A stretch of 64,000 bases of DNA from an uncultured Candidatus Binatia bacterium (GTDB lineage Bacteria; Desulfobacterota; Binatia; Bin18): positions 2,111,684-2,175,683 of the forward strand of contig OY282457.1 in assembly GCA_958296235.1 (NCBI GenBank), read 5' to 3'. Below the pieces are notes generated by a model. That model did no database searches and was not told the DNA's origin. It saw nothing but the letters and a program-made list of their open reading frames with translations. The first letter of the stretch is position 1. Each line of letters opens with the position of its first letter. Below are positions 1-64,000 of this stretch, piece by piece. The translations under genes and the position numbers were made by a program.

Positions 1-138
1 GAGCCTGTCGAAGGGCCGGGTGAGGGGGCCGGCGACACAACGCGCATCACACGTTCAGAGGGGGAGGGAATGTCTACTCCCTCTCCCCTGGAGGCCTGTC
101 CTGAGCCTGTTGAAGGGAAGAGGGCTGGGGTGAGGGGG
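1..138. repeat. Interspersed GC-rich repeat fragments at the left edge
   Basis: The stretch holds pieces of the repeat seen again near 3.8, 7.8 and 14.6 kb: a CCTGTCGAAGGG block at 4-15, a CCCTCTCCCCTGGAGG arm near 79-94, a CCTGAGCCTGTTGAAGG block near 100-116 and a GAGGGCTGGGGTGAGGG arm near 120-136. No gene is visible in bases 1-227. Confidence 0.6.
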
Positions 139-227
139 AAAATGCAACACCCCAAGCCGACCAGCGCAAGGTCCTGGGGACGAACGCCCTGCGTTTCTAT
201 GGCATTACGGCCTGAGCGGCGGCGCTC

Positions 228-1493
228 TCAGTCCCGCTCAACCCAGTCATCAAGGACGGGCGGGACGCGCAGGTGGGCGGGCACGCGCTCCACGCCAATA
301 CGGCGGTCCAGCTCTGCGTGCCAGTGATAAATGCGCCGCTCCTGATAGCTGAGCGGCACCCCACGGAACCCAGGTGAGGTAATCGACTCCTGGATCGGCT
401 CCACAAAGGTGATGTCTTCGTCAACAATCCGGTCAAAATTCGTAATGCGCGTCTCCCACAGCGGATGGCGCGCGCCGCCGCCCCAGTCCGGGGCAAACCA
501 GATGACATCCAGGATGGTGCGGTCCACACTCTGCGGCCAGCAGGCGACAAATGGAATGCCGGTCGGCGCGATCGGCACGATCATATTCGGAAAGACGTTA
601 TAGGTGGCATTATGGTCCCGCTCGATGGTCGTGGCGGTGGCCATCTCGGGCATGCCGATAGTCCCAGGGTCAACCCAATCCGGACGCCGGTTGGGCGAGA
701 GCATCATCGAGTGGCCGCGCTCCCACAGATGGACGCTGGTCCCCTGGTTGTCGAAGATGCGCTCGCTGGTGCGAGGGTGTAAAAACGGGAAGTGATACGC
801 CTCCAGAAAATTTTCCAGCACGACCTTGTAATTGCCCCGCACCTCGATGCTGCGCTGATGGACGAGCCGCAGGTCGTGCAAGGGCAGATGGCGAAAATAG
901 CGCGCCACCGGTTCAAGAAAATGCTCCAGGGGCGGCGCCTCAGCCGCTTCACACACAAAAATCCAGTTGCCCAGCAAGGCGCACCGCACCGGTACCAGGC
1001 CGCGGCAGGACAGGTCCAGACTGCCCCAGTCCCGCGGGTCGGTGACGGCCGTGAGGGCTCCAGTCGTGTCATACGTCCAGCCGTGATAGCCACAACTGAA
1101 GAAACGGCCGGTCTTGCCCGCGGCCTGTTGCATCACCGGGGCCCCCCGGTGGCGGCAGGTATTATAGAAGGCCCGAATCCGACCGTCGACTCCGCGGATT
1201 ACCAGGATGGGGACGCCTGTCCGCTGCCAGACGAGGAAGCTGCCGGGCTCGGGCAGCTGGTCCGTATGCCCGACATAAACCCAGCCCTGTTTGAACAGCG
1301 CCGTGCGTTCCAAGGCAAAGAACGCCGGCTCCCAGTAGCGCCCACCGGGGATGTCGGGCAGAGCCGGAAACCCGGCCGGGGCTGCGGTTCTGCCGCGCTC
1401 GAAGGCGACACTGTCTTTCCACCGCTCAATTGTCTGCGCGTCCATACCGCAACTATACGACACGGACTCCCGAAAAACCTCCTCTGATGACAT
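228..1493 (-). CDS. Rieske [2Fe-2S] aromatic-ring-hydroxylating oxygenase, alpha subunit
   Basis: Predicted terminal oxygenase component of a Rieske non-heme iron enzyme, 421 residues, the usual length for alpha subunits. The Rieske centre is C113-R-H115 and C134-x2-H137. The mononuclear iron site is the NFLEAYHFPFLH segment (H234, H239). Such enzymes hydroxylate or demethylate aromatic or quaternary-amine substrates using electrons from a separate reductase; the substrate cannot be read from sequence. The start is supported by an AGAGGAGG Shine-Dalgarno just upstream of the ATG. It is the last gene of a minus-strand group with the transporter and the monooxygenase remnant, but 277 bases separate it from the transporter, so it may have its own promoter. 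No reductase gene is nearby. Confidence 0.9.
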   Translation of the reverse strand: MSSEEVFRESVSYSCGMDAQTIERWKDSVAFERGRTAAPAGFPALPDIPGGRYWEPAFFALERTALFKQGWVYVGHTDQLPEPGSFLVWQRTGVPILVIRGVDGRIRAFYNTCRHRGAPVMQQAAGKTGRFFSCGYHGWTYDTTGALTAVTDPRDWGSLDLSCRGLVPVRCALLGNWIFVCEAAEAPPLEHFLEPVARYFRHLPLHDLRLVHQRSIEVRGNYKVVLENFLEAYHFPFLHPRTSERIFDNQGTSVHLWERGHSMMLSPNRRPDWVDPGTIGMPEMATATTIERDHNATYNVFPNMIVPIAPTGIPFVACWPQSVDRTILDVIWFAPDWGGGARHPLWETRITNFDRIVDEDITFVEPIQESITSPGFRGVPLSYQERRIYHWHAELDRRIGVERVPAHLRVPPVLDDWVERD

Positions 1494-1770
1494 ACGACCT
1501 CCTCTTAGTGTGAGACTCCTTTTATTTCTTTATATATCTCTATTTTTGCAGAATGGAACAACAAAAGATAATACTTCTCAGAACCCATCACCAGCACAGC
1601 CACATGAAATCTGGAAAATGGATCAAGCCCAAGAATTCTTGAGTTCCCAGCCCTGTCTCTATTATCCCCTTCTTCCATAACAGACCGTAGGCAGTTGCCC
1701 GCAAAATTGGGCAGTGCGGCGCCAAGTTAGGACAGTACCCAATTCTTTCGAGACGAGGCGGGCGCGAGTG

Positions 1771-3231
1771 TCACGCCTCGTCCGCTCCGGCGTAGCCAAG
1801 GCTGCGGATGTCCTGCCCGTGTCCGTGGCGGGTGATGGTGTATTTGCTGACCAGATAGATGGAAACCCAGGGCAGGGTCAGGCTGAGGGCGACATGAAAA
1901 ATGGCGAGATTGCGTATCGGCTCCTGCATGGACTCCACGCTCGGATTCGGGACCGAGAAACCGAACGCCGCCAGCAGCAGGCCCACAACGAGCACCCCAC
2001 CGGCACTGACCATCTTCTGGGCCAGGGCCGGTCCCGTGTTCAGCAGCCCCTCACTGCGGCGACCGGTCTGGCGCTGGCTTTCCTCAACGATATCCGCGGC
2101 CATGGAGCCGACCAGGATAAAGCCCGTCACCGTCAGCGACACCAGAAACGCGCTGTGCAGCAGCAGCAACCACCACAACACCGCGGTTCCGTTGGCCGGA
2201 AACAACGCGACGGACACCAGGGGGTCAAGCAGCCGCAGCGCGACCGGCAGCGGCCCGAGTGTGGCCGACAGCAGAAACAGGCCGATGGCGGTTCGCTTTT
2301 TGTCCCGCCCGCGAGTCAGCGGATAGGCCAGCAGTCCGCAACTGATGGCGATGAACATATGGACAACCGGAAAGACCTGGACGCGCTCGGGTGTCCACTG
2401 CCAGAAATACAGGTCATAATAGCGATCCGTATTGCTGTGCAGGCCGACGTATAACGCGAAGACCAGCCCCGCGGCGAACAGCATCAACCACGACCGGTTC
2501 GACAGCGTCTCGACGATTTCCTGGCCGAGCTTACCCGGGCTGAACCCCGAGGCAGAGTCGTCCTCGGGAACGTGCAGGGCGGGGATATGCCGGTGCAGGC
2601 CGAGCGTTGAGATCATGCCGGTCGCAAAAATGATCACGCCCCCAATCCAGGCCATGTCCCGATAGCCGTCCGGGTTCAGATAGGCCCGCGAGCCCTGGTA
2701 CTCGGCCGTCTCCGGCAACAAAAAGGCCAACGTCAGCCAGGCAAACCCGGCTCCCCCGAACCAGCCGTAGGAGGTACTCCAGCCGACCAGTTGCGTCCGC
2801 TGGTCGTAGTCCTTGGTGAGTTCCGGGCCAAGAGCGCCCCGCGGGATTTCGTATAAGGTCATGGACACCCGCACGGCCACGGCCAGACACAGCAGCCGCA
2901 CGAACAGACCGTTCTGGCTCATATCGGTCGGCGGCTGGAGCAGCGCATGGAACGAGACCGCAAACGGCAGGATGCCGGCATACATGAAGGGGTGGCGGCG
3001 GCCCCAGCGCGTGCGCATCCGGTCAGACCAGACGCCAACCAGCGGGTCGGTAATGGCATCAACCACCAGGGCCAGGGCCAGGGCCAGCCCGGCCAGGGCC
3101 GGGTCCAGGCCCAGCACTTGGTTATAGTAGACCAGCACCCAGCCGCCGAAGACGTGGTTCTTCACGCCGCTGGCAATGGCGCCGAAACCAAACGCATTCA
3201 GGGTGCCACGGCTGGCGCGGTGGGCGAGCAC
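1771..3231 (-). CDS. GPH/MelB-type MFS transporter
   Basis: A 486-residue polytopic inner-membrane protein with about 12 hydrophobic segments. The region around residues 58-80 (DAITDPLVGVWSDR then RTRWGRRHPF) is the loop 2-3 signature of the glycoside-pentoside-hexuronide:cation symporter family, which moves sugars and also lipid-like or xenobiotic solutes with H+ or Na+. The GTG start is 7 bases after the stop of the preceding monooxygenase remnant, with no clear Shine-Dalgarno, so translational coupling is likely. Its neighbours suggest uptake of a compound degraded by the Rieske oxygenase; this is inference. Confidence 0.85.
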   Translation of the reverse strand: MLAHRASRGTLNAFGFGAIASGVKNHVFGGWVLVYYNQVLGLDPALAGLALALALVVDAITDPLVGVWSDRMRTRWGRRHPFMYAGILPFAVSFHALLQPPTDMSQNGLFVRLLCLAVAVRVSMTLYEIPRGALGPELTKDYDQRTQLVGWSTSYGWFGGAGFAWLTLAFLLPETAEYQGSRAYLNPDGYRDMAWIGGVIIFATGMISTLGLHRHIPALHVPEDDSASGFSPGKLGQEIVETLSNRSWLMLFAAGLVFALYVGLHSNTDRYYDLYFWQWTPERVQVFPVVHMFIAISCGLLAYPLTRGRDKKRTAIGLFLLSATLGPLPVALRLLDPLVSVALFPANGTAVLWWLLLLHSAFLVSLTVTGFILVGSMAADIVEESQRQTGRRSEGLLNTGPALAQKMVSAGGVLVVGLLLAAFGFSVPNPSVESMQEPIRNLAIFHVALSLTLPWVSIYLVSKYTITRHGHGQDIRSLGYAGADEA

Positions 3232-3237
3232 GACCGG

Positions 3238-3633
3238 TTACGTGAGTGCCACGCCCTCCAGCCGGCCGGTGGAACGCCAGGCGTCGAGGATACGGAAAAA
3301 CTTGATGGGCCCGGCCCCATAGGTGCCGGCGAAAAACCCGTTGGAAGTATCCAGCTTCCCCTCGTTATTGTAATAGCCGGCCTCACGCAGCAGCCCGCCG
3401 AAGCCGCCGCCAATGATGGCCACCTGGACTTCATCCTGAAGCGGGTCGCGCTTGACCCATTCGGTATACGGGTCGTCGGTATAGCTGGCAAATTCGTCAG
3501 CGACTTCCTGGTATTGCGCGTTGCCGGCCTCGCGCAGCCGTTTGTCGCGCTCGTAGCGATATTTGGCCCGAAGCGCAGCCGGGTCAAATCCTAATTTTTC
3601 CTTTGGATCAGCGTCCAACAGGTCGATGCTCAC
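3238..3633 (-). pseudogene. Internally deleted flavin (Baeyer-Villiger type) monooxygenase
   Basis: The 131-residue reading frame starts like large NAD(P)/FAD monooxygenases (LGFDPAALRAKYRYERDKR, then VAIIGGGFGGLL, the first FAD-binding glycine motif). Directly after this it runs into REAGYYNNEGK and an ending (TYGAGPIKFFRILDAWR, then STGRLEGVALT) that resembles the extreme C-terminus of the same family. Intact relatives are several hundred residues long, so nearly the whole catalytic core is missing although the frame stays open. The join lies near 3350-3390. The product cannot be a working monooxygenase, but translation of the frame may still couple to the transporter 7 bases downstream. 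An assembly error is the alternative. Confidence 0.7.
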
Positions 3634-3773
3634 GCGTGTCTCCTCGGTCCTGACTGCCTGGTACGACGTTGATTCCGCAACCGGTTGCTCGACATAATGA
3701 GCGAGCAGTCTAAAGAATATCCGGCGGCGCGTCTATTGGGCCGCCGGCAGGGTAGTGGTTCAGTTTGCTTATT

Positions 3774-3852
3774 CCCCCTCACCCCAGCCCTCTCCCTCCA
3801 GGGGAGAGGGGGCAAACATCCCTTCCCCCCGAAAGGGGGAGGGCGAGGGGCC
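3774..3852. repeat. GC-rich palindromic interspersed repeat
   Basis: This lies in the 352-base gap (3634-3985) between the monooxygenase remnant and the divergent recQ. The core arms are CCCTCTCCC (3788-3796) and GGGAGAGGG (3802-3810), flanked by CCCTCACCCC and GGGCGAGGGG. Related copies lie near 60-138, 7831-7858 and 14551-14623. The rest of the gap shows no gene; it must hold the promoters of both flanking genes, but I see no convincing boxes. Confidence 0.7.
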
Positions 3853-3985
3853 TTACCCTCACCAATAAAGAAAAACTTGACCCTCGTCCGGGATTCCACG
3901 ATAATTCCCGCCGAATTTTTCATGTGGAGGCCCCAGGTCGGACGACCTGCGAAAACAGGACGGAGTGCGACCTTGATAGAGAAAC

Positions 3986-6193
3986 GTGACCGTGCTGGAC
4001 TTGCTCAAGAAACATTTCGGATACGACCAGTTCCGCCCGCTGCAAGCGGAGATCATCGCCAGTGTACTGGAACGGCGCGATACGCTGGTCCTGATGCCCA
4101 CCGGCGGCGGCAAATCCCTGTGCTATCAGTTGCCCGCGCTACGCTTTGACGGGCTGACGCTCGTGGTCTCACCGCTGGTCGCGCTGATGAAAGACCAGGT
4201 CGATACGCTCAAGGCCAACGGCATCGCCGCAGAGTTCATCAATAGCAGCCTGACCTACCCGGAACTGAGCCGGGTACAGCGGCGCGTCCAACGGAGTGCG
4301 GTTAAAATCCTGTATGTCGCCCCAGAGCGGCTGGCCCTGCCAGGCTTCCTGGATTTCCTGGCCGCGCTCACCGTCAGCCTGGTAGCTGTGGACGAGGCGC
4401 ACTGCATCTCCATGTGGGGCCACGAGTTCCGGCCTGATTACCGCAATCTTGTCACCCTGCGGCGCGTCTTGCCCGGTGTCCCGTGTATCGCCCTGACTGC
4501 CACAGCGACCGAACAGGTCCGCCACGACATTGCCGAACAACTCGAACTGACGCAGCCGCAGGAGTTCAACGCCAGCTTCAACCGCGCCAACCTGACCTAT
4601 CGCGTGCGTCCGAAGCGCAACTCCGTTGAGGCGTTGACAGACCTGCTGAACGAGTATCGGGGCGAGTCCTGCATCGTGTATTGCTTTTCCCGCAAGAGCA
4701 CCCAGGACCTGGCCACCGCGCTGGGCGAGCGGGGCCTATCCGCCCTGCCCTACCACGCCGGCCTGGACAATGCCGTGCGGAGCGAGACACAGGAGAAATT
4801 CATCCGCGACGACGTTCCGATCATCGTGGCGACCATCGCCTTCGGAATGGGCATCGACAAGCCCGATGTTCGGCTGGTCGTGCACTACGACCTGCCCAAG
4901 TCGCTCGAAGGCTATTACCAGGAGACGGGCCGCGCCGGGCGCGACGGCCTGCCCAGCGAGTGTACGCTGTTCTACTCCTATGGCGACAAGGTCAAGCAGG
5001 ATTTCTTTATTGACCAGATAGAAGACGCAGCCGAGCGGCGGAACGCGCAGGACAAGCTGGCGCGGGTGATCGAGTTCTGCGACCTGCAAACCTGCCGCCG
5101 AAAACATCTGCTCGCTTACTTCGGCGAAGACTGGCAGCAGGACAACTGCGAGGGATGCGATGTGTGTCTCACCCCCCGAGAGGAGTTCGACGCCACCATC
5201 ATCGCCCAGAAAATTCTCTCGGCCGTTGTCCGCACGGGCGAGCGGTTCGGCATCGCGCACCTGAGCCAGGTGTTGCGCGGCGCGAACACCAAGCGCGTGC
5301 GGGAATTACGGCACGACAGGCTGAGCGTGTACGGCATCGTCGAGGACCTCTCGGACGGCGAGATCAAAGAGGTCGCCAACTTGCTGCAAGCCGAGGGCCT
5401 GCTACGCAAGAACAGCCGTGAATACGCCACCCTGGGGCTGACGCCAGCCGGCAGGGTCTTCCTGAAAAACCGCGAGAAACTGACCCTCGCCCGCACCAAA
5501 CGGGATGAACCCGCTCCCCGTGCCCCTCCCGGCTCCGACCCGGCGCAGGTGTGGCGCAGACATGACGCTCCGGCAAGCGCGGTGGACGATGCCTCCGACC
5601 CGGCGTTGTTTGAAAAGCTGCGCGTGCTGCGCCGCCGGCTGGCCGAGGAGCGCAACGTGCCACCGTACGTCATCTTCGGCGACGTGACGCTCAGACAGAT
5701 GGCGGCCTATTTGCCCCAGAGCCGCGAGAGCCTGTCTCATATCTCGGGGGTGGGCGCGGCGAAACTGGAGCAGTGGGGCGAGGCGTTTCTGGGGGTTATT
5801 CGTTCGCACGCCGATGAGCAGGGTCTTGCGGAGCGCCCCGTGCCTGGCGCGCGGCGCGGCAGAGAGTCACCGGGCAGTGGGGCGAGTCGGCAGGGCTCAA
5901 CGTATGCGGCAACGAAACAGTTGCTTGAGCAGGGCCGGTCAATTACCGAGGTCGCAGCGGAGCGCGGCCTGTCTGTACGCACGGTAGTCGGCCACGTTGA
6001 AAAGCTGGTCGGCGGCGGCGAGGACGTTGACCTCGGCCCATTACTCCCGGTGTCGGCTCGTCTGGAGGCTATTCGGAATGCGCTAGAGCGTTCCGGCGCC
6101 ACCGCCCTGGCTCCGGTCAAAGCGCTGCTGGGCAAAGACTATACCTATGAGGAGATCCGACTGGTGCGGGCATTCATGCGTCAAACGCAATGA
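3986..6193 (+). CDS. recQ: ATP-dependent DNA helicase RecQ
   Basis: A 3'-5' superfamily 2 helicase for recombination and replication repair, 735 residues. Walker A is TGGGKS (K43), the Walker B box is DEAH at 136-139, and HCISMWGHEFRPDY follows as the RecQ aromatic-rich loop. The zinc-binding RQC region has cysteines in QTCRRK and CEGCDVC. An HRDC domain lies near residues 530-610 (LRRRLAEERNVPPYVIF). The extra C-terminal part contains a helix-turn-helix near 635-680 (SITEVAAERGLSVRTVVGHV), as in longer RecQ proteins. The GTG start gives the canonical VLDLLKKHFGYDQFRP beginning, but no strong Shine-Dalgarno is visible. Confidence 0.95.
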   Translation: MTVLDLLKKHFGYDQFRPLQAEIIASVLERRDTLVLMPTGGGKSLCYQLPALRFDGLTLVVSPLVALMKDQVDTLKANGIAAEFINSSLTYPELSRVQRRVQRSAVKILYVAPERLALPGFLDFLAALTVSLVAVDEAHCISMWGHEFRPDYRNLVTLRRVLPGVPCIALTATATEQVRHDIAEQLELTQPQEFNASFNRANLTYRVRPKRNSVEALTDLLNEYRGESCIVYCFSRKSTQDLATALGERGLSALPYHAGLDNAVRSETQEKFIRDDVPIIVATIAFGMGIDKPDVRLVVHYDLPKSLEGYYQETGRAGRDGLPSECTLFYSYGDKVKQDFFIDQIEDAAERRNAQDKLARVIEFCDLQTCRRKHLLAYFGEDWQQDNCEGCDVCLTPREEFDATIIAQKILSAVVRTGERFGIAHLSQVLRGANTKRVRELRHDRLSVYGIVEDLSDGEIKEVANLLQAEGLLRKNSREYATLGLTPAGRVFLKNREKLTLARTKRDEPAPRAPPGSDPAQVWRRHDAPASAVDDASDPALFEKLRVLRRRLAEERNVPPYVIFGDVTLRQMAAYLPQSRESLSHISGVGAAKLEQWGEAFLGVIRSHADEQGLAERPVPGARRGRESPGSGASRQGSTYAATKQLLEQGRSITEVAAERGLSVRTVVGHVEKLVGGGEDVDLGPLLPVSARLEAIRNALERSGATALAPVKALLGKDYTYEEIRLVRAFMRQTQ

Positions 6194-6238
6194 CGCAGGC
6201 GCGTCTCCAACGGCACGAAGTACTACCGGTCCCGCTGC

Positions 6239-6538
6239 CTAAGCTGGATTGCGCGCCTCTTTCCCCACCCCCTCTGGCTCTCCGGCACGCTGGCCAGAGA
6301 GCAGGAGCCACTGGCTGAAGTGCTCGATCATGACTCCGGTGACAAGCGTTTCGTTCTCCGGCGCAAAACCAATATACACATAATCGTCGGTATCTTCCCA
6401 CACGCTCGGCACAGGTGCCTCAGTAAAATACACCGTCAACGAATCCGCACTGGGATCGTAATTGACCCATAGCTGGGATGGGTTCAGTTTCCGGGGGAAA
6501 TATTCCTGCACCGATTCGGGAATGGTTATCGACGCCAT
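6239..6538 (-). CDS. DUF2283-like small protein
   Basis: A 99-residue protein whose centre (VNYDPSADSLTVYF) matches the start of the DUF2283 fold, small proteins of unknown role often found beside toxin-antitoxin-like partners. The start codon overlaps the end of a 43-residue frame on the same strand (6526-6657), so the two look like a bicistronic unit. It is convergent with recQ and ends 45 bases from it. The function is unknown; an antitoxin-like role is only a guess from the two-gene layout. Confidence 0.7.
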   Translation of the reverse strand: MASITIPESVQEYFPRKLNPSQLWVNYDPSADSLTVYFTEAPVPSVWEDTDDYVYIGFAPENETLVTGVMIEHFSQWLLLSGQRAGEPEGVGKEARNPA

Positions 6539-6657
6539 TGGATGGTTTCTCCCTTCTTGAGCCGCCTCACCCGGTAGGCCGTGATGACCTCCCCTCGCTC
6601 AGCCACAACCTTCATCCATCTTTGCGGTTGTATCTGGGTCGAGATGAATCTGAACAT
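6526..6657 (-). pseudogene. 43-residue remnant upstream of the DUF2283 gene
   Basis: The frame encodes a basic 43-residue peptide ending RGEVITAYRVRRLKKGETIQW. This resembles the C-terminal strand of small toxin-like proteins that pair with DUF2283 proteins. An in-frame TGA lies just upstream of the only ATG, so the N-terminal part of the presumed partner is missing. Its TAA overlaps the DUF2283 start region (6526-6538). It may be a decayed gene or a genuine mini-protein; I favour decay. Confidence 0.45.
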
Positions 6658-6798
6658 ATTCCTTCATTGGGCCAAGCGCGAGGCGTATTCCTGGAACCTT
6701 CAGACATTTTGTCTCAACCCGCTTGCAACCACACAGCAGAGTGTCTTACCCTGACGGGAATAATTAAAGAAGGAACAACTGACAGCGAGGGAATCAGT

Positions 6799-7821
6799 AT
6801 GGATAAGACCCTTATGCTTTCGCTCTACCGCGACATGATGCGCATTCGGCGCTTTGAGGAAGAAGCGGCGCGTTCGTATTCGCGGGGCAAAATTGGTGGC
6901 TTTCTGCACCTGTATAATGGTCAGGAGGCGGTGGCGGTTGGGGCGATGTCGGCGGTTGAGCCCACGGATTATATCGTGGCGACCTATCGGGACCACGGCC
7001 ATTACCTGGCCCGGGTTGGGGATATGAACGCGGCCATGGCGGAACTGTTCGGCAAAGTCGGTGGCTGTGCCAAGGGCCGGGGCGGCTCCATGCACTATTT
7101 TGATGTGGCGAAACGCTTTATGGGCGGCCACGCCATTGTTGGTGGCCATGTGCCCATCGCCACGGGGATTGCCTTTGCCTCGAAATATCGGGGCGAGCCG
7201 GATGTGACCCTGTGCTTCTTTGGAGAAGGAACGGCTAATATGGGCGCTTTTCACGAGGGCCTGTCGCTGGCCGCGCTGTGGAAGCTGCCCGTTATCTTTA
7301 TTTGCGAGAACAACCTCTATTCCATGGGCACCCCCCTTTATCGGACCCTATCGGTCGAGGACGTCGCAGTGCGAGCCAAGGGCTACCCGATGGCTCAGGA
7401 GATCGTCAACGGCGACGATGTGCTTGAGGTCCGGGAGGTCATTCGCCACGCAGCCAAACGTGCCCGCACCGAGAGTTTGCCGATCCTGATTGAAGCCAAG
7501 ACCTATCGCTTTCGGGGGCATTCCATGTCCGACCCGGCCAAGTACCGCACCAAAGAAGAGGTCAAAGAGTGGATGAAGCGCGACCCCATCCGGCTTCTGG
7601 CCGAGCGTATCTACGCGTTGGGCATCGCCAATGAAGAACAGCTCAAAGCCATTGACGAAGCCGCGAAGCAGGAGGTGGCAGGGGCGGTGCAGTTTGCCGA
7701 TGAATCACCGTCACCCGACACAGCCACGCTGTTTGATGACATCTACGCCGAACCGGACCAGCATGAGCAGGACGAAAAGGTTGTGCCGCTCGAAAAGCGC
7801 CGTCAGCAGGCGAGCGTGTAA
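6799..7821 (+). CDS. pdhA: Pyruvate dehydrogenase E1 component, alpha subunit
   Basis: A 340-residue thiamine-diphosphate-dependent subunit that, with E1 beta, decarboxylates pyruvate and acetylates E2 lipoyl groups. The ThDP-binding motif GEGTANMGAFHEG leads to the NN of ICENNLYSMGTP. The family landmarks YRDHG and KGRGGSMH and the phosphorylation-loop-like RFRGHSMSDPAKYR are also present. The frame extends upstream, but the ATG at 6799 gives the usual N-terminus and follows a GCGAGGGA box. It is co-transcribed with pdhB (59-base gap). No E2 or E3 gene is adjacent. Confidence 0.93.
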   Translation: MDKTLMLSLYRDMMRIRRFEEEAARSYSRGKIGGFLHLYNGQEAVAVGAMSAVEPTDYIVATYRDHGHYLARVGDMNAAMAELFGKVGGCAKGRGGSMHYFDVAKRFMGGHAIVGGHVPIATGIAFASKYRGEPDVTLCFFGEGTANMGAFHEGLSLAALWKLPVIFICENNLYSMGTPLYRTLSVEDVAVRAKGYPMAQEIVNGDDVLEVREVIRHAAKRARTESLPILIEAKTYRFRGHSMSDPAKYRTKEEVKEWMKRDPIRLLAERIYALGIANEEQLKAIDEAAKQEVAGAVQFADESPSPDTATLFDDIYAEPDQHEQDEKVVPLEKRRQQASV

Positions 7822-7830
7822 GAGCGGAGC

Positions 7831-7858
7831 GCCCCCACCCTCTTCCAGGGGGAGAGGA
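7831..7858. repeat. Degenerate copy of the GC-rich palindromic repeat
   Basis: Between pdhA and pdhB, CACCCTCTTCC and GGGGGAGAGG form a decayed copy of the CCCTCTCCC/GGGAGAGGG family. It would form a hairpin in the pdhAB transcript just ahead of the pdhB ribosome-binding site. Confidence 0.45.
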
Positions 7859-7880
7859 ATCATAAACAGAAGGCAAGCAT

Positions 7881-8858
7881 ATGCGAGAGCTGACATACCG
7901 AGAGGCGTTGCGAGAGGCCATGGCGGAAGAGATGGAACGCGACGAGCGCGTGTTTCTCATGGGCGAAGAGGTCGGCCACTATAATGGCGCTTACAAAGTG
8001 TCCGAGGGCCTGCTGGATCGTTTTGGTGAGCGCCGCGTGGTGGATACGCCGATTGCGGAAACCGGCTTTGCCGGGGTTGGCATAGGTGCGGCTATGGTCG
8101 GGCTGCGGCCCATCATCGAGTTCATGACCTGGAATTTCTCGCTGTGCGCCTATGACCAACTCGTCAATAACGCGGCCAAGCTGCGCTATATGTCGGGGGG
8201 ACAGATTACCCTGCCGATTGTCTTTCGTGGCCCAGGCGGGGCCGCGCATCAGCTGGCCGCCCAGCACTCCCAGGCTGTCGAGAGCCTGTACGCCTATGTG
8301 CCGGGGCTGAAGGTCGTTGCGCCCTCAACCCCGGCCGATGCCAAAGGCTTGCTGAAAACCGCCATCCGAGACGAAAACCCGGTGATCTTTATTGAGGGCG
8401 AGGTCCTGTATGGACACAAAGGGCCGGTCCAGGACGAGGAGTATCAGGTCCCGCTCGGGCGGGGCGACGTCAAACGAGCGGGACAGGACGTGACGATTGT
8501 CGCCTGGTCCAAGATGGTGCAGGCTGCCCTGGACGCAGCCGCCGAGCTGGCAAAAGACGGTATTGAACTCGAAGTGCTTGATCCGCGCACCCTCCGCCCG
8601 CTGGATGATCGGATGATTTTCGATTCAGTCAAAAAGACCAACCGCTGTATTATTGTTGAGGAGGGCTGGCCGTTTGCCGGCCTGGGGGCGGAGATCGCCT
8701 ACCGCATTATGAAAGAGGGCTTTGATTATCTGGATGCGCCGGTTGTGCGGGTCACGGGCGAGGACGTGCCCATGCCCTATGCCAAAAACCTGGAGCATGA
8801 AGTCTTCCCTGGTGTTGAAAAAATCGTGCGCGCGGTCAGGGCTGTGCTGTACAGCTAG
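7881..8858 (+). CDS. pdhB: Pyruvate dehydrogenase E1 component, beta subunit
   Basis: 325 residues, full length for E1 beta of the alpha2-beta2 pyruvate/2-oxoacid dehydrogenases. Landmarks are the N-terminal RELTYREALREAMAEEM, GEEVGHYNGAYKVS, and DTPIAETGFAGVGIGAAMVG. The PFRGPGGAAHQLAAQHSQ-like loop (bases near 8230-8270) holds the catalytic-site histidine. The C-terminal transketolase domain has DPRTLRPLD and VEEGWPFAGLGAE. The start has AGAAGG upstream. Its stop codon overlaps the stop of the convergent lipoprotein gene. Confidence 0.94.
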   Translation: MRELTYREALREAMAEEMERDERVFLMGEEVGHYNGAYKVSEGLLDRFGERRVVDTPIAETGFAGVGIGAAMVGLRPIIEFMTWNFSLCAYDQLVNNAAKLRYMSGGQITLPIVFRGPGGAAHQLAAQHSQAVESLYAYVPGLKVVAPSTPADAKGLLKTAIRDENPVIFIEGEVLYGHKGPVQDEEYQVPLGRGDVKRAGQDVTIVAWSKMVQAALDAAAELAKDGIELEVLDPRTLRPLDDRMIFDSVKKTNRCIIVEEGWPFAGLGAEIAYRIMKEGFDYLDAPVVRVTGEDVPMPYAKNLEHEVFPGVEKIVRAVRAVLYS

Positions 8859-9319
8859 GGAGACGGCAGCGCTCCACTCAGCTCCTCCAGGCGACGTTGT
8901 GCCCGGGAGAAATTGGGATTGATGCGCGCGGCCTGCTCAAATGCCGCCTGGGCCGCGGCGACCTGGCCAAGCTGCAAATAGACCTCGCCTAATTCATAGT
9001 GGGCCACATCATCGCTCGGGCAGATTGCCAAGCCGGCCTGATAATAGGCGATGGCGGTTGCCTCATCGGTCGCTTTTCGGGCCGCGTCAAAGTCGTTAAA
9101 CGCCCGGTTGCAGGCCTCGTTTTGTTGTTGTTGCTGCGCCCGCTGCTGCTGGAGGGCCTCGGTCTCTCGCCGCAGCTGCTCGGCTTCCTGGCGTAACCGC
9201 TCGATTTCCGCACGTTGTTGTTCCAGGACGGTCTTATCGAACAGGCTGCACGCGGCCAGGCCTACGCACAGCCCCAGGGAGAGAGCAAAAAGCGAAGAGG
9301 TGGACATGCCTTGGGTCAT
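8855..9319 (-). CDS. Lipoprotein with coiled coil and TPR repeats
   Basis: 154 residues. The N-terminus is a lipoprotein signal peptide with lipobox LAAC (Cys24 if translation starts at 9319; an ATG at 9307 is equally possible). A strongly charged Q/E/R-rich coiled coil follows at about 30-70. Two tetratricopeptide-like helices pairs come next (AIAYYQAGLAICPSDDVAHY and VAAAQAAFEQAARINPNFS). It is probably an envelope scaffold, resembling YbgF/CpoB-type proteins in layout but much shorter; the specific function is not recognised. Confidence 0.8.
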   Translation of the reverse strand: MTQGMSTSSLFALSLGLCVGLAACSLFDKTVLEQQRAEIERLRQEAEQLRRETEALQQQRAQQQQQNEACNRAFNDFDAARKATDEATAIAYYQAGLAICPSDDVAHYELGEVYLQLGQVAAAQAAFEQAARINPNFSRAQRRLEELSGALPSP

Positions 9320-9330
9320 GCTCTGCTGGC

Positions 9331-9410
9331 CCTTCGACTTCGCTCCGCTCAGGAGAAACGGGGGAGTGTCCGTTCGTACTGAGCGGAGTCCCGGAGGGAC
9401 GAAGTTGAAG
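9331..9410. repeat. Palindromic interspersed repeat between lipoprotein gene and gloB
   Basis: CTTCGACTTCGCTCCGCTCAG (first 10-base arm CTCCGCTCAG, 9343-9352) pairs perfectly with CTGAGCGGAG (9379-9388). An outer CTTCGACTTCG pairs imperfectly with CGAAGTTGAAG (9400-9410). It fills almost the whole gap between the two minus-strand genes. The CCTTCGAC start is shared with the insert inside the repeat at 14565-14582. Confidence 0.65.
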
Positions 9411-9418
9411 TATCGGTA

Positions 9419-10195
9419 TTAGAAGTTGTCTTTCAGAAAACGCGTCTTTTCCAATACTGACACCGGGTCGAGGGAGAGTCCGGGGAAGGACTGTTGCACC
9501 TGCTCTTGCAGCTCAGCGCTGTCTACCCGGACAAAGGGGTTGATCTCTTTTTCTTCGCCTACCGTACCGGGAATGGTCGGCTGGTTTTTGGCCCGCAGAG
9601 CCTCGGCCCAGCGCAGTTTTTCCTGGAGTTTCACATTGCCCGGCTCCAGGCTGAGGGCGAAGTTCAGATTGGTGACAGTGTACTCATGTCCGCAGTAAAT
9701 CTTGGTGTCGTCCGGTAACTGCATCAGCTTGACCATATTGTTGTGCATGTCCGCAGCCGTTCCCTCAAACAGACGTCCACACCCGGCAATAAAAAGCGTA
9801 TCGCCAGTAAAAACCGATTTTTCCGCTTCAAAATAGGCGGCAATATGGCCGCTGGTATGACACGGGATAAAGAGAAAGCGCGCGGCGAGGTTTCCAATGC
9901 GGACGGTATCGCCCTCATCGACCATATGGGTAATGCACGGGGTGCGCGTCTCGTCCCGCTTATGGCCGTACACGTTGAGCTGCGGAAATTCTTGCACCAG
10001 CTCTTTATTTCCGCCCACATGGTCCCAATGGTGGTGGGTATTGATGATGGTCGTAAAGTTCACGCCCTCGCGCTTGATCGCCGCGGCCACCGGACCGGCC
10101 TCGGACGGATCAACAACGCCAGCCTCGTTGGTCGCTTCATCAATAAGCACATAGGCGTAATTATCGGACAACACCGGGATGGAAAGGATTTTCAT
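9419..10195 (-). CDS. gloB: Hydroxyacylglutathione hydrolase (glyoxalase II)
   Basis: A metallo-beta-lactamase-fold enzyme of 258 residues that hydrolyses S-D-lactoylglutathione in methylglyoxal detoxification. The binuclear metal motif is THHHWDHVGG; later ligands sit in CHTSGHIAAYF, FTGDTLFIAGCGR and CGHEYT, all typical of GloB. The frame could start earlier, but the ATG at 10195 has AGGAGAG upstream and gives the family N-terminus (KILSIPVLSDNYAYVL). It follows the amidohydrolase gene by 23 bases, so the two are probably co-transcribed. Confidence 0.94.
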   Translation of the reverse strand: MKILSIPVLSDNYAYVLIDEATNEAGVVDPSEAGPVAAAIKREGVNFTTIINTHHHWDHVGGNKELVQEFPQLNVYGHKRDETRTPCITHMVDEGDTVRIGNLAARFLFIPCHTSGHIAAYFEAEKSVFTGDTLFIAGCGRLFEGTAADMHNNMVKLMQLPDDTKIYCGHEYTVTNLNFALSLEPGNVKLQEKLRWAEALRAKNQPTIPGTVGEEKEINPFVRVDSAELQEQVQQSFPGLSLDPVSVLEKTRFLKDNF

Positions 10196-10218
10196 GGGTC
10201 TCTCCTGACTGCGCTGGG

Positions 10219-11367
10219 TTACTGCTCCATGGGAAAACCGTACAGCTTGGCCGCGTTTTCGTAGACGAGTTTGCGACGGACATCTTCGGACAGATGGGCA
10301 AGCTGCTTGTGCAGGAATTCCTGCGAGTCCGGCCACACTCCGTCGGGATGCGGAAAGTCCGAGCCCCACATCACATTATTGACGCCGACCCGCTCGATCA
10401 TATCCAGGCCGGTCTGATCCTGCTGAAAGGTGGCGTACATCTGTCGGTACCAATACTCGCTCGGCTTCATGCTGAGTGCGAGGTCTTGAAACTGGTCTTC
10501 CCACTCATAGTCCATGCGTTCCAGGACGTAGGGAATCCAGCCGATGCCCGCTTCACCAATCACCACTCGGCACTGGGGGTAGCGCTCCAACGCGCCGCCA
10601 TAGATCACCGCGCCGATAAAGCCGGCGGTGGCAATCTGGAACTCGGTCAGAACGGTCGCCAGCCACATGCGCTTGGAGCGGCGGTCTGTGGCCCAGGTCA
10701 GGTCAAGCTTGGGGCCGATGGTATGCAGATGAATCGGCAGGCCGGTATCGTGCGACGCTGCCCAGACCGGGTCCCAGTCAAGATGCCACAACGGCATCAT
10801 GCCGTGCCGGACAGGCAGCTCGGCTCCTTTGAGGCCCATCTGCGCACAGCGACGCACTTCCTCGGCCGTTTTCTCGGGAGACGAGGCCGGCAGGCTCGCA
10901 ACCGCGGCAAAACGACCGGGCGTGGCGCGGCAAAAGTCCGCGGCAAAGTCGTTGTAAATCCTGACAACCGTGTCGGTCACTTCGGCGTCATCAATCCGAA
11001 AGGCGGCACCGAGAATGCCGTAGATGACCTCACCGACGACGCCGTCCCGTTCCTGGTCCTTGATCCGCAACTCAGGCACGGTCGTGCGCATGACCCCCTT
11101 GCTCTGATCCTCGTAGAGGCCGGTTGAGGCCATCCGGTCGGCCCGATGAATCTGGCCTGGGATATACTGCCGGCCGGCCGAACCCATCCCGCCGACCAGA
11201 CCCATACTGGTCCCGTTGTGGGCCACCCAGGTTTTTCCCTCCGGGGCGTCCACCACCCGAGGCATTTTGTCTTTTAAGTGGGCCGGGGCATTCTCGGTAA
11301 AAAGAGTGGCCGGCAAACACGGAATGTCCATATGGCCATCAGCCGAGATGACTGGGTGATTAAACAT
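10219..11367 (-). CDS. Amidohydrolase 2 family metal-dependent hydrolase
   Basis: A 382-residue TIM-barrel protein of the ACMSD-like amidohydrolase 2 family. The N-terminal metal motif is ADGHMD (an HxH variant). Further candidate ligands are the His residues in IHLHTIGPK and the Asp in WGSDFPHPDG. Family members hydrolyse or decarboxylate aromatic and ring-cleavage products; the substrate here is unknown. The ATG at 11367 is chosen over an upstream frame because GATGGAGGACGC precedes it. It is the first gene of a minus-strand pair with gloB. Confidence 0.88.
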   Translation of the reverse strand: MFNHPVISADGHMDIPCLPATLFTENAPAHLKDKMPRVVDAPEGKTWVAHNGTSMGLVGGMGSAGRQYIPGQIHRADRMASTGLYEDQSKGVMRTTVPELRIKDQERDGVVGEVIYGILGAAFRIDDAEVTDTVVRIYNDFAADFCRATPGRFAAVASLPASSPEKTAEEVRRCAQMGLKGAELPVRHGMMPLWHLDWDPVWAASHDTGLPIHLHTIGPKLDLTWATDRRSKRMWLATVLTEFQIATAGFIGAVIYGGALERYPQCRVVIGEAGIGWIPYVLERMDYEWEDQFQDLALSMKPSEYWYRQMYATFQQDQTGLDMIERVGVNNVMWGSDFPHPDGVWPDSQEFLHKQLAHLSEDVRRKLVYENAAKLYGFPMEQ

Positions 11368-11564
11368 AGCGCGTCCTCCATCACTATTTGAGAGGTCAGG
11401 GAGCGCTGCCCGCGCTTCTCCGCTCCGGCGTCTGCCCCCTGCGAGTCTTTTCTTAGCAGAAAGCGACAAGCAGGGGAAAGCGGGAGCGTTGCCTTGTCGG
11501 ACCAGGGACCGTGTGAAACAAGAACCTATCCACAGGCAGAGCCTGCCGCTCCCGGACTCCTGTT

Positions 11565-12749
11565 TTGAACTGGCGCATTTTTTATAGTCTGAATCTCGCG
11601 ATTTTCACCTCCATGCTCGGCATGGGCATCGTGATTCCGTTCATGCCGATTTACGCCAAGACGCTGGGCGCAACCGGAGTCAGTATCGGGGTTTTCTTTG
11701 CCAGCTTTCCCCTGGCCCAGATCCTGTTCATGCCCATTATCGGGCGGCTGTCCGACCGGCACGGACGCAAGGCGTTCATTGCCGCCGGCCTGCTCCTCAG
11801 CAGTCTGATGTCGCTCGTCTATGTGTATGCCCCCAATATTCTGTATTTGACCCTGGGTCGATTTTTCCAGGGGATTGCGGTCGCCCTCATTATCCCCATC
11901 TCGACCGCGTACGTCGGCGACCTGGCTCCCGCGGAAAAGCGGGGCGAGCTGCTGGGCATCTTCAATCTGGCGCTGACCAGCAGTATCGGCGTCGGCCCCC
12001 TGGCCGGCGGCTGGCTGAGCGACACGTATGGCATGGCGCTCAGTTTTTATTTGATGGGCGGCTTGAACATCCTGGCCTTTCTCTTCGTCCTGTTCTTTTT
12101 GGATGAGACCCGTTCTCCCCACGCGGAGACCCAGCGACCGCCGTCTTACCGCGAACTCTTGCGCCGGCCAAGTGTACGCGGGCTTACCCTGTATCGCATG
12201 GTGACGGCCATTCAGATGGGATTATGGTTCTCTTTCTTACCGCTGTTGGCCGTAGAAGTCCTGCTCCTCAGTCAATCTCGCATTGGTATCATCATGGCGA
12301 CGTATATGCTGGTGAACAGCCTCGTCCAGGTCCCATTTGGACGGCTGGCGGACCGCTACAGCAAGCGCCTGTTGATTATCGTCAGCGGCTATCTGTCCTC
12401 CGTCGCTTTTGTGACCATCCTCTTTTCTCATGGCTTTTGGGAGCTGCTGCTCATTAGTGGATTCACCGGAATCATGGGCGCGCTGGCCGGCCCGGCCTTA
12501 ACCGCCCTGGCCGCCGAAGAGGGCAAGCAGGGCGGGATGGGAGCGATGATGGGCGTACTGAATATGGCGCTGAGCGTCGGCATGATGCTCGGCCCGGTAC
12601 TGGCGGGCCTGCTGTCGGATATTGTCGGCCTGCGGCCGTTATTTGGTTTCGGGGCGGTGGCCGGTGGCCTTGGGACGCTGGTGTTTACCTGGCTGACAAC
12701 GGAGAAGCGGTTGGCGGCGGGGGGTAAGCGGGGCGTGAGCGCGAGATAA
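11565..12749 (+). CDS. MFS drug/metabolite efflux transporter
   Basis: A 394-residue, 12-helix major facilitator of the DHA1 type. The loop 2-3 motif GRLSDRHGRKAFI (motif A) is repeated in the second half as GRLADRYSKRLLI. Motif C-like glycine-rich sequence (GVGPLAGGWLSD) in helix 5 is characteristic of antiporters that export drugs. The TTG start has no convincing ribosome-binding site. The 197-base gap to the divergent amidohydrolase must contain both promoters. Confidence 0.85.
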   Translation: MNWRIFYSLNLAIFTSMLGMGIVIPFMPIYAKTLGATGVSIGVFFASFPLAQILFMPIIGRLSDRHGRKAFIAAGLLLSSLMSLVYVYAPNILYLTLGRFFQGIAVALIIPISTAYVGDLAPAEKRGELLGIFNLALTSSIGVGPLAGGWLSDTYGMALSFYLMGGLNILAFLFVLFFLDETRSPHAETQRPPSYRELLRRPSVRGLTLYRMVTAIQMGLWFSFLPLLAVEVLLLSQSRIGIIMATYMLVNSLVQVPFGRLADRYSKRLLIIVSGYLSSVAFVTILFSHGFWELLLISGFTGIMGALAGPALTALAAEEGKQGGMGAMMGVLNMALSVGMMLGPVLAGLLSDIVGLRPLFGFGAVAGGLGTLVFTWLTTEKRLAAGGKRGVSAR

Positions 12750-12820
12750 GGCCAGCGAGGCTTCGCCCCGGCTCATCGATTGATACGGACAACGCCAACA
12801 CCAAGAACTCTGGAGGGGCA

Positions 12821-14419
12821 ATGCGGTTCGATCTGAAAACCCTGCGTGGAGATATCTTTGGAGGAGTGCTCTCGGCTGTGGTGTCCTTGCCGCTGGCCCT
12901 GGCCTTTGGCGTGGCCTCCGGTTTGGGTCCGGTGGCAGGCTTGTACGGAGCCATAGCAGTCGGATTCCTGGCCGCGGTGCTGGGTGGCACGCCAACGCAG
13001 ATATCCGGGCCCACCGGTCCGACCTCAATTGCCACCGCGGTCATCGTCGCCCAGCACGCCGACAATCTGGCCGAGGTCGCGACTATCGTCATGTTGAGCG
13101 GGCTGTTGCAGATCGCCTTCGGCCTGATCAGATTCGGACGGTACGTGACCTATACGCCGTATTCCGTTGTCTCGGGCTTCATGTCCGGCATTGGCGTCAT
13201 CATTATCATCCTTCAGACCTTGCCCTTTCTGGGGTTGCCACTGGAGGGCGAGCCGCTCCACATCGTCCAAGGGTGGCCGGCGGCCCTGGCCACCCTCAAC
13301 CCGGACGCCCTGAGCATTGCCGTCGGGTCGCTCGCGGTCTGCGTCTTCTGGCCGCGACAATTACACAATATACTGCCCCCCCCGCTCGTAGCCCTGGTCA
13401 TCGGGACCGGGGCGGCGGCTTGGTGGTTCCCCGGAGCGCCGGTCATCGGCGCGGTGCCCACCGGGTTTCCTGAGCTGCAACGACCAGTCCTGTCCGAAGG
13501 ATTTCTGGATGCCATGCTCCAGCCGGCTCTGATTCTCGCCCTGGTCAACTCGATCGACAGTTTGCTGACCGCGCTGGTGGCCGATTCCATGACCCGGACG
13601 CAACACAATTCGGACCGAGAACTGTTGGGCCAGGGGACCGGCAACCTGGTTGCGGGTCTGCTCGGCGTCATGCCGGGGGCAGGCGCCACCATGCGCACGG
13701 TCGTCAACGGGCGGGCGGGCGGGCGCACGCCGCTGTCCGGCGCCTTGCACGCGCTTATCCTGCTGGGCTGTATGTTCGGCTTCGGCCCGCTGGTTGAGCG
13801 GATTCCGTATGCCTGCCTGGCCGGCATCCTGATGAAGGTCGGCTGGGATATTATTGACTGGCGGATATTGAAACGCCTGCGCTACGCCGCGGTGGAAAAC
13901 GTCACTGTCATGCTGCTGACGCTGGTGCTGACGGTCTTTGTTGATCTCATCATGGCGGTTGGCGTGGGGCTGATCGTGGCCAGCTTTGTCTCGGCGCGTC
14001 GGTCGGAATCCGCGGAGCTGAAGGATATGGTATCGGTACCGCTGCTGGACGCGGTGCTCTCTCCAGACGTCGAGGAATCCTATGATGCCCGCGTCGGACT
14101 TGTCGCCGTGCCCCGGCATTTTTCGGTGGCCTCGGCGCGGGAACTGGCCCGGTCGGTCGGAGCGGACATCAAGGAGCACGAAGCGGTCATCTTCGACTTT
14201 TCGGCTGTCACTTATATGGACGAGAGCGCGGCCCTTGTCATCGAGGACCTGGCCAATACAGCCCAAACGGAGGCCAAGGGCTGCGTTGTGGCCGGTTTGT
14301 CCGGCTCGGCTGAGGAGGCGTTGCGTGTGTTTGGTATCCATGACCATATTCCTCCAGAGCATTTCGTACCCGACCTTGAGACGGCGAAAAAATTGGCCTG
14401 GGATTTGGTCAACGGGTAA
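12821..14419 (+). CDS. SulP (SLC26) family anion transporter with STAS domain
   Basis: 532 residues: a polytopic transporter domain (about 1-395) followed by a cytoplasmic STAS domain (about 420-525, with FDFSAVTYMDESAALVI, the anti-sigma-antagonist-like core). The N-terminal repeat has LPLALAFGVASGLGPVAGLYG and GPTGPTSIATA, the substrate-site region of SulP proteins. Members carry sulfate, bicarbonate or C4-dicarboxylates; the ion cannot be assigned. The start is fixed by TGGAGGGG ahead of the ATG. It may be co-transcribed with the MFS gene 71 bases upstream. Confidence 0.92.
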   Translation: MRFDLKTLRGDIFGGVLSAVVSLPLALAFGVASGLGPVAGLYGAIAVGFLAAVLGGTPTQISGPTGPTSIATAVIVAQHADNLAEVATIVMLSGLLQIAFGLIRFGRYVTYTPYSVVSGFMSGIGVIIIILQTLPFLGLPLEGEPLHIVQGWPAALATLNPDALSIAVGSLAVCVFWPRQLHNILPPPLVALVIGTGAAAWWFPGAPVIGAVPTGFPELQRPVLSEGFLDAMLQPALILALVNSIDSLLTALVADSMTRTQHNSDRELLGQGTGNLVAGLLGVMPGAGATMRTVVNGRAGGRTPLSGALHALILLGCMFGFGPLVERIPYACLAGILMKVGWDIIDWRILKRLRYAAVENVTVMLLTLVLTVFVDLIMAVGVGLIVASFVSARRSESAELKDMVSVPLLDAVLSPDVEESYDARVGLVAVPRHFSVASARELARSVGADIKEHEAVIFDFSAVTYMDESAALVIEDLANTAQTEAKGCVVAGLSGSAEEALRVFGIHDHIPPEHFVPDLETAKKLAWDLVNG

Positions 14420-14550
14420 AGAACGCGGGTCGGGTCTCCGTTTCACATCTCCCGCCCCCGCTGCCGGCTCAGCGTCCCTCCCTCCCTGCCCCTCCCCCTC
14501 AGAGACGGGTGACGCCTATTGTGTCGCCGGCCCCCCGGGCGGTCCGTCGG

Positions 14551-14623
14551 CCCCCTCACCCGGCCCTTCGACAGGCTCAGGGCCCCCCTCTCCCTCCAGG
14601 GGAGAGGGGGTGGGGTGAGGGGG
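14551..14623. repeat. GC-rich palindromic repeat with inserted CCTTCGACAGGCTCAGG block
   Basis: This is the best-preserved copy: outer arms CCCCTCACCC and GGGGTGAGGGGG, inner arms CCCCCTCTCCC and GGGAGAGGGGG. A 17-base CCTTCGACAGGCTCAGG block splits the left side. It lies in the 328-base gap (14420-14747) after the SulP gene, which holds no other recognisable feature besides the leader of the DUF1330 gene. Confidence 0.75.
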
Positions 14624-14747
14624 ACACTATCAGAACGAGAGAGGAAGACGGAACGTAGCGCTGCTCCTGGGGACGGGTGACCGTACCCTTCCCGGTGTGA
14701 TAGAAGCATGGGGAGAGATGCGATGACAGTACAGACGAAAGGAGAAT

Positions 14748-15044
14748 ATGAGTATGCCCGCCTATCTCGTTGGTGGAGTAGATGTGAGCGACCCCGCTTG
14801 GGTGGCAGAGTATGGACCGAAGGTTGAGGCCCTGGTGCAGAAGCACGGGGGACGCTACCTGGTACGCGGAGGGGAGATGGATGTCGTGGAAGGCACAACG
14901 CCGGCCGGCCGGGTGATGGTCGTCGTGGAATTCCCGTCCCTGGAGGCCGCCCGGGCATGGTATAACGACCCGGAGTACGTCCCGCTGATTCAGCTGCGCC
15001 AAACCGGCTCCGAGGCCGAGCTTGTCCTGGTCGACGGGCTGTAG
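14748..15044 (+). CDS. DUF1330 family protein
   Basis: A 98-residue ferredoxin-like-fold protein of the dimeric alpha-beta-barrel type. Landmarks are YLVGGVDVSDPAWVAEY, a GGRYLVRGGE core strand-turn and VVVEFPSLEAARAWYNDPEY, all characteristic of DUF1330. Members are small cytoplasmic proteins of unknown, possibly enzymatic, function. AAAGGAG sits at proper spacing before the ATG. A second in-frame ATG two codons on is possible. Confidence 0.9.
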   Translation: MSMPAYLVGGVDVSDPAWVAEYGPKVEALVQKHGGRYLVRGGEMDVVEGTTPAGRVMVVVEFPSLEAARAWYNDPEYVPLIQLRQTGSEAELVLVDGL

Positions 15045-15064
15045 CCCAATTCCCGTATAATCTG

Positions 15065-15094
15065 CGCAGGGGCAATTCATGAATTGCCCCTGCG
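15065..15094. repeat. Perfect 30-base palindrome
   Basis: CGCAGGGGCAATTCA (15065-15079) is exactly the reverse complement of the following 15 bases. It sits between the convergent DUF1330 and aminotransferase genes and lacks a T-run, so it is not a classic terminator on either strand, although it could act as a bidirectional one. A diverged copy is at 46078-46098. Confidence 0.85.
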
Positions 15095-15119
15095 ATGGTG
15101 TGTTTCCGGTGGGGCGCGC

Positions 15120-16319
15120 TCAGGCGCCGCTCAGGCGCTGGAGCGCGCCCTCTATCTGATTGAGGCCCTGCTCCAGATTCTGCATGGACGTGGCATACGA
15201 AATGCGGATGTGCTCCGCGGAGCCAAAACCCTCACCTGCCACCAGCGCAACCCTGGCCTCTTCCAGGAGATAGAGCGAGAAGTCCGTGGCCGACGCAATG
15301 GTTTTACCCTGCCACTGCGACCCGAAGTAGCCCGAGACCCGTGGAAAGACATAGAACGCGCCTTCCGGCAGCGTACAGCTGATACCGGGGATGGCCCGGA
15401 GGCGGTCAACCACATAATTGCGCCGTTTGGCAAACTCCTTGGCCATGACGCCGACCGGTTCCTGGTCGCCGGTCAGGGCTTCAATCGCCGCGGCCTGGGC
15501 AATTGAGTTCGGGTTTGAGGTGCTCTGGCTCTGGATGGTTTCCATCCCCTTAATGACTTCCTGCGGGCCGGCGGCATAGCCCAGACGCCAACCGGTCATG
15601 GCATAGGTTTTTGAGACCGAATTGGCCACCAGCACCCGGTCGCGCAGACCCGGCTTGAGGGCGAGCAAATGGGCGCAACGCGGGGCGTCGTACAAGAATT
15701 TCTCGTACACGTCGTCCGAGATGGTGAACAGCTCGCTGGACTCTATCACCTCAGCAATCCGGCTGAGCTCGTCTTCGGTGTAAGCGGCGCCGGTCGGATT
15801 GGACGGGCTGTTGAGTAACAGCGCCTTGCTGTGCGGGCCGAGGGCGGCGTGGAGCTGAGCGGCTGTGATTTTGAAGCCTGTCTCTTCCGTTGTGGGCAGG
15901 AGTTTCGGTGTCCCGCCGGCCAGGACCACAATGTCGGAATAGCTGACCCAATAGGGCGCTGGGATGAGGACTTCATCTCCAGGGCCGACCAGGGCATGAA
16001 AGGCGTTGAAGAGGATGTGTTTCCCACCACACCCGGTCGTGACTTCCGGGAGTGCATACTCAAGGCCATTGTCTCGCTGGAGTTTGGCAATAATGGCCTC
16101 TTTGACGTCCGCGGTTCCGCCAACCGGCGTATACTTGGTCTTGCCGTGTTTGAGTGCCGCAACAGCCGCGTCTTTAATATGCTCCGGGGTATCAAAGTCG
16201 GGCTCGCCAGCCCCAAAATCGATAACCTCAATCCCCTCGCGGCGGAGCGCTGCGACTTTCACTGTGACCATGAGGGTCGGCGATGGTTTGACCTGATCCA
16301 AACGTGGTGACAGACGCAT
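15120..16319 (-). CDS. Class I/II aspartate aminotransferase
   Basis: A PLP-dependent enzyme, 399 residues, of the thermophile-type aspartate/prephenate aminotransferase group (Ib). Landmarks are FGAGEPDFDTPEHIKDAA, the LNSPSNPTGAAY motif, and SVSKTYAMTGWRLGY with the Schiff-base lysine. Substrates could be aspartate and, given the aromatic operon 5 kb away, prephenate; this is inference. The ATG at 16319 is preferred because AGGAGGAGTG lies about 9 bases upstream, whereas the GTG at 16331 would overlap that box. Confidence 0.93.
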   Translation of the reverse strand: MRLSPRLDQVKPSPTLMVTVKVAALRREGIEVIDFGAGEPDFDTPEHIKDAAVAALKHGKTKYTPVGGTADVKEAIIAKLQRDNGLEYALPEVTTGCGGKHILFNAFHALVGPGDEVLIPAPYWVSYSDIVVLAGGTPKLLPTTEETGFKITAAQLHAALGPHSKALLLNSPSNPTGAAYTEDELSRIAEVIESSELFTISDDVYEKFLYDAPRCAHLLALKPGLRDRVLVANSVSKTYAMTGWRLGYAAGPQEVIKGMETIQSQSTSNPNSIAQAAAIEALTGDQEPVGVMAKEFAKRRNYVVDRLRAIPGISCTLPEGAFYVFPRVSGYFGSQWQGKTIASATDFSLYLLEEARVALVAGEGFGSAEHIRISYATSMQNLEQGLNQIEGALQRLSGA

Positions 16320-16405
16320 TTTTCCCCACACTCCTCCTGTCGGACACGCGGTCTGTATGCCGCTCAGACAACGACGTGCAGCGTCATACGCGCGCTCGTA
16401 GACAT

Positions 16406-16900
16406 TCAGGCCCGCTGCGCGAATTTCTCGCGGAGTCGTTTTTCGACATGGGGCGGGACGAGGCCCTGCACTGAACCGTTCAGACTGGCAATTTCCTTGA
16501 CTAAGCGGGCCGCGGTGTAAAAATGGGCCGCTCCGGTCGTCAGAAAAACCGTATCAATCTCGGGCTTCATATGGCGGTTCATGAGCGCCATCTGAAACTC
16601 GTATTCAAAATCTGAGGCCGCGCGTAACCCTCGAATGATAATTTTGGCCTGCATGCGCTCGACGTAATCGACCAGCAAGCCGTGAAAGCTATCGTAGATC
16701 ACCCGGTCGCTCGCCTCCTTCAGTTCCTCGCGAAACATGTCGAGACGTTCCTGGGGAGCGAACAGATAGTTCTCTTTTTGGGGGTTATACACGACGGCAA
16801 CAACCACCTCATCGACGAGCTCAAGGCTCCGCCGAACGATGTCGATATGTCCATACGTCGGTGGGTCAAAAGAGCCGGGGTATATGGCGCGGCGTTTCAC
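16406..16900 (-). CDS. coaD: Pantetheine-phosphate adenylyltransferase
   Basis: Fourth step of coenzyme A synthesis, transferring AMP to 4'-phosphopantetheine. The 164 residues match the family: YPGSFDPPTYGHIDI (nucleotidyltransferase T-x-GH motif), IIRGLRAASDFEYEFQMA and NRHMKPEIDTVFL. The usual late ISSS/T segment before LVKEIA is replaced by YTAA, an unusual substitution in the phosphate-binding loop. It starts with GTG 9 bases after rsmD, so the set thiolase-rsmD-coaD is transcribed together. Confidence 0.93.
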   Translation of the reverse strand: MKRRAIYPGSFDPPTYGHIDIVRRSLELVDEVVVAVVYNPQKENYLFAPQERLDMFREELKEASDRVIYDSFHGLLVDYVERMQAKIIIRGLRAASDFEYEFQMALMNRHMKPEIDTVFLTTGAAHFYTAARLVKEIASLNGSVQGLVPPHVEKRLREKFAQRA

Positions 16901-16909
16901 TCGGATTCC

Positions 16910-17479
16910 TCATTCTTGTGCTGGCTCATGTTGATAAAAAGACACCTCGGTTGTGCCGTAACGGCGACGGTCCGTCAATACCAAGGCAGTATAGGCCGAG
17001 GCGCCTGACTCCTGTTGGGCGTGCTCAACAACGACCCAGGCGCCTGGGAGGAGCGCCGGGCTGCGCGCCAAACGCCGCAGAGTTTTGTCCACCCAGCCTT
17101 CCCGATACGGCGGGTCAAGAAACACCCCGCCAAAACGCAGCCCTTGGTCTTCCACAATACGAATCCCGGTCGGGACGGAGGCCCGCAGCAGGCGGCCACG
17201 GTGGAGCAGCCTGGTCGTTTTGAGGTTGGCGCGAATGACTTTCTGCGCGTCTGGACTGGTATCAATGAATACGGTCGAGCGCCCGCCTCGGCTCAAGGCT
17301 TCTATGCCGAGCCCGCCGGTCCCGGCGAACAGATCAAGAATGTCTGTATCGATAAGGGAAAATCGACTGGCGAGGATGTTGAAGACCGACTCTCTGACTC
17401 GGTCGGCAGTGGGCCGGACCTTGTGTCCCTTGGGCGCCACCAGGGTGAGCCCACCTGCCGAGCCGGAGATCACTCGCAT
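16910..17479 (-). CDS. rsmD: 16S rRNA (guanine(966)-N(2))-methyltransferase
   Basis: A SAM-dependent methyltransferase of 189 residues. It starts RVISGSAGG, then has RPTADRVRESVFNIL, the SAM motif LDLFAGTGGLGIEALSRG and the catalytic FLDPPYREG (DPPY motif). It modifies G966 of the small-subunit rRNA. It lies directly against the thiolase stop codon and 9 bases ahead of coaD; rsmD-coaD is a widespread pair. Confidence 0.95.
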   Translation of the reverse strand: MRVISGSAGGLTLVAPKGHKVRPTADRVRESVFNILASRFSLIDTDILDLFAGTGGLGIEALSRGGRSTVFIDTSPDAQKVIRANLKTTRLLHRGRLLRASVPTGIRIVEDQGLRFGGVFLDPPYREGWVDKTLRRLARSPALLPGAWVVVEHAQQESGASAYTALVLTDRRRYGTTEVSFYQHEPAQE

Positions 17480-18697
17480 TTAGACGCTGAGGATGTGAAC
17501 GGCCAGCGCGGCAGCTTCGCCGCGGACCATGCCGCCGCCATTCTCGGTCAGCCCGACGGTGGCGCCTTCGACCTGGCGCTTCCCGGCTTCACCACGGAGT
17601 TGCCAGAAAATCTCAGCGATCTGTGCCGTGCCGGTGGCCCCAACCGGATGGCCTTTAGCCAGCAAACCACCGCTGGGGTTCACTGGAGTTTTCCCGCCAA
17701 GGGCCGTCACCCCTTCGTCAATCAGGCGGCCGCCTTCGCCCTGCTGACACAGGCCGAGTTCTTCGTAAATGATGAGTTCTGCCGGAGCCGAAGCGTCGTG
17801 GACTTCGGCCACGTCAATATCTTCAGGGCCAATGCCGGCCACTTCGTAGGCTTTCTTTGCCATGCGTTCCGTCACACCGGGGTCACCGGGCTGATGGTCC
17901 CTGCCCGACCCCAGCACCGAGGCTTTGACATAGACCGGCTTGGTAGTGAATTCTTTGGCTTTCTCTGCGCTGGTAAGCACCAGGGCGGCAGCGCCGTCGC
18001 CAATAGGGGAGCACATCATCCGCGTCAGCGGGTCGGCGATCATGGGCGAGGCGAGCACGTCTTCCATGCTGCGCGGAGTCTGAAACTGGGCGTGCGGGTT
18101 CAGACTGCCATTGGTGTGGTTCTTGGCGGCAATCCGAGCGTAATGCTCTTTGGTCGTGCCGTATTTCCGCATATGGCTGCGGGCAAACTCAGCGTAAAAG
18201 TCCATGAACATGCTGCGCGACTTGCCGGCCCCGGCTCCTGCGCCTTTTTCCTGGGTGGCTTTTTTCATGTCCGCCAAGGTTTTTTGCATCTGCTCGACAT
18301 CAATGGCGCTCCCGATGGCGGCAAACGATTTCTTCTTATCTTCGTGGTAGAGCTTTTCCATGCCCAGGGCGAGCACGACGTCATACATGCCGGACGCGAC
18401 ATACAACCAGGCCAGATGGAAGGCGGTAGCCGCGCTGGCACAGGCGTTTTCGGTGTTAATGACCGGAATGCCGCCAATGCCCATTTCACGCAGGACGACC
18501 TGCCCGCGGATACATTCCTGACCGGTAATCAGGCCGGCCATAGCGTTCCCGACCGCAACGGCCTCCAGCGCATCAGCCTCAACCCCAGCCGATGTGAGGG
18601 CTCCCTCAATGGCCTCGCGGGACAACTCTTTCATACCTTTATCCAGATGCTTGGCAAAACGGGTCATGCCCGCGCCAACCAGGGCAACCTCTCTCAT
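17480..18697 (-). CDS. Thiolase family protein (SCP-x/acetyl-CoA acetyltransferase type)
   Basis: 405 residues. The nucleophilic cysteine sits in NTENACASAATAFHLA; the second active-site region is VNPSGGLLAKGHPVGATG with the conserved histidine. The overall pattern, with RMMCSPIGDGAAALVL, fits the SCP-x-type thiolases that cleave or form 3-ketoacyl-CoA in degradation of branched or sterol-like acyl chains rather than FadA. The ATG at 18697 is chosen because AAGGAGGAACC precedes it; longer upstream frames lack this. No DUF35/OB-fold partner is adjacent. Confidence 0.88.
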   Translation of the reverse strand: MREVALVGAGMTRFAKHLDKGMKELSREAIEGALTSAGVEADALEAVAVGNAMAGLITGQECIRGQVVLREMGIGGIPVINTENACASAATAFHLAWLYVASGMYDVVLALGMEKLYHEDKKKSFAAIGSAIDVEQMQKTLADMKKATQEKGAGAGAGKSRSMFMDFYAEFARSHMRKYGTTKEHYARIAAKNHTNGSLNPHAQFQTPRSMEDVLASPMIADPLTRMMCSPIGDGAAALVLTSAEKAKEFTTKPVYVKASVLGSGRDHQPGDPGVTERMAKKAYEVAGIGPEDIDVAEVHDASAPAELIIYEELGLCQQGEGGRLIDEGVTALGGKTPVNPSGGLLAKGHPVGATGTAQIAEIFWQLRGEAGKRQVEGATVGLTENGGGMVRGEAAALAVHILSV

Positions 18698-18794
18698 GTG
18701 GTTCCTCCTTCTTCTTGACCGTATGTGATGAGCGGCCCAACTATATCTGCATTCCCTCTTGTTCTGCAAGGAGAATTTCTTCAGGATAACTCAG

Positions 18795-19460
18795 GTGAAC
18801 TTTGTTCTCGTTCCGATAAAAGCCCTGGCCCAGGGCAAGAGTCGCCTGGCAGCGCTCTTGTCCGACGCCCAGCGCCATACCTTGTCTCAGGCCATGTTGC
18901 GCGATGTCCTGACGCAGTTGCGCCGGGCGGCCACAGTGGACCGCTTTGGGGTCGTGACCTCGGACCCCACCTTACTGGAGCTCGCGCGCGGTTTAGGCGC
19001 TGACGCCATTGATGAGGGCCATCCGCGCGGGCTCAACGGGGCCGTCGCGGTTGGTGAAGCGTTTTGCCTGCAACAGGGCAGCACAACGCTGCTCGTCCTG
19101 CTGTCAGACCTGCCGCTGGTCACATCTGAAGACGTGGACCTGCTCTTGTGTGAGGCAACGGATGAGCCCGAAGTGCTGCTGGTAACGTGCAAAGAAGGCG
19201 AGGGCACCAATGCGCTCTTGCGCACCCCACCGCTCGTTATCCCGACCTGCTTTGGCGGCCCGAGCCTGGACGCCCACCAAGCCCAGGCCCGGCAGGGGAA
19301 TATCGCCTGCCGGGTGATTGAGGCCCCGCGTATTGCGTTTGACATCGACTCGGTTGAAGACCTCACGCTCTTTGCCTCAGAGCCAACGGCAACGCATACC
19401 TATCAGGCATTGCAGGATTTGGAGGTGTTGCCTGCCCTTGGGGTAAGCCGACAGGAGTGA
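18795..19460 (+). CDS. cofC: 2-phospho-L-lactate guanylyltransferase-like protein
   Basis: Predicted nucleotidyltransferase of coenzyme F420 synthesis that charges a phospholactate-type precursor with GMP. About 221 residues with the CofC signature start VPIKALAQGKSRLA, GVVTSDPTLLELA and the metal-binding SDLPLV region. A late GGPSLDAHQAQA and IAFDIDSVEDL match the family ending. I chose the GTG at 18795; AAGGAG at 18768-18773 is far from it, so a start at an upstream TTG (18759) is possible. No other F420 genes are in the window, but the final gene is a luciferase-like oxidoreductase of a family that often uses F420. Confidence 0.8.
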   Translation: MNFVLVPIKALAQGKSRLAALLSDAQRHTLSQAMLRDVLTQLRRAATVDRFGVVTSDPTLLELARGLGADAIDEGHPRGLNGAVAVGEAFCLQQGSTTLLVLLSDLPLVTSEDVDLLLCEATDEPEVLLVTCKEGEGTNALLRTPPLVIPTCFGGPSLDAHQAQARQGNIACRVIEAPRIAFDIDSVEDLTLFASEPTATHTYQALQDLEVLPALGVSRQE

Positions 19461-19472
19461 GGGGGTAAAACG

Positions 19473-19613
19473 ATGACCGAATACGAAACAGCCTCCTTAG
19501 CTGTTCAGCCGGCCGGGTTGACCGCGGTCTACTGGCGAACCGGCCTCAGCGCCCTCACATTGGCCGTCTCGTCCGGGAGGCGAATGAAGCGCAAGGAACA
19601 GCGCAAGCTATAA
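19473..19613 (+). CDS. Small protein, paralogue of the 46 kb membrane protein N-terminus
   Basis: A 46-residue frame beginning MTEYETASLAVQ, nearly the same as the MNEYEAASLAVQ start of the 98-residue protein at 46143. After this the two diverge: here there is a short hydrophobic stretch (TGLSALTLAVS) and a very basic tail (RRMKRKEQRKL). GAGGGGG lies 7 bases upstream of the ATG. It follows cofC by 12 bases. It is either a truncated, decayed copy or a short member of a lineage-specific family. Confidence 0.5.
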   Translation: MTEYETASLAVQPAGLTAVYWRTGLSALTLAVSSGRRMKRKEQRKL

Positions 19614-19672
19614 TGGCCTCCCAACGCCATCCCTCTCGCTCCCGCGCGCCTCTCACCCGCCCGCTGTGACAT

Positions 19673-20605
19673 ATGGAAAAGCCGCAGGTCGTTGTTATTA
19701 CCGGTCCGACCGCCACGGGAAAAACGGCGCTCGCGCTCACCCTCGCCCAGCGCTATAACGCGGAGATTATCAGCGCGGATTCACGTCAAGTGTATCGCCA
19801 CCTGGACATTGGGACGGCCAAGCCAACCGCAGCCGAGCAGGCCCAGGCACCGCATCATGTGATTGATGTGGTCAATCCGAATGAACACTTTGATGTGGCC
19901 CGGTTTCGGGCACTCGGGCAGGAAGCGATTGCCGCTCTTACCCGACGTGGCAAGCGTGTTTTTGTGGTGGGTGGAACCGGCCTCTATATTCGGGCCTTGA
20001 CCCGAGGGCTTTTTGTCGGACCGCAGGCTGACCCTGCTCTGCGCCAACGTCTGACCGCGCAGGAGACAGCGCATGGCCCTGGTTTTCTCCATAACTGGCT
20101 GCGCCGGGTTGATGCGGACACGGCCTGTCGGCTCCATCCGAACGACCGAACGCGGCTGATTCGAGCCCTGGAAGTCTGGTTATTAAGCGGCAAGCCCATG
20201 AGCGCCTGGCAGCGGGAGCATGGCTTCCGAGAGCAACCGTTTTCGACGCTACTGGTGTCCCTGGTCCTGGAACGAGAGGTCTTGGCCTGGCGTATCCAGC
20301 AGCGTTGTCAGCAGATGATTCGCGCCGGCCTTGTTGACGAGGTTCGTCGAGTCTTGGCTATGGGATTTGGGGAGCCGCTTCCCGCATTCCGCACCATCGG
20401 ATACGCTCAGATTGTGGACCTCTTACATGGACGGTCCACCCTGGAGGAGGCAGTTGCCAACATGGCTGCGGCAACCCGGCAGCTGGCCAAACGGCAGTTG
20501 ACCTGGCTGCGCGCAGAGCCCAAGGTGCAGTGGTATACGCCAGCCCAAGAGCAGGATATTGATCGTGTGGTACAGGAGTTCTTGGGGAAGACGAGGAACA
20601 CCTGA
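19673..20605 (+). CDS. miaA: tRNA dimethylallyltransferase
   Basis: Transfers a dimethylallyl group to A37 of tRNAs reading UNN codons. 310 residues with the P-loop GPTATGKTALAL, IISADSRQVYRHLDIGTAKP, VGGTGLYIRAL and the LIRALEVWLLSGKP segment. The C-terminal part includes RQLAKRQLTWLR, the tRNA-binding signature. No strong Shine-Dalgarno precedes the ATG. Confidence 0.95.
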   Translation: MEKPQVVVITGPTATGKTALALTLAQRYNAEIISADSRQVYRHLDIGTAKPTAAEQAQAPHHVIDVVNPNEHFDVARFRALGQEAIAALTRRGKRVFVVGGTGLYIRALTRGLFVGPQADPALRQRLTAQETAHGPGFLHNWLRRVDADTACRLHPNDRTRLIRALEVWLLSGKPMSAWQREHGFREQPFSTLLVSLVLEREVLAWRIQQRCQQMIRAGLVDEVRRVLAMGFGEPLPAFRTIGYAQIVDLLHGRSTLEEAVANMAAATRQLAKRQLTWLRAEPKVQWYTPAQEQDIDRVVQEFLGKTRNT

Positions 20606-20615
20606 CGGGGCAAAC

Positions 20616-20642
20616 GGCAGAGACCTGTCGGGCCGCTCTGCC
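20616..20642 (+). other. Hairpin between miaA and accA
   Basis: GGCAGAG (20616-20622) and CTCTGCC (20636-20642) form a 7-base-pair stem; flanking GGGGCA/TGCCCC could extend alternative pairings. There is no T-run, so intrinsic termination is doubtful. It may process or attenuate the message before accA. Confidence 0.3.
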
Positions 20643-20693
20643 CCTGACGTTTCACACCCGCCGCGGTATTGAAGGAGCATTGAAGGAGCAATC

Positions 20694-21707
20694 GTGCAGA
20701 CAACCTATCTCGATTTTGAGCGCCCGCTGGAGGAGTTGGACAAACAGGTGCAGGCCCTTGACCAGTTGGACAACCGCTCAGCGCGGCAACAGACTGAACT
20801 TACCGCCCTGGAAGAACGGCTCCGACAGCGCGAGGCTGAGGTATGTAGCGCCCTCTCGCCATGGCAGCGGGTGCAACTCTCTCGACACCCGGACCGGCCC
20901 TATACGCTCGATTATATTGGGGCCTTATGCTCCGAATTCGTGGAGCTGCACGGCGACCGGGTCTTTGGCGATGACCCGGCGATTATCGGCGGTCTGGCGC
21001 GTTTTCGCGGGACGCCAGTGGTGGTTGTCGGCCATCAGCGCGGCAAGACAGTGACCGAAAAAGTGCGTCGGAATTTTGGCATGCCCCGGCCCGAGGGCTA
21101 TCGGAAGGCGCTCCGCCTCTTTCATCTCGCCGAACGGTTCCAGCGGCCCGTGCTGAGCTTTGTCGATACCCAGGGAGCCTATCCCGGAGTCGGCGCAGAG
21201 GAACGCGGCCAGGCCGAAGCCATTGCCCGGAATATCCAGGAAATGGCCGGTCTCAAGACACCCATCATTGTCACGGTTATTGGAGAAGGGGGCAGTGGCG
21301 GCGCCCTGGCCCTCGGGGTTGGCGACCGACTGCTGATGCAGGAAAACGCCTGCTACTCGGTCATTACCCCCGAGGGCTGCGCGGCGATTCTGTTTGGAGA
21401 GCGCACGCCGGAACGGTCAGCCTGGGCCGCTGAAGCGTTGAAGGTCACGGCTCCGCACCTGCTCGCTCTCGACGTGATTGATGAGATGGTTGTCGAGCCG
21501 TCAGGGGGAGCCCACCGGCATACCCGGGCGGCGATCAGCGAGGTTGGAGCCGCAATCGACCGACATCTGCAAGCGGTGAGCGCTTTGTCCGTGGCCGAGC
21601 TCATGGACCAACGCTACACGAAATTCCGGCGGATGGGAGAAGTGGGTATTGTCGATACGAGTGAAGGAGGAGTGGATAGTGAAGAGTGGATAGTGAAGAG
21701 TGGATAG
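20694..21707 (+). CDS. accA: Acetyl-CoA carboxylase carboxyltransferase, alpha subunit
   Basis: Forms malonyl-CoA with AccD in fatty-acid synthesis. 337 residues; TYLDFERPLEELDKQ start, GDRVFGDDPAIIGGLARF, NFGMPRPEGYRKALRLF, FVDTQGAYPGVGAEERGQ and IGEGGSGGALALGVGDR are all diagnostic. GAAGGAGCAATC precedes the GTG start. The last 10 codons and the stop are supplied by a 14-base tandem repeat (21672-21713), so the extreme C-terminus is not conserved protein. No accD is nearby. Confidence 0.95.
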   Translation: MQTTYLDFERPLEELDKQVQALDQLDNRSARQQTELTALEERLRQREAEVCSALSPWQRVQLSRHPDRPYTLDYIGALCSEFVELHGDRVFGDDPAIIGGLARFRGTPVVVVGHQRGKTVTEKVRRNFGMPRPEGYRKALRLFHLAERFQRPVLSFVDTQGAYPGVGAEERGQAEAIARNIQEMAGLKTPIIVTVIGEGGSGGALALGVGDRLLMQENACYSVITPEGCAAILFGERTPERSAWAAEALKVTAPHLLALDVIDEMVVEPSGGAHRHTRAAISEVGAAIDRHLQAVSALSVAELMDQRYTKFRRMGEVGIVDTSEGGVDSEEWIVKSG

Positions 21708-21713
21708 TGAAGA
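21672..21713. repeat. Three perfect copies of a 14-base repeat at the accA end
   Basis: GTGGATAGTGAAGA occurs three times in a row. The unit is two related heptamers (GTGGATA, GTGAAGA). The accA stop TAG lies in the third copy. As 14 is not a multiple of three, each copy is read in a different frame, so gain or loss of a copy would change the AccA tail. Confidence 0.9.
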
Positions 21714-21750
21714 GCGGGAGCTGCTCATCATTTTTGTGGTCCGCGCCTGT

Positions 21751-21770
21751 CCACTAGCCACTAGCCACTG
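21751..21770. repeat. CCACTAG heptamer array
   Basis: CCACTAG, CCACTAG and CCACTG follow each other in the accA-pheA gap. The unit is the complement of GTGGCTA-type heptamers, so with the array at 21672 it forms an inverted arrangement. A CCCCTGGCACTC segment follows, echoed at the hisC-tyrA gap. Confidence 0.7.
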
Positions 21771-21830
21771 TCCCCCTGGCACTCTTCGATCGCATAGACT
21801 GGCTCAGCAAATCGTAGTACAAAACGCCGT

Positions 21831-22958
21831 GTGGCGCACAAACGTTCCTCTTCTTCGCGGCCGGCATTAGATACGTTCAGAGAGAAAATCGATCGGATCG
21901 ATGCCCAAATCCTTACGCTGTTGAATCGCCGCGCCCGTCTGGCTCAACAGATTGGAAACACGAAAGGGAAGACCAGCGCGGTCTATGTACCGGGTCGGGA
22001 ACGGGCCATTCTCGCCCGTCTGGCTGAGCTGAACACCGGGCCGCTCCCGGACGAGTCCGTTCAGGCCATTTATCGCGAGATTATTTCCGCCTCACGCGCG
22101 CTCGAAACGGCCTTGCGGGTTGCCTATCTCGGACCCGAGGCGAGCTATGCGCATATGGCCAGCAAGGAGCAGTTTGGCGCGAAGGCCGAGTTTGTCCCCG
22201 TCGAGACGATCCCCCAGATTTTCTCGGCAGTAGAAAACGGACAGGCCGACTACGGGGTCGCGCCGGTCGAGAACTCGACTCAAGGCTCGGTCGCTCTGAC
22301 GCTTGATCTTTTTATTGAAACGAATCTGCATATTATTGCAGAGCGGTCCCTGGCCATTCGGCACTGTTTGCTCAGCCGGGCTACAAAGCGGGAGCGCATT
22401 CAGCGTGTCCTGGCCCATCCGCAGTCTCTGGCCCAATGCCAGCACTGGCTGGCCACGCATTTGCCGGGTGTGCCCACGGAGGCGGCGGCAAGCAATTCTC
22501 GGGCGGCTGAACTGGTGCGGCGAGACCCCCACGCCGCGGCGATTGCCGGACGGTTGGCCGCGGAGCGCTATCGGCTCAACATCATCGACGCGGATATCCA
22601 GGATCAGGCTGCGAACTACACCCGTTTCGCTATTCTGAGCCGGACCTGGCAACCGGGCGCGCCAAGCGGGGATGACAAAACGTCCCTGGTGCTGTCGGTC
22701 CGGGATGAGCCGGGGGTGCTGTACCAGGTGCTGAGGCCGTTTGCCGCCCACAGCATGAGCCTGCTGCGGATTGAATCCCGGCCGCTCAAAGGGCGACCCT
22801 GGGAATATGTCTTTTTTATCGATGTTGAAGGCCATGTGGGCGACCAGGCGCTCGCCGACGCCCTGCGGGAGATCGAGCCCTGCTGTATGTCGGTCAAAGT
22901 GCTGGGTTCGTATACCTCCTTTGGGTCAGCGACCGGCTCGGCTCGGCAAAAACGGTGA
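21831..22958 (+). CDS. pheA: Bifunctional chorismate mutase/prephenate dehydratase (P-protein)
   Basis: Makes phenylpyruvate from chorismate. 375 residues in three parts: an AroQ chorismate mutase at about 15-95 (FREKIDRIDAQILTLLNRR), prephenate dehydratase at about 98-275 (VAYLGPEASYAHMA; the NYTRFAIL motif holds the catalytic Thr-Arg-Phe) and an ACT regulatory domain (SVRDEPGVLYQVLRPFAA, then the ESRP motif) for phenylalanine feedback. The GTG start is taken because it gives the full mutase helix. First pathway gene of a run with hisC, tyrA and aroA. Confidence 0.95.
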   Translation: MAHKRSSSSRPALDTFREKIDRIDAQILTLLNRRARLAQQIGNTKGKTSAVYVPGRERAILARLAELNTGPLPDESVQAIYREIISASRALETALRVAYLGPEASYAHMASKEQFGAKAEFVPVETIPQIFSAVENGQADYGVAPVENSTQGSVALTLDLFIETNLHIIAERSLAIRHCLLSRATKRERIQRVLAHPQSLAQCQHWLATHLPGVPTEAAASNSRAAELVRRDPHAAAIAGRLAAERYRLNIIDADIQDQAANYTRFAILSRTWQPGAPSGDDKTSLVLSVRDEPGVLYQVLRPFAAHSMSLLRIESRPLKGRPWEYVFFIDVEGHVGDQALADALREIEPCCMSVKVLGSYTSFGSATGSARQKR

Positions 22959-22964
22959 ACGCGT

Positions 22965-24062
22965 ATGGATATTCGAGAGTATGTACCGGACTGGGTCCTG
23001 AGCCTCACCCCGTATCAGCCGGGCAAGCCGATTGAAGAGGTGGAGCGGGAATACGGAATCAGCAACTCGGTGAAAATCGCCTCAAACGAGAATCCCCTCG
23101 GCCCGTCCCCAAAGGCGCTTGAGGCGATACGCGCGGCCCTGCCCCAGCTCAATCTGTATCCTGACGGCGATGCCTTTTATCTCAAGCAACGCCTGGCTGA
23201 GAAATTGGGGCTGGACCGCTCGCGGATTATTATTGGCAACGGCTCGAATGAGCTGATCGAGATGCTTGTACGGACCTTTTTGCGCGTGGGCGAATCGATT
23301 GTCGCCGCGGAGCACGCCTTTGCCATTTATCATCTGTGTGTACACGCGGCTGGGGGCCGCACGATTACCGTTCCGCACACCGGCTTTACCTTTGATCTGG
23401 ACGCAATGGCGCGAGCCATTGACACCGATACGCGCATTATTTTTTTGGATAACCCCAATAATCCCACCGGCACGATCTATACCAGGGCGGACTGGGAGGC
23501 GTTTCTGGAGAGGGTGCCACCGAGTGTGGTGATTGTCGTCGACGAAGCCTATTTTGAATTTGTCGACGATGCCGACTATCCCGACTCGCTTGCCTACCAT
23601 ACGGAGGAGCGGGCACTCGTCACCCTGCGCACGTTTTCCAAGATATGCGGCCTGGCCGGCGTGCGCGTCGGGTATGGCATTTCCTCACCAGAAGTGATTG
23701 ATGCCCTCAACCGCATCCGTCAGCCTTTTAATGTGAATACTCTCGCCCAAGTGGGGGCCTTAGCTGCGCTTGACGATACCGCGCATATTCGCCGCACCCA
23801 GGCTAACAATCGGCAGGGACTGGCCTATCTGCGTCGGGAGTTGGACCGTCTGGGTATTGCCTACGCGCCGAGCTGGGGGAATTTCCTCCTGGTTCAGGTT
23901 GGTCCTGGCGTGTCGCAACAGCTGCTCCCCCGGGGTATTATCATTCGGCCGATGGAGGGCTATGGCTATCCTGGCTATGCCCGCGTGAGTGTGGGCTTAG
24001 CTGAGGAAAACGAACGCTTTATCGCTGCCTTGGAGAAGCTGGGCAAGCAGGGAGGAGAATAG
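22965..24062 (+). CDS. hisC: Histidinol-phosphate/aromatic aminotransferase
   Basis: A PLP-dependent enzyme of 365 residues with SNENPLGPSP-like N-terminus (IASNENPLGPSPKA), LDNPNNPTGTIY, VDEAYFEF and the Schiff-base lysine in TFSKICGLAGVRVGYG. It starts 6 bases after pheA. Its place between pheA and tyrA suggests that it transaminates phenylpyruvate or prephenate as well as, or instead of, imidazole-acetol phosphate; the assignment of hisC is by family only. Confidence 0.92.
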   Translation: MDIREYVPDWVLSLTPYQPGKPIEEVEREYGISNSVKIASNENPLGPSPKALEAIRAALPQLNLYPDGDAFYLKQRLAEKLGLDRSRIIIGNGSNELIEMLVRTFLRVGESIVAAEHAFAIYHLCVHAAGGRTITVPHTGFTFDLDAMARAIDTDTRIIFLDNPNNPTGTIYTRADWEAFLERVPPSVVIVVDEAYFEFVDDADYPDSLAYHTEERALVTLRTFSKICGLAGVRVGYGISSPEVIDALNRIRQPFNVNTLAQVGALAALDDTAHIRRTQANNRQGLAYLRRELDRLGIAYAPSWGNFLLVQVGPGVSQQLLPRGIIIRPMEGYGYPGYARVSVGLAEENERFIAALEKLGKQGGE

Positions 24063-24073
24063 GGAGGAGAATA

Positions 24074-24104
24074 GTGGAGAGTGGAGAGTGGAGAGTGGAG
24101 AGTG
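24074..24104. repeat. GTGGAGA heptamer array, four copies
   Basis: Four perfect GTGGAGA units and a trailing GTG lie just after the hisC stop. About 70 bases on, a CCACT and CCCCTTGGCACTC segment (near 24176-24194) matches the end of the accA-pheA spacer, so both gaps appear to contain the same kind of element. Confidence 0.85.
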
Positions 24105-24211
24105 ATAAGCAGGAACCTTCACCCGGCCCTGCGATATGCTCGGGACCACCTTCTCCCAGCGGAAGAGAGGACTAACCACTTACCCCTTGGCACTCATCAC
24201 TACTCAACGCT

Positions 24212-25114
24212 ATGCCATTCTTATTTCATCGTCTGCTTATCGTCGGGGTTGGTCTGATCGGTGGCTCGCTCGGGCTGGCGGCCAAGGCGCGAGGGCTGGT
24301 TGAACAGGTGGTTGGCTTTGGTCGGACTGAAGCCAATCTGAAAATTGCGCTCGACCGCGGCCTCATTGATACCTATACGTTTGATCCGGCCGAAGCGGCT
24401 CAGGGAACCGACTGCGTTCTGCTGGCCGTTCCGGTCCAGGCGACTGGCCCAGCCGTGCAACAGTTTCTGCCCTCTCTTTCACCGGGCTGTATTGTGACAG
24501 ATGCGGGAAGTGTCAAAGCCCCGGTTGTTGCGACACTCGAATCTCTGCTCCCCGACTCGCTGCCGTGTGTGGCCGCGCATCCCATCGCCGGGACCGAACA
24601 TGCCGGGGCTGGGGCGGCCTTTGAAACCCTCTTTGAGGGACGCTTATGCGTCTTGACGCCGACCGACAAGACCCATGCTGAGGCTCTGGCACGGGTCCGG
24701 GCCTTATGGGAGGGCGTCGGGATGCGGGTCGAAGAGATGGACCCTGAGGTCCACGACCGCATTCTTGCCCAGGTCAGCCATCTGCCCCATCTCATCGCGT
24801 TCAGCGTGATGAATGGCCTCCTTCAATCCTTCCCTCACCCGGTTCAGCCCCAGTCGGAACAGGTCGACCCGCTTGTCTATGCCGGCAGTGCATTTGCAGA
24901 CCTGACTCGGGTGGCCGCCAGTCCCGTAGAGATGTGGCGTGACATCTGTCTCGGCAATCGCGAGGCTTTGCTGTCTGCTATTGCCAGCTTTGAAGCCGCG
25001 CTAACGCAGATGAAAGTCGCAGTGACCGAGGGGGACGGACAAGCGCTCTCGGCGGACATTGAGCGCGCCCGCCAGGAGCGTCAGCGCCTGACTCGTTTAC
25101 GTGAGAAAGAGTAA
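24212..25114 (+). CDS. tyrA: Prephenate dehydrogenase
   Basis: Converts prephenate to 4-hydroxyphenylpyruvate in tyrosine synthesis. 300 residues with the NAD-binding VGVGLIGGSLGLAAKARG, a TDAGSVKAPVV motif, the HPIAGTEHAGAGAA catalytic region and the VSHLPHLIAFS helix of the dimerisation domain. No separate chorismate mutase or ACT domain. The start follows a short heptamer-related spacer and has no strong Shine-Dalgarno. Confidence 0.94.
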   Translation: MPFLFHRLLIVGVGLIGGSLGLAAKARGLVEQVVGFGRTEANLKIALDRGLIDTYTFDPAEAAQGTDCVLLAVPVQATGPAVQQFLPSLSPGCIVTDAGSVKAPVVATLESLLPDSLPCVAAHPIAGTEHAGAGAAFETLFEGRLCVLTPTDKTHAEALARVRALWEGVGMRVEEMDPEVHDRILAQVSHLPHLIAFSVMNGLLQSFPHPVQPQSEQVDPLVYAGSAFADLTRVAASPVEMWRDICLGNREALLSAIASFEAALTQMKVAVTEGDGQALSADIERARQERQRLTRLREKE

Positions 25115-25132
25115 ACGTGCCCGCCACTAGCC

Positions 25133-26458
25133 ATGACGCCAGCGGTAACAATCCCTCCCGCTCCTCACGGCCTACAGGGCGAAATCCGCCTGCCGGGCGA
25201 TAAATCCATCAGCCACCGGGCCGTCCTGTTCGCGGCCCTGGCCACAGGAGAAAGCTGCATCCGGGGCTGTTCGCTGGGTGAGGATAATCTGCGGACGCTC
25301 CGGGCGGTCCAGTCGTTGGGAGTCGATACCGCCCAACACGACACAACGGTGATCGTGAGAAGCCGGGGCTGGGAGGCTTTCCACCCCCCAGGCGGCGCTG
25401 ACGGCACTATTGACTGTGGGAATTCCGGCACCACGCTACGGCTGCTGTCCGGTATCCTGGCGGGGTGTTCTTTCACGTCCCGCCTGGATGGTGACGCGTC
25501 GCTCCGGCGGCGCCCTATGGGACGGGTGATTGAGCCTTTACGGCTGATGGGCGCTACGATTGAGAGCGCAGGGGAACAACACTGCGCGCCGGTGCGGATT
25601 ACGGGACAGAGCCGGCCCCTGACTGGCAGGACGTATACGAGTGCCGTGGCGAGCGCCCAGGTCAAATCCGCCATCCTGTTAGCGGGTCTACACGCTACCG
25701 GGCGGACGACGGTCATAGAGCCAACGCGTTCCCGCGATCATACGGAGCGCCTGTTACCCGCATTTGGAGGGCGACTTGCGGTGCAGGGTCGAACGGTCTC
25801 CGTTGAAGGCGGAACGCCTCTCCATGCCCAGGATGTAGATGTCCCTGGAGACCTCTCTTCCGCGGCCTTTTTTATCGCGGCAGCCCTCCTGCTGCCGCAC
25901 TCGGAGTTACGTATTCGCCATATTGGACTCAATCCGACCCGGACGGGGATCGTGGATATCTTTCGCGCAATGGGGGCCCGGATTGAGATCCACAATGCGC
26001 GCAACATCTGCGGAGAGCCCGTCGGGGACCTGGTGGTCCGCTCAAGCCGCCTGCGCGGGATAACGGTTGACGGTGAGTTGATTGTCCGTGCCATTGATGA
26101 ACTGCCCATACTGGCTGTGGTGATGGCGTTTGCCCAAGGCAGGTCGGTCATTCGTGGGGCCGAGGAGCTGCGTCTCAAAGAGAGTGACCGCATTCACGCC
26201 CTGGCCGTCGCCCTGGCCGCCCTCGGAGTACCGGTTGAAGAACGGCTGGATGGGCTGGTCATCGCTGGGCAGGAGCGCGTGCGGGGAGGAACGGTCCACA
26301 GCCAGGGGGATCACCGGATTGCGATGGCGCTGAGCGTGGCCGGCCTCGGTTCGGACGAGGGCGTTCGCGTCCGCGAGCCAGAGTGCATTGCCATTTCCTT
26401 TCCCGGCTATTACCGCCTGGTCCAGGAAGTGACTGGAGTCCGGCTGGAGACGGGCTGA
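25133..26458 (+). CDS. aroA: 3-phosphoshikimate 1-carboxyvinyltransferase (EPSP synthase)
   Basis: Sixth shikimate-pathway step, joining PEP to shikimate-3-phosphate. 441 residues with LPGDKSISHRAVLFAAL, DCGNSGTTLRLLSG, DGDASLRRRPMGRVIEPL, the DELPILAV segment and LKESDRIHALA. The ATG lies in a degenerate CCACTAGCC heptamer. Its TGA overlaps the ATG of cmk (TGATG), so the two are translationally coupled. Confidence 0.96.
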   Translation: MTPAVTIPPAPHGLQGEIRLPGDKSISHRAVLFAALATGESCIRGCSLGEDNLRTLRAVQSLGVDTAQHDTTVIVRSRGWEAFHPPGGADGTIDCGNSGTTLRLLSGILAGCSFTSRLDGDASLRRRPMGRVIEPLRLMGATIESAGEQHCAPVRITGQSRPLTGRTYTSAVASAQVKSAILLAGLHATGRTTVIEPTRSRDHTERLLPAFGGRLAVQGRTVSVEGGTPLHAQDVDVPGDLSSAAFFIAAALLLPHSELRIRHIGLNPTRTGIVDIFRAMGARIEIHNARNICGEPVGDLVVRSSRLRGITVDGELIVRAIDELPILAVVMAFAQGRSVIRGAEELRLKESDRIHALAVALAALGVPVEERLDGLVIAGQERVRGGTVHSQGDHRIAMALSVAGLGSDEGVRVREPECIAISFPGYYRLVQEVTGVRLETG

Positions 26459-27162
26459 TGGCGGAGACGAAGAAGGGCCTGATCGTCGCCATTGACGGGC
26501 CGGCTGGCGCGGGCAAGAGCACGGTCAGTCGTCTTTTGGCCGAACGGCTCGGCTATCGCTATATTGATACTGGAGCCCTTTATCGGACGATCGGTTTACT
26601 CGCTTGGGAACAGGGGGTGAGGCCGGACGACGGCGAGCGCCTGGCGGCCTTGTGTGACGCTGCGGATATAACGCTCTCGGACACCCGGGTTCTTTTGGGC
26701 AATCGGGATATTACGGAGGATATTCGTCGCCCGGAAATGAGTCAGATGGCCTCACAAGTCTCGGCTCAGCCGCAGGTCCGGCGTGCCCTCCTCGGGCTGC
26801 AACGCCGGCTCGGCGAGACCGGCTCGGCCATTCTTGACGGGCGTGATATTGGGACGGTTGTTTTTCCAGATGCGGATATCAAAATCTTTCTCGACGCCTC
26901 GCTCGCAGAACGGGGACGGCGGCGTTATGCCGAGTTACAACAGCGGGGAGAGGCCAAGGTTTCGCTTGAGCAGACCCTTCAAGAGATGGCGGAACGAGAC
27001 CGCCGGGACAGCGAACGCGTCCATGCTCCGCTCCGACCGGCAGCTGATGCCGTCCGCATCGATACCACCGCATTGACCCAAGCGGAAGTAGTTGACAGCA
27101 TGGCCGAATTAGTCCATGCCCATGCAAGTATTGAAAGCAAAAAGGGAAAACCGGGCTCGTAG
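26458..27162 (+). CDS. cmk: Cytidylate kinase
   Basis: Phosphorylates CMP/dCMP. 234 residues; P-loop IDGPAGAGKSTVSRLL, YIDTGALYRTI, LDGRDIGTVVFPDADIKIFL and ERDRRDSERVHAPL are all family landmarks. The start overlaps the aroA stop. The stop codon lies within the first TCGTAG of the structured rpsA leader. The cmk-rpsA order is widely conserved. Confidence 0.96.
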   Translation: MAETKKGLIVAIDGPAGAGKSTVSRLLAERLGYRYIDTGALYRTIGLLAWEQGVRPDDGERLAALCDAADITLSDTRVLLGNRDITEDIRRPEMSQMASQVSAQPQVRRALLGLQRRLGETGSAILDGRDIGTVVFPDADIKIFLDASLAERGRRRYAELQQRGEAKVSLEQTLQEMAERDRRDSERVHAPLRPAADAVRIDTTALTQAEVVDSMAELVHAHASIESKKGKPGS

Positions 27163-27223
27163 CTCTTGCAACCTCGCTACGAGGAGAGTATGCAAAGGCG
27201 AGGTACGGGAGCTTCGTAGGGGG
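27156..27223 (+). promoter_or_regulatory. Structured rpsA leader with competing pairings
   Basis: CTACGA (27177-27182) can pair with TCGTAG at 27157-27162 (overlapping the cmk stop) or with TCGTAG at 27214-27219, which touches the AGGGGG ribosome-binding site. A third stem, ACCTCGC (27171-27177) with GCGAGGT (27198-27204), competes with both. This layout would suit translational autoregulation by ribosomal protein S1 as known for rpsA in other bacteria; the function here is inferred. Confidence 0.4.
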
Positions 27224-27234
27224 TAAACCATAAC

Positions 27235-29115
27235 ATGGAACATAACGAACAGGACAACGCTGAAGAAACGACGCCAACGCACAGCGAGGTCACCGCACAA
27301 GAGCAGACCCAAGCACGGGACGTTGACACTGACAGCCAGGCAGCAAACGAGAGTCAGTCGGCAGGGACAGCGGAAACCGGCAGTGAGACTCCGCCCGCAG
27401 CCCCAGCCCAGCCGGGCAGAGGTGGTGGGGAAGACTTCGGGCAAATGTTTGAAGAAAGCATGCGTTCGGTTCAACCGGGTGAAATCGTCCGAGGGCGGGT
27501 GGTGAACATCGGACCGGAATTTGTCACGATTGATATTGGCTATAAATCGGAAGGGCATATCCCTCTGGCTGAATTTCGCCAGCGAGATGGCCAGCTAACA
27601 GTCAGTGAAGGAGATGAAATAGAGGTCTATTTTGACTCGGCTGACTCTGACCAAGAGGGGATTGTTTTATCCCGCGCAAAAGCGGAACAATTCCGCATTT
27701 GGCGTGACATTGAGGAGGCGTTCAACAGCCACACGCCCGTCAATGGTTCCATTGTTGGCAAGGTGAAAGGCGGCCTACGCGTCGATATTGGCGTGGCCGC
27801 GTTTTTACCGGGCTCTCATGTTGACATTCGCCCCATCCGCGACCTGGATCAATTCCTGGGGAAAACCGGCAATTTTGCCATCCTCAAATACAATCGAGCC
27901 CGCTCCAATGTGGTCGTATCCCGCCGGGCAGTGCTGGAGCAGGAGCGAGCCGCGCTTCGGGAAGAAACGCTGAAGGTGCTTGAGGAGGGGGTCATCCTTG
28001 AGGGAACCGTCAAAAACATTACTGATTACGGGGCCTTTGTTGATCTGGGGGGGCTGGATGGTCTCCTGCATATCACCGATATGTCCTGGGGACGGATCGG
28101 CCACCCGTCTGAGATGATCAAAGCCGGGGAGACGCTCAGGGTCGTTGTGCTCAAGTTTGACGTGGAGAAGGAGCGGGTGTCATTGGGCTTGAAACAACTC
28201 GTCCCCGACCCGTGGGGGTCGGTCACGGAACGCTACCTGCCCGGCAGCCGGGTACAGGGCAAGGTCGTGAGCCTAGCCGATTACGGCGCCTTTGTGGAAC
28301 TTGAGCAGGGCGTTGAAGGACTGTTGCACGTCTCCGAAATGTCGTGGACAAAGCGGATTTCTCACCCTTCCAAACTGCTCTCCGTTGGCGATGAGGTTGA
28401 GGTCGTGGTCCTCGACCTTGACCCCGCCCACCGTCGCATATCCTTGGGGCTCAAGCAGGTTTCGCCGAACCCGTGGGAGACGGTGCGGGCGACCCATCCG
28501 GTGGGCAGCCGCATCCACGGTAAAGTCAAAAGCATCACCGATTTTGGCGTCTTTATTGAGGTTGAGGAAGGGATTGACGGCCTGGCGCATATCTCGGACC
28601 TGCATTGGACCCGAAAGATCAAGCATCCCTCAGAGCTGTTTAAGAAAGGCGATGAGGTTGACGCCGTTATTCTCGGTATTGATGTGGACAATGAGCGCAT
28701 TTCGCTCGGGATAAAACAATCGGCCGCCGACCCCTGGGTCACTCTCCAACAAGAACATCCGGTGGGGAGTCGGATCAACGGGAAAGTGACGAGTGTGACC
28801 GACTTTGGCGTCTTTGTCGAAGTGGCCGACGGCATTGAAGGGCTGATCCACATCTCTCAACTCTCAACCGAACGAGTCGAGAAACCCTCAGCGCTTTTTG
28901 AGGTCGGCAACGTGGTGGAGGCCGAGGTGATCCATATTGATCCCCGTGAACACAAAATGGGACTGAGCGTGAAGGCCCTCCGCCGCAGTGAAGAGCGGGC
29001 GGAAATGGAAGCCTACCTCCAGCGCGAACGAGAAGGGTCTCGCTTCTCCTTTGAGGATATCTTGGGAGAAGAGTTGCGGCTCGATCGGGACGACGGCGAC
29101 CCACAGAAATCATAG
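27235..29115 (+). CDS. rpsA: 30S ribosomal protein S1
   Basis: Binds mRNA leaders and delivers them to the 30S subunit. 626 residues with six S1/OB repeats starting at about 79, 165, 250, 337, 423 and 509; repeats 3-6 show the ITDYGAFVDL/GLLHITDMSW pattern. The first about 75 residues are an acidic, low-complexity extension (many E, Q, T, S) not present in standard S1 of about 557 residues. AGGGGG precedes the ATG. It is in the run aroA-cmk-rpsA-ihfB. Confidence 0.96.
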   Translation: MEHNEQDNAEETTPTHSEVTAQEQTQARDVDTDSQAANESQSAGTAETGSETPPAAPAQPGRGGGEDFGQMFEESMRSVQPGEIVRGRVVNIGPEFVTIDIGYKSEGHIPLAEFRQRDGQLTVSEGDEIEVYFDSADSDQEGIVLSRAKAEQFRIWRDIEEAFNSHTPVNGSIVGKVKGGLRVDIGVAAFLPGSHVDIRPIRDLDQFLGKTGNFAILKYNRARSNVVVSRRAVLEQERAALREETLKVLEEGVILEGTVKNITDYGAFVDLGGLDGLLHITDMSWGRIGHPSEMIKAGETLRVVVLKFDVEKERVSLGLKQLVPDPWGSVTERYLPGSRVQGKVVSLADYGAFVELEQGVEGLLHVSEMSWTKRISHPSKLLSVGDEVEVVVLDLDPAHRRISLGLKQVSPNPWETVRATHPVGSRIHGKVKSITDFGVFIEVEEGIDGLAHISDLHWTRKIKHPSELFKKGDEVDAVILGIDVDNERISLGIKQSAADPWVTLQQEHPVGSRINGKVTSVTDFGVFVEVADGIEGLIHISQLSTERVEKPSALFEVGNVVEAEVIHIDPREHKMGLSVKALRRSEERAEMEAYLQREREGSRFSFEDILGEELRLDRDDGDPQKS

Positions 29116-29140
29116 GGCTTTCCTGATGGGGGATGGCAGC

Positions 29141-29482
29141 GTGACCAAAAGAGACCTGATCGAGGAAGTCGCCCAGCGCTATCCTCGTTTTTCACGACGG
29201 GATGCCGAGGTCATGGTCAATACGGTATTCGACAGTATGACCGAGGCCCTGGCCCGGACGGAGCGGATTGAAATCCGTGGATTCGGCAGTTTTATTGTCA
29301 AACAGCGCCCCGCCCGGGAAGGCCGCAACCCGAGAACCGGCGCGGTGGTCGATGTAGCGGCAAAAAAAGTTCCGCTCTTTAAGGTCGGGAAGGAGTTGCG
29401 CCTCCGCGTTGACGGCCAGCCGCTTGTGGCAGCCGCACCTGGGACGGAGACGACGCCTGAAGCAGATGACGCCGGCGGATGA
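29141..29482 (+). CDS. ihfB: Integration host factor beta/HU-family DNA-bending protein
   Basis: About 113 residues; TKRDLIEEVAQRYPRFSRRDAE start, IEIRGFGSFIVKQRPAREGRNPRTG (the DNA-clasping arm with the intercalating proline) and FKVGKELRLRV. The position after rpsA is the classic ihfB location. A short Ala/Thr/acidic tail extends past the fold. I prefer the GTG at 29141, 8 bases after GGGGGA; an ATG at 29126 would add five residues. Confidence 0.9.
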   Translation: MTKRDLIEEVAQRYPRFSRRDAEVMVNTVFDSMTEALARTERIEIRGFGSFIVKQRPAREGRNPRTGAVVDVAAKKVPLFKVGKELRLRVDGQPLVAAAPGTETTPEADDAGG

Positions 29483-29603
29483 GATTGAGGCGCGTGACGC
29501 GCCCGACTGGGGTCGTTCTTTCCTATCCGGCCACGCCCCGTTCCAGATAGCGCATCTTGAGACACAACAGATGGGAATATTCTGAATAAAGGCAGGCAGT
29601 ATT

Positions 29604-31031
29604 GTGCAACAGACGACTCCAACTGAAACGCTCCGTCGTGAAGTCCAGACGGTCGGCGACCTCAAAAAAATAGACTACCAGGTTCTTCCCGTGCGAGAAG
29701 AGATGCGGGCAAATTTGATCCGTCGGCTCTCTGGAGGGGAAACCTTGCTCCCCGGCATTATTGGCTATGAGGAGACTGTGATTCCAGAGATCGAAAATGC
29801 GGTTCTGGCCGGGCATCACATCGTCTTTCTGGGTGAGCGTGGGCAGGCAAAATCGCGGGTGATCCGTGGCTTGACGTCCCTGCTGGACGACTATGTGCCA
29901 ACCATCCGTGATAGTGATATTCCAGAGAATCCGCTGGCGCCCATCTCTCCGCAAGCGCGGCGCTTAGCCGCGGAACGCGGAGAGGCGCTTGAAATCCGCT
30001 GGCTGTCGCGCGACGAGCGCTATGCCGAGAAGCTGGCAACGCCGGATGTGTCCGTGGCCGACCTCATCGGCGAGGTGGACCCGATTAAAGTTGCCGAAGG
30101 ACGCTACCTGGCCGACGAGGAGACCATCCACTACGGGCTGATTCCCCGGACGAACCGCGGCATTTTCGCGGTCAACGAACTGCCCGACCTGACCGAGAAA
30201 GTACAGGTCGGCCTGTTCAATCTGATGGAAGAGCAGGACTTTCAGGTCAAAGGCTTCAAGGTCCGCCTGCCGCTCGACGTGATTATTGTGGCGAGCGCAA
30301 ACCCTGAAGACTACACGAGTCGGGGGCGTATTATCACGCCGCTGAAAGATCGTTTTGATGTGCAGATTCGCACCCACTATCCACGCTCCATTGAGGAAGA
30401 AATCTCCATTATGGAGCAGGAAGCCGTCCAGTTCGATCATGACGGCCTGGTGTTTCACACCCCGCCGTTCATGAAGGAGATCTGCGCCCAGCTTACTATG
30501 GAAGCCCGGAATTCCAATGAAATCAATCAGTCGTCCGGGGTGAGCGTCCGCATGACGATCAACAATTTTGAAAGTGTCATCAGTAATGCGGAGAAGCGGG
30601 CGGTACGCCTGGGCGAGAGCGAAGTCGTGCCGCGCATCAGCGACCTGCACGCGCTCTATCCCTCGACTGCGGGCAAGATTGAGCTGGAATACATGGGCGA
30701 AGAGCAGAAAGATGGAGACCTCATTGAGCGTCTGGTCAATCGGTCCGTTCAGAAAGTCTTCGACAAATACATGCGGGTCGAAAGTTTACAGCCGGTCATC
30801 GACTATTTCGCAAACGGCGGCGGCGTTGAAATTTCGGATATGATGCCGTCTCAGGAATACGTACAGGGTCTCCAGAGCATTCAGGGGCTGCGGGAGAGCC
30901 TGACGGCCTTAGGGGTTGATGGCCAGCCGAGCTTCATCTCCACGGCCACCGAATTCATCCTGGAAGGTCTGCATCTGCATCAGAAGCTCAACAAAGAGCG
31001 CCAGGGCGGCCGCCAGACCTATCGCGCCTAG
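29604..31031 (+). CDS. MoxR/magnesium-chelatase-like AAA+ ATPase
   Basis: A 475-residue ATPase of the group usually labelled magnesium chelatase or sigma-54-interacting ATPase. The Walker A-like loop is GERGQAKSR (lysine near 82), the Walker B-like strand is GIFAVNELPDL and sensor 1 is VIIVASANPEDYTSRGRIITPLKDRFD. Such proteins act with a VWA-domain partner in chaperone- or chelatase-like complexes; the likely partner is at 35183, about 4.1 kb away instead of adjacent. The start is GTG with a weak ribosome-binding site. Substrate unknown. Confidence 0.85.
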   Translation: MQQTTPTETLRREVQTVGDLKKIDYQVLPVREEMRANLIRRLSGGETLLPGIIGYEETVIPEIENAVLAGHHIVFLGERGQAKSRVIRGLTSLLDDYVPTIRDSDIPENPLAPISPQARRLAAERGEALEIRWLSRDERYAEKLATPDVSVADLIGEVDPIKVAEGRYLADEETIHYGLIPRTNRGIFAVNELPDLTEKVQVGLFNLMEEQDFQVKGFKVRLPLDVIIVASANPEDYTSRGRIITPLKDRFDVQIRTHYPRSIEEEISIMEQEAVQFDHDGLVFHTPPFMKEICAQLTMEARNSNEINQSSGVSVRMTINNFESVISNAEKRAVRLGESEVVPRISDLHALYPSTAGKIELEYMGEEQKDGDLIERLVNRSVQKVFDKYMRVESLQPVIDYFANGGGVEISDMMPSQEYVQGLQSIQGLRESLTALGVDGQPSFISTATEFILEGLHLHQKLNKERQGGRQTYRA

Positions 31032-31274
31032 CCGATCCGGCGGTGTTCCGCACCGTGAGAAAGAGCACCCGTGGCGCTGACCGAAGCCGACCACGCAGCC
31101 TGCTGACCCTCTGTACTGGAGCCGGAAAGACGACACTTGCCTTCCAGGTCTGCTGGAAACTGTGGTCCGCGGGCTGGAATACCGATCAACTCCAGGTTTT
31201 TGCTGGGCTCCTCAGGAAGGGTGAAGGTCCGTTGCCCCTCGAAGTTCAGGTTGGCCGCGTCGTCCAAGTCTTCA

Positions 31275-33965
31275 TCAGCGGCGGAACTCCGCTTCCCAGA
31301 TGCGATTGAAACCGACGAGCACGGGCACGTACTGGCCGGTCCTGATTTTGGAGATACCGTATTCCGGGAGAGGGACTGTCGCCAGGCATTTGCCGTCGAA
31401 TCTCTCGCCGTGCTGGTCGAAATCGAAGTCCAGGTTGTCATAGCCGTGTTGCTGGCGATGGTCGGGCAGGTCATTCACGTTGGTGGGAATCAGGTGCAGA
31501 AAGAACGTTACCTCCGTGTCAGCGCGGGCGCACGGCTCCTTGACGAAAATCAGACTTTCCGCGCCGAGATAGATGTCGAAGACGCCGCGGGCCGCCGGTT
31601 CGCCGGAAGTCGCCGACAACAAATATTCGTCAAACCCCTGTCGTTTCTCCTCGAACCAGTGCTCCACTTCCCAAAGGAGGTTCCCATCGCGGTCAACCTG
31701 TCCGGTTCGGAGGCCGACGATGTCCTTGTCGGGAAGCTGGCGCTCGGTGATGCAGGCACCGTTGTTCTGCCAGGAAGACCCGCTCCATGCGAAATCCAGC
31801 GTAGCGCGTTCCGGCGTTCCACTTGCGGCATCCACCGAATAGACGAGCAACGGGAAGCGCGTACCGTATTCGTCTTCCCAGATGCAGCGCCGGTTCTCAT
31901 AGAGCAGCCTGTTTCCGCGGAGGTACACAGCGTACTTGGAACGAATGCCGCGGGCCGCTTCGGAAGCGCCCGCCGCGCCCCTGCCGTCTTCGCTTCCAGA
32001 CGGCGCCAAGAGCACTTTCGGGAGACCCGGCTGTACGGGCTCGGACGGCTTGGTCATCGCTCTCACTCGGTTGCCGAGCCCGTCTGCGTAGTACACCGAA
32101 GCGCGCAGGCGATGCCCGACATCGGCAACCGTAGGGGTGTACACGTGGGTGGGCCGTTGAACGGGGAGGCCCGTCCAGCCATCGGCATCGCTGCCTTTCT
32201 CCCACCGCCACGGTTCCCCGGGCAGCCACCGGCCGTGGGACTGGTTGATATAGGCGGCGAACGACTTGTCCACCACCGGAGCCTCAGAACTGTGGAACAT
32301 GGCCGGCCGGGACTCCAGAGATTCGCGTTCGCGCAGGCGATACAGCTTACCGTCCGCCAGTTCCGCCACCGGCTCCAGCAAGGGCTCCCGAGACAAGTGG
32401 CTTCGGAGGGCGTCGTCCTGCAGCTGGGAGCATCCTCCCCACGAGTCACTGAAATAGAGGACATATGCCTCTTCGCTGTCAAGCGCTTTCGACCATGCGA
32501 ACCGTAGATGATCCGGTTCGCATGGTAGTTTGTAATGGCGTCGCAGATTGTCGGCGTACAAAACCGTGACGGGCCAGGCATTGCTCCAGATCGCGCCTGT
32601 CAGAGCCGCCTCCCGGATGTACCGCAAGCTCTCCGAATTCCTCCACCGCGGGGCGGCATACCCGTGTCGCGCACCGGTATTCCAGAGCCGTATCTCGCGG
32701 TCATGCAGCACAACCAGCCAGGCCGCCTGCAGGGACAGCCCCAACATCAGGACGGCGGCAAGTGTCTTTCCCGCCGGCGCGGAACGCTTCTGCGCATACC
32801 GGAAGGTGCCGTCCAGCAGCAGCAATGCCGTGAGCAAGAGCGGAACATACACCGGAGCGAGGTATCGCCAATGCAATCCAGTCCCAATGCTTCCCGCCAT
32901 CATCGCGGCGACGAGCAGCGTCAGGTACGTGAGTGCAAAACCGCCGCATACGCGCAACGGACCCCAGGCAACATCCGAGGCAACAGGAGCGTCCCGTTTC
33001 CGGTCCGAGCGGGGGTGGAACGCATGGCAGGCGGCCATCACGAGGGCCAACAGGACCGGGGCGGTCAACCCGACGAGCCACCAGTCCCCGACGGCGATGC
33101 GCCCCGCCTCGTCCACGATGAAGGGAAGTGAGTAGAAAACCTTGCCTCTTGGGCCGACCGGTAATCCGACAAGCAGGTAGTTCCGCAGCATCCACAGACC
33201 CACCGGCGCCGCGGCAATCAGCGTATAGACGGCGATGCGCTTCATCTTCTCCCGCGGCGCAACCCGCGTTGCAAGCAGCAGCGGGACCACCGCCAGGAGC
33301 ACGGAAGCGCCCAGGTAGCGGGTCAGGCAGGCCAGCGCGCTGAACGCCGCCGCTCGGATCAGGGATGCGCGTCCGCCACCGCCCAGGTGGGCGTCTATCT
33401 GCGTCAGCGCGAACGTTACGAACAGAATGAAAGCCGCCTCGCTCATGGCCTCGGACGCGATCTCGGCGAGCGGCAGGGCCAGCGCGATCGAGACGCAGCC
33501 CCACAGCCACAGGAAGCGGGAGTGCAGATGGCGCCGTAGCCACGAACCCGCGACCAGAACGGTCAGCCCGAAGATAACGGCGTTGAGCGGCCCGGCGACC
33601 GCGTACGGGTCGAACCCGAACAGTCCCCCGCCAGCGAGCATCGTCGGATACAGCGGCGGCCAAGACACCAAAGGGCGAATCAAATCGACAAGGCCATCAC
33701 CCGCCAGGAGATTGCGGGCCGCCGTGATGTAGTTGACGGCATCCCACCCCATCCCCGGTCCGTAGCTGGCCTGCCGCAGGAGCACGAGACCCGCGCCTAG
33801 CGCGGCTGCCGCAGCGAGCAGCAGGGTGAAGCGGTCGAGCCGCCTGTCTGCCGCCCATGCAAGGAACCAGACTTTTATCTTGCGAGAGGTTTCCTCAGCG
33901 AGGGGACGCGCTTGACTTACTGGTAAACTATTGAATTTACAGAGGTTTTTTCGGGGGGGAGACAT
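31275..33965 (-). CDS. ArnT/GT39-like membrane glycosyltransferase with large C-terminal region
   Basis: 896 residues from the ATG at 33965. Residues 1-425 form a polytopic GT-C domain (ArnT/RgtA-like) with the candidate catalytic aspartate in GMGWDAVNYITAARNLL and many hydrophobic helices. Residues about 575-650 resemble an Ig-like bacterial surface repeat (GWTGLPVQRPTHVYTPT, then ADVGHRLRASVYY). The last about 245 residues form a soluble region with charged, aromatic-rich strands, ending GQYVPVLVGFNRIWEAEF. It probably transfers a sugar from a polyprenyl carrier at the membrane. It lies on the opposite strand between the AAA+ and VWA genes, as if inserted. The start is uncertain; no Shine-Dalgarno is clear. 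Confidence 0.75.
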   Translation of the reverse strand: MSPPRKNLCKFNSLPVSQARPLAEETSRKIKVWFLAWAADRRLDRFTLLLAAAAALGAGLVLLRQASYGPGMGWDAVNYITAARNLLAGDGLVDLIRPLVSWPPLYPTMLAGGGLFGFDPYAVAGPLNAVIFGLTVLVAGSWLRRHLHSRFLWLWGCVSIALALPLAEIASEAMSEAAFILFVTFALTQIDAHLGGGGRASLIRAAAFSALACLTRYLGASVLLAVVPLLLATRVAPREKMKRIAVYTLIAAAPVGLWMLRNYLLVGLPVGPRGKVFYSLPFIVDEAGRIAVGDWWLVGLTAPVLLALVMAACHAFHPRSDRKRDAPVASDVAWGPLRVCGGFALTYLTLLVAAMMAGSIGTGLHWRYLAPVYVPLLLTALLLLDGTFRYAQKRSAPAGKTLAAVLMLGLSLQAAWLVVLHDREIRLWNTGARHGYAAPRWRNSESLRYIREAALTGAIWSNAWPVTVLYADNLRRHYKLPCEPDHLRFAWSKALDSEEAYVLYFSDSWGGCSQLQDDALRSHLSREPLLEPVAELADGKLYRLRERESLESRPAMFHSSEAPVVDKSFAAYINQSHGRWLPGEPWRWEKGSDADGWTGLPVQRPTHVYTPTVADVGHRLRASVYYADGLGNRVRAMTKPSEPVQPGLPKVLLAPSGSEDGRGAAGASEAARGIRSKYAVYLRGNRLLYENRRCIWEDEYGTRFPLLVYSVDAASGTPERATLDFAWSGSSWQNNGACITERQLPDKDIVGLRTGQVDRDGNLLWEVEHWFEEKRQGFDEYLLSATSGEPAARGVFDIYLGAESLIFVKEPCARADTEVTFFLHLIPTNVNDLPDHRQQHGYDNLDFDFDQHGERFDGKCLATVPLPEYGISKIRTGQYVPVLVGFNRIWEAEFRR

Positions 33966-34364
33966 AGGCTGACTTATCGGAAGGAGTACCTGTAGAGCAG
34001 ACGTAACATAAGGAAAAACAACGCGCTTAGCAAGGCACCAAGGGCCGCTCGGATTGAGCAAAAAGGCACGCTCGCACTCTTGCCGATGGGCCTCCTGGCT
34101 CGAAGGGAGACGGGCGGAGGGGGGTGCGATGAGTTGGCCGGTGGGCCGTTGTCACCGTAGATTGACAGACGATAACGACCCACGTTTCGCATAGATGTGA
34201 TGGCTCCCATTTATGCGCTTTTCCTCCCATCCGTTCGCTTCCAGTCAACCGACAAGCAGCTTTCGACTTCCTCATAGATGTTACTGAGCAATTCGGTGAG
34301 GGTCTGCCATTGGAATCGCAAGGATGCCCTTGGACTTTATTAACTGGTCATATAATCTAGTCAT
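33966..34364. other. 399-base gap between the glycosyltransferase and the antitoxin
   Basis: This divergent gap should hold the glycosyltransferase promoter and, at its right end, that of the toxin-antitoxin pair. On the minus strand, 34210-34330 contains an open stretch reading like a protein C-terminus (QWQTLTELLSNIYEEVES) but with a TAA just upstream and no start; it may be a gene fragment. Confidence 0.35.
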
Positions 34365-34366
34365 AT
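34330..34366 (+). promoter_or_regulatory. Putative promoter/operator of the Phd/PIN pair
   Basis: TTGGAC (34330-34335) and TATAAT (34351-34356) are spaced by 15 bases, ending 8 bases before the ATG. CATAT (34349-34353) and ATATG (34363-34367) form an inverted repeat across the -10 and start region, a reasonable binding site for the antitoxin as autorepressor. Direct TCATAT repeats overlap it. Confidence 0.5.
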
Positions 34367-34613
34367 GAGAAAAATCAATGCGTCAGAGTTCAAGGCAAAA
34401 TGTTTGGCCATTCTCGACGAGGTCGTACAGACCGGCCAGGCAGTGACCATTACGAAACGTGGTAAGCCGGTTGCCCAGCTTGTTCCGCCTGTTCCAAGGC
34501 AAAACGGCTACCCGCAGGACGCCTTGTTCGGGACAGTGAAAATCCACGGAGATATTGTTGAGCCAGTTCTGGAGGCAGACGCCTGGGAAGCGGAAACGGG
34601 GGAAAGCGGGTGA
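34365..34613 (+). CDS. Phd/YefM-family antitoxin
   Basis: 82 residues. The N-terminal fold shows the Phd signature (INASEFKAKCLAILDEV, then VTITKRGKPVAQLVP), a DNA-binding dimer; the C-terminal tail (DIVEPVLEADAWE) would wrap the toxin. The GTG start of the PIN gene overlaps its stop, the standard layout of a type II toxin-antitoxin operon. Confidence 0.92.
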   Translation: MRKINASEFKAKCLAILDEVVQTGQAVTITKRGKPVAQLVPPVPRQNGYPQDALFGTVKIHGDIVEPVLEADAWEAETGESG

Positions 34614-35005
34614 AGGCCCTCCTTGATACCCATATTCTGCTGTACTGGCTGGGAGCTGACAAGCGTCTGTTGGGGCGGCAGAAAAAAGTCCTTGAGCAAG
34701 CCAGTCCTGAAAATCCGCTGTGGGTGTCTGATATCACGCTGTGGGAGATTGCGACCCTGTACGACCTCAAGCGTATCTCACTGCCTTTACCTCTGAGAGA
34801 CTGGCTTGAAGCCGCAACTGCGCCGCCCTTGATACAACGGGTGGGCATCTCTCCCGCCATTGCCGCGGCAGTGGCCGCCCTTCCGCCTTCCTTTCATCGT
34901 GATCCAGCCGACCGCATCCTTATTGCATCGGCCCAACTTCTTGGCGCAACATTGCTGACCCGCGACGCACGCCTCATACAATCCAGTCTAGTTCCCACCT
35001 TGTAG
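34610..35005 (+). CDS. vapC: PIN-domain toxin (VapC-like RNase)
   Basis: 131 residues. PIN acidic residues are visible at LLDTHILLYWL (Asp5), the SDITLWEIATL stretch (Asp/Glu) and DPADRILIASAQLLGATLLTRD (Asp cluster). The last matches the PIN subfamily that pairs with Phd-type antitoxins. It probably cleaves tRNA or rRNA when freed from the antitoxin. All catalytic positions look intact. GTG start overlaps the antitoxin stop by 4 bases. Confidence 0.92.
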   Translation: MKALLDTHILLYWLGADKRLLGRQKKVLEQASPENPLWVSDITLWEIATLYDLKRISLPLPLRDWLEAATAPPLIQRVGISPAIAAAVAALPPSFHRDPADRILIASAQLLGATLLTRDARLIQSSLVPTL

Positions 35006-35182
35006 GTATTCATGCGCCTGTCGCGGTAACGGCCTGACGTGCAAATGCGAACCATTCTGAGCTCGGGTGAACGGAGCGGCAGCACAACTTCCTTTGCCCT
35101 GCCCCGCGGGGCTGCGGGTATAGTAAAGGCGGGCGGGTTGCTCTATGATCCCGGCATTCTGCGACCGTGCTTCCGGACTGAC

Positions 35183-36775
35183 ATGATCACCATTCGCTAT
35201 ACCGACTGGGATGGCAGCCAACGGGTCCGGCTGTCTGCCGACAAAATCTTTGAAGAGTTGGCCGAACATCTGTCCTCGACGGATGATATGCAAAAGGCGC
35301 TGGAGCAACTCATGCGCCAGGGTCTCGGGGATGAGGACGATAAGCTCAAGGGTCTGGATGATCTCGTGCGTGACCTGCGCGAAGAGATGCGCAAGCGCTA
35401 CCGTGAGTCCAATATGCGCTCCTCGCTCGATGAGATGCAGGACCGGCTGGACTCCATTCTGAATCAAGAGCAGCGCACGCTGGAGCAGAAGCGACCCCAG
35501 CAGCCCGAACTCGAAGAGAAGGAGCAGTTTCTCCAGCAGTTGCCGCAACGTTTGAGCGAGAAAATGGAGAAGCTGTCGCACTATGAGTTCGAGGACGAGG
35601 CCGCCCAAGCCGCGTTTGACGAACTCATGCAGGAGTTTGACAATATTAGCTCGCTGGAGAACTTTCAGCGCCGTTTTAACGATCTGTTCAACGGGCCGCG
35701 CCCGCTCAGCTATCAAGAAGCGCTGGAGCTGATGGAGGAAATGGAGCAGTTGCAGGAGATGGAGCAAAACCTGCTGTCCGGCCAGCCGGAGAAGATAGAC
35801 CCGGAACAGCTCCAGGAATTGATTGGCCAGGCTGCCAGCCAGGACTTCCAGAACCTCCAACAGATGCAGTCACTCTTGGAAGAAGCCGGGTTTTTGATCT
35901 CCCGCGAGGGCCGGGTACAGTTATCGCCCAAAGGCGTGCGGCGGATTGGCCAGCTCGCTCTGCAAGACATTTATACCAATCTGCTGCGCGACCGGAACGG
36001 CTCACACGCCACAGACCATCGTGGCGTGGCCGAGATCAAAATGGACGAAACCCGGCCCTACCAGTACGGTGACCCAATGCACCTCGACCTGGTCGGAACG
36101 CTCAAGAAGTCCATACAACGCAACACGGGCGTTCCCATATCGATCCAACCGGGGGATTTCACGATCTTCGATACCGACCACACGACCACCACATCGACCG
36201 TCCTCCTGCTCGATATGAGCTGGTCCATGAGTTGGGAGGGGCGCTTTGGAGCGGCAAAAAAAGTCGCGCTGGCGCTGGAGAGTTTGATCCGCACCCGCTA
36301 TCCGCGGGACTATTTCTCGATTGTCGGTTTTTTTACCCGGGCCGTGGAACTCAAGGTCAAAGACCTGCCCGAGGCGAGCTGGAATATGGGCGACCCGTTT
36401 ACCAACCTCCAGGACGGCCTGCGTCTTGCCGGAGACCTGCTGCGTCGCCACCCCGGTCATAATCAACACATCATCGTGGTGACGGATGGCCAGCCGACCG
36501 CCTATTTTTCGCGGGGCCGGCTGTATTGCGAATGGCCCCTGTCTTTTGGGGGGATCAGTATGCGGGCGGCGCAGGAAACCCTGCGAGAAGTGGAGAAAGT
36601 TACCAAGCGAGGGGTCACGATCAATACCTTCATGCTCGACGACAGCCCGAGCCTGCGGACCTTTGTGGACAAAATGACCAAGATGAACCGTGGTCGCGCC
36701 TTTTACACCCGCCCGGACAATCTGGGGGAATATCTCCTGGTCGACTACGTGGCAAATCAGAAAAAGAAGATTTGA
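35183..36775 (+). CDS. VWA-domain protein, likely partner of the AAA+ ATPase
   Basis: 530 residues from the ATG at 35183 (ITIRYTDWDGSQRVR). The first about 280 residues are helical and rich in Q/E/L, suggesting coiled coils. A von Willebrand A domain at about 335-520 has an intact MIDAS motif, DMSWSMS (Asp344), and later VVTDGQPTAYF. VWA proteins of this type are encoded with MoxR/chelatase-like ATPases; here the ATPase gene ends at 31031. An upstream in-frame ATG (35039) would add 48 unconserved-looking residues and is not preferred. Confidence 0.85.
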   Translation: MITIRYTDWDGSQRVRLSADKIFEELAEHLSSTDDMQKALEQLMRQGLGDEDDKLKGLDDLVRDLREEMRKRYRESNMRSSLDEMQDRLDSILNQEQRTLEQKRPQQPELEEKEQFLQQLPQRLSEKMEKLSHYEFEDEAAQAAFDELMQEFDNISSLENFQRRFNDLFNGPRPLSYQEALELMEEMEQLQEMEQNLLSGQPEKIDPEQLQELIGQAASQDFQNLQQMQSLLEEAGFLISREGRVQLSPKGVRRIGQLALQDIYTNLLRDRNGSHATDHRGVAEIKMDETRPYQYGDPMHLDLVGTLKKSIQRNTGVPISIQPGDFTIFDTDHTTTTSTVLLLDMSWSMSWEGRFGAAKKVALALESLIRTRYPRDYFSIVGFFTRAVELKVKDLPEASWNMGDPFTNLQDGLRLAGDLLRRHPGHNQHIIVVTDGQPTAYFSRGRLYCEWPLSFGGISMRAAQETLREVEKVTKRGVTINTFMLDDSPSLRTFVDKMTKMNRGRAFYTRPDNLGEYLLVDYVANQKKKI

Positions 36776-36790
36776 ACGGCCGGCCCGGCC

Positions 36791-37354
36791 TCAGACGGTT
36801 TCGTCCGGCCCAACTTGGGCCAGAGCGCGCTGTTCCTCTTGCTGCATGTCGGCGAAAACAACCGCCTCGATCTCCCGATAGCGCCGGAGGGCAGCGTCTA
36901 CCTTTTCCTTGCCCTCTTTGATTTCAAGTTCGGCGATCTTTTCCATAATCCAGGTCAGGTGGGCTTTCTCATCCGCCTGCATCTCGTGCAGAACCTGAAG
37001 CGTCTCTGGAGCGACATCAGATCGAGCGGCATGTTCCGCGTAGCGGTTGTGGGCGCGCTCGGCCACCACGCAGGTGAGGGCCAACAGGTCAAGAAAATTT
37101 GCCGGCAGGCCGGCCTTGCGGCGGAGCTGACGGTGGTAGCCATTATCAATCCGCATCGGCTCGCCGCCAAGCGCCAGAATCCGCTCGGTCCAGAGCCAGG
37201 CGTGATTGGTCGCATCGGCGAGATGGCGGGCCAGCTTTTCTTGAATGTTCTGGTTCTCCGCAAGGTTGATGAGACGCAGGATCAGGTCTGCCCCACGTAA
37301 TTCGGCATCCCGATAATAATTGAACAACAGGACTTTGTAGGCGTTTTTTTCCAT
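36791..37354 (-). CDS. Ferritin-like-domain protein
   Basis: A 187-residue four-helix protein. Helix positions with acidic and His residues (NLAENQNIQEKLARHL, DATNHAWLWTERI, and EMQADEKAHLTWIMEKI) fit a di-metal ferritin/rubrerythrin-like core. There is no rubredoxin tail, so it is not a classic rubrerythrin. A role in iron or oxidative-stress handling is likely but not specific. It is convergent with the VWA gene (15-base gap). Confidence 0.7.
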   Translation of the reverse strand: MEKNAYKVLLFNYYRDAELRGADLILRLINLAENQNIQEKLARHLADATNHAWLWTERILALGGEPMRIDNGYHRQLRRKAGLPANFLDLLALTCVVAERAHNRYAEHAARSDVAPETLQVLHEMQADEKAHLTWIMEKIAELEIKEGKEKVDAALRRYREIEAVVFADMQQEEQRALAQVGPDETV

Positions 37355-37445
37355 GCCGGTCTCTTCTGAGGCGCAGTGTATCAGCTTCAGTGGAAAATCA
37401 TTCGGTCAAGGGTAAAGGAGCGGAAGAGAACAGTCCAGAGAGTCC

Positions 37446-38192
37446 CTAGAGTTGGTCGAGACAGGCTGGCAGGGCCGAGAGACCGGTAATCTCAAAATCG
37501 GGCTGGGCCAACTGGTCAAGAGGGCCAGCCTGACAGGCTTGAATCACCGCGTGTCTGGGCTGCCCCTTGCGATTGAGCCAGACGCTATGCAGACCACTTT
37601 TTCGGGCGCCAACAACATCGTGCAGCAAAGAGTCGCCGATATATACGGCTTCTTCGGGGCGGCAGTTGGCAGCGCTGAGAGCAGCAGAGAAGATAAAAGG
37701 GGCGGGCTTGCCCTGGTCAAATTCACCACCGACAAAAATATCGCGGAAATACTCCTGGAGACCAGAGGCCCGCACTTTGGCCCGCTGCATGCTGGGCGCG
37801 CCGTTGGTGAGCAGACTCACATGAAAGCGCCGGGTCAGGTCTGCGAGAAAGGGCAACACATCGGGATACGGTTGACAGTTGCGTAAACGCTTTTGCCAAT
37901 AGGTCGTGGCCGCGGCGTGGGCGACTCCTGCATCGTCGCGGCCCAACCGTTCAAGGGTCTGCTGCCACAGGGAGGCGAGCATGGCCTCCGCTGACCCCAG
38001 GGGGCGCAGGTAGCGATCATAATCTCCCCAGGCGCGGTCGGAGATCTGACGGTAGGTTGATTCAAGCGCCGCCGTCCCGAGGTCCGGCCAGTGTTCGCCT
38101 ATCACCCCACACGCAGCCTTGAGGGCCTGGTCAATCGTTGCCCCATCGTCAGCCAGGGTGCCATCAAAATCAAAAAAAACAGCTTTCAGCAT
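37446..38192 (-). CDS. HAD-superfamily (HAD-IA) hydrolase
   Basis: About 248 residues. Motif I is FFDFDGTLADD (nucleophile Asp), motif II VSLLTNGAPSMQRAK, and motif IV GEFDQGKPAPFIF then VYIGDSLLHDVVGARKSGL. The cap is helical. It is a phosphatase resembling phosphoglycolate phosphatase or YjjG; substrate unknown. An ATG at 38246 with AGGAAG upstream would add 18 residues and is the alternative start. Confidence 0.85.
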   Translation of the reverse strand: MLKAVFFDFDGTLADDGATIDQALKAACGVIGEHWPDLGTAALESTYRQISDRAWGDYDRYLRPLGSAEAMLASLWQQTLERLGRDDAGVAHAAATTYWQKRLRNCQPYPDVLPFLADLTRRFHVSLLTNGAPSMQRAKVRASGLQEYFRDIFVGGEFDQGKPAPFIFSAALSAANCRPEEAVYIGDSLLHDVVGARKSGLHSVWLNRKGQPRHAVIQACQAGPLDQLAQPDFEITGLSALPACLDQL

Positions 38193-38393
38193 GAATAGCA
38201 GTACGGCAGCAGGCGCGCGTTCGCGCGCCGCAATAAGTTCTGCCATATCTTGCGCTTCCTGGGCGGGACGCGCAACAGCGCCGCGAACGACGGATTCATT
38301 TTTCCTCTCTTGACAGGCTCTGCAATGCCAGGACAATGGGCGCGCGCAATCAACGTGGGCAGTCTCGCATTCGGCACTCTTCAGGAGGGGCAT

Positions 38394-39167
38394 ATGGACT
38401 TTGGTTTACAGGACCGTGTGGCAATCATCACCGGCGCGAGTTATGGCATTGGCCGCGCCATTGCAGAGAGTTTTATCCAAGAAGGAGTGAAAGTTGCGCT
38501 GTGTGCCCGCAACCGGGAACAGCTCGACCAAGCCGCGCGCGAGCTGGGCTCCGAGGTACTGGCGATACAGGCCGATATGACCCAACTGGCCGACATCGAA
38601 AAGCTCTTTGCCGCAACCGCAGAGCGATTCGGACGCCTCGATATTCTGGTCAATAACGCGGGTGGGACGCATTTGAGTCAATTGCTTGACCTGCCGGATG
38701 AAGCCTGGCAGGAAAATATTGACGCCAATCTTTTTAGCGTGCTGCGCTGCTCCCGCCTTGCCCTGCCACGCATGCGCGAGCAGCGGTGGGGCCGGATTAT
38801 CAACATCTCGTCGATCTTCGGCAAGCAACCGGGCGGGGGGATGATTGATTATAACGCGACCAAGGCGGCGGTGATTAGCCTGACCAAAACCCTGGCGGAT
38901 GAAGTCGCCAAAGACAACGTCCTGGTCAATGTCGTGTGTCCGGGGCCGGTTCGGACCCCGCTGTGGGAGAATGCCGCAAAGATAATCAATCCGAAAGACC
39001 CGGATGGCATGATCGAAGGGTTTGCTCAGGCAAACATCCCGCTGGGTCGTTTCGGTCGCCCCGAAGAGATCGCCAACCTGGTGACCTTTCTGGTATCGGA
39101 GCGGGCGAGTTTTATTACGGGCGCGGCCTATGACATTGACGGCGGGATGGTGAAATACATGGTGTAG
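38394..39167 (+). CDS. Short-chain dehydrogenase/reductase
   Basis: 257 residues of the classical SDR family. NAD(P)-binding TGASYGIGRA, NNAGG, and catalytic Ser in NISSIFG with Tyr-x3-Lys in DYNATKAA are intact. The close resembles 3-oxoacyl-ACP reductase-like SDRs (FLVSERASFITGAAYDIDGG). Substrate unknown. AGGAGGGG precedes the ATG; the frame is open further upstream but those starts lack support. Confidence 0.93.
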   Translation: MDFGLQDRVAIITGASYGIGRAIAESFIQEGVKVALCARNREQLDQAARELGSEVLAIQADMTQLADIEKLFAATAERFGRLDILVNNAGGTHLSQLLDLPDEAWQENIDANLFSVLRCSRLALPRMREQRWGRIINISSIFGKQPGGGMIDYNATKAAVISLTKTLADEVAKDNVLVNVVCPGPVRTPLWENAAKIINPKDPDGMIEGFAQANIPLGRFGRPEEIANLVTFLVSERASFITGAAYDIDGGMVKYMV

Positions 39168-39216
39168 GGAGAAGAGGTCGATTGCAGTCTGCTGTCAACG
39201 CTGGTGTAATGCTGTC

Positions 39217-39453
39217 ATGCCAGTCCAAATTACGATACGAGGCGTCCCCGAGACCGTGCGCGACATACTTGCGGCGCGCGCCGCACAGCAGCGCCAGTCC
39301 ATGCAGGAATTCCTGCGCGGAGAGCTGGAGCGCATTGCGTCCCGGCCCACTGTTGACGAATGGTTACAGGGGGTGCGCGACCGCAAGGACGCCGCAGGAA
39401 CTCGTGTCCGACCGGCCAGTATTCTGCACGCCCGTGATGCGGACCGAACATGA
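39217..39453 (+). CDS. FitA-like ribbon-helix-helix antitoxin
   Basis: 78 residues. ITIRGVPETVRDILAARAAQ and SMQEFLRGELERIA are typical of FitA/VapB-type antitoxins that bind DNA as ribbon-helix-helix dimers, with a toxin-binding tail of charged residues. Its stop overlaps the ATG of the PIN gene (ATGA). The toxin gene is frameshifted in this sequence. Confidence 0.85.
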   Translation: MPVQITIRGVPETVRDILAARAAQQRQSMQEFLRGELERIASRPTVDEWLQGVRDRKDAAGTRVRPASILHARDADRT

Positions 39454-39855
39454 CGAGAGTCGTTGATGCGTCCGTGCTTGTCGCGGCCTTGGTCGATGCG
39501 GGGCAGGCGGGGCAATGGGCGGAGGCGGCCCTGGCCGCAGGTCCCCTGGCCGGGCCGGAGTTGGCCTTGGTTGAGGCCAGCAATACTCTGCGCCGCCTGG
39601 AGCGCGCCGGCGAAATATCGCGTCTTGAGGCGACGAGCGCACACAGAGACTTGCTGCGGCTGGCCCTTGAGTTATTTCCCCTTCGCGCCGTTTGCCGAGC
39701 GCGTCTGGGCATTACGGGCCAACCTGACCAGCTACGACGCCTGGTATGTAGCCCTCGCCGAGGCGCTCGACTGTCCGCTGATGACGCTGGACCACCGGCT
39801 CAGCCGCGCCAGCGGCCCTCGGTGCGACATTATGGTGCCGTCTCGCTCGGAGTGA
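39450..39855 (+). pseudogene. PIN-domain toxin interrupted by a frameshift
   Basis: The frame begins as a PIN toxin (TRVVDASVLVAALVDAG, Asp catalytic) and runs through ELALVEASNTLRRL, then loses similarity after LELFPL at about 39680. The next frame continues the domain (FAPFAERVWALRANLTSYDAWYV, then PLMTLDHRLSRA) to a stop at 39855. Removal of one C from the CCCC run at 39678-39681 restores a single intact domain of about 134 residues. Either the gene is inactivated, or the base is a sequencing error in a homopolymer. Confidence 0.8.
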
Positions 39856-39894
39856 GGATCGGAAAAAAGTAAAAGTAATAGGGAGGATACGCTT

Positions 39895-41757
39895 TTGCAC
39901 AACGGCACGCCCCGGCGTGATGATATTCGAAACGTCGCCATTATCGCCCATGTCGATCATGGCAAAACCACCCTGATTGACGCCCTGCTCAAACAGAGCG
40001 GCACTTTTCGGGATAATGAACAGGTGGCCGAGCGGGTGATGGACTCGTTTGCGCTGGAGCGCGAACGCGGCATCACCATCCTGGCCAAGAACGCGGCGCT
40101 TTCGTATCAAGGCGTGAAAATCAATTTTGTCGATACGCCGGGCCACGCGGATTTTGGCGGCGAGGTGGAGCGCGCGCTGGCCATGGTCGATGGGGTGATG
40201 CTGCTGGTGGACGCCTCGGAAGGTCCGCTGCCCCAGACGCGCTTTGTCCTGAAGAAGGCCCTGGAAGCCGGGCTGCCCTCGATTGTCTGCATTAATAAAA
40301 TTGACCGCCAGGACGCCCGGGTCGCCACCGTGCTGGATGCCATCTACGACCTCTTCATCGATCTCGATGCCTCGGACGATCAGGTCGCGTTTCCCGTGGT
40401 ATACACCAATGCCCGGGCCGGGATAGCCAAACGCGACCTGGACGAAGAGGGGCATACCCTGCGGCCGCTCTTTGAGCTGATTGTCTCGGCCTTGCCCGGT
40501 CCGGCCTATGCGCTGGACGGCCCCGTTCAATTCCACGTGAACAACCTGGACTATAATGAGTATGTCGGTCGGATCGCTATCGGGCGTATTATCCAAGGCG
40601 AGCTGCAGAGCATGGCAGCCTATACGCTGTGTCGCGACGATGGTTCCCGCCGGCCGTGTCAAGTCGCCCAGCTGTACAGTTGGCAGGGGCTCAAACGGCA
40701 CGAGATCGCATCGGCGCAGGCCGGCGACATCGTCGCGGTGGCCGGTATTGAAGAGATTCAGATCGGAGAGACGATCTCTGATAGTGACAATCCGGTCGCC
40801 CTGCCCACGATTCAGATTGACGCTCCGACGCTAGCCATGATCTTCGGGGTGAACACCAGTCCCTGGGCGGGCCGGGAGGGGCAATATGTGACATCGCGCC
40901 GTATCCGCGAACGGCTCTTCGCCGAGGTGCATAAAAACGTGAGTCTGCGCGTAGAAGAGACCGATTCCCCGGATGCCTTTCGGGTGATGGGGCGGGGCGA
41001 ACTCCAGCTCTCGGTGGTGATTGAAACCATGCGCCGGGAAGGCTACGAACTCCAGGTTTCCAAACCAACAGTCATTGTGAAAGACATTGAGGGGCGACTC
41101 CAGGAACCGATGGAACTGGTGTCCATCGATGTCCAGGAAGACTATGTCGGCCAGGTCTCTCAACTCATGGCCCAGCGGAAAGGGTTGCTGACCAATATGG
41201 CCCCCCCGGAATCGGGCCGGGTCAGTCTGGAGTTCTCCGTTCCCTCGCGCGGTTTGATCGGCTTTCGGTCGCGTTTTCTGACGGAGACCCGCGGCACAGG
41301 CATTATCCATACACTCTTCAACGGCTATGCCGCTTGGCACGGCCCGATCCAGAACCGGACGAACGGCGCCCTGGTCGCCGACCGTGAGGGACCGGCCACG
41401 CCCTATTCGCTTTTTCATTTGCAGGAGCGTGGGGTCTTCTTTATCCCGGCCGGCACCCGTGTGTATGCAGGCATGGTGGTCGGAGAGAATGCGCGCGACA
41501 AGGATCTCGATGTGAACGTGTGTCGGGAGAAGAAGCTGACCAATGTGCGCGCCGCGGGACGAGATGAGGCAGTGCGCCTCGTTCCGTATAAAGACCTGGA
41601 TTTGGAAGAGGCCCTGGAATGGATCGCCGCGGACGAATTGGTCGAAGTCACGCCGCTGTCCATTCGCCTGCGCAAGAAGGTGTTAGCCCAGAACAGGCGT
41701 CCCAAACGTCGCGACGCCGGACTGCTCTCGGCTGCCATAGATCAACCTTTCGGGTAA
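39895..41757 (+). CDS. typA: Ribosome-associated GTPase TypA/BipA
   Basis: 620 residues. Translational GTPase with G1 [13 protein letters not shown]3 [12 protein letters not shown] and G4 [11 protein letters not shown]; the EF-G-like domains and C-terminal BipA-specific domain follow ([13 protein letters not shown], then [15 protein letters not shown]). It assists 50S assembly and stress translation. The TTG start is supported by GGGAGGA about 8 bases upstream. Confidence 0.96.
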
Positions 41758-41761
41758 CCCC

Positions 41762-43120
41762 ATGTCTCTCCCACAAGACTTGGCAGCGCTGCTTTCCTCG
41801 GAGCAGGTCTCCACCCGGTCCGCCGACCTGGAGCTTGCCGCGCACGACGAGTCAGCCTGTCCGCCGACGTTGCCCGAGGTCGTTGTCTGGCCCCAGACGA
41901 CCGAGGACGTCCGCCTGGTCGTGCGCTATGCGTATGAGCGGGCGCTAGCGCTGACGGCCCGAGGAGCGGGATCGAGCCTGGAAGGCAACCCGATTCCGGT
42001 CCGGGGCGGGATCGTGGTAGACCTCTCGCGCATGGACCGCGTTGTAAGCGTGCGCGCGGAGGACCTTCAGGTCACGACTCAGCCTGGTACGGTCTACAAC
42101 GATCTGAATGACCAGCTCAAAGCCTATGGCTTGTTTTTCCCGCCGTCACCGGGAGGCAGTTCCGATGTGGCAACGATTGGCGGGATGGTGGCGAATAACG
42201 CCAGTGGCATCTATTCGGTCAAATACGGCGGGACGCGCGATCATGTCAAAGCCGCTACCGTGGTGACTGGTACCGGCGCAGTCCTCGAACTGGGGACGCG
42301 CAGCCGCAAAACCTCGTCGGGCTATCATCTGCTGGGGCTGCTGGTCGGTTCTGAAGGGACGTTGGGCATTGCGACCGAACTGACGCTCTCCCTGGTCGGC
42401 CTGCCACAGGGGCGGAAACAAGGCGCGTTTACCTTTCCTGCCGAAAAAGCGGCGGTGACCGCGATCGCGGCGATGATGCGCTATGGAGTTGATCTGGCCG
42501 CGGTCGAGTTTCTTGACCGGCGTTCGATTGCCGCCCTCAACCGCTTTCAGGATTTTGGTCTCACCGAGCAGCCCTCGTTGTTTCTTGAAGTCCACGGTTC
42601 CGAGAGTGCGGTTGAAGAGGTGTTCGATACCGCCCAGAGCGTATGCGAAGAGCGCCAGGGCGAGCGGATTCTCCTTCCTGGAGGACGCAACCCGTGGGAG
42701 ATTCGCCATTTTACCACCCGAGCGATTCAGGCACTCAACCCGCACGCCAAAACAATCCGCACCGATATGGGCTTTCCCATCTCGCGTCTGCCTGAGGTCA
42801 TAGACAGGAGCTATGCGATTGCCGAGCACTACGGCCTTGTCTTGCACACCTTTGGTCATGCCGGACTGGGCATTCTGCACGCCCTGTTGCGCGAAGACCC
42901 GGCGGACGAACAACGCTGGGCCACCGCCAACCGGGCCAAAGATGAGATGGTTGCCTATGTCCTGTCTCTTGGCGGAACCGCTTCGGGCGAGCACGGTATT
43001 GGGCTCGGCAGCCAGAAATATGTTGCCCAAGAACACGGCGCCGCGCTTGAGCTGATGAAGGGCATTAAGCGCGTCTTTGATCCCAAGGGCATTCTGAATC
43101 CAGGGAAAATCTGGCCCTGA
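41762..43120 (+). CDS. FAD-linked oxidase, GlcD/D-lactate dehydrogenase type
   Basis: 452 residues. FAD-binding type 4 (PCMH) domain with RGAGSSLEGNPIP, PPSPGGSSDVATIGGMVANN and SSGYHLLGLLVGSEGTLGI; the C-terminal cap ends GTASGEHGIGLG then FDPKGILNPGKIW. These enzymes oxidise glycolate, D-lactate or related 2-hydroxy acids at the membrane; the acceptor and substrate are unknown. It starts 5 bases after typA. Confidence 0.92.
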   Translation: MSLPQDLAALLSSEQVSTRSADLELAAHDESACPPTLPEVVVWPQTTEDVRLVVRYAYERALALTARGAGSSLEGNPIPVRGGIVVDLSRMDRVVSVRAEDLQVTTQPGTVYNDLNDQLKAYGLFFPPSPGGSSDVATIGGMVANNASGIYSVKYGGTRDHVKAATVVTGTGAVLELGTRSRKTSSGYHLLGLLVGSEGTLGIATELTLSLVGLPQGRKQGAFTFPAEKAAVTAIAAMMRYGVDLAAVEFLDRRSIAALNRFQDFGLTEQPSLFLEVHGSESAVEEVFDTAQSVCEERQGERILLPGGRNPWEIRHFTTRAIQALNPHAKTIRTDMGFPISRLPEVIDRSYAIAEHYGLVLHTFGHAGLGILHALLREDPADEQRWATANRAKDEMVAYVLSLGGTASGEHGIGLGSQKYVAQEHGAALELMKGIKRVFDPKGILNPGKIWP

Positions 43121-43160
43121 TGGCGCACCGGGCCGTCGTAGGACAGGGGAAAAGAGAACG

Positions 43161-44186
43161 CTAGCTCGCGTCCGCGCTTTGCTGCGCCAGCCGATCGCCA
43201 GCCTGTCGAATATCGGAAAAACTCACCCCGGCAATAGGCAGGGCGATTAACCCCTGGCCAATCAAGGTCAGAAACTGCACCGCGTTGAGGACCAGGCCGT
43301 AGGCCAGACCGTCGGCGTCACTCACGCCATAGATGCCAAGGGCGAGCTGACAGGCGTATTGATACGGCCCGATCATGCCCGGCAGATTCGGGAGCGCCGT
43401 GCCAAAACTGATAAAAATGAAAATGACCAGGGCCGCGCTAAAAGGCGCGGACAGGTCAAACGCGCGGATCATGATATAGCTCGACAATATAGGCAGGAAC
43501 CACAAGGTCAGAGAAACCACAAAGACGGCCAGGAGCAGGCCGGGATTGGGTAGAATCCGCATCCCATCAGTAACCGCGGCCAGAACGCCTTTGACCCGCC
43601 CGCCGAAGCGCGCCGGGAGCAGGCGGAGGACCCAGCGGTCAACAAACGACTCACCTTTCCACCAAAACAGCACAACCACGGACACAAAGACGCCGGCAAT
43701 CACAGCCGGGACCAGAGCGCCGCGGCGGACCCACACGGGCAGGCTTTCAATAAGCAGCAGTCCGGCCAGCAGATAGAAGACGATACAGATCGAGTCCATC
43801 ATCTTCTCGACCACCAGATTGCCAATGACGTTGGAGATGGACACCCGGGAGCGACGGGATAAGAGCCAGGGGCGCACGACCTCGCCCAGGCGCACCGGGA
43901 GCAGATTGATGGCCATATAGGCGACCGAGGTGACGACCCACAGCCGACCGACCGACACATGTTCGAGGGGGCGGAGTTCCAGTTGCCAGCGCCAGGCGCG
44001 CAGCACCATGATGAGCAGGCTGACGATGATGGCGGCGCACAGCCAGTCAGCCCTCACCCGGCCGAGCGCGGCTCCCAATTCATCCAGCGCAACGTTACGA
44101 AACGCCAGATACAGAAAGCCCCCACTCACCACCAGGCTGAGGGCGAAGTTCAGCACACGCCGACCGGAGGAAGAATTGTCTGCCAT
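43161..44186 (-). CDS. UPF0104/lysylphosphatidylglycerol-synthase-like membrane protein
   Basis: 341 residues with about 8 transmembrane segments. NLLPVRLGEVVRPWLLSRRSRVS and FGTALPNLPGMIGPYQY are the signatures of the LPG_synthase_TM/AglD2 family. These are flippase- or transferase-like membrane domains found alone near envelope genes. Function unknown. The ATG at 44186 has GAAGGAGC upstream. Confidence 0.85.
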   Translation of the reverse strand: MADNSSSGRRVLNFALSLVVSGGFLYLAFRNVALDELGAALGRVRADWLCAAIIVSLLIMVLRAWRWQLELRPLEHVSVGRLWVVTSVAYMAINLLPVRLGEVVRPWLLSRRSRVSISNVIGNLVVEKMMDSICIVFYLLAGLLLIESLPVWVRRGALVPAVIAGVFVSVVVLFWWKGESFVDRWVLRLLPARFGGRVKGVLAAVTDGMRILPNPGLLLAVFVVSLTLWFLPILSSYIMIRAFDLSAPFSAALVIFIFISFGTALPNLPGMIGPYQYACQLALGIYGVSDADGLAYGLVLNAVQFLTLIGQGLIALPIAGVSFSDIRQAGDRLAQQSADAS

Positions 44187-44346
44187 ACCAGCTCCTTCGC
44201 TCGGGTCAGCATAGCACGCGGTGTCCTGCCGGTCAGGAGCACGGGCCGGCGTTTGTGATAGGCGAATCCTGGACTTTGTATAAGAGCGCGTTTTCAGTTC
44301 CTGACCTGCCTCAAGGCGAGGCAAGAGCGTGCTACAGCTGTACGAA

Positions 44347-44400
44347 AAAGAGGGAACCTACCCTTCCATCAGACAAAAAAGCTGGGTACGTTCCCTCTTT
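44347..44400 (+). promoter_or_regulatory. 17-base-pair inverted repeat abutting the fhs start codon
   Basis: AAAGAGGGAACCTACCC (44347-44363) and GGGTACGTTCCCTCTTT (44384-44400) pair over 17 positions with one mismatch around a 20-base loop. The right arm ends directly before the ATG at 44401. No Shine-Dalgarno lies between the hairpin and the start; the only purine-rich GAGGGAA box is in the left arm. This suggests control of translation or a decayed mobile-element end. Confidence 0.6.
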
Positions 44401-46074
44401 ATGAGCCGAGACCAAAACCTTGCCGTTGCCCAGTCCGTTCGCTTAAAGCCGATTGAAGAGATTGCCGCGCAGCTAGCGTTACCGCGGGAACACCTTGAGC
44501 CCTACGGCCGCGTGAAGGCAAAAATTGCGCTTGACGCGCGCGCTGCCGCGCCCGCTCAGACCCAGGGTAAGCTGATTCTTGTTTCCGCCATTAACCCCAC
44601 TCCTGCCGGCGAAGGCAAAACCACCACGACGATAGGCTTGGGCCAGGCCCTAACCCGTCTGGGGAAAAAAGCGACCGTAGCGGTACGCGAACCCTCAATG
44701 GGTCCGGTGTTTGGAGTGAAAGGCGGAGGCTGTGGAGGGGGTCGCTCCCAAGTGCTGCCCATGGAGGATATTAACCTGCATTTCACCGGCGACATTCACG
44801 CCGTCAGCTCTGCCCATAATCTGCTGTCGGCCATGCTGGATGCCGCCATATTTCATCGCGCGGTGGATTTGGATGTGCGTCAGATTCGCTGGCGGCGCGT
44901 CATGGACATGAATGACCGCGCGCTGCGTCAAATCGTGCTGGGCCTTGGCGGGCGGCTCATGGGCATCCCACGTGAAGAAGGTTTTGATATCACCGCGGCG
45001 TCGGAAGTCATGGCGATCCTGGCTCTGACAAGTGGACCCGCGGACCTCATTCAGCGTTTATCACGTATTGTGCTCGGCTATTCGTCCCAGGGGGAGGCGG
45101 TCACCGCGGACCGGATTCACGCGCCGGAGGCGATGGCCATTATTTTGAAAGATGCCCTCAAACCCAACCTGGTTCAGACCGTGGAGGGCGTGCCGGCCTT
45201 CATCCACGCCGGGCCGTTCGGCAATATCGCCCACGGTTGTAATAGTATCCTCGCCACGCGACTCGCCCTGAGCTATGCCGATTATGTGGTGACCGAAGCC
45301 GGCTTCGGGTTTGATCTGGGTGGAGAGAAATTCCTCAATATCAAATGCCGCGAGGCCGATTTGTGGCCCGCCGCGGTCGTCCTGGTCGCCACGGTCAAGG
45401 CGCTCAAAATGCACGGCGGGACGCCGGTGGCGGATGTGAACAGGCCCGATCTGTCAACCTTGAAGCAGGGCATGGAGAACCTGGCCAAACACGTCGAGAG
45501 CCTGAGCGCGTTTGGCCTCCGGCCGATTGTTGCGGTGAATCGGTTTGCTACCGATACCGAAGAGGAGCTTCAGCTAGTCGTAGCGGAAAGCAAAGCCTTG
45601 GGCGTAGACGCCATAGTCATTGACGTGTTTGGCCAGGGAGGAGAAGGCGGGCTGGCGCTGGCCGAGGCGGTGGAGAAAGCCTGCGACGGGCCGGCTCCGG
45701 TACAGCGCTTGCTGTATCCAGCGGAAATGCCGATTGAAGACAAGATCCGGACTATTGCCCAAAAAGTCTATGGCGCGGCGGACATTACTTTGCTGCCCCG
45801 CGCGCGCACGGACCTCAGGCGGATCAACGACCTGGGCTATGGTCATGTGCCCATTTGTATGGCCAAGACCCAGATGTCGCTGTCCGACGACCCAAAACGC
45901 TATGGCCGGCCGCGTGACTTTGTGCTGAGCGTGCGCGAAATCCGCCTCTCAGCAGGGGCTGGCTTCTGCGTCCCACTCACCGGAGACATGCTGACCATGC
46001 CCGGCCTGGGCGCAAAACCGGCAGCAGCCGGAATGCGGATGGATGAGAACGGCAAAATTTCGGGCATGTTCTGA
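44401..46074 (+). CDS. fhs: Formate-tetrahydrofolate ligase
   Basis: Makes 10-formyl-THF from formate, ATP and THF. 557 residues with the ATP-binding NPTPAGEGKTTTTIGL, GVKGGGCGGGRSQVLPMEDINL and the DFVLSVREIRLSAGAGF ending. The ATG at 44401 gives the family N-terminus; an upstream in-frame GTG (44329) would read through the hairpin and is unlikely. A strong hairpin directly precedes the start. Confidence 0.95.
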   Translation: MSRDQNLAVAQSVRLKPIEEIAAQLALPREHLEPYGRVKAKIALDARAAAPAQTQGKLILVSAINPTPAGEGKTTTTIGLGQALTRLGKKATVAVREPSMGPVFGVKGGGCGGGRSQVLPMEDINLHFTGDIHAVSSAHNLLSAMLDAAIFHRAVDLDVRQIRWRRVMDMNDRALRQIVLGLGGRLMGIPREEGFDITAASEVMAILALTSGPADLIQRLSRIVLGYSSQGEAVTADRIHAPEAMAIILKDALKPNLVQTVEGVPAFIHAGPFGNIAHGCNSILATRLALSYADYVVTEAGFGFDLGGEKFLNIKCREADLWPAAVVLVATVKALKMHGGTPVADVNRPDLSTLKQGMENLAKHVESLSAFGLRPIVAVNRFATDTEEELQLVVAESKALGVDAIVIDVFGQGGEGGLALAEAVEKACDGPAPVQRLLYPAEMPIEDKIRTIAQKVYGAADITLLPRARTDLRRINDLGYGHVPICMAKTQMSLSDDPKRYGRPRDFVLSVREIRLSAGAGFCVPLTGDMLTMPGLGAKPAAAGMRMDENGKISGMF

Positions 46075-46077
46075 TCT

Positions 46078-46124
46078 GGGCAATTCATGAACTGCCCCTA
46101 CCAGCCACTAACCACTGGCCACTG
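46078..46124. repeat. Palindrome and heptamer repeat after fhs
   Basis: GGGCAATTCATGA and ACTGCCCC (46078-46098) form a diverged copy of the palindrome at 15065. Directly after come CCACTAA, CCACTGG and CCACTG (46105-46124), degenerate heptamers of the family in the accA and hisC gaps. Two repeat families meet here. Confidence 0.65.
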
Positions 46125-46142
46125 TTTTGCAGAGGAAGAAAG

Positions 46143-46439
46143 ATGAACGAATACGAAGCCGCCAGCCTCGCCGTTCAGCAGGGAGCCCTCGTCGCCCAGC
46201 AGACCGCCACCACAACGGCCATGTGGGTTGGCATTGGGCAAGCGACGGTTGCCCTCGTGGTCGGGACGGTGCAATGCGCCCTGATTTACGCCGGCTTCCG
46301 GCTGATGCGGAAAAACAACGACCACCGTGACCAGCAGCACGAGGAGACGATGACCGCCCTGCAACAGCAGGGCGAGGCCCTGCGGGCCTTAATCGAGCGC
46401 ACCGCTCCCTCTCCGCGTCCTCCCATAACAGGCATATAA
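46143..46439 (+). CDS. Small single-pass membrane protein, unknown function
   Basis: 98 residues: a short polar N-terminus (MNEYEAASLAVQ), one transmembrane helix near 30-55 (MWVGIGQATVALVVGTVQ), and a charged, coiled-coil-prone tail (DQQHEETMTALQQQGEALR). It shares its start with the 46-residue frame at 19473. GGAAGAAAG precedes the ATG. I do not recognise the family; the two copies suggest a lineage-specific small membrane protein. Confidence 0.6.
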   Translation: MNEYEAASLAVQQGALVAQQTATTTAMWVGIGQATVALVVGTVQCALIYAGFRLMRKNNDHRDQQHEETMTALQQQGEALRALIERTAPSPRPPITGI

Positions 46440-46484
46440 TCCCCTTTTACGAGCGTGAATTTTTACAGGCCGGCAGATTTCGTG

Positions 46485-47402
46485 TCACTCGGCCTGCCGC
46501 CGGCTGAGCTCCGCATAACAATAGACCAAGGCCAGGCCACGATAGGGACGCCAGCGCTCGGCAAAGGCGCGCATTTCGGCTTCGGTTGCCTTTTCTTTTT
46601 TGCCCAACATGCCCTGAGCAAGATATTTGACCACGCCCAGATCGCCACCCGGAAACGCGTCGGGTCTGGCCAGGCCACGCATCAGGGCGGTTTCCGCCGA
46701 CCAGCGACCAATGCCTTTGAGTTGAATCAGTGCTTCAATCGCTGCTTCGTCTGGCAGTTGGGCGATTGCGCTCTGCTGCAAAGCCCGAGAGGCAAACGCT
46801 TCGCCCAGGCGGATCAGCGTGCCGGCCTTGGCCTTGCTCAGCCGGAAGCCGCGCATGGTCTCCAGGCTCTGGCCGGCAAACCGCACCGCCTCGGGAAATA
46901 CGTAATAGGTGTGTCCCTTGCTCCGCCACTTACGGCCAAACGCTTCAACCAGTTCCTTTTTAATGGAGTAGGCAAAAGTGAGGTTGACCTGCTGGGAGAG
47001 AACCGCCATGACCAGCGCCTCGAACAGCGTCGGGCTGGAGGTAATGCGCAGCCCGCGAAAGCGCTTGACCAGCGTCGCCAGCGTCTCATCCTGACGCGCT
47101 AAGCGATAAAACGGCCTGATATCAAAGTCAGTACACAGGATGTGACGGAGCTGGGTATGAAATGCCGCCTGCTTGAGGGTGGCCCTGGACGGACTGCGCA
47201 ACTCCACCGCCAGCCGCGGCTTGGCCGGCGTGCCGACATCCGTCACCGTGGCCAGCGCCAGCTGGCGGCCAGCTACGAGCAGGCGTTGATATTGCTTGCC
47301 TGCGACCAGATCGACGTTCTCGCTCGCAAAACGCCGGAAGCGGGCGACCGTCAAGTCGAACGCATACGGCACCCGCGGCAGGAGTTCAAGGGTGAGGGTC
47401 AT
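46485..47402 (-). CDS. DNA-3-methyladenine glycosylase II-like (AlkA/HhH-GPD)
   Basis: 305 residues. The HhH motif LKGIGRWSAETALM followed by the catalytic Asp region (PDAFPGGDLGV) marks the HhH-GPD superfamily, and the N-terminal AlkA-like beta domain precedes it. It excises alkylated purines in base excision repair. No Cys cluster, so it is not a Nth/MutY-type iron-sulfur glycosylase. Confidence 0.88.
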   Translation of the reverse strand: MTLTLELLPRVPYAFDLTVARFRRFASENVDLVAGKQYQRLLVAGRQLALATVTDVGTPAKPRLAVELRSPSRATLKQAAFHTQLRHILCTDFDIRPFYRLARQDETLATLVKRFRGLRITSSPTLFEALVMAVLSQQVNLTFAYSIKKELVEAFGRKWRSKGHTYYVFPEAVRFAGQSLETMRGFRLSKAKAGTLIRLGEAFASRALQQSAIAQLPDEAAIEALIQLKGIGRWSAETALMRGLARPDAFPGGDLGVVKYLAQGMLGKKEKATEAEMRAFAERWRPYRGLALVYCYAELSRRQAE

Positions 47403-47513
47403 GCGCTCAGTGTCCTTAAGAGCCGGGCATAGGCGCGTTTCAGTCGGACATTGCAGTGTTCAGTTGCGTAGACTTCAGCCCCAACCCCGAATCCCCAGAA
47501 CCCAATCCCCTTC

Positions 47514-48731
47514 TTAAATCACTTCCTCTTCTCTCAACTTGGCCACGTCTTCCCACGAATAGTCGAGCAGCTCGGTAAGGATGCGCTCGGTGTGTTCGCC
47601 GAACTCCGGGGCCGCGCCTTTGGGGTCGCCCGGGGTTTTACTCAAGCGAACAGGAACGCCGACCAGCTGCGTTTGGCCGATGCGGGGATGATCGTAATCG
47701 ACAATATACTCGTTGGCGAGCATCTGTTCGTCAGTGGGCAGGTCAGCAATGGTGTTGACTACGGTGTAAATGAAGTCGCCGCCTTCCTTGAGGGCCTGCA
47801 TCCAGGCGTCTCGGGGCCGCGAGGCAAACGCGGCATCCAGAATGGGAATGAGTTCTTTGGCGTTGTCGGCCCGGTCTCCCATAGTCGCAAAGCGGGGGTC
47901 GTCCAGGACGTGCTCAATGCCCAGGACTGTACAGAAATCGGACCAGTAGCGGTCCTGTTGCGGCATGGCCAGGCAGATCCACTTGTCATCGCCGCATTTG
48001 TAATGGTTCCACAGCGGGCTCGGCGCCGCGGCGCGCGGCATGCGCTTAAACTCCTTGCCGAGAATGGTTTTACACGCCACGTTGAGCCCTTGGAGCGCGG
48101 TCATGCTGCCCAGATGAGAGATATCGACCTCCTGACCCATGCCATATTTTTCGCGCGCCAGCAGGGCGGCCATGACCCCGTAGGCCAGCATGATAGCGCC
48201 CATCTGATCGGCAATGCCGCCGGCAATGCTGAGGGGTTCCATCTGGGGCTCACCCACTGCGGTCATGATACCCGAGCGCGCCAGCCCCATATAGTCAAAA
48301 GAGGGCTCACCGGAATCCGGCCCAAACGGGCCGTAGCCGGTGGCGCTGGCGTAGATGAGCTGTGGGTTGCGCTCAGAGAGGGCCGCGTAGCCGATGCCCA
48401 ACTTGTCGGCCACACCTTTCCGAAAGTTCTGGACAAAGACGTCGGATTTCTCAGCTAATTGGGAGACAATCTCTATAGCCTGGGGATTTTTGAGATCGAG
48501 GGTGAGGCTCTGCTTATGCCGGTTATTGGCCTCAAAATAGAAATTCGGGCCGCTCGTCGCCCCAACGAGCGCCCCCGCGATGCTGAGCACGCCCCGGCCC
48601 GGGTCCCCTCCGACTCGCTCCTCAATCTTGATGACTTCGGCACCCAAGTCAGCCAACATCATGGTTGATACCGGCCCTTGTTGCCAAATCGTCCAGTCAA
48701 TAATACGAACGCCATCTAACGGTCGCTTCAT
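47514..48731 (-). CDS. CaiB/BaiF family III CoA transferase
   Basis: 405 residues. The family shows RIIDWTIWQQGPVSTMMLADLGAEVIKIE, LDLKNPQAIEIV and the DVFVQNFRKGVADKLGI region. The catalytic aspartate lies near DYMGLARSGIM. It moves CoA between acids and acyl-CoA, often in degradation of unusual organic acids. GGAGGGGAAGC precedes the ATG at 48731. Divergent from the PHP gene. Confidence 0.92.
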   Translation of the reverse strand: MKRPLDGVRIIDWTIWQQGPVSTMMLADLGAEVIKIEERVGGDPGRGVLSIAGALVGATSGPNFYFEANNRHKQSLTLDLKNPQAIEIVSQLAEKSDVFVQNFRKGVADKLGIGYAALSERNPQLIYASATGYGPFGPDSGEPSFDYMGLARSGIMTAVGEPQMEPLSIAGGIADQMGAIMLAYGVMAALLAREKYGMGQEVDISHLGSMTALQGLNVACKTILGKEFKRMPRAAAPSPLWNHYKCGDDKWICLAMPQQDRYWSDFCTVLGIEHVLDDPRFATMGDRADNAKELIPILDAAFASRPRDAWMQALKEGGDFIYTVVNTIADLPTDEQMLANEYIVDYDHPRIGQTQLVGVPVRLSKTPGDPKGAAPEFGEHTERILTELLDYSWEDVAKLREEEVI

Positions 48732-48926
48732 AGCTTCCCCTCCTGCTGGAATAACTCTGATGACAGAGCTGAGGTACACGGACTGTAGCATAGGCCGGGC
48801 GGAGAACAAGAGAATTGCATGAGAAAGGCGAGCCACATCTGAATGGGGACACAGACTTGCGCTCTTGCCTGCGTATGCAGAAGACGGTATAGAAAGGCGG
48901 CCTGCGAAACGGGAGCATCACCAACC

Positions 48927-49604
48927 ATGCGTATTGATTTCCACGTTCATACCACTCGCGGTAGCTCTGACAGCAATCTTGACCCCTTGTTGATGATCGA
49001 CCAGGCGCACACCATCGGCTTAGAGGGGATTTGCGTCACCGAGCACGACAATGCCTGGACGGACCCGGAAATTGAGGAGTATGCCCGTGAACGCGGGGTG
49101 ACATTATTTCTGGGGATTGAGGTCACAACCGAATGGGGCCATGTCGGAGCCTTTGGCCTCGACCGCTATGTCGGCGGTATTTATAAGGTCAAAGAGTTAC
49201 GCCATATTATCGATGAGGTGGATGGTTTTCTGATTGCCAACCACCCATTTCGCTACAAGCTCGACCCACGCTTCCAGTTTATCCATAAAACCACCCCGAT
49301 CGACCAGGCCGACCCTGTGTCGGGGAGTCAAGCCCTCGAAGTGCTGGAATATGTAGACGCCCTTGAAGTGGTGAACGGCGCGTGCTCAGAAGAAGAAAAT
49401 CGGTACGCCCAGGCGGTAGCCGAGCATGTCGGGTGCAAGCGCATTGGCGGCAGTGACAGCCACTCTGCATCGTCCATCGGTTGTGCGGTCACGATCTTCG
49501 AGCGTCCTCTTTCCACCACGCGAGAGCTCATTGATGAGCTCAAAGCCGGACGGTACTCCACCGGCCAGGGGCTGAACACCGGCGATCTGCGCGAGTTTCC
49601 ATAG
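48927..49604 (+). CDS. PHP-domain metal-dependent phosphoesterase
   Basis: 225 residues with the metal motifs DFHVHTTRGSSDS, CVTEHDNAW, IANHPFRYK and GGSDSHSASSIGC. These small PHP proteins act on phosphoesters such as nucleotide 3'-5' bisphosphates or histidinol phosphate; the substrate is not known. I use the ATG at 48927 since it begins RIDFHVHT; an upstream frame exists without support. Confidence 0.88.
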   Translation: MRIDFHVHTTRGSSDSNLDPLLMIDQAHTIGLEGICVTEHDNAWTDPEIEEYARERGVTLFLGIEVTTEWGHVGAFGLDRYVGGIYKVKELRHIIDEVDGFLIANHPFRYKLDPRFQFIHKTTPIDQADPVSGSQALEVLEYVDALEVVNGACSEEENRYAQAVAEHVGCKRIGGSDSHSASSIGCAVTIFERPLSTTRELIDELKAGRYSTGQGLNTGDLREFP

Positions 49605-49648
49605 ACCGCGTTATTTCCCGTAGACCGCGTGCACGAGACACTGCGACC

Positions 49649-50434
49649 ATGACACGTCCGAAAGCCCTAACCATTGCCGGGTCGGATAGTGGAGGCGGGG
49701 CTGGTATTCAAGCCGACCTCAAAACCTTTATGGCGCGCGGCGTGTACGGCCTGAGTGTGCTGACCGCGGGGACCGCCCAAAACACGTTGGGCGTCCAGGC
49801 TGTTGTTGAGCTCCCGTCCGATTTTGTCGCGCAGGAGTTCGATAGCGTGTTCGGCGATATGCAAATCCAGGCGGCAAAGACCGGCATGCTGTCATCCGTC
49901 CCCCTCGTCGAGGTAGTGAGTCGCAAGATAGCAGAACATGGCGTCCGGCAGTTGGTCGTTGACCCGGTAATGGTCGCCAAAGGAGGCCACGCTCTTCTCC
50001 AAGAAGACGCCCGCCAGACCCTGACCGAGAAACTGCTCCCACTGGCGCTTGTCGTGACCCCAAATCTGCATGAAGCCGGGCTGCTGTCTGGCATGACAGT
50101 GGTCTGTCGGTCCGATATGGAAGAGGCGGCCCGCCGTATTAAAACCCTAGGACCGGCCTATGTGCTGGTCAAAGGCGGCCACCTCGAAGAAGAGGCCTGT
50201 GATCTGCTGTTTGACGGCAACACTTTTCGGGCCTACTCCTGCCAGAAAATAGACACCGTGTGTACGCATGGAGCGGGCTGCACCTTCTCGGCCGCGATCA
50301 CGGCCGAGCTGGCGAAAGGCGAAACGGTCGAGGGGGCAATCGCCCAGGCGAAGGACTTTGTGACGCGCGCGATCTCCGCCGGGTTCCGGATTGGACACGG
50401 GCATGCTCCGCTGAATCATCAAGTTGATCTGTAA
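49649..50434 (+). CDS. thiD: Hydroxymethylpyrimidine/phosphomethylpyrimidine kinase
   Basis: Two successive phosphorylations of HMP in thiamine synthesis. 261 residues; GSDSGGGAGIQAD, AAKTGMLSSVPLVE, VDPVMVAKGGHALL, TPNLHEAG and the HGAGCTFSAAITAELAKG anion-hole loop identify ThiD. No TPP riboswitch is seen upstream; the gap to the PHP gene is 44 bases. Confidence 0.95.
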   Translation: MTRPKALTIAGSDSGGGAGIQADLKTFMARGVYGLSVLTAGTAQNTLGVQAVVELPSDFVAQEFDSVFGDMQIQAAKTGMLSSVPLVEVVSRKIAEHGVRQLVVDPVMVAKGGHALLQEDARQTLTEKLLPLALVVTPNLHEAGLLSGMTVVCRSDMEEAARRIKTLGPAYVLVKGGHLEEEACDLLFDGNTFRAYSCQKIDTVCTHGAGCTFSAAITAELAKGETVEGAIAQAKDFVTRAISAGFRIGHGHAPLNHQVDL

Positions 50435-50445
50435 GACAACTTGAG

Positions 50446-50471
50446 GCCCGAGCCGAGCCCCTTCGGGCTTT
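50446..50471 (+). terminator. Possible intrinsic terminator after thiD
   Basis: GCCCGA (50446-50451) pairs with TCGGGC (50463-50468), or AGCCC with GGGCT around CTTC, followed by only a short T run (TTT). Weak but well placed. Confidence 0.4.
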
Positions 50472-50562
50472 GTGGCCGATATCCTGCTGGACCTGGAACT
50501 GCGGTGAGACCCGTGCCTTGTGGCCCTCCAGAGCCTTAGATAGAATATGGCCCCTTGATTTT

Positions 50563-52995
50563 ATGAGTGACTCTTCAAAAACTGCCGTTAAAAAACAGAC
50601 CGGGGGACAAGTACGGCCAGAACCGCAGCCTGTCCGGCAGCCCGGACAGCATTTGCTCGAAGATATTGACGCCCTCTTCTCTCATGCCCACGACTTACAA
50701 GGCACGTTGCAGGAAATTACCAAAATTATTACCCAGCGCATGGGGACCGATGTCTGTTCGCTCTATCTCTTGGACTCCAAAGAGGAGCGGCTGACTCTCT
50801 GGGCAACGACCGGTCTGGACCAGACAGCCATCGGGAAAGTCAGCCTGGACAAGCATGAAGGGCTGACGGGCCTCGTGATTGAAACCAGGGAGCCCGTTGT
50901 CGCCCCTGATGCAATGACGCACGAACGGAATAAATACTTTCCGGAAACCGGAGAGGAGCGCTTCCATTCATTTTTGGGCCTGCCGATGAGCGACAAGGAT
51001 ACGATACTTGGCGCGCTCATAGTCCAGAGTCGGAGTCGACGCCGTTTTCCTCAGGCAGAGGTCCGTCTGCTCAAAACGATTGCCACCCAGGTTGCGGGCG
51101 TCATCGTTCAAGCCCGCGTGCAGGACTCACTCGAAACACAGGAACGAGAGCGTCAGGATTATCGGGCCCGCATGTTGGCGGCCATTCAACGCCCGAGCGC
51201 CTATGAGCGCAGGCGGGCACGGCAAACACAGACGCAGGGGCGAGCGAGCCATTTACGTCTGACCGGCGTCAGCGCTTCGCCCGGGGTCGGCTCCGGTCAG
51301 GCCCACCTTGTCCATCCGGTTGTTCGTCTTGACGCGATTGAAGAGCATCGCACGGACAACCCGGCTACCGAGCTCCAGCGCCTGCAGGCCGCTCTGACGC
51401 GGTCGATTCAGGAAATTGACGCGCTCAAAGAACGCGTCCAGGAGCGGCTGCCAGAAATCGACCGGGCGATTTTTGATGTGCATCGCATGATGCTGGAAGA
51501 CGCGGCGTTTATCGAAAAAATTGAGGCTCAGATCCAGCACGGCTATGCCGCAGATACCGCCCTGAAGAAAGTCACGGAAGGCTATGTCGAGACTCTGGAG
51601 CGGACAGGCGGTGAACACCTGCGTGACCGGGCAGCCGACGTGCGCGATATTGGCCAGCGTGTCCTCCGCCATCTGCTTGGCCTGGAGGAAAAGAGCGGAC
51701 CACAAGGGGAGAATCTGATTCTCGTGGCGGACGATCTCTCTCTGTCGGACCTCTGCCGAGTGGATCATCGTCAGCTGCAGGGGGTCGTCCTCGCCAACGG
51801 CGGAGCCACCTCTCATACGTCTATTCTGGCGAAGTCCTTTGAAATTCCAACCGTTGTTGGGGTCGAGCGCGCGACCGTTATCCAGCAGGGCGATGCAGTG
51901 ATCGTGGACGGGAATGCCGGGGTGGCCTATGTGAATCCTGGTGCCGAAATCGTGAGTGAATATAGCCGCTTTGACCGCGAGTATCGCGCGTTTAACCGGA
52001 ACCTCGAAGAAATTCACGATCTCCCCGCGGAAACGCGGGATGGGGTGCGTATTGCGCTCGGAGCCAATGTCGGCTTACTGAGCGATGTCGATTTTGCCCA
52101 GCGCCACGGAGCCGAAAGCGTTGGGCTGTATCGGACCGAAGTCCCGTTTCTCACCTATAGTGATTTCCCGGATGAAGAGACCCAGTTAGCGCTGTATCAA
52201 AGGGTGTTGACCGGCATGGCGGGTAAGCCGGTCACCATCCGCACCTTGGACCTCGGACCCGACAAATATCCGCCCTATATGAAGCTGCCCCAGGAAGATA
52301 ATCCCTTCTTGGGCTGGCGCTCGATTCGGATCTCTTTGGAGATGGCCGACCTCTTCAAGGTCCAGCTACGCGCTATTTTACGCGCCGGAGTACATGGGCC
52401 GATTCGTATTTTGTTTCCCATGATCTCCAGCGTAGAAGAACTGCTCCAGGTCAAGAACCTGTTGGCGCAGGCAAAGGAAGAATTACAACGAGAGGGCAAA
52501 ACGTTCGACCCGTGGATGCCGGTCGGTATGATGGTCGAGGTGCCAGCGGCAGTCTGGTTAGCAGACCGGCTCGCCCAGGAAGTGGACTTCTTCAGCATTG
52601 GGACAAATGACCTCATTCAGTATCTGCTTGCGGTGGACCGGAATAACCGCAAGGTGGCTTCGCTCTACGAACCGCTCCATCCAGCCGTCCTGAATGCCAT
52701 AGCGACCACCGTTCGAGCCGCGCAACGGGCCGGTAAACGAGTCAGTATGTGCGGAGAAATGGCCTCCGACCCGCTGTGTACACTCTTGCTGCTCGGCATC
52801 GGGCTGGATGAACTCAGTATGGAGCCGTTCTTTGTCCCGGTTATCAAACGTCTCATTCGTTCGCTCTCCTATACCGACGCCCAATCACTCACCGAGGAGG
52901 TTATTCAACTGGGAACGGTGCGCGAGGTAAAAGGGCGCCTGTTTTCTACGCTCAAAGATCTCGGCATGATCGAACTGGTCGAGATGTATCGGTAG
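50563..52995 (+). CDS. ptsP: Phosphoenolpyruvate-protein phosphotransferase PtsP (EI-Ntr)
   Basis: 810 residues. A GAF domain (about 30-175) precedes an enzyme I module: HPr-binding helices, the phosphohistidine domain with GGATSHTSILAKS (His418) and a PEP-binding barrel with SIGTNDLIQYLLAVDR and the catalytic Cys in SMCGEMASDP (Cys730). It is the first phosphotransferase of the nitrogen PTS; NPr and EIIA-Ntr are not in the window. The GAF domain could sense glutamine or 2-oxoglutarate, as known for the family. ATG at 50563 is chosen by family length. Confidence 0.94.
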   Translation: MSDSSKTAVKKQTGGQVRPEPQPVRQPGQHLLEDIDALFSHAHDLQGTLQEITKIITQRMGTDVCSLYLLDSKEERLTLWATTGLDQTAIGKVSLDKHEGLTGLVIETREPVVAPDAMTHERNKYFPETGEERFHSFLGLPMSDKDTILGALIVQSRSRRRFPQAEVRLLKTIATQVAGVIVQARVQDSLETQERERQDYRARMLAAIQRPSAYERRRARQTQTQGRASHLRLTGVSASPGVGSGQAHLVHPVVRLDAIEEHRTDNPATELQRLQAALTRSIQEIDALKERVQERLPEIDRAIFDVHRMMLEDAAFIEKIEAQIQHGYAADTALKKVTEGYVETLERTGGEHLRDRAADVRDIGQRVLRHLLGLEEKSGPQGENLILVADDLSLSDLCRVDHRQLQGVVLANGGATSHTSILAKSFEIPTVVGVERATVIQQGDAVIVDGNAGVAYVNPGAEIVSEYSRFDREYRAFNRNLEEIHDLPAETRDGVRIALGANVGLLSDVDFAQRHGAESVGLYRTEVPFLTYSDFPDEETQLALYQRVLTGMAGKPVTIRTLDLGPDKYPPYMKLPQEDNPFLGWRSIRISLEMADLFKVQLRAILRAGVHGPIRILFPMISSVEELLQVKNLLAQAKEELQREGKTFDPWMPVGMMVEVPAAVWLADRLAQEVDFFSIGTNDLIQYLLAVDRNNRKVASLYEPLHPAVLNAIATTVRAAQRAGKRVSMCGEMASDPLCTLLLLGIGLDELSMEPFFVPVIKRLIRSLSYTDAQSLTEEVIQLGTVREVKGRLFSTLKDLGMIELVEMYR

Positions 52996-53021
52996 ATTGC
53001 GGCTGTTTTTGCCCGATTTTA

Positions 53022-53050
53022 TTGACATTTCAGAGCCTGACGGATAAAAA
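53022..53050 (+). promoter_or_regulatory. Candidate sigma-70 promoter for the HU gene
   Basis: TTGACA (53022-53027) is a perfect -35 box, followed after 17 bases by TAAAAA (53045-53050), a fair -10. A purine-rich leader of about 190 bases follows up to the HU start. Confidence 0.45.
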
Positions 53051-53242
53051 GTGGATAAGGAGTTGAGTATCTCACGCTGTGATGGTGGAGGAGGGATGAG
53101 AGGAGGACGTGGGTGGAAGAAACGATCGGTGAGAGAAAAGTCGATAAGTCAAGGGTGAGTCGGAGGCTCTTCAGTGGCAAGACCTCTCGACTTCTGGTGT
53201 GGGATGTAGTGCAGAACCCGATTGGGTGAGGAGGTTGGTAGC

Positions 53243-53602
53243 ATGACGAAAACCGAGATGGTGAAAAAACTGGGTGAAACGTGGGGAGAAGCCTCGAACC
53301 GCGCAGCGGCCGAGAAGCTGGATTCCTTTGTGGAGTTCATCACAAAAACGGTCAAAAAAGATAAAGAGTTGAAAATTCCCAACCTGGGGACCTTTCGGCT
53401 CCGCCAGTTAAAGGCTCGGGACGGGCGCAACCCGCAGACCGGGGAAAAAATAAGAATCAAGGCGCGAAAAAAGGTTGCTTTCACGCCGGCAAAAGTGTTT
53501 AAGGAATCCATTCTTGGCCCGGCAAGGAAGACGGCAGCCAAGAAGACGGCAGCCAAGAAGGCCGCACCGAAGAAGGTCGCCCGGAAGAAACGGTCAGCCT
53601 AA
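53243..53602 (+). CDS. HU-family DNA-binding protein with histone H1-like tail
   Basis: 119 residues. The HU fold (TKTEMVKKLGETWGEA to about 90) has the arm with LKARDGRNPQTGEKI and the intercalating Pro. A lysine/alanine tail follows (ARKTAAKKTAAKKAAPKK, then VARKKRSA), as in HupB of actinobacteria and some deltaproteobacteria; such tails compact DNA. GAGGAGG precedes the ATG at 53243. Second HU/IHF gene in the window. Confidence 0.92.
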   Translation: MTKTEMVKKLGETWGEASNRAAAEKLDSFVEFITKTVKKDKELKIPNLGTFRLRQLKARDGRNPQTGEKIRIKARKKVAFTPAKVFKESILGPARKTAAKKTAAKKAAPKKVARKKRSA

Positions 53603-53654
53603 GGGTCTTGTGTCCGCGGATACTGCCCCTTTTTTCTCCTCTTCCAGGTCTGAC

Positions 53655-53685
53655 AAGGGACGTCTTTGGCGTCCCTTTCTTTTTT
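53655..53685 (+). terminator. Intrinsic terminator after the HU gene
   Basis: AAGGGACG (53655-53662) and CGTCCCTT (53670-53677) form a perfect 8-base-pair stem with a 7-base loop and a T-rich tail (TCTTTTTT). It ends one base before the queE start codon, so queE probably needs its own transcription start or partial read-through. Confidence 0.9.
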
Positions 53686-53686
53686 C

Positions 53687-54328
53687 ATGAGCTACACAGT
53701 CAAAGAAATTTTTTATACCCTCCAAGGCGAAGGCGCTCACACCGGCCGGCCGGCAGTCTTCTGTCGTTTTGCCGGATGTAATTTATGGTCGGGGCTGGAG
53801 AAGGACCGGGCTACGGCGGTCTGTCAGTTCTGCGATACCGATTTCGTTGGGACGGACGGCTCTGGGGGCGGGCGTTTCGTATCCGCCCGCGACTTGGCCG
53901 GGGCTGTCGCTGTCACATGGCCGGCTCAGCGCGCTCCTCACAGTGTCCCGTTTGTCGTGTGTACAGGCGGCGAACCCTTGCTCCAGCTTGATGCCGCTCT
54001 TGTTGAGGCCCTGCACGCAGAAGGGTTTGAGATTGCTATTGAGACAAACGGAACGCTGCTTCCTCCACCGGGCATCGACTGGGTCTGTGTCAGCCCCAAG
54101 GCTGGCTCAGCGCTCGCCCTCAGACATGGCGGCGAACTGAAACTGGTTTTTCCCCAGTCCGGTGGGGAGCCGGAGCTTTTTGCTCACCTCGATTTTCAGG
54201 AGTTTTTCCTGCAACCAATGGATGGCCCTGAGCGGGAGCGCAATACCCAACTGGCGCTGCAGTACTGTCTTGCTCACCCGCGTTGGCGACTCAGCCTGCA
54301 AACGCATAAGCTGCTCGGGATTCCGTAG
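53687..54328 (+). CDS. queE: 7-carboxy-7-deazaguanine synthase
   Basis: A radical SAM enzyme, third step of queuosine/preQ0 synthesis. 213 residues; YTVKEIFYTLQGEGAHTGRPAVF is diagnostic. The iron-sulfur cysteines are in AGCNLW and VCQFCDTDF, spaced Cx14Cx2C rather than the canonical Cx3Cx2C, a variant known for some QueE proteins. TGGEP (VCTGGEPLLQLD) follows. The start sits directly behind a terminator hairpin with no Shine-Dalgarno; a TTG 21 bases upstream lies inside the hairpin. Confidence 0.9.
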   Translation: MSYTVKEIFYTLQGEGAHTGRPAVFCRFAGCNLWSGLEKDRATAVCQFCDTDFVGTDGSGGGRFVSARDLAGAVAVTWPAQRAPHSVPFVVCTGGEPLLQLDAALVEALHAEGFEIAIETNGTLLPPPGIDWVCVSPKAGSALALRHGGELKLVFPQSGGEPELFAHLDFQEFFLQPMDGPERERNTQLALQYCLAHPRWRLSLQTHKLLGIP

Positions 54329-54364
54329 TCCGGCAACGCCCATCAGGACGAGCGAGAAGACCTT

Positions 54365-55123
54365 GTGAGAGACGACCCCGGCCAACAAGAAAAGCTCCTG
54401 CGGCTTGCCGCACAGCAAGCCGCCCGACAGGGGAAAAGTGTCGCCCGGTATCTCCGAGAACTGCACACTGAAGTCTCACGCCAGGAACACGCCGCACTGC
54501 GCGGTGCGGAATCCCGGCAGCAGAAGTCCCGGGCGAAGTATGTGACGCTGACTCGTCGAGAGATTGAGCGGTTCTTTGCCCAGATCACAGACGAGCGCGA
54601 TCGGGCGCTGTTTGCCGCTATGTACGCTTTCGGACTGCGCGCCTCTGAGGTTGGCCTCTTGCTGCGCGAGCACATCGATTTTCACACTCGCCGCATTCAT
54701 ATCCCCCGCCTCAAGGGCGGCGTCGCCGGAGAGAAACCGCTGACCGCAGAGTATCTGCGTCTGCTCCGAGCGTATCTACACACGCGGAGTGACGCCCTGC
54801 CCTACCTCTTTCCGTCGCGGAACGCGCGTCCAGTCAGTCGCCAGCGTATTGATCGACTCTTCCGCCTGTACGCAGAGCACGCCAAGTTGCCGCCGTCGAA
54901 ACGCCACAGCCACTGTTTGCGCCATTCCGTTGCCGCCCATCTTCTGGAGGCCGGACATGCCCTGGAGGAAGTGCAGGCGCATTTGGGGCATAAATCCATT
55001 CACTCAACAGTCGTCTATACGAAAACCGCGCCAGCGCGCCGCCGCCCGCTCTCCGTACGCCTCCGACCGTCCAGAAGTACCCGGACGGTCATCCGAGTGA
55101 TAAAAAAGTCAGGGCCAGGCTAA
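54365..55123 (+). CDS. Short tyrosine recombinase
   Basis: 252 residues. The catalytic domain shows the full set: Arg in GLRASEVGLL, HCLRHS (His-x2-Arg), LGHKSIHST and the Tyr in VVYTK. The N-terminal part before the catalytic domain is only about 55 residues and basic/helical, too short for the usual SAM-like core-binding domain. It starts with GTG 37 bases after queE. No attachment sites or phage genes are nearby, so it may be a stand-alone invertase- or xer-like enzyme or a relic. Confidence 0.85.
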   Translation: MRDDPGQQEKLLRLAAQQAARQGKSVARYLRELHTEVSRQEHAALRGAESRQQKSRAKYVTLTRREIERFFAQITDERDRALFAAMYAFGLRASEVGLLLREHIDFHTRRIHIPRLKGGVAGEKPLTAEYLRLLRAYLHTRSDALPYLFPSRNARPVSRQRIDRLFRLYAEHAKLPPSKRHSHCLRHSVAAHLLEAGHALEEVQAHLGHKSIHSTVVYTKTAPARRRPLSVRLRPSRSTRTVIRVIKKSGPG

Positions 55124-55266
55124 ACCGTCCTCAGCGTGTCCGGGAGAGGATCGCGCGCCCGTATGAACGAGTCAAAATTTTTATTGTGACCTCTTGACTC
55201 ATGGCCGATCGTTCTTACCTTTGTCCTGTGTCAGACAGCAACCCAAACACACAGGAGGTAGAGACA

Positions 55267-55758
55267 ATGAGACGAGAACTGAGTGTATGGCGCGGACCGT
55301 TTGGAACGATGCGCCCCTGGCGGCCTGACCTGGAGTCTGTGGTCAACGATCTTTTTTCCTCCCGCGGCTGGCCAGCCGCGCGCCCTGGAATGCCCTCGGA
55401 AGCGTCGTTCAGGATTGACAGCTATGTGGACGACAACACGCTGCATATCAAAGCGGATTTGCCCGGCGTGGAGCCCAAGGATGTTGAGGTTGCGCTGGAC
55501 GGCAACCGCCTGACGGTCAAGGGCGAACGCAAAGCGGAGCACGCCGAGAAGGACGGGGACTACTTTCATCAAGAGCGTTCGTACGGCTCGTTTGCCCGGT
55601 CGTTTATGTTGCCGGAGGGCATTGAGGCGGAGAAGATCGAGGCAAGGGCCAAGAACGGTACGCTCGAAATCGTGGTCCCGTTCCCGGCAGAGGGCAAGCC
55701 GAAACGTATTCCGGTCGATGTGAAAACTGAAGTGGCGACCGATGTGGCCGCAGACTGA
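55267..55758 (+). CDS. Hsp20/alpha-crystallin small heat-shock protein
   Basis: 163 residues. The alpha-crystallin domain (about 50-150) begins FRIDSYVDDNTLHIKADLPG and carries LDGNRLTVKGERKAE and RSYGSFARSFMLPEG, ending with the NGTLEIVVPFPAE then PKRIPV segment for oligomerisation. It holds unfolding proteins. CAGGAGGTAGAG precedes the ATG. A strong terminator follows. No CIRCE operator is visible. Confidence 0.95.
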   Translation: MRRELSVWRGPFGTMRPWRPDLESVVNDLFSSRGWPAARPGMPSEASFRIDSYVDDNTLHIKADLPGVEPKDVEVALDGNRLTVKGERKAEHAEKDGDYFHQERSYGSFARSFMLPEGIEAEKIEARAKNGTLEIVVPFPAEGKPKRIPVDVKTEVATDVAAD

Positions 55759-55786
55759 TGGTCGCTCTCCCTTCTCCCCATGCGTT

Positions 55787-55815
55787 GGGGGCTCCTCTGA
55801 GGGCCCCCATTTTTT
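55787..55815 (+). terminator. Intrinsic terminator after hsp20
   Basis: GGGGGC (55787-55792) pairs with GCCCCC (55803-55808), followed by ATTTTTT (six Ts, 55810-55815). It lies between the convergent hsp20 and the 62-residue gene. Confidence 0.85.
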
Positions 55816-55842
55816 CAAACAGACATGTGAGCAACACGACGC

Positions 55843-56031
55843 CTAGCCGTGTTCTTCTAACCACTGGTTAAAGCCCTCCGGCGTATTGCCATACGGCAGG
55901 CCGGCCGCATAGTAATCCTCAAGCAGGCGCATATCGTTTTCTGAGAGCGTCAGAAAGCCCCGCTGCTTTTGCTCCTCCTTCTTCCACGCCCGGTCCAGCA
56001 TATCCCGGATTTCACGGTCACGATCGCTCAT
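55843..56031 (-). CDS. Small acidic protein of unknown function
   Basis: 62 residues, soluble, with many charged residues (RDREIRDMLDRAWKKEEQK) and a YYAAGLPYGNTPEGFNQWLEEHG ending. GAGGAGAAA precedes the ATG, and the frame is uninterrupted, so I take it as real. No family recognised. Confidence 0.6.
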   Translation of the reverse strand: MSDRDREIRDMLDRAWKKEEQKQRGFLTLSENDMRLLEDYYAAGLPYGNTPEGFNQWLEEHG

Positions 56032-56233
56032 TTTCTCCTCGCTTCGTGGGGACCCGGTACGCTCCCCTCTGCCCCGCCTCGTCTACCACTCTGATACCAC
56101 CGATACCACCATCGACACCAGAAATCACTTCTCGTACACTGCCTCTACAAAAATTTTCACGATTTCCTATGGTCCCTGAGCGGCGCGAACGAGGCGCTGC
56201 TACAGATACGGACGCTCACGGAGGGAGAGAGTC

Positions 56234-57607
56234 ATGGAACTGACCTCGTTTTCGGCGACGACGCTGGCTCGATTTATTCGGACAAATCTCGTTTCTTCAG
56301 TTGCCGTGGTGGATGCCCATCTGGCCCGCCTTGAAGCAGTCAATCCCAAGCTCAACGCTGTCGTACAGGTGCGCGCTGAGGCGGCACGACAACAGGCCCG
56401 GGCAGCCGACGCAGCCATCTCACGAGGCGCGAGCGTTGGCCCGCTGCACGGTGTCCCCATCACGCTCAAGGATTCATTGGACACCGCCGGCATGGTCAGT
56501 ACCTGGGGGACAATGGGACGAGCCGACTTTACGCCCGAACACGATGCCACCGTAGTGGCGCGTCTGCGTGCTGCGGGAGCCATCGTCCTGGGCAAAACAA
56601 ATACGCCGGAGTTTACCCTGGCGGGGATTACGAACAACGAGGTCTATGGCCGGACAAACAATCCGTATGATGTGGAGCGGTCGCCCGCAGGCAGCAGTGG
56701 GGGAGCCGGAGCGATTCTTGCCGCGGGCGGCTCGGCGCTCGACCTGGGGAGCGACACGGGCGGCAGCATTCGTATGCCGTCCCACTACTGCGGCATTGCC
56801 GGCCTCAAACCCACCTCGGGCCGAGTGCCCCGCACCGGGCACGCCATTTCCTTTGCGGTCGGCGCTCTGGATGCCTTTACCCAGATTGGCCCCATGGCGC
56901 GCCAGGTCGAAGACCTGAGTCTGACCTTGGCCATTATTGCTGGCCCGGATGGACACGACCCGGCGGTCGTGCCGGCTCCGCTGGGAGACCCCCAAGACGT
57001 GAGTGTGAGAGAGCTGCGAGTCGCCTTTTACACGGACAACGGGATCACCTCCCCGAGCCCGGCCACCGTCAGCACCGTCCAGACCGCGGCCAGCGTGCTG
57101 GCCGACCACGGGGCCACGGTCGCAGAAGAGCGGCCGCAGGGTGTGAGCGACGCCGAGCGGCTGTGGCGCAGCCTCTATCTGGCGGATGGAGGGGCCTGGA
57201 TACGGCAGCTCATCCATGCAGCCGGGACTGAGCGGCTGTCCTCCGCCTTGGAGTGGATGCAGGAGGCTCGGCCAATATCGCTCACGGAGTTCACACAGGA
57301 ACTGAGCCGCTGGAATGTCTACCGGAGTGAAATGCTGGCGTTTATGGAGCCCTACGATGTGCTGCTGTGCCCTGTCAGCGCAACACCCGCCACGCGCCAC
57401 GACGACCCTGACGGCCCGGATTTTACGTACACATTCGTCCACAATCTGACCGGCTGGCCAAGCGCGGTTGTGCGCTGTGGCACGTCTGCTGAAGGGTTGC
57501 CGATTGGTGTCCAAATCGTCGCTCGCCCCTGGCGTGAAGATGTCGCCCTGGCCGTCGCCCAGTATCTGGAGACAAATCTTGGCGGCTGGCAACGCCCAGC
57601 TCTATAA
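56234..57607 (+). CDS. Amidase signature family enzyme
   Basis: 457 residues. Catalytic triad Lys in PITLKDSLDTAG, then the Ser-cis-Ser residues in SSGGAGAILAAGG and DTGGSIRMPSHYCGIAGLKPTSG. The frame is GatA-like but without gatB/gatC neighbours, so a stand-alone amide hydrolase is likely. GGAGGGAGAGAG precedes the ATG. The 200-base gap upstream holds ACCACC-rich short repeats and no gene. Confidence 0.93.
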   Translation: MELTSFSATTLARFIRTNLVSSVAVVDAHLARLEAVNPKLNAVVQVRAEAARQQARAADAAISRGASVGPLHGVPITLKDSLDTAGMVSTWGTMGRADFTPEHDATVVARLRAAGAIVLGKTNTPEFTLAGITNNEVYGRTNNPYDVERSPAGSSGGAGAILAAGGSALDLGSDTGGSIRMPSHYCGIAGLKPTSGRVPRTGHAISFAVGALDAFTQIGPMARQVEDLSLTLAIIAGPDGHDPAVVPAPLGDPQDVSVRELRVAFYTDNGITSPSPATVSTVQTAASVLADHGATVAEERPQGVSDAERLWRSLYLADGGAWIRQLIHAAGTERLSSALEWMQEARPISLTEFTQELSRWNVYRSEMLAFMEPYDVLLCPVSATPATRHDDPDGPDFTYTFVHNLTGWPSAVVRCGTSAEGLPIGVQIVARPWREDVALAVAQYLETNLGGWQRPAL

Positions 57608-57627
57608 CGTCGGGTTTGGGCTTCTCC

Positions 57628-58977
57628 TCACTCTGGAGTCTCAGCACTTATCTCAAACACCAGCCGGCCGACCGCCTCCTGGGCTTGGACACGGGCTATA
57701 ATCTCAGGAGGAAGCCGGAGGGAGCGCTCCGCGGGAAATTTTTCTTCCTCCAGGGCAGGCCGTAAAAAAAAGAGTGCGGGGGAGGGCACCTGGGCTTGGG
57801 TCTTGATGGAAGTATCAAGATACCACTGTCGGCGCATAAAATCCGGGTTAAAGAACAGAGCGACTTCCTGAGGCTTCCAGGCTGTTACCCGGTGGCTGTC
57901 GTTCACAAAATATGTCATCAGGTCATCTGCAATATCCCAATACACGGTAAACAGCGATCCATAGCCCCGCTCCCCCAGAGCCGGATTAAAAAGCTCAGCG
58001 AGTCTGACCTCGATGTAGCTGAGATTCCCGTCGGGGCTGTATTTCTCGATCCGCAGAGGGAAAAAAGAATGTTCTTCCAGCCAAAACAAGAGGCGCGGCA
58101 CATAGTAATCGGGCAGCCATTCGGGGCGGGCCCGGGCCTCCACAACATAGCACGCTACCCCACCCTCTGCCGTATAATAGCGATAGCTGTCTCCCATGAG
58201 CTTGAGCTCAGCCGTCCGCCGCTCTTGAAACTGACCGGTCTGCCCATTCCGTAATATAATGGTGGGTCGCGTCTTGGGAAAGCGCACGGTGTGGTACAGG
58301 GTATCCAGACCCAGTATCCGCCAGGAAAACTCCCAGGCGTCACGCCCATACTGGTCGTCAGGCGTGAGCGCCATATTGGGTATCTTGCCCTGCCGCCGGC
58401 GGGGCACGTCGTGGCGAACCCGACGCTTGGCCTGTGCGTATCGGAACCGTTCTTCTTTCTTGATAAATTCTTTGCCCGTGCGATAGCGAATCCAGAGTCG
58501 TTGCGAACCTTCTGAAGCTGGGGGAGCAGTGCGCTGACTGAGCGACCGATAGATTTCTTCGCCAGGCTTGAGGGCGAGTTCCGCTTCCACACCGGCCACG
58601 CTTGAGTGATGGACCAAAAAATTGGTGGCACTGCCAGGGTTGAGAAGCGCGCCCTGGGTGGAAATCGACGCCCACGCCCTGACAAACACGGCCGACCAAC
58701 GCGGCCGGGAGGTGAACTCCATGAGCCGGTAGCCCATCTCCTCAGCCGTATAAGGCGGCGTAAAAGGATAAGGCTCGGCCGGCAGATACGGAACCTGGGA
58801 ATGGCGTGGAGCGTCAACTGCAAGGTCCAGCTTCTGTCGTTCCTGTGGTGAGAGGTCTGCCAGCGTTTTCCAGGTATGGTTCCGGGAGCTGTTCGTCTCT
58901 TCAGCCGCGGCAGGGGCAGCAGCCCCCAGAGTCAGGACAAGTGCCAAAAGGGGCCAGAAGGATATGCGCGGGATCAT
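57628..58977 (-). CDS. Exported DUF1329-like protein
   Basis: 449 residues with an N-terminal signal peptide (LALVLTLGAAAPAAAEE). The body has repeated aromatic/charged strands and RRVRHDVPRRRQGKIPNMALTPDDQYG, resembling DUF1329/LolA-like beta-structures found in the periplasm or outer membrane and often with lipid or sterol metabolism genes. No catalytic residues can be assigned. It is convergent with the amidase gene (20-base gap). Confidence 0.65.
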   Translation of the reverse strand: MIPRISFWPLLALVLTLGAAAPAAAEETNSSRNHTWKTLADLSPQERQKLDLAVDAPRHSQVPYLPAEPYPFTPPYTAEEMGYRLMEFTSRPRWSAVFVRAWASISTQGALLNPGSATNFLVHHSSVAGVEAELALKPGEEIYRSLSQRTAPPASEGSQRLWIRYRTGKEFIKKEERFRYAQAKRRVRHDVPRRRQGKIPNMALTPDDQYGRDAWEFSWRILGLDTLYHTVRFPKTRPTIILRNGQTGQFQERRTAELKLMGDSYRYYTAEGGVACYVVEARARPEWLPDYYVPRLLFWLEEHSFFPLRIEKYSPDGNLSYIEVRLAELFNPALGERGYGSLFTVYWDIADDLMTYFVNDSHRVTAWKPQEVALFFNPDFMRRQWYLDTSIKTQAQVPSPALFFLRPALEEEKFPAERSLRLPPEIIARVQAQEAVGRLVFEISAETPE

Positions 58978-59121
58978 GAGGCACAATTAAACATATCGCA
59001 CGAGAGTTTCCCAGCTTTTTATTGGAGCAAGCCGGCACTCGAAAAGGCGCTGAGGGTATGACCGGTCAGTCCGTACTCACCAATTCGGGCGGCAGCAATA
59101 GTTGTTGACGACCCGCTCAGC

Positions 59122-59925
59122 TCAGTGTCCGTGCTGGGCGACAAAGTCCTCCAGCACCTGGTTAAATTCGAGCGGCCGTTCAATCTCGTAGCAGTGGCCG
59201 ACCTCTTTGAGCACGCGGAGTTCGGCCCCAGGAATCCGCTCGGCCAGAAAACGGTTGGCCGCGACTGGGGTCGCCTGGTCTTCCTCTCCGACCAGGACCA
59301 GTGTGGGCTGGGTAATCTCCTGTAAGCGGTCCGAGATATCCCACTGCCACACACCGTTGGGGTCTTCCAGACAGGCCAGGGCCGCCCGGCGCGGAAAGCC
59401 GCCCTCGTTCAGGAAGTTACTCTTAATCATCTGGCAGACCTCGGGCCGCTCGGTCCGGGTCCTGGTTGAGAAGCAGCGGGCAACCAGGTTTTCCGCGGCT
59501 GCCTCGTAATCGTTCTGGAAGCTGGCAATCAGCTCGGCGGTATCCAGGGTCTGGTGCAGGTTGGTCGCACTGCTGATGATGACATTCCCGGCGACCAGGC
59601 GCGGATAGTCGAGACTCATCTGCATGGCCCGCATCCCGCCCATCGAGTTGCCGACCAGAATAGCGCGATCAATGCCCAGGGCGGCCAGGGCGGCGGCATC
59701 GTCTGCCGCCATGTCCTGAATGGAATAGCCGGTGAGCGGCTTGGAGGAGAGACCGTGTCCGCGCGCCTCAATGACGATGCAGTGGTATTTGTGGGCCAGG
59801 ACTGGAGCCTGATACGCCCACAGCCAGGCGTTGGCCGAAAAGCCGTGCAAAAAGACCAGGGGAAACCCCTGTCCATAGTGGTTATAGTGAACCCGAACTC
59901 CCTTTTCTCGTTCGATGTACGGCAT
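59122..59925 (-). CDS. Alpha/beta-fold hydrolase
   Basis: 267 residues. The oxyanion-hole sequence FLHGFSANAWLW, nucleophile elbow GNSMGG, acid in LVGEEDQATPV and His in EVGHCYEIERP form the hydrolase triad. Typical of meta-cleavage or carboxylesterase hydrolases; substrate unknown. TAAGGAGGGAG precedes the ATG. Confidence 0.92.
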   Translation of the reverse strand: MPYIEREKGVRVHYNHYGQGFPLVFLHGFSANAWLWAYQAPVLAHKYHCIVIEARGHGLSSKPLTGYSIQDMAADDAAALAALGIDRAILVGNSMGGMRAMQMSLDYPRLVAGNVIISSATNLHQTLDTAELIASFQNDYEAAAENLVARCFSTRTRTERPEVCQMIKSNFLNEGGFPRRAALACLEDPNGVWQWDISDRLQEITQPTLVLVGEEDQATPVAANRFLAERIPGAELRVLKEVGHCYEIERPLEFNQVLEDFVAQHGH

Positions 59926-60087
59926 AGACTCCCTCCTTAACGCAGACAGCCATAGCCCGCTTTTCTCGGGCCTGTCAAGCTGCGGGCTGTTCCAGCTTAT
60001 TATGATTTAGATGTGCGTTGGATAGCGCTTCGTTGAGTCGTGGGATACGGTAACAGAAAGCCTGTCAGTACTGGCGCGGAGAACGAA

Positions 60088-60699
60088 ATGGAAAAAGTTT
60101 TTATCTATTGGGACGACTCCAATATTTTCATCAGCGCCCAAGCAATCGCAGCAGAGCGTGAGGGCGAGGCTGCACGTCCGCGGGTGCGTATCCATTTCCG
60201 CAATCTGCTGGAATTGGCGCAGGCAGGGCGATCAATTCATCGCGCTGTTGCGGTCGGCTCCATTCCGCCGGAGTTGCGTCACGTGTGGGACCACCTGAAA
60301 AACGAAGGCGTCGCCGTTCACTTGCTGGAACGTGGTGCGCTGCATGGTCGTGAACAGGGCGTGGATCAAGAATTGCAGACCTATATGCTCCGTGACACCG
60401 TGGACTACAACGGCGACCCGGGCATTGCGGTCATCCTGACCGGAGACGGTGCCGGCTTCGCTGACGGCGTGGGCTTTCACGCTGACTTGGAGCGTATGCA
60501 CCGCAAGGGATGGCGCATAGAAGTGCTGTTGTGGCGGCACAGTTGCAACCGCCGGATGCGGGAGTGGGCAGAAGAGAACGACCAATTCATCGCGCTGGAC
60601 GATTTTTACGACAGTGTGACGTTTCTGGAATCACCCGCACCGGGCCAGCCGGTCGCCGCCCCACGCTATGCCGTGCCGCTGAATCTGGCGGAGCGTTAG
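60088..60699 (+). CDS. NYN-domain (PIN-like) nuclease
   Basis: 203 residues of the NYN/DUF88 (LabA-like) fold, related to PIN RNases. The first acidic cluster is VFIYWDDSNIF (D-x-SN) and the second is LTGDGAGFADGVGF, where relatives show an acidic residue in the GDxDF position. A basic strand (RIEVLLWRHSCNRRMREWA) follows. GGAGAACGAA precedes the ATG. It is convergent with the HEPN-CBS gene, 60 bases apart. Proteins of this type act on RNA; the target is unknown. Confidence 0.8.
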   Translation: MEKVFIYWDDSNIFISAQAIAAEREGEAARPRVRIHFRNLLELAQAGRSIHRAVAVGSIPPELRHVWDHLKNEGVAVHLLERGALHGREQGVDQELQTYMLRDTVDYNGDPGIAVILTGDGAGFADGVGFHADLERMHRKGWRIEVLLWRHSCNRRMREWAEENDQFIALDDFYDSVTFLESPAPGQPVAAPRYAVPLNLAER

Positions 60700-60759
60700 C
60701 GATTGCGAATGTAGGGAGATGTCAAGTTGCACCGTTTCTGTTGGATTCCAGCCTCATTT

Positions 60760-61587
60760 TTATAGAATATCGGCTGAGGTCAAAATTCCGACCAGTTCAT
60801 TTTCACGCTTGGGATCAACGACAAGGAGCGGTTTCGCACCGACGCACTTCAATATGTCATTGTCGTTGATTTTTTCTTCCGGGTATATAGTTTTTGCCAA
60901 CAGAACGCGGAGCCTGTCGTTCCCATTGTCTTCTTTGATGGCGTCTTCTATTCTAGCGGCGAGACGTTCTCGGCGCTCTTGTTCACTCGGAGTACCACGA
61001 AGAAGATATCCAGCGACCGAGTGTTCCGAAATCAGTTTCCATTTCTTCTCGTCCTTGAACCAAACGGGGAGATAAGAAAAGCCATGCTTCAACATTTGTT
61101 GACGCGCATAACTGACTGGGTGCCACGGCTTGGCTTCAATTACGTCTCGCACCATAAATTGACAAACCTTAGATAATTGAGACATGAGTGCATCCTCAAG
61201 TATGATTGCGAGGTTCACGGCATGATCGGTCAGTATCCGTGCGTAAGCACCTTGATGTACAGCAGCATTTCTTGCGCGTCGTAATTCCTCGTAGAGAACG
61301 ATGAATTTGGTGTGGTACGCCGGGTACTTGGATACGATCTTGTGTGACAGTGACGACAAACCGGCCACGCATTTCAACTTCTTCCGGTATTCTCCGAGGT
61401 CGTCTATACTGCCCGTCAGTTGTTGACCCATCAACTCAAGCGTATGAATGACAGCCATGAATCCCTCGGCGTCTGCCAGGGCAGCGTTTCGGGCCGAGCG
61501 TAGTTCGTTGAGATAGAATACTCCGGCGCCGTCTTCCCGAAATAGGCTTTCAATCGCAGAAGCGCAGTGTGGGTTCTTTTCAGACAT
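60760..61587 (-). CDS. HEPN-like domain fused to a CBS pair
   Basis: 275 residues. The N-terminal about 140 residues are helical and contain RNAAVH (Arg106-x4-His111), the Rx4-6H motif of HEPN RNases and nucleotide-binding domains. The C-terminal part has two CBS motifs (146-197, ending LISEHSVAGYL; 225-275, ending ELVGILTSADIL), which in other proteins bind adenosine nucleotides. This would couple a ligand signal to an RNase. No good Shine-Dalgarno; an in-frame TGA upstream fixes the ATG. HEPN assignment rests on one motif and is tentative. Confidence 0.6.
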   Translation of the reverse strand: MSEKNPHCASAIESLFREDGAGVFYLNELRSARNAALADAEGFMAVIHTLELMGQQLTGSIDDLGEYRKKLKCVAGLSSLSHKIVSKYPAYHTKFIVLYEELRRARNAAVHQGAYARILTDHAVNLAIILEDALMSQLSKVCQFMVRDVIEAKPWHPVSYARQQMLKHGFSYLPVWFKDEKKWKLISEHSVAGYLLRGTPSEQERRERLAARIEDAIKEDNGNDRLRVLLAKTIYPEEKINDNDILKCVGAKPLLVVDPKRENELVGILTSADIL

Positions 61588-61621
61588 AGCGTCAGCGTTT
61601 GCAGTCCTTCATCATGAGGAG

Positions 61622-61771
61622 TCACAACTCCACATCGTCCAGCGGTGGCAATGTTTCATCCACATACGGGAACGCATCGTCAATCGGATCCAGGGTGGCG
61701 AGCACGGCAAGCAGTCCGTCCTTGCCGGAAGGCTCGACGGTCGATTGGTCTTCGTCTTTTTTGCGGCTCAT
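61622..61771 (-). CDS. 49-residue acidic protein upstream of the HEPN-CBS gene
   Basis: It reads MSRKKDEDQSTVEPSGKDG at the start and ends DDAFPYVDETLPPLDDVEL. The ending resembles the toxin-binding tails of VapB/MazE-type antitoxins, without the usual N-terminal DNA-binding domain. It ends 34 bases before the HEPN-CBS start on the same strand, giving a small-then-large gene pair as in toxin-antitoxin operons. Too short to be certain. Confidence 0.5.
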   Translation of the reverse strand: MSRKKDEDQSTVEPSGKDGLLAVLATLDPIDDAFPYVDETLPPLDDVEL

Positions 61772-61792
61772 AGGCTTTCCCCGCTACTCAAC

Positions 61793-63313
61793 TCACCCTC
61801 GGTCCAAGGCCCGGTACTGGATGGCCTGCGCGATATGAGCGCCGGTGATATCTTCCTCACTGGCGAGGTCGGCGATGGTGCGGGCGACTTTGAGAATGCG
61901 GGTATAGGCGCGGGCGCTCAGACCCAGGCGCTGCATGGCGTTTTCCAGGAGCTTTTCACCCGCGGCGTCGGGCTGACAATACGTGCGGATATCCCGGCTG
62001 GACATTTGGGCGTTGCAGAAAATTTTGCGCTGCTGAAAACGCTGAAGCTGAATTTCACGCGCCTGGTTCACCCGCGTCCGAATGGTTGCCGAGTCCTCCC
62101 CCGTTATTTTATCACTCAGCTCTTTATACTTGACCGACGGGACTTCGACCTGAATGTCGATCCGATCCAATAAGGGGCCGGAAATTTTCGCTCGATAGCG
62201 CTGGACCTGTTGCGGGGAGCAGGTGCACTCGTGCTGCGGGTCGCCGAAGAAGCCGCAACTGCACGGATTCATTGCCGCCACCAGCATGATGTCCGCCGGA
62301 TACGTGATGGACCCGACTGCGCGTGAAATCGTGACGCGGGCGTCCTCCAGGGGCTGGCGCAGGACTTCGAGGACGTTTTTACGGAACTCCGGCAGTTCAT
62401 CCAGAAAGAGCACGCCATGATGCGCCAGGGAGACCTCGCCCGGTTTGGGGACACTGCCGCCGCCGATCATGCCGGCGTCGGAGATGGTGTGATGCGGGGT
62501 GCGGAATGGCCGCGTCGCAATGAGGGCGCTGCCATTGAGGGTGCCGGCAACGCTGTGGACCTTGGTTGTTTCAATCGCTTCGGTCAGGGTCAGCGTGGGC
62601 AGAACGGTTGGCAGGCGTCTGGCCAGCATGGTCTTTCCAGACCCCGGCGGACCAACTAAGAGCAGGTTATGCCCTCCGCTGGCCGCGACTTCGAGGGCGC
62701 GTTTGACGTGTTCTTGACCTTTCACATCGTTAAAATCAACCTCGTACGTGGAGTGCCGGGTAAAGAGGGTATTGACGTCAACCCTGGTCGAGTCGAGTGG
62801 CCGCTCACCGTTCAGCAGCAGAAACGCCTCACTCAATGTGGACACCCCAAAGACCGCAACCTCGTCAACAACCGCGGCCTCAGCCGCGTTTTCTGTGGGC
62901 ACAATCAATCCCTTGAGCCCCTTTTCCTTTGCCATGACGGCTAATGGTAAAGCCCCGTGGACAGGCTTGACTCGTCCGTCGAGTGAGAGTTCGCCTAAAA
63001 TTGCGTGGGATTCGAGTTGGTCTTTGGTCAGCCAGCCTTCAGCCGCAAGAATGCCAAGGGCAATGGGCAGGTCGTAGGCTGACCCTTCTTTCTTGACATC
63101 CGCGGGGGCGAGATTGACGGTAATGCGTCGAGCGGGAAATTCGTAGCCGGAATTCTTTATGGCAGAGCGTACCCGGTCTTTGCTCTCTCGGACGGCTCCC
63201 TCGGGAAGGCCGACCGTTGTAAACTGGGGCAAACCCAGCGCCACATCAACCTCGACCTCAACCAACAACCCATCAATGCCAACCAATGCCCCGGACACCG
63301 CTGTAGAAAGCAT
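61793..63313 (-). CDS. comM: ComM/YifB family Mg-chelatase-like AAA+ ATPase
   Basis: A hexameric helicase that promotes branch migration during natural transformation. About 506 residues; an Lon-like N-terminal domain ([22 protein letters not shown]), Walker [15 protein letters not shown], Walker [10 protein letters not shown] and the [16 protein letters not shown] zinc-like region before the C-terminal lid. The start is chosen as [12 protein letters not shown]; a GTG at 63337 is possible. The 95-base gap to the next gene contains both upstream regions. Confidence 0.94.
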
Positions 63314-63432
63314 GCCTTCTGCTAACCGAAAGAGCACTATAAATCAATAAACACGAGTTGTCTGACAGTGGAGAGGTGATACGCTATACTCCGCATTGAA
63401 CCATTGTGTGACAAGAAAAAGGAGGGAGTGCT

Positions 63433-64000
63433 ATGGCTCGTATTGGGGTGGTTGCTGCCAATATGTCGGGACTGACGTTCACCGAGTTGCAGGACTTGGC
63501 CAAGAACGCGGAGGCGGCTGGGTTTGAGGCGATTTTTTCACCGGAGTTTATGAATGACTCTTTGATTAACTGCCAGATCATGGCTCAGGCCACCTCGCGG
63601 ATTAAGGTCGGCACCTGGATTGCGAACATCTACTTGCGCCATGCGGCGCTGTGCGCGCAATCGGCCATTGCGATTGACGCCACTTCAGACGGTCGGTTGA
63701 TTTTGGGCCTGGGGGTGAGTCACCGGCCCATTGTCGAGGGGCTGTACCAGGAAAAAATGGAAAAACCGCGCACCTTCCTGCGCCAGTATATTGGCGCGAT
63801 CCGCGATATGGCCGCGGGGAAAGAACTCCCCGGCATGGCCATGCAACCGCGCGCGGCAACGAATCACATTCCCATTTATATCGGGGCCCTGGCCTTGGGC
63901 ACCGTCACCCTGAGCGGCGAGTTGGCTGATGGGGTCATGCTGTATCTGTGTCCCAAGAGCCGTATCCCTTCGGCCTTGGCTGCGGTTGAAAAGGGCGCAG
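63433..64000 (+). CDS. Luciferase-like (LLM class) oxidoreductase, 3' end cut by window
   Basis: 189 codons of an LLM flavin-dependent oxidoreductase are visible: ARIGVVAANMSGLTFTELQ, EAAGFEAIFSPEFMNDSL and IDATSDGRLILGLGVSHRP. Many in this family use coenzyme F420 and act on small organic substrates. AAGGAGGGAG precedes the ATG. The gene continues beyond base 64000. Together with cofC it suggests F420 use in this organism. Confidence 0.88.
   Translation, partial: MARIGVVAANMSGLTFTELQDLAKNAEAAGFEAIFSPEFMNDSLINCQIMAQATSRIKVGTWIANIYLRHAALCAQSAIAIDATSDGRLILGLGVSHRPIVEGLYQEKMEKPRTFLRQYIGAIRDMAAGKELPGMAMQPRAATNHIPIYIGALALGTVTLSGELADGVMLYLCPKSRIPSALAAVEKGA

Follow-up and report, generated by a model that had tools for sequence, protein, structure and literature searches.

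We analyzed a window of 64,000 nucleotides from the genome of an uncultured Candidatus Binatia bacterium, which is assembled as a single contig of 4.62 Mb. Two open reading frames lie next to each other on the minus strand of this window. The larger one (60760-61587) encodes a 275-aa protein, referred to here as HEPN-CBS, and the smaller one (61622-61771), located 34 nt upstream, encodes 49 aa. Upstream of the two ORFs is a comM/Mg-chelatase-like AAA gene (61793-63337, minus strand; Pfam Mg_chelatase, 3.5e-98). Downstream are an NYN-domain gene on the plus strand (60040-60699; Pfam NYN, 1.6e-8), described only as context, and an alpha/beta hydrolase gene (59122-59925, minus strand; Pfam Abhydrolase_1, 6.7e-32). 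The comM-like gene forms the left border of a variable locus and is common to the related genomes G395-G398, and the hydrolase gene forms its right border in G395, G397, G398, and G399. The NYN gene stands tail to tail with HEPN-CBS, with 60 nt between its end and the HEPN-CBS stop codon, and this convergence is kept in G397. In G395 and G398, the first 29 codons of the NYN gene are fused to a secreted-looking Sel1-repeat protein (L003 6864-7637 and L013 6399-7433).

The 49-aa ORF matched nothing in Pfam, PADLOC, or NCBIfam, and only its full-length homologues, in genomes of the same family, revealed its identity. The same sequence was found in six other genomes at 56-80% identity, and three of these (G396, G401, and G402) carry it as the C-terminal part of an 81-aa VapB antitoxin with an AbrB/MazE-type N-terminus. 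The full-length VapB proteins of G396 and G401, both of which were scanned, matched Pfam MazE_antitoxin at 2-3e-4, and the next gene in each genome encodes a PIN-domain VapC (PIN, 2e-16 and 1.5e-19). DNA alignment showed that the window ORF starts inside the VapB gene, past the DNA-binding domain, and no AbrB/MazE-type domain was found in the 49-aa ORF with Pfam. This truncated form is common to the window genome, G395, G398, and G399. Judged by homology, the small ORF is the toxin-binding tail of VapB, and its cognate toxin, of the PIN/VapC class, has been lost here; what the initial annotation described as a VapB-like tail is thus literally a VapB tail. It differs from the type II VapBC module, which pairs an AbrB/MazE-type VapB with a PIN VapC, in having neither a DNA-binding domain nor an adjacent vapC. 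No PIN gene lies beside the window ORF, and the PIN homologues elsewhere in the genome are 31-36% identical to the cognate VapC. In G398 and G399, the VapB tail follows, after about 12 nt, a HicB-type antitoxin gene (L013 7513-7848 and L019 1153-1488) that has no evident toxin, which makes two successive antitoxin pieces, each on its own.

The initial annotation had read the two ORFs as a two-gene unit of a HEPN-CBS toxin and a 49-aa acidic peptide that neutralizes it. Both ORFs do exist, adjacent and on the same strand, with a gap of 34 nt in the window and of about 21 nt in G395, and the small ORF remains open and constrained in several pairwise comparisons. However, a neighborhood survey did not find the pairing conserved: the 49-aa ORF adjoins HEPN-CBS in only two of five same-genus loci, those of the window and G395, and in none of 12 plasmid or viral loci and neither of two paralogue loci. 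Each gene also occurs without the other. HEPN-CBS stands without the small ORF in G397 and outside the genus, and G399 carries the VapB tail with no HEPN-CBS. In G398, the tail lies 1.5 kb from HEPN-CBS, beside the hydrolase gene, and in G396 a full VapBC is found about 1 kb downstream of HEPN-CBS. In addition, a VapB tail has its own toxin class, PIN/VapC. Adjacency in one genome had given an antitoxin fragment the look of a partner, and sequence comparison does not support a two-gene unit or a role of the tail as the partner of HEPN-CBS.

The pattern of selection on the VapB tail argues in the same direction. Among the truncated copies, dN/dS ranged from 0.05 to 0.40 with binomial P values down to 5e-5, based on small counts. 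Constraint was significant in comparisons with G398 or G399 and weakest in the pair in which the tail adjoins HEPN-CBS (window-G395, dN/dS = 0.40, P about 0.06-0.10, not significant), the reverse of what would be expected for an antitoxin of HEPN-CBS. We therefore consider a toxin-antitoxin unit highly improbable. The same pattern allows for an independent role of the tail, as an orphan antidote against a VapC encoded elsewhere, which would be compatible with our preferred explanation of the locus. That the same truncated form has been kept open under constraint in four species, in two of them behind a toxin-less HicB gene, is consistent with such a role. However, part of the constraint may predate the truncation, the original stop codon of the tail has been lost in G395, and the PIN homologues of the window genome are only distantly similar to the cognate VapC. 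On balance, an orphan antidote appears possible but somewhat doubtful.

We further analyzed the domain structure of the large protein. A typical HEPN domain is an RNase that works as a dimer; adenine nucleotides are bound by CBS pairs, which often serve as AMP/ATP sensors. The HEPN part (residues 21-138; 61174-61527) had no Pfam match in the window protein itself. One relative, L050, gave weak matches to the HEPN families HEPN_RiboL-PSP (0.002) and DUF4145 (0.0055), and a sequence profile of this part matched no solved structure. An AF2 model of residues 21-138 is a helical bundle (helices 2-18, 20-38, 44-56, 59-67, 75-89, and 93-117), built from only seven sequences and of low confidence (pLDDT 64-67 across the HEPN models, 64 for these residues alone). 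When this model was compared with solved structures using VIA, the HepT/HEPN structure 8xdj ranked best (Z = 9.2, rmsd 2.7 over 100 residues), a Z in the range that the tool cautions on for helical bundles. The structures 8xdj, 8xeh, and 8yuf aligned at Z 9.0-9.2 (rmsd 2.7-2.9 over 99-100 residues), and 1wty, 1wwp, 1jog, and 7ae6 at Z 7.2-7.8. Thus, the first seven rows (Z 7.2-9.2) were all HepT or other HEPN/substrate-binding structures, above FAT-type and unrelated helical bundles. Foldseek alone found nothing significant for the HEPN model in the PDB or among viral models.

Conservation within the family points to the same domain. An Rx4H motif, R106-N-A-A-V-H111 (61255-61272), noted in the initial annotation and predicted to be catalytic, is present and conserved: across 18 aligned sequences, the window protein and 17 relatives, R106, N107, and H111 (RNx3H) are invariant, as are R30, R33, and E41. 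As is canonical for HEPN domains, the motif comes where helix 3 ends; the helix stops at residue 108, just before H111. Residue 108 (61264-61266) is Ala in the window protein and Asp in all 17 relatives (RNAAVH versus RNDxxH). Based on both the motif and the structural matches, residues 21-138 probably form a HEPN domain, within the low confidence of the model.

The CBS pair (residues 137-275; 60763-61179) was recognized by both sequence and structure. Pfam CBS matched residues 143-185 of the window protein (E = 1.2e-5) and all 14 of 14 relatives, and the family profile matched solved CBS proteins in the PDB (9zni and 3kh5). In VIA, residues 137-275 of the full-length model aligned with the CBS pairs of AcuB, MtCorB, and DarB at Z 9-10 (up to 9.9). 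The second CBS motif contains T270-S-A-D273, a canonical ribose/phosphate-type motif; T/S-x-x-D/E is kept in CBS2 across relatives and is mostly absent from CBS1. The ligand would be an adenine nucleotide or a derivative of one. The two CBS motifs of the initial annotation are borne out by these results, and so is the HEPN-CBS fusion, with CBS resting on Pfam and VIA, and HEPN on the invariant RNx3H and the VIA ranking of a low-confidence model.

Fusions of this kind have been described before. Fusions of HEPN to nucleotide-sensing CBS domains, predicted to be active RNases, were reported in 2013, with Pelobacter gi 118580987 and alr3009 as examples of HEPN-CBS(-HD) proteins (Anantharaman et al., PMC3710099); some of these carry an HD domain, and the named examples may or may not belong to the same family as the window protein. 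In DS-11, a CBS + HEPN anti-phage protein published in 2026, the HEPN catalytic residues and Y157 of the CBS part are required for defense (PMC13092281). DS-11 (NCBIfam NF053863, CBS domain-containing anti-phage protein; DefensePredictor) resembles the window protein in combining a CBS pair and a HEPN domain in a single protein. However, the window protein scored 16 bits against its cut-off of 260, through the CBS part only, and is not a member. CBS matches lie at approximately 60-198 of the 305 positions of the DS-11 model, which would place CBS before HEPN, whereas HEPN precedes CBS in the window protein; judged from these model coordinates, the domain order is apparently reversed. Because HEPN-CBS fusions have been known since 2013, the curated model does not include this family in DS-11, and the order appears reversed, we regard the protein as a variant of a described kind. 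The earlier statement that no described system has this layout thus holds for the pair of ORFs but not for the fusion itself. HepT, of the HEPN-MNT (HepT/MntA) system, provides the closest solved folds to the modeled residues 21-138; in contrast to that system, no nucleotidyltransferase partner was recognized beside HEPN-CBS in the loci read, and a CBS pair is fused instead.

To place the protein in a wider context, we surveyed the distribution of its relatives. HEPN-CBS is patchy within the genus, being found in five of seven genomes, one of which (G396) has an internal TAG. A phylum-level search of 395 sampled genomes gave a match only in the window genome and none in the other 394. Beyond the genus, the family is known from plasmid and viral searches and one genome-contig search only. 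Copies were found on beta-proteobacterial and Deinococcus plasmids (Burkholderia, Cupriavidus, Acidovorax, and Deinococcus) and on four IMG/VR viral contigs, including one inovirus-like and two tailed-phage-like contigs, as called by reading their gene content. A second IMG/VR scan recovered the same contigs and no new ones, and tblastn in phage records found no HEPN-CBS. No model in PADLOC, PHROGs, or NCBIfam covers the family. dN/dS was 0.23-0.38 for HEPN-CBS and 0.23-0.36 between the window copy and the same-genus copies, indicating that HEPN-CBS is under purifying selection.

Several of these copies lie beside genes of phage defense. In Deinococcus sp. QL22, HEPN-CBS (L043 5887-6648) lies in a type I restriction region, where it shares a 13-nt overlap with hsdR and has hsdM 3.7 kb downstream, and in Cupriavidus oxalaticus the Gabija gene gajB lies upstream. 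On the viral contigs, HEPN-CBS adjoins an Mrr-type restriction endonuclease in one case and an HNH nuclease in the inovirus-like one, and it is carried as cargo on a tailed-phage contig. In the window genome, its neighbors are toxin-antitoxin debris and housekeeping genes, with no defense island. No partner gene common to HEPN-CBS loci was found. Small ORFs upstream of the Burkholderia and Cupriavidus plasmid copies were rejected as partners because they are unlike each other and have no similarity to VapB. A second HEPN-CBS gene in the window genome, 43% identical (L017 5487-6320; G000:C1:3771492-3772307), stands alone, with no small partner and no defense island. G398 also has a second copy, and both second copies are in ordinary chromosomal context. 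These sequence data describe a small, mostly single-gene family that occurs in phages, on plasmids, and beside phage-defense genes.

Taken together, the locus probably holds two unrelated things side by side, a single-gene nucleotide-gated HEPN-CBS RNase, likely serving phage defense, and a VapB tail. The HEPN domain would act as a dimeric, metal-independent RNase with R106 and H111 as predicted catalytic residues, and the C-terminal CBS pair would bind an adenine nucleotide or derivative, switching the RNase on or off. RNA cleavage would then stop growth or kill the infected cell. By analogy, defense is the most likely function, given the hsdR/hsdM, gajB, Mrr-type, and HNH neighbors, carriage on plasmids and phages, and the precedent of DS-11 (PMC13092281). 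That precedent also lends plausibility to the nucleotide-gated RNase of the initial annotation, but not to the small partner said to hold it.

Alternatively, the protein may be an RNase that responds to stress or energy charge and tunes host RNA stability. CBS pairs commonly sense AMP/ATP, and the ordinary setting of the second copies in the window genome and G398 would fit a host function. Such a role was put forward for HEPN-CBS fusions in 2013 (PMC3710099). Less easily reconciled with it are the patchy presence in the genus, with one interrupted copy, the single match in the phylum sample, and the association with plasmids, phages, restriction-modification, and Gabija, and we consider this alternative rather unlikely. 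Returning to defense, a broader and tentative proposal has two parts. Proteins with HEPN ahead of CBS would form a family of their own, separate from DS-11 and not represented in PADLOC, PHROGs, or NCBIfam, and would be widespread on phages and plasmids as single-gene abortive-infection RNases that respond to a nucleotide signaling infection. Separately, the VapB tail, which has no DNA-binding domain, would be retained in the genus as an antidote peptide that acts alone. Should HEPN-CBS proteins of both domain orders prove protective against phage, gating of HEPN RNases by nucleotides would be a solution that recurs, and the family would offer compact one-gene systems for identifying the infection signal that a CBS pair reads.

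Finally, the start of the HEPN-CBS gene indicates how the arrangement may have arisen. A 4-nt leader and about 21 codons (61525-61591, minus strand) are 76% identical over 67 nt to L004 7993-8059 (E = 5e-9), the 5' end of a higA-like antitoxin gene (Pfam HTH_37, 1.2e-7) that comes after vapBC in G396. This higA-derived start was found in the window and in G395. Because the start is borrowed from a higA-like gene where the VapB tail adjoins, the arrangement appears to have arisen when a toxin-antitoxin array situated between comM and the hydrolase gene was rearranged. The simplest history consistent with the sequences is that HEPN-CBS was brought in when a vapBC-higA array underwent an internal deletion or recombination event. 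Within the genus, vapC would have been deleted from a vapBC-higBA array, and the higA-like start joined to the HEPN-CBS body, leaving the VapB tail just upstream. With Ala at position 108 and a foreign start region, the window copy could be impaired. It might even be a decaying, inactive gene, considering that D108A is unique to it, that the G396 copy is interrupted, and that sister genomes have no HEPN-CBS; however, its ORF is full length, every invariant residue is kept, and dN/dS against G395 is 0.23, which makes decay improbable. The stretch from comM to the hydrolase gene (59122-63337 in the window; L003, L004, L013, L014, and L019) is a variable locus that carries different sets of vapBC, higBA-like, hicB-like, Sel1, and HEPN-CBS genes from genome to genome. 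In G399, only about 26 codons of comM are left at the same locus (L019 938-1015).
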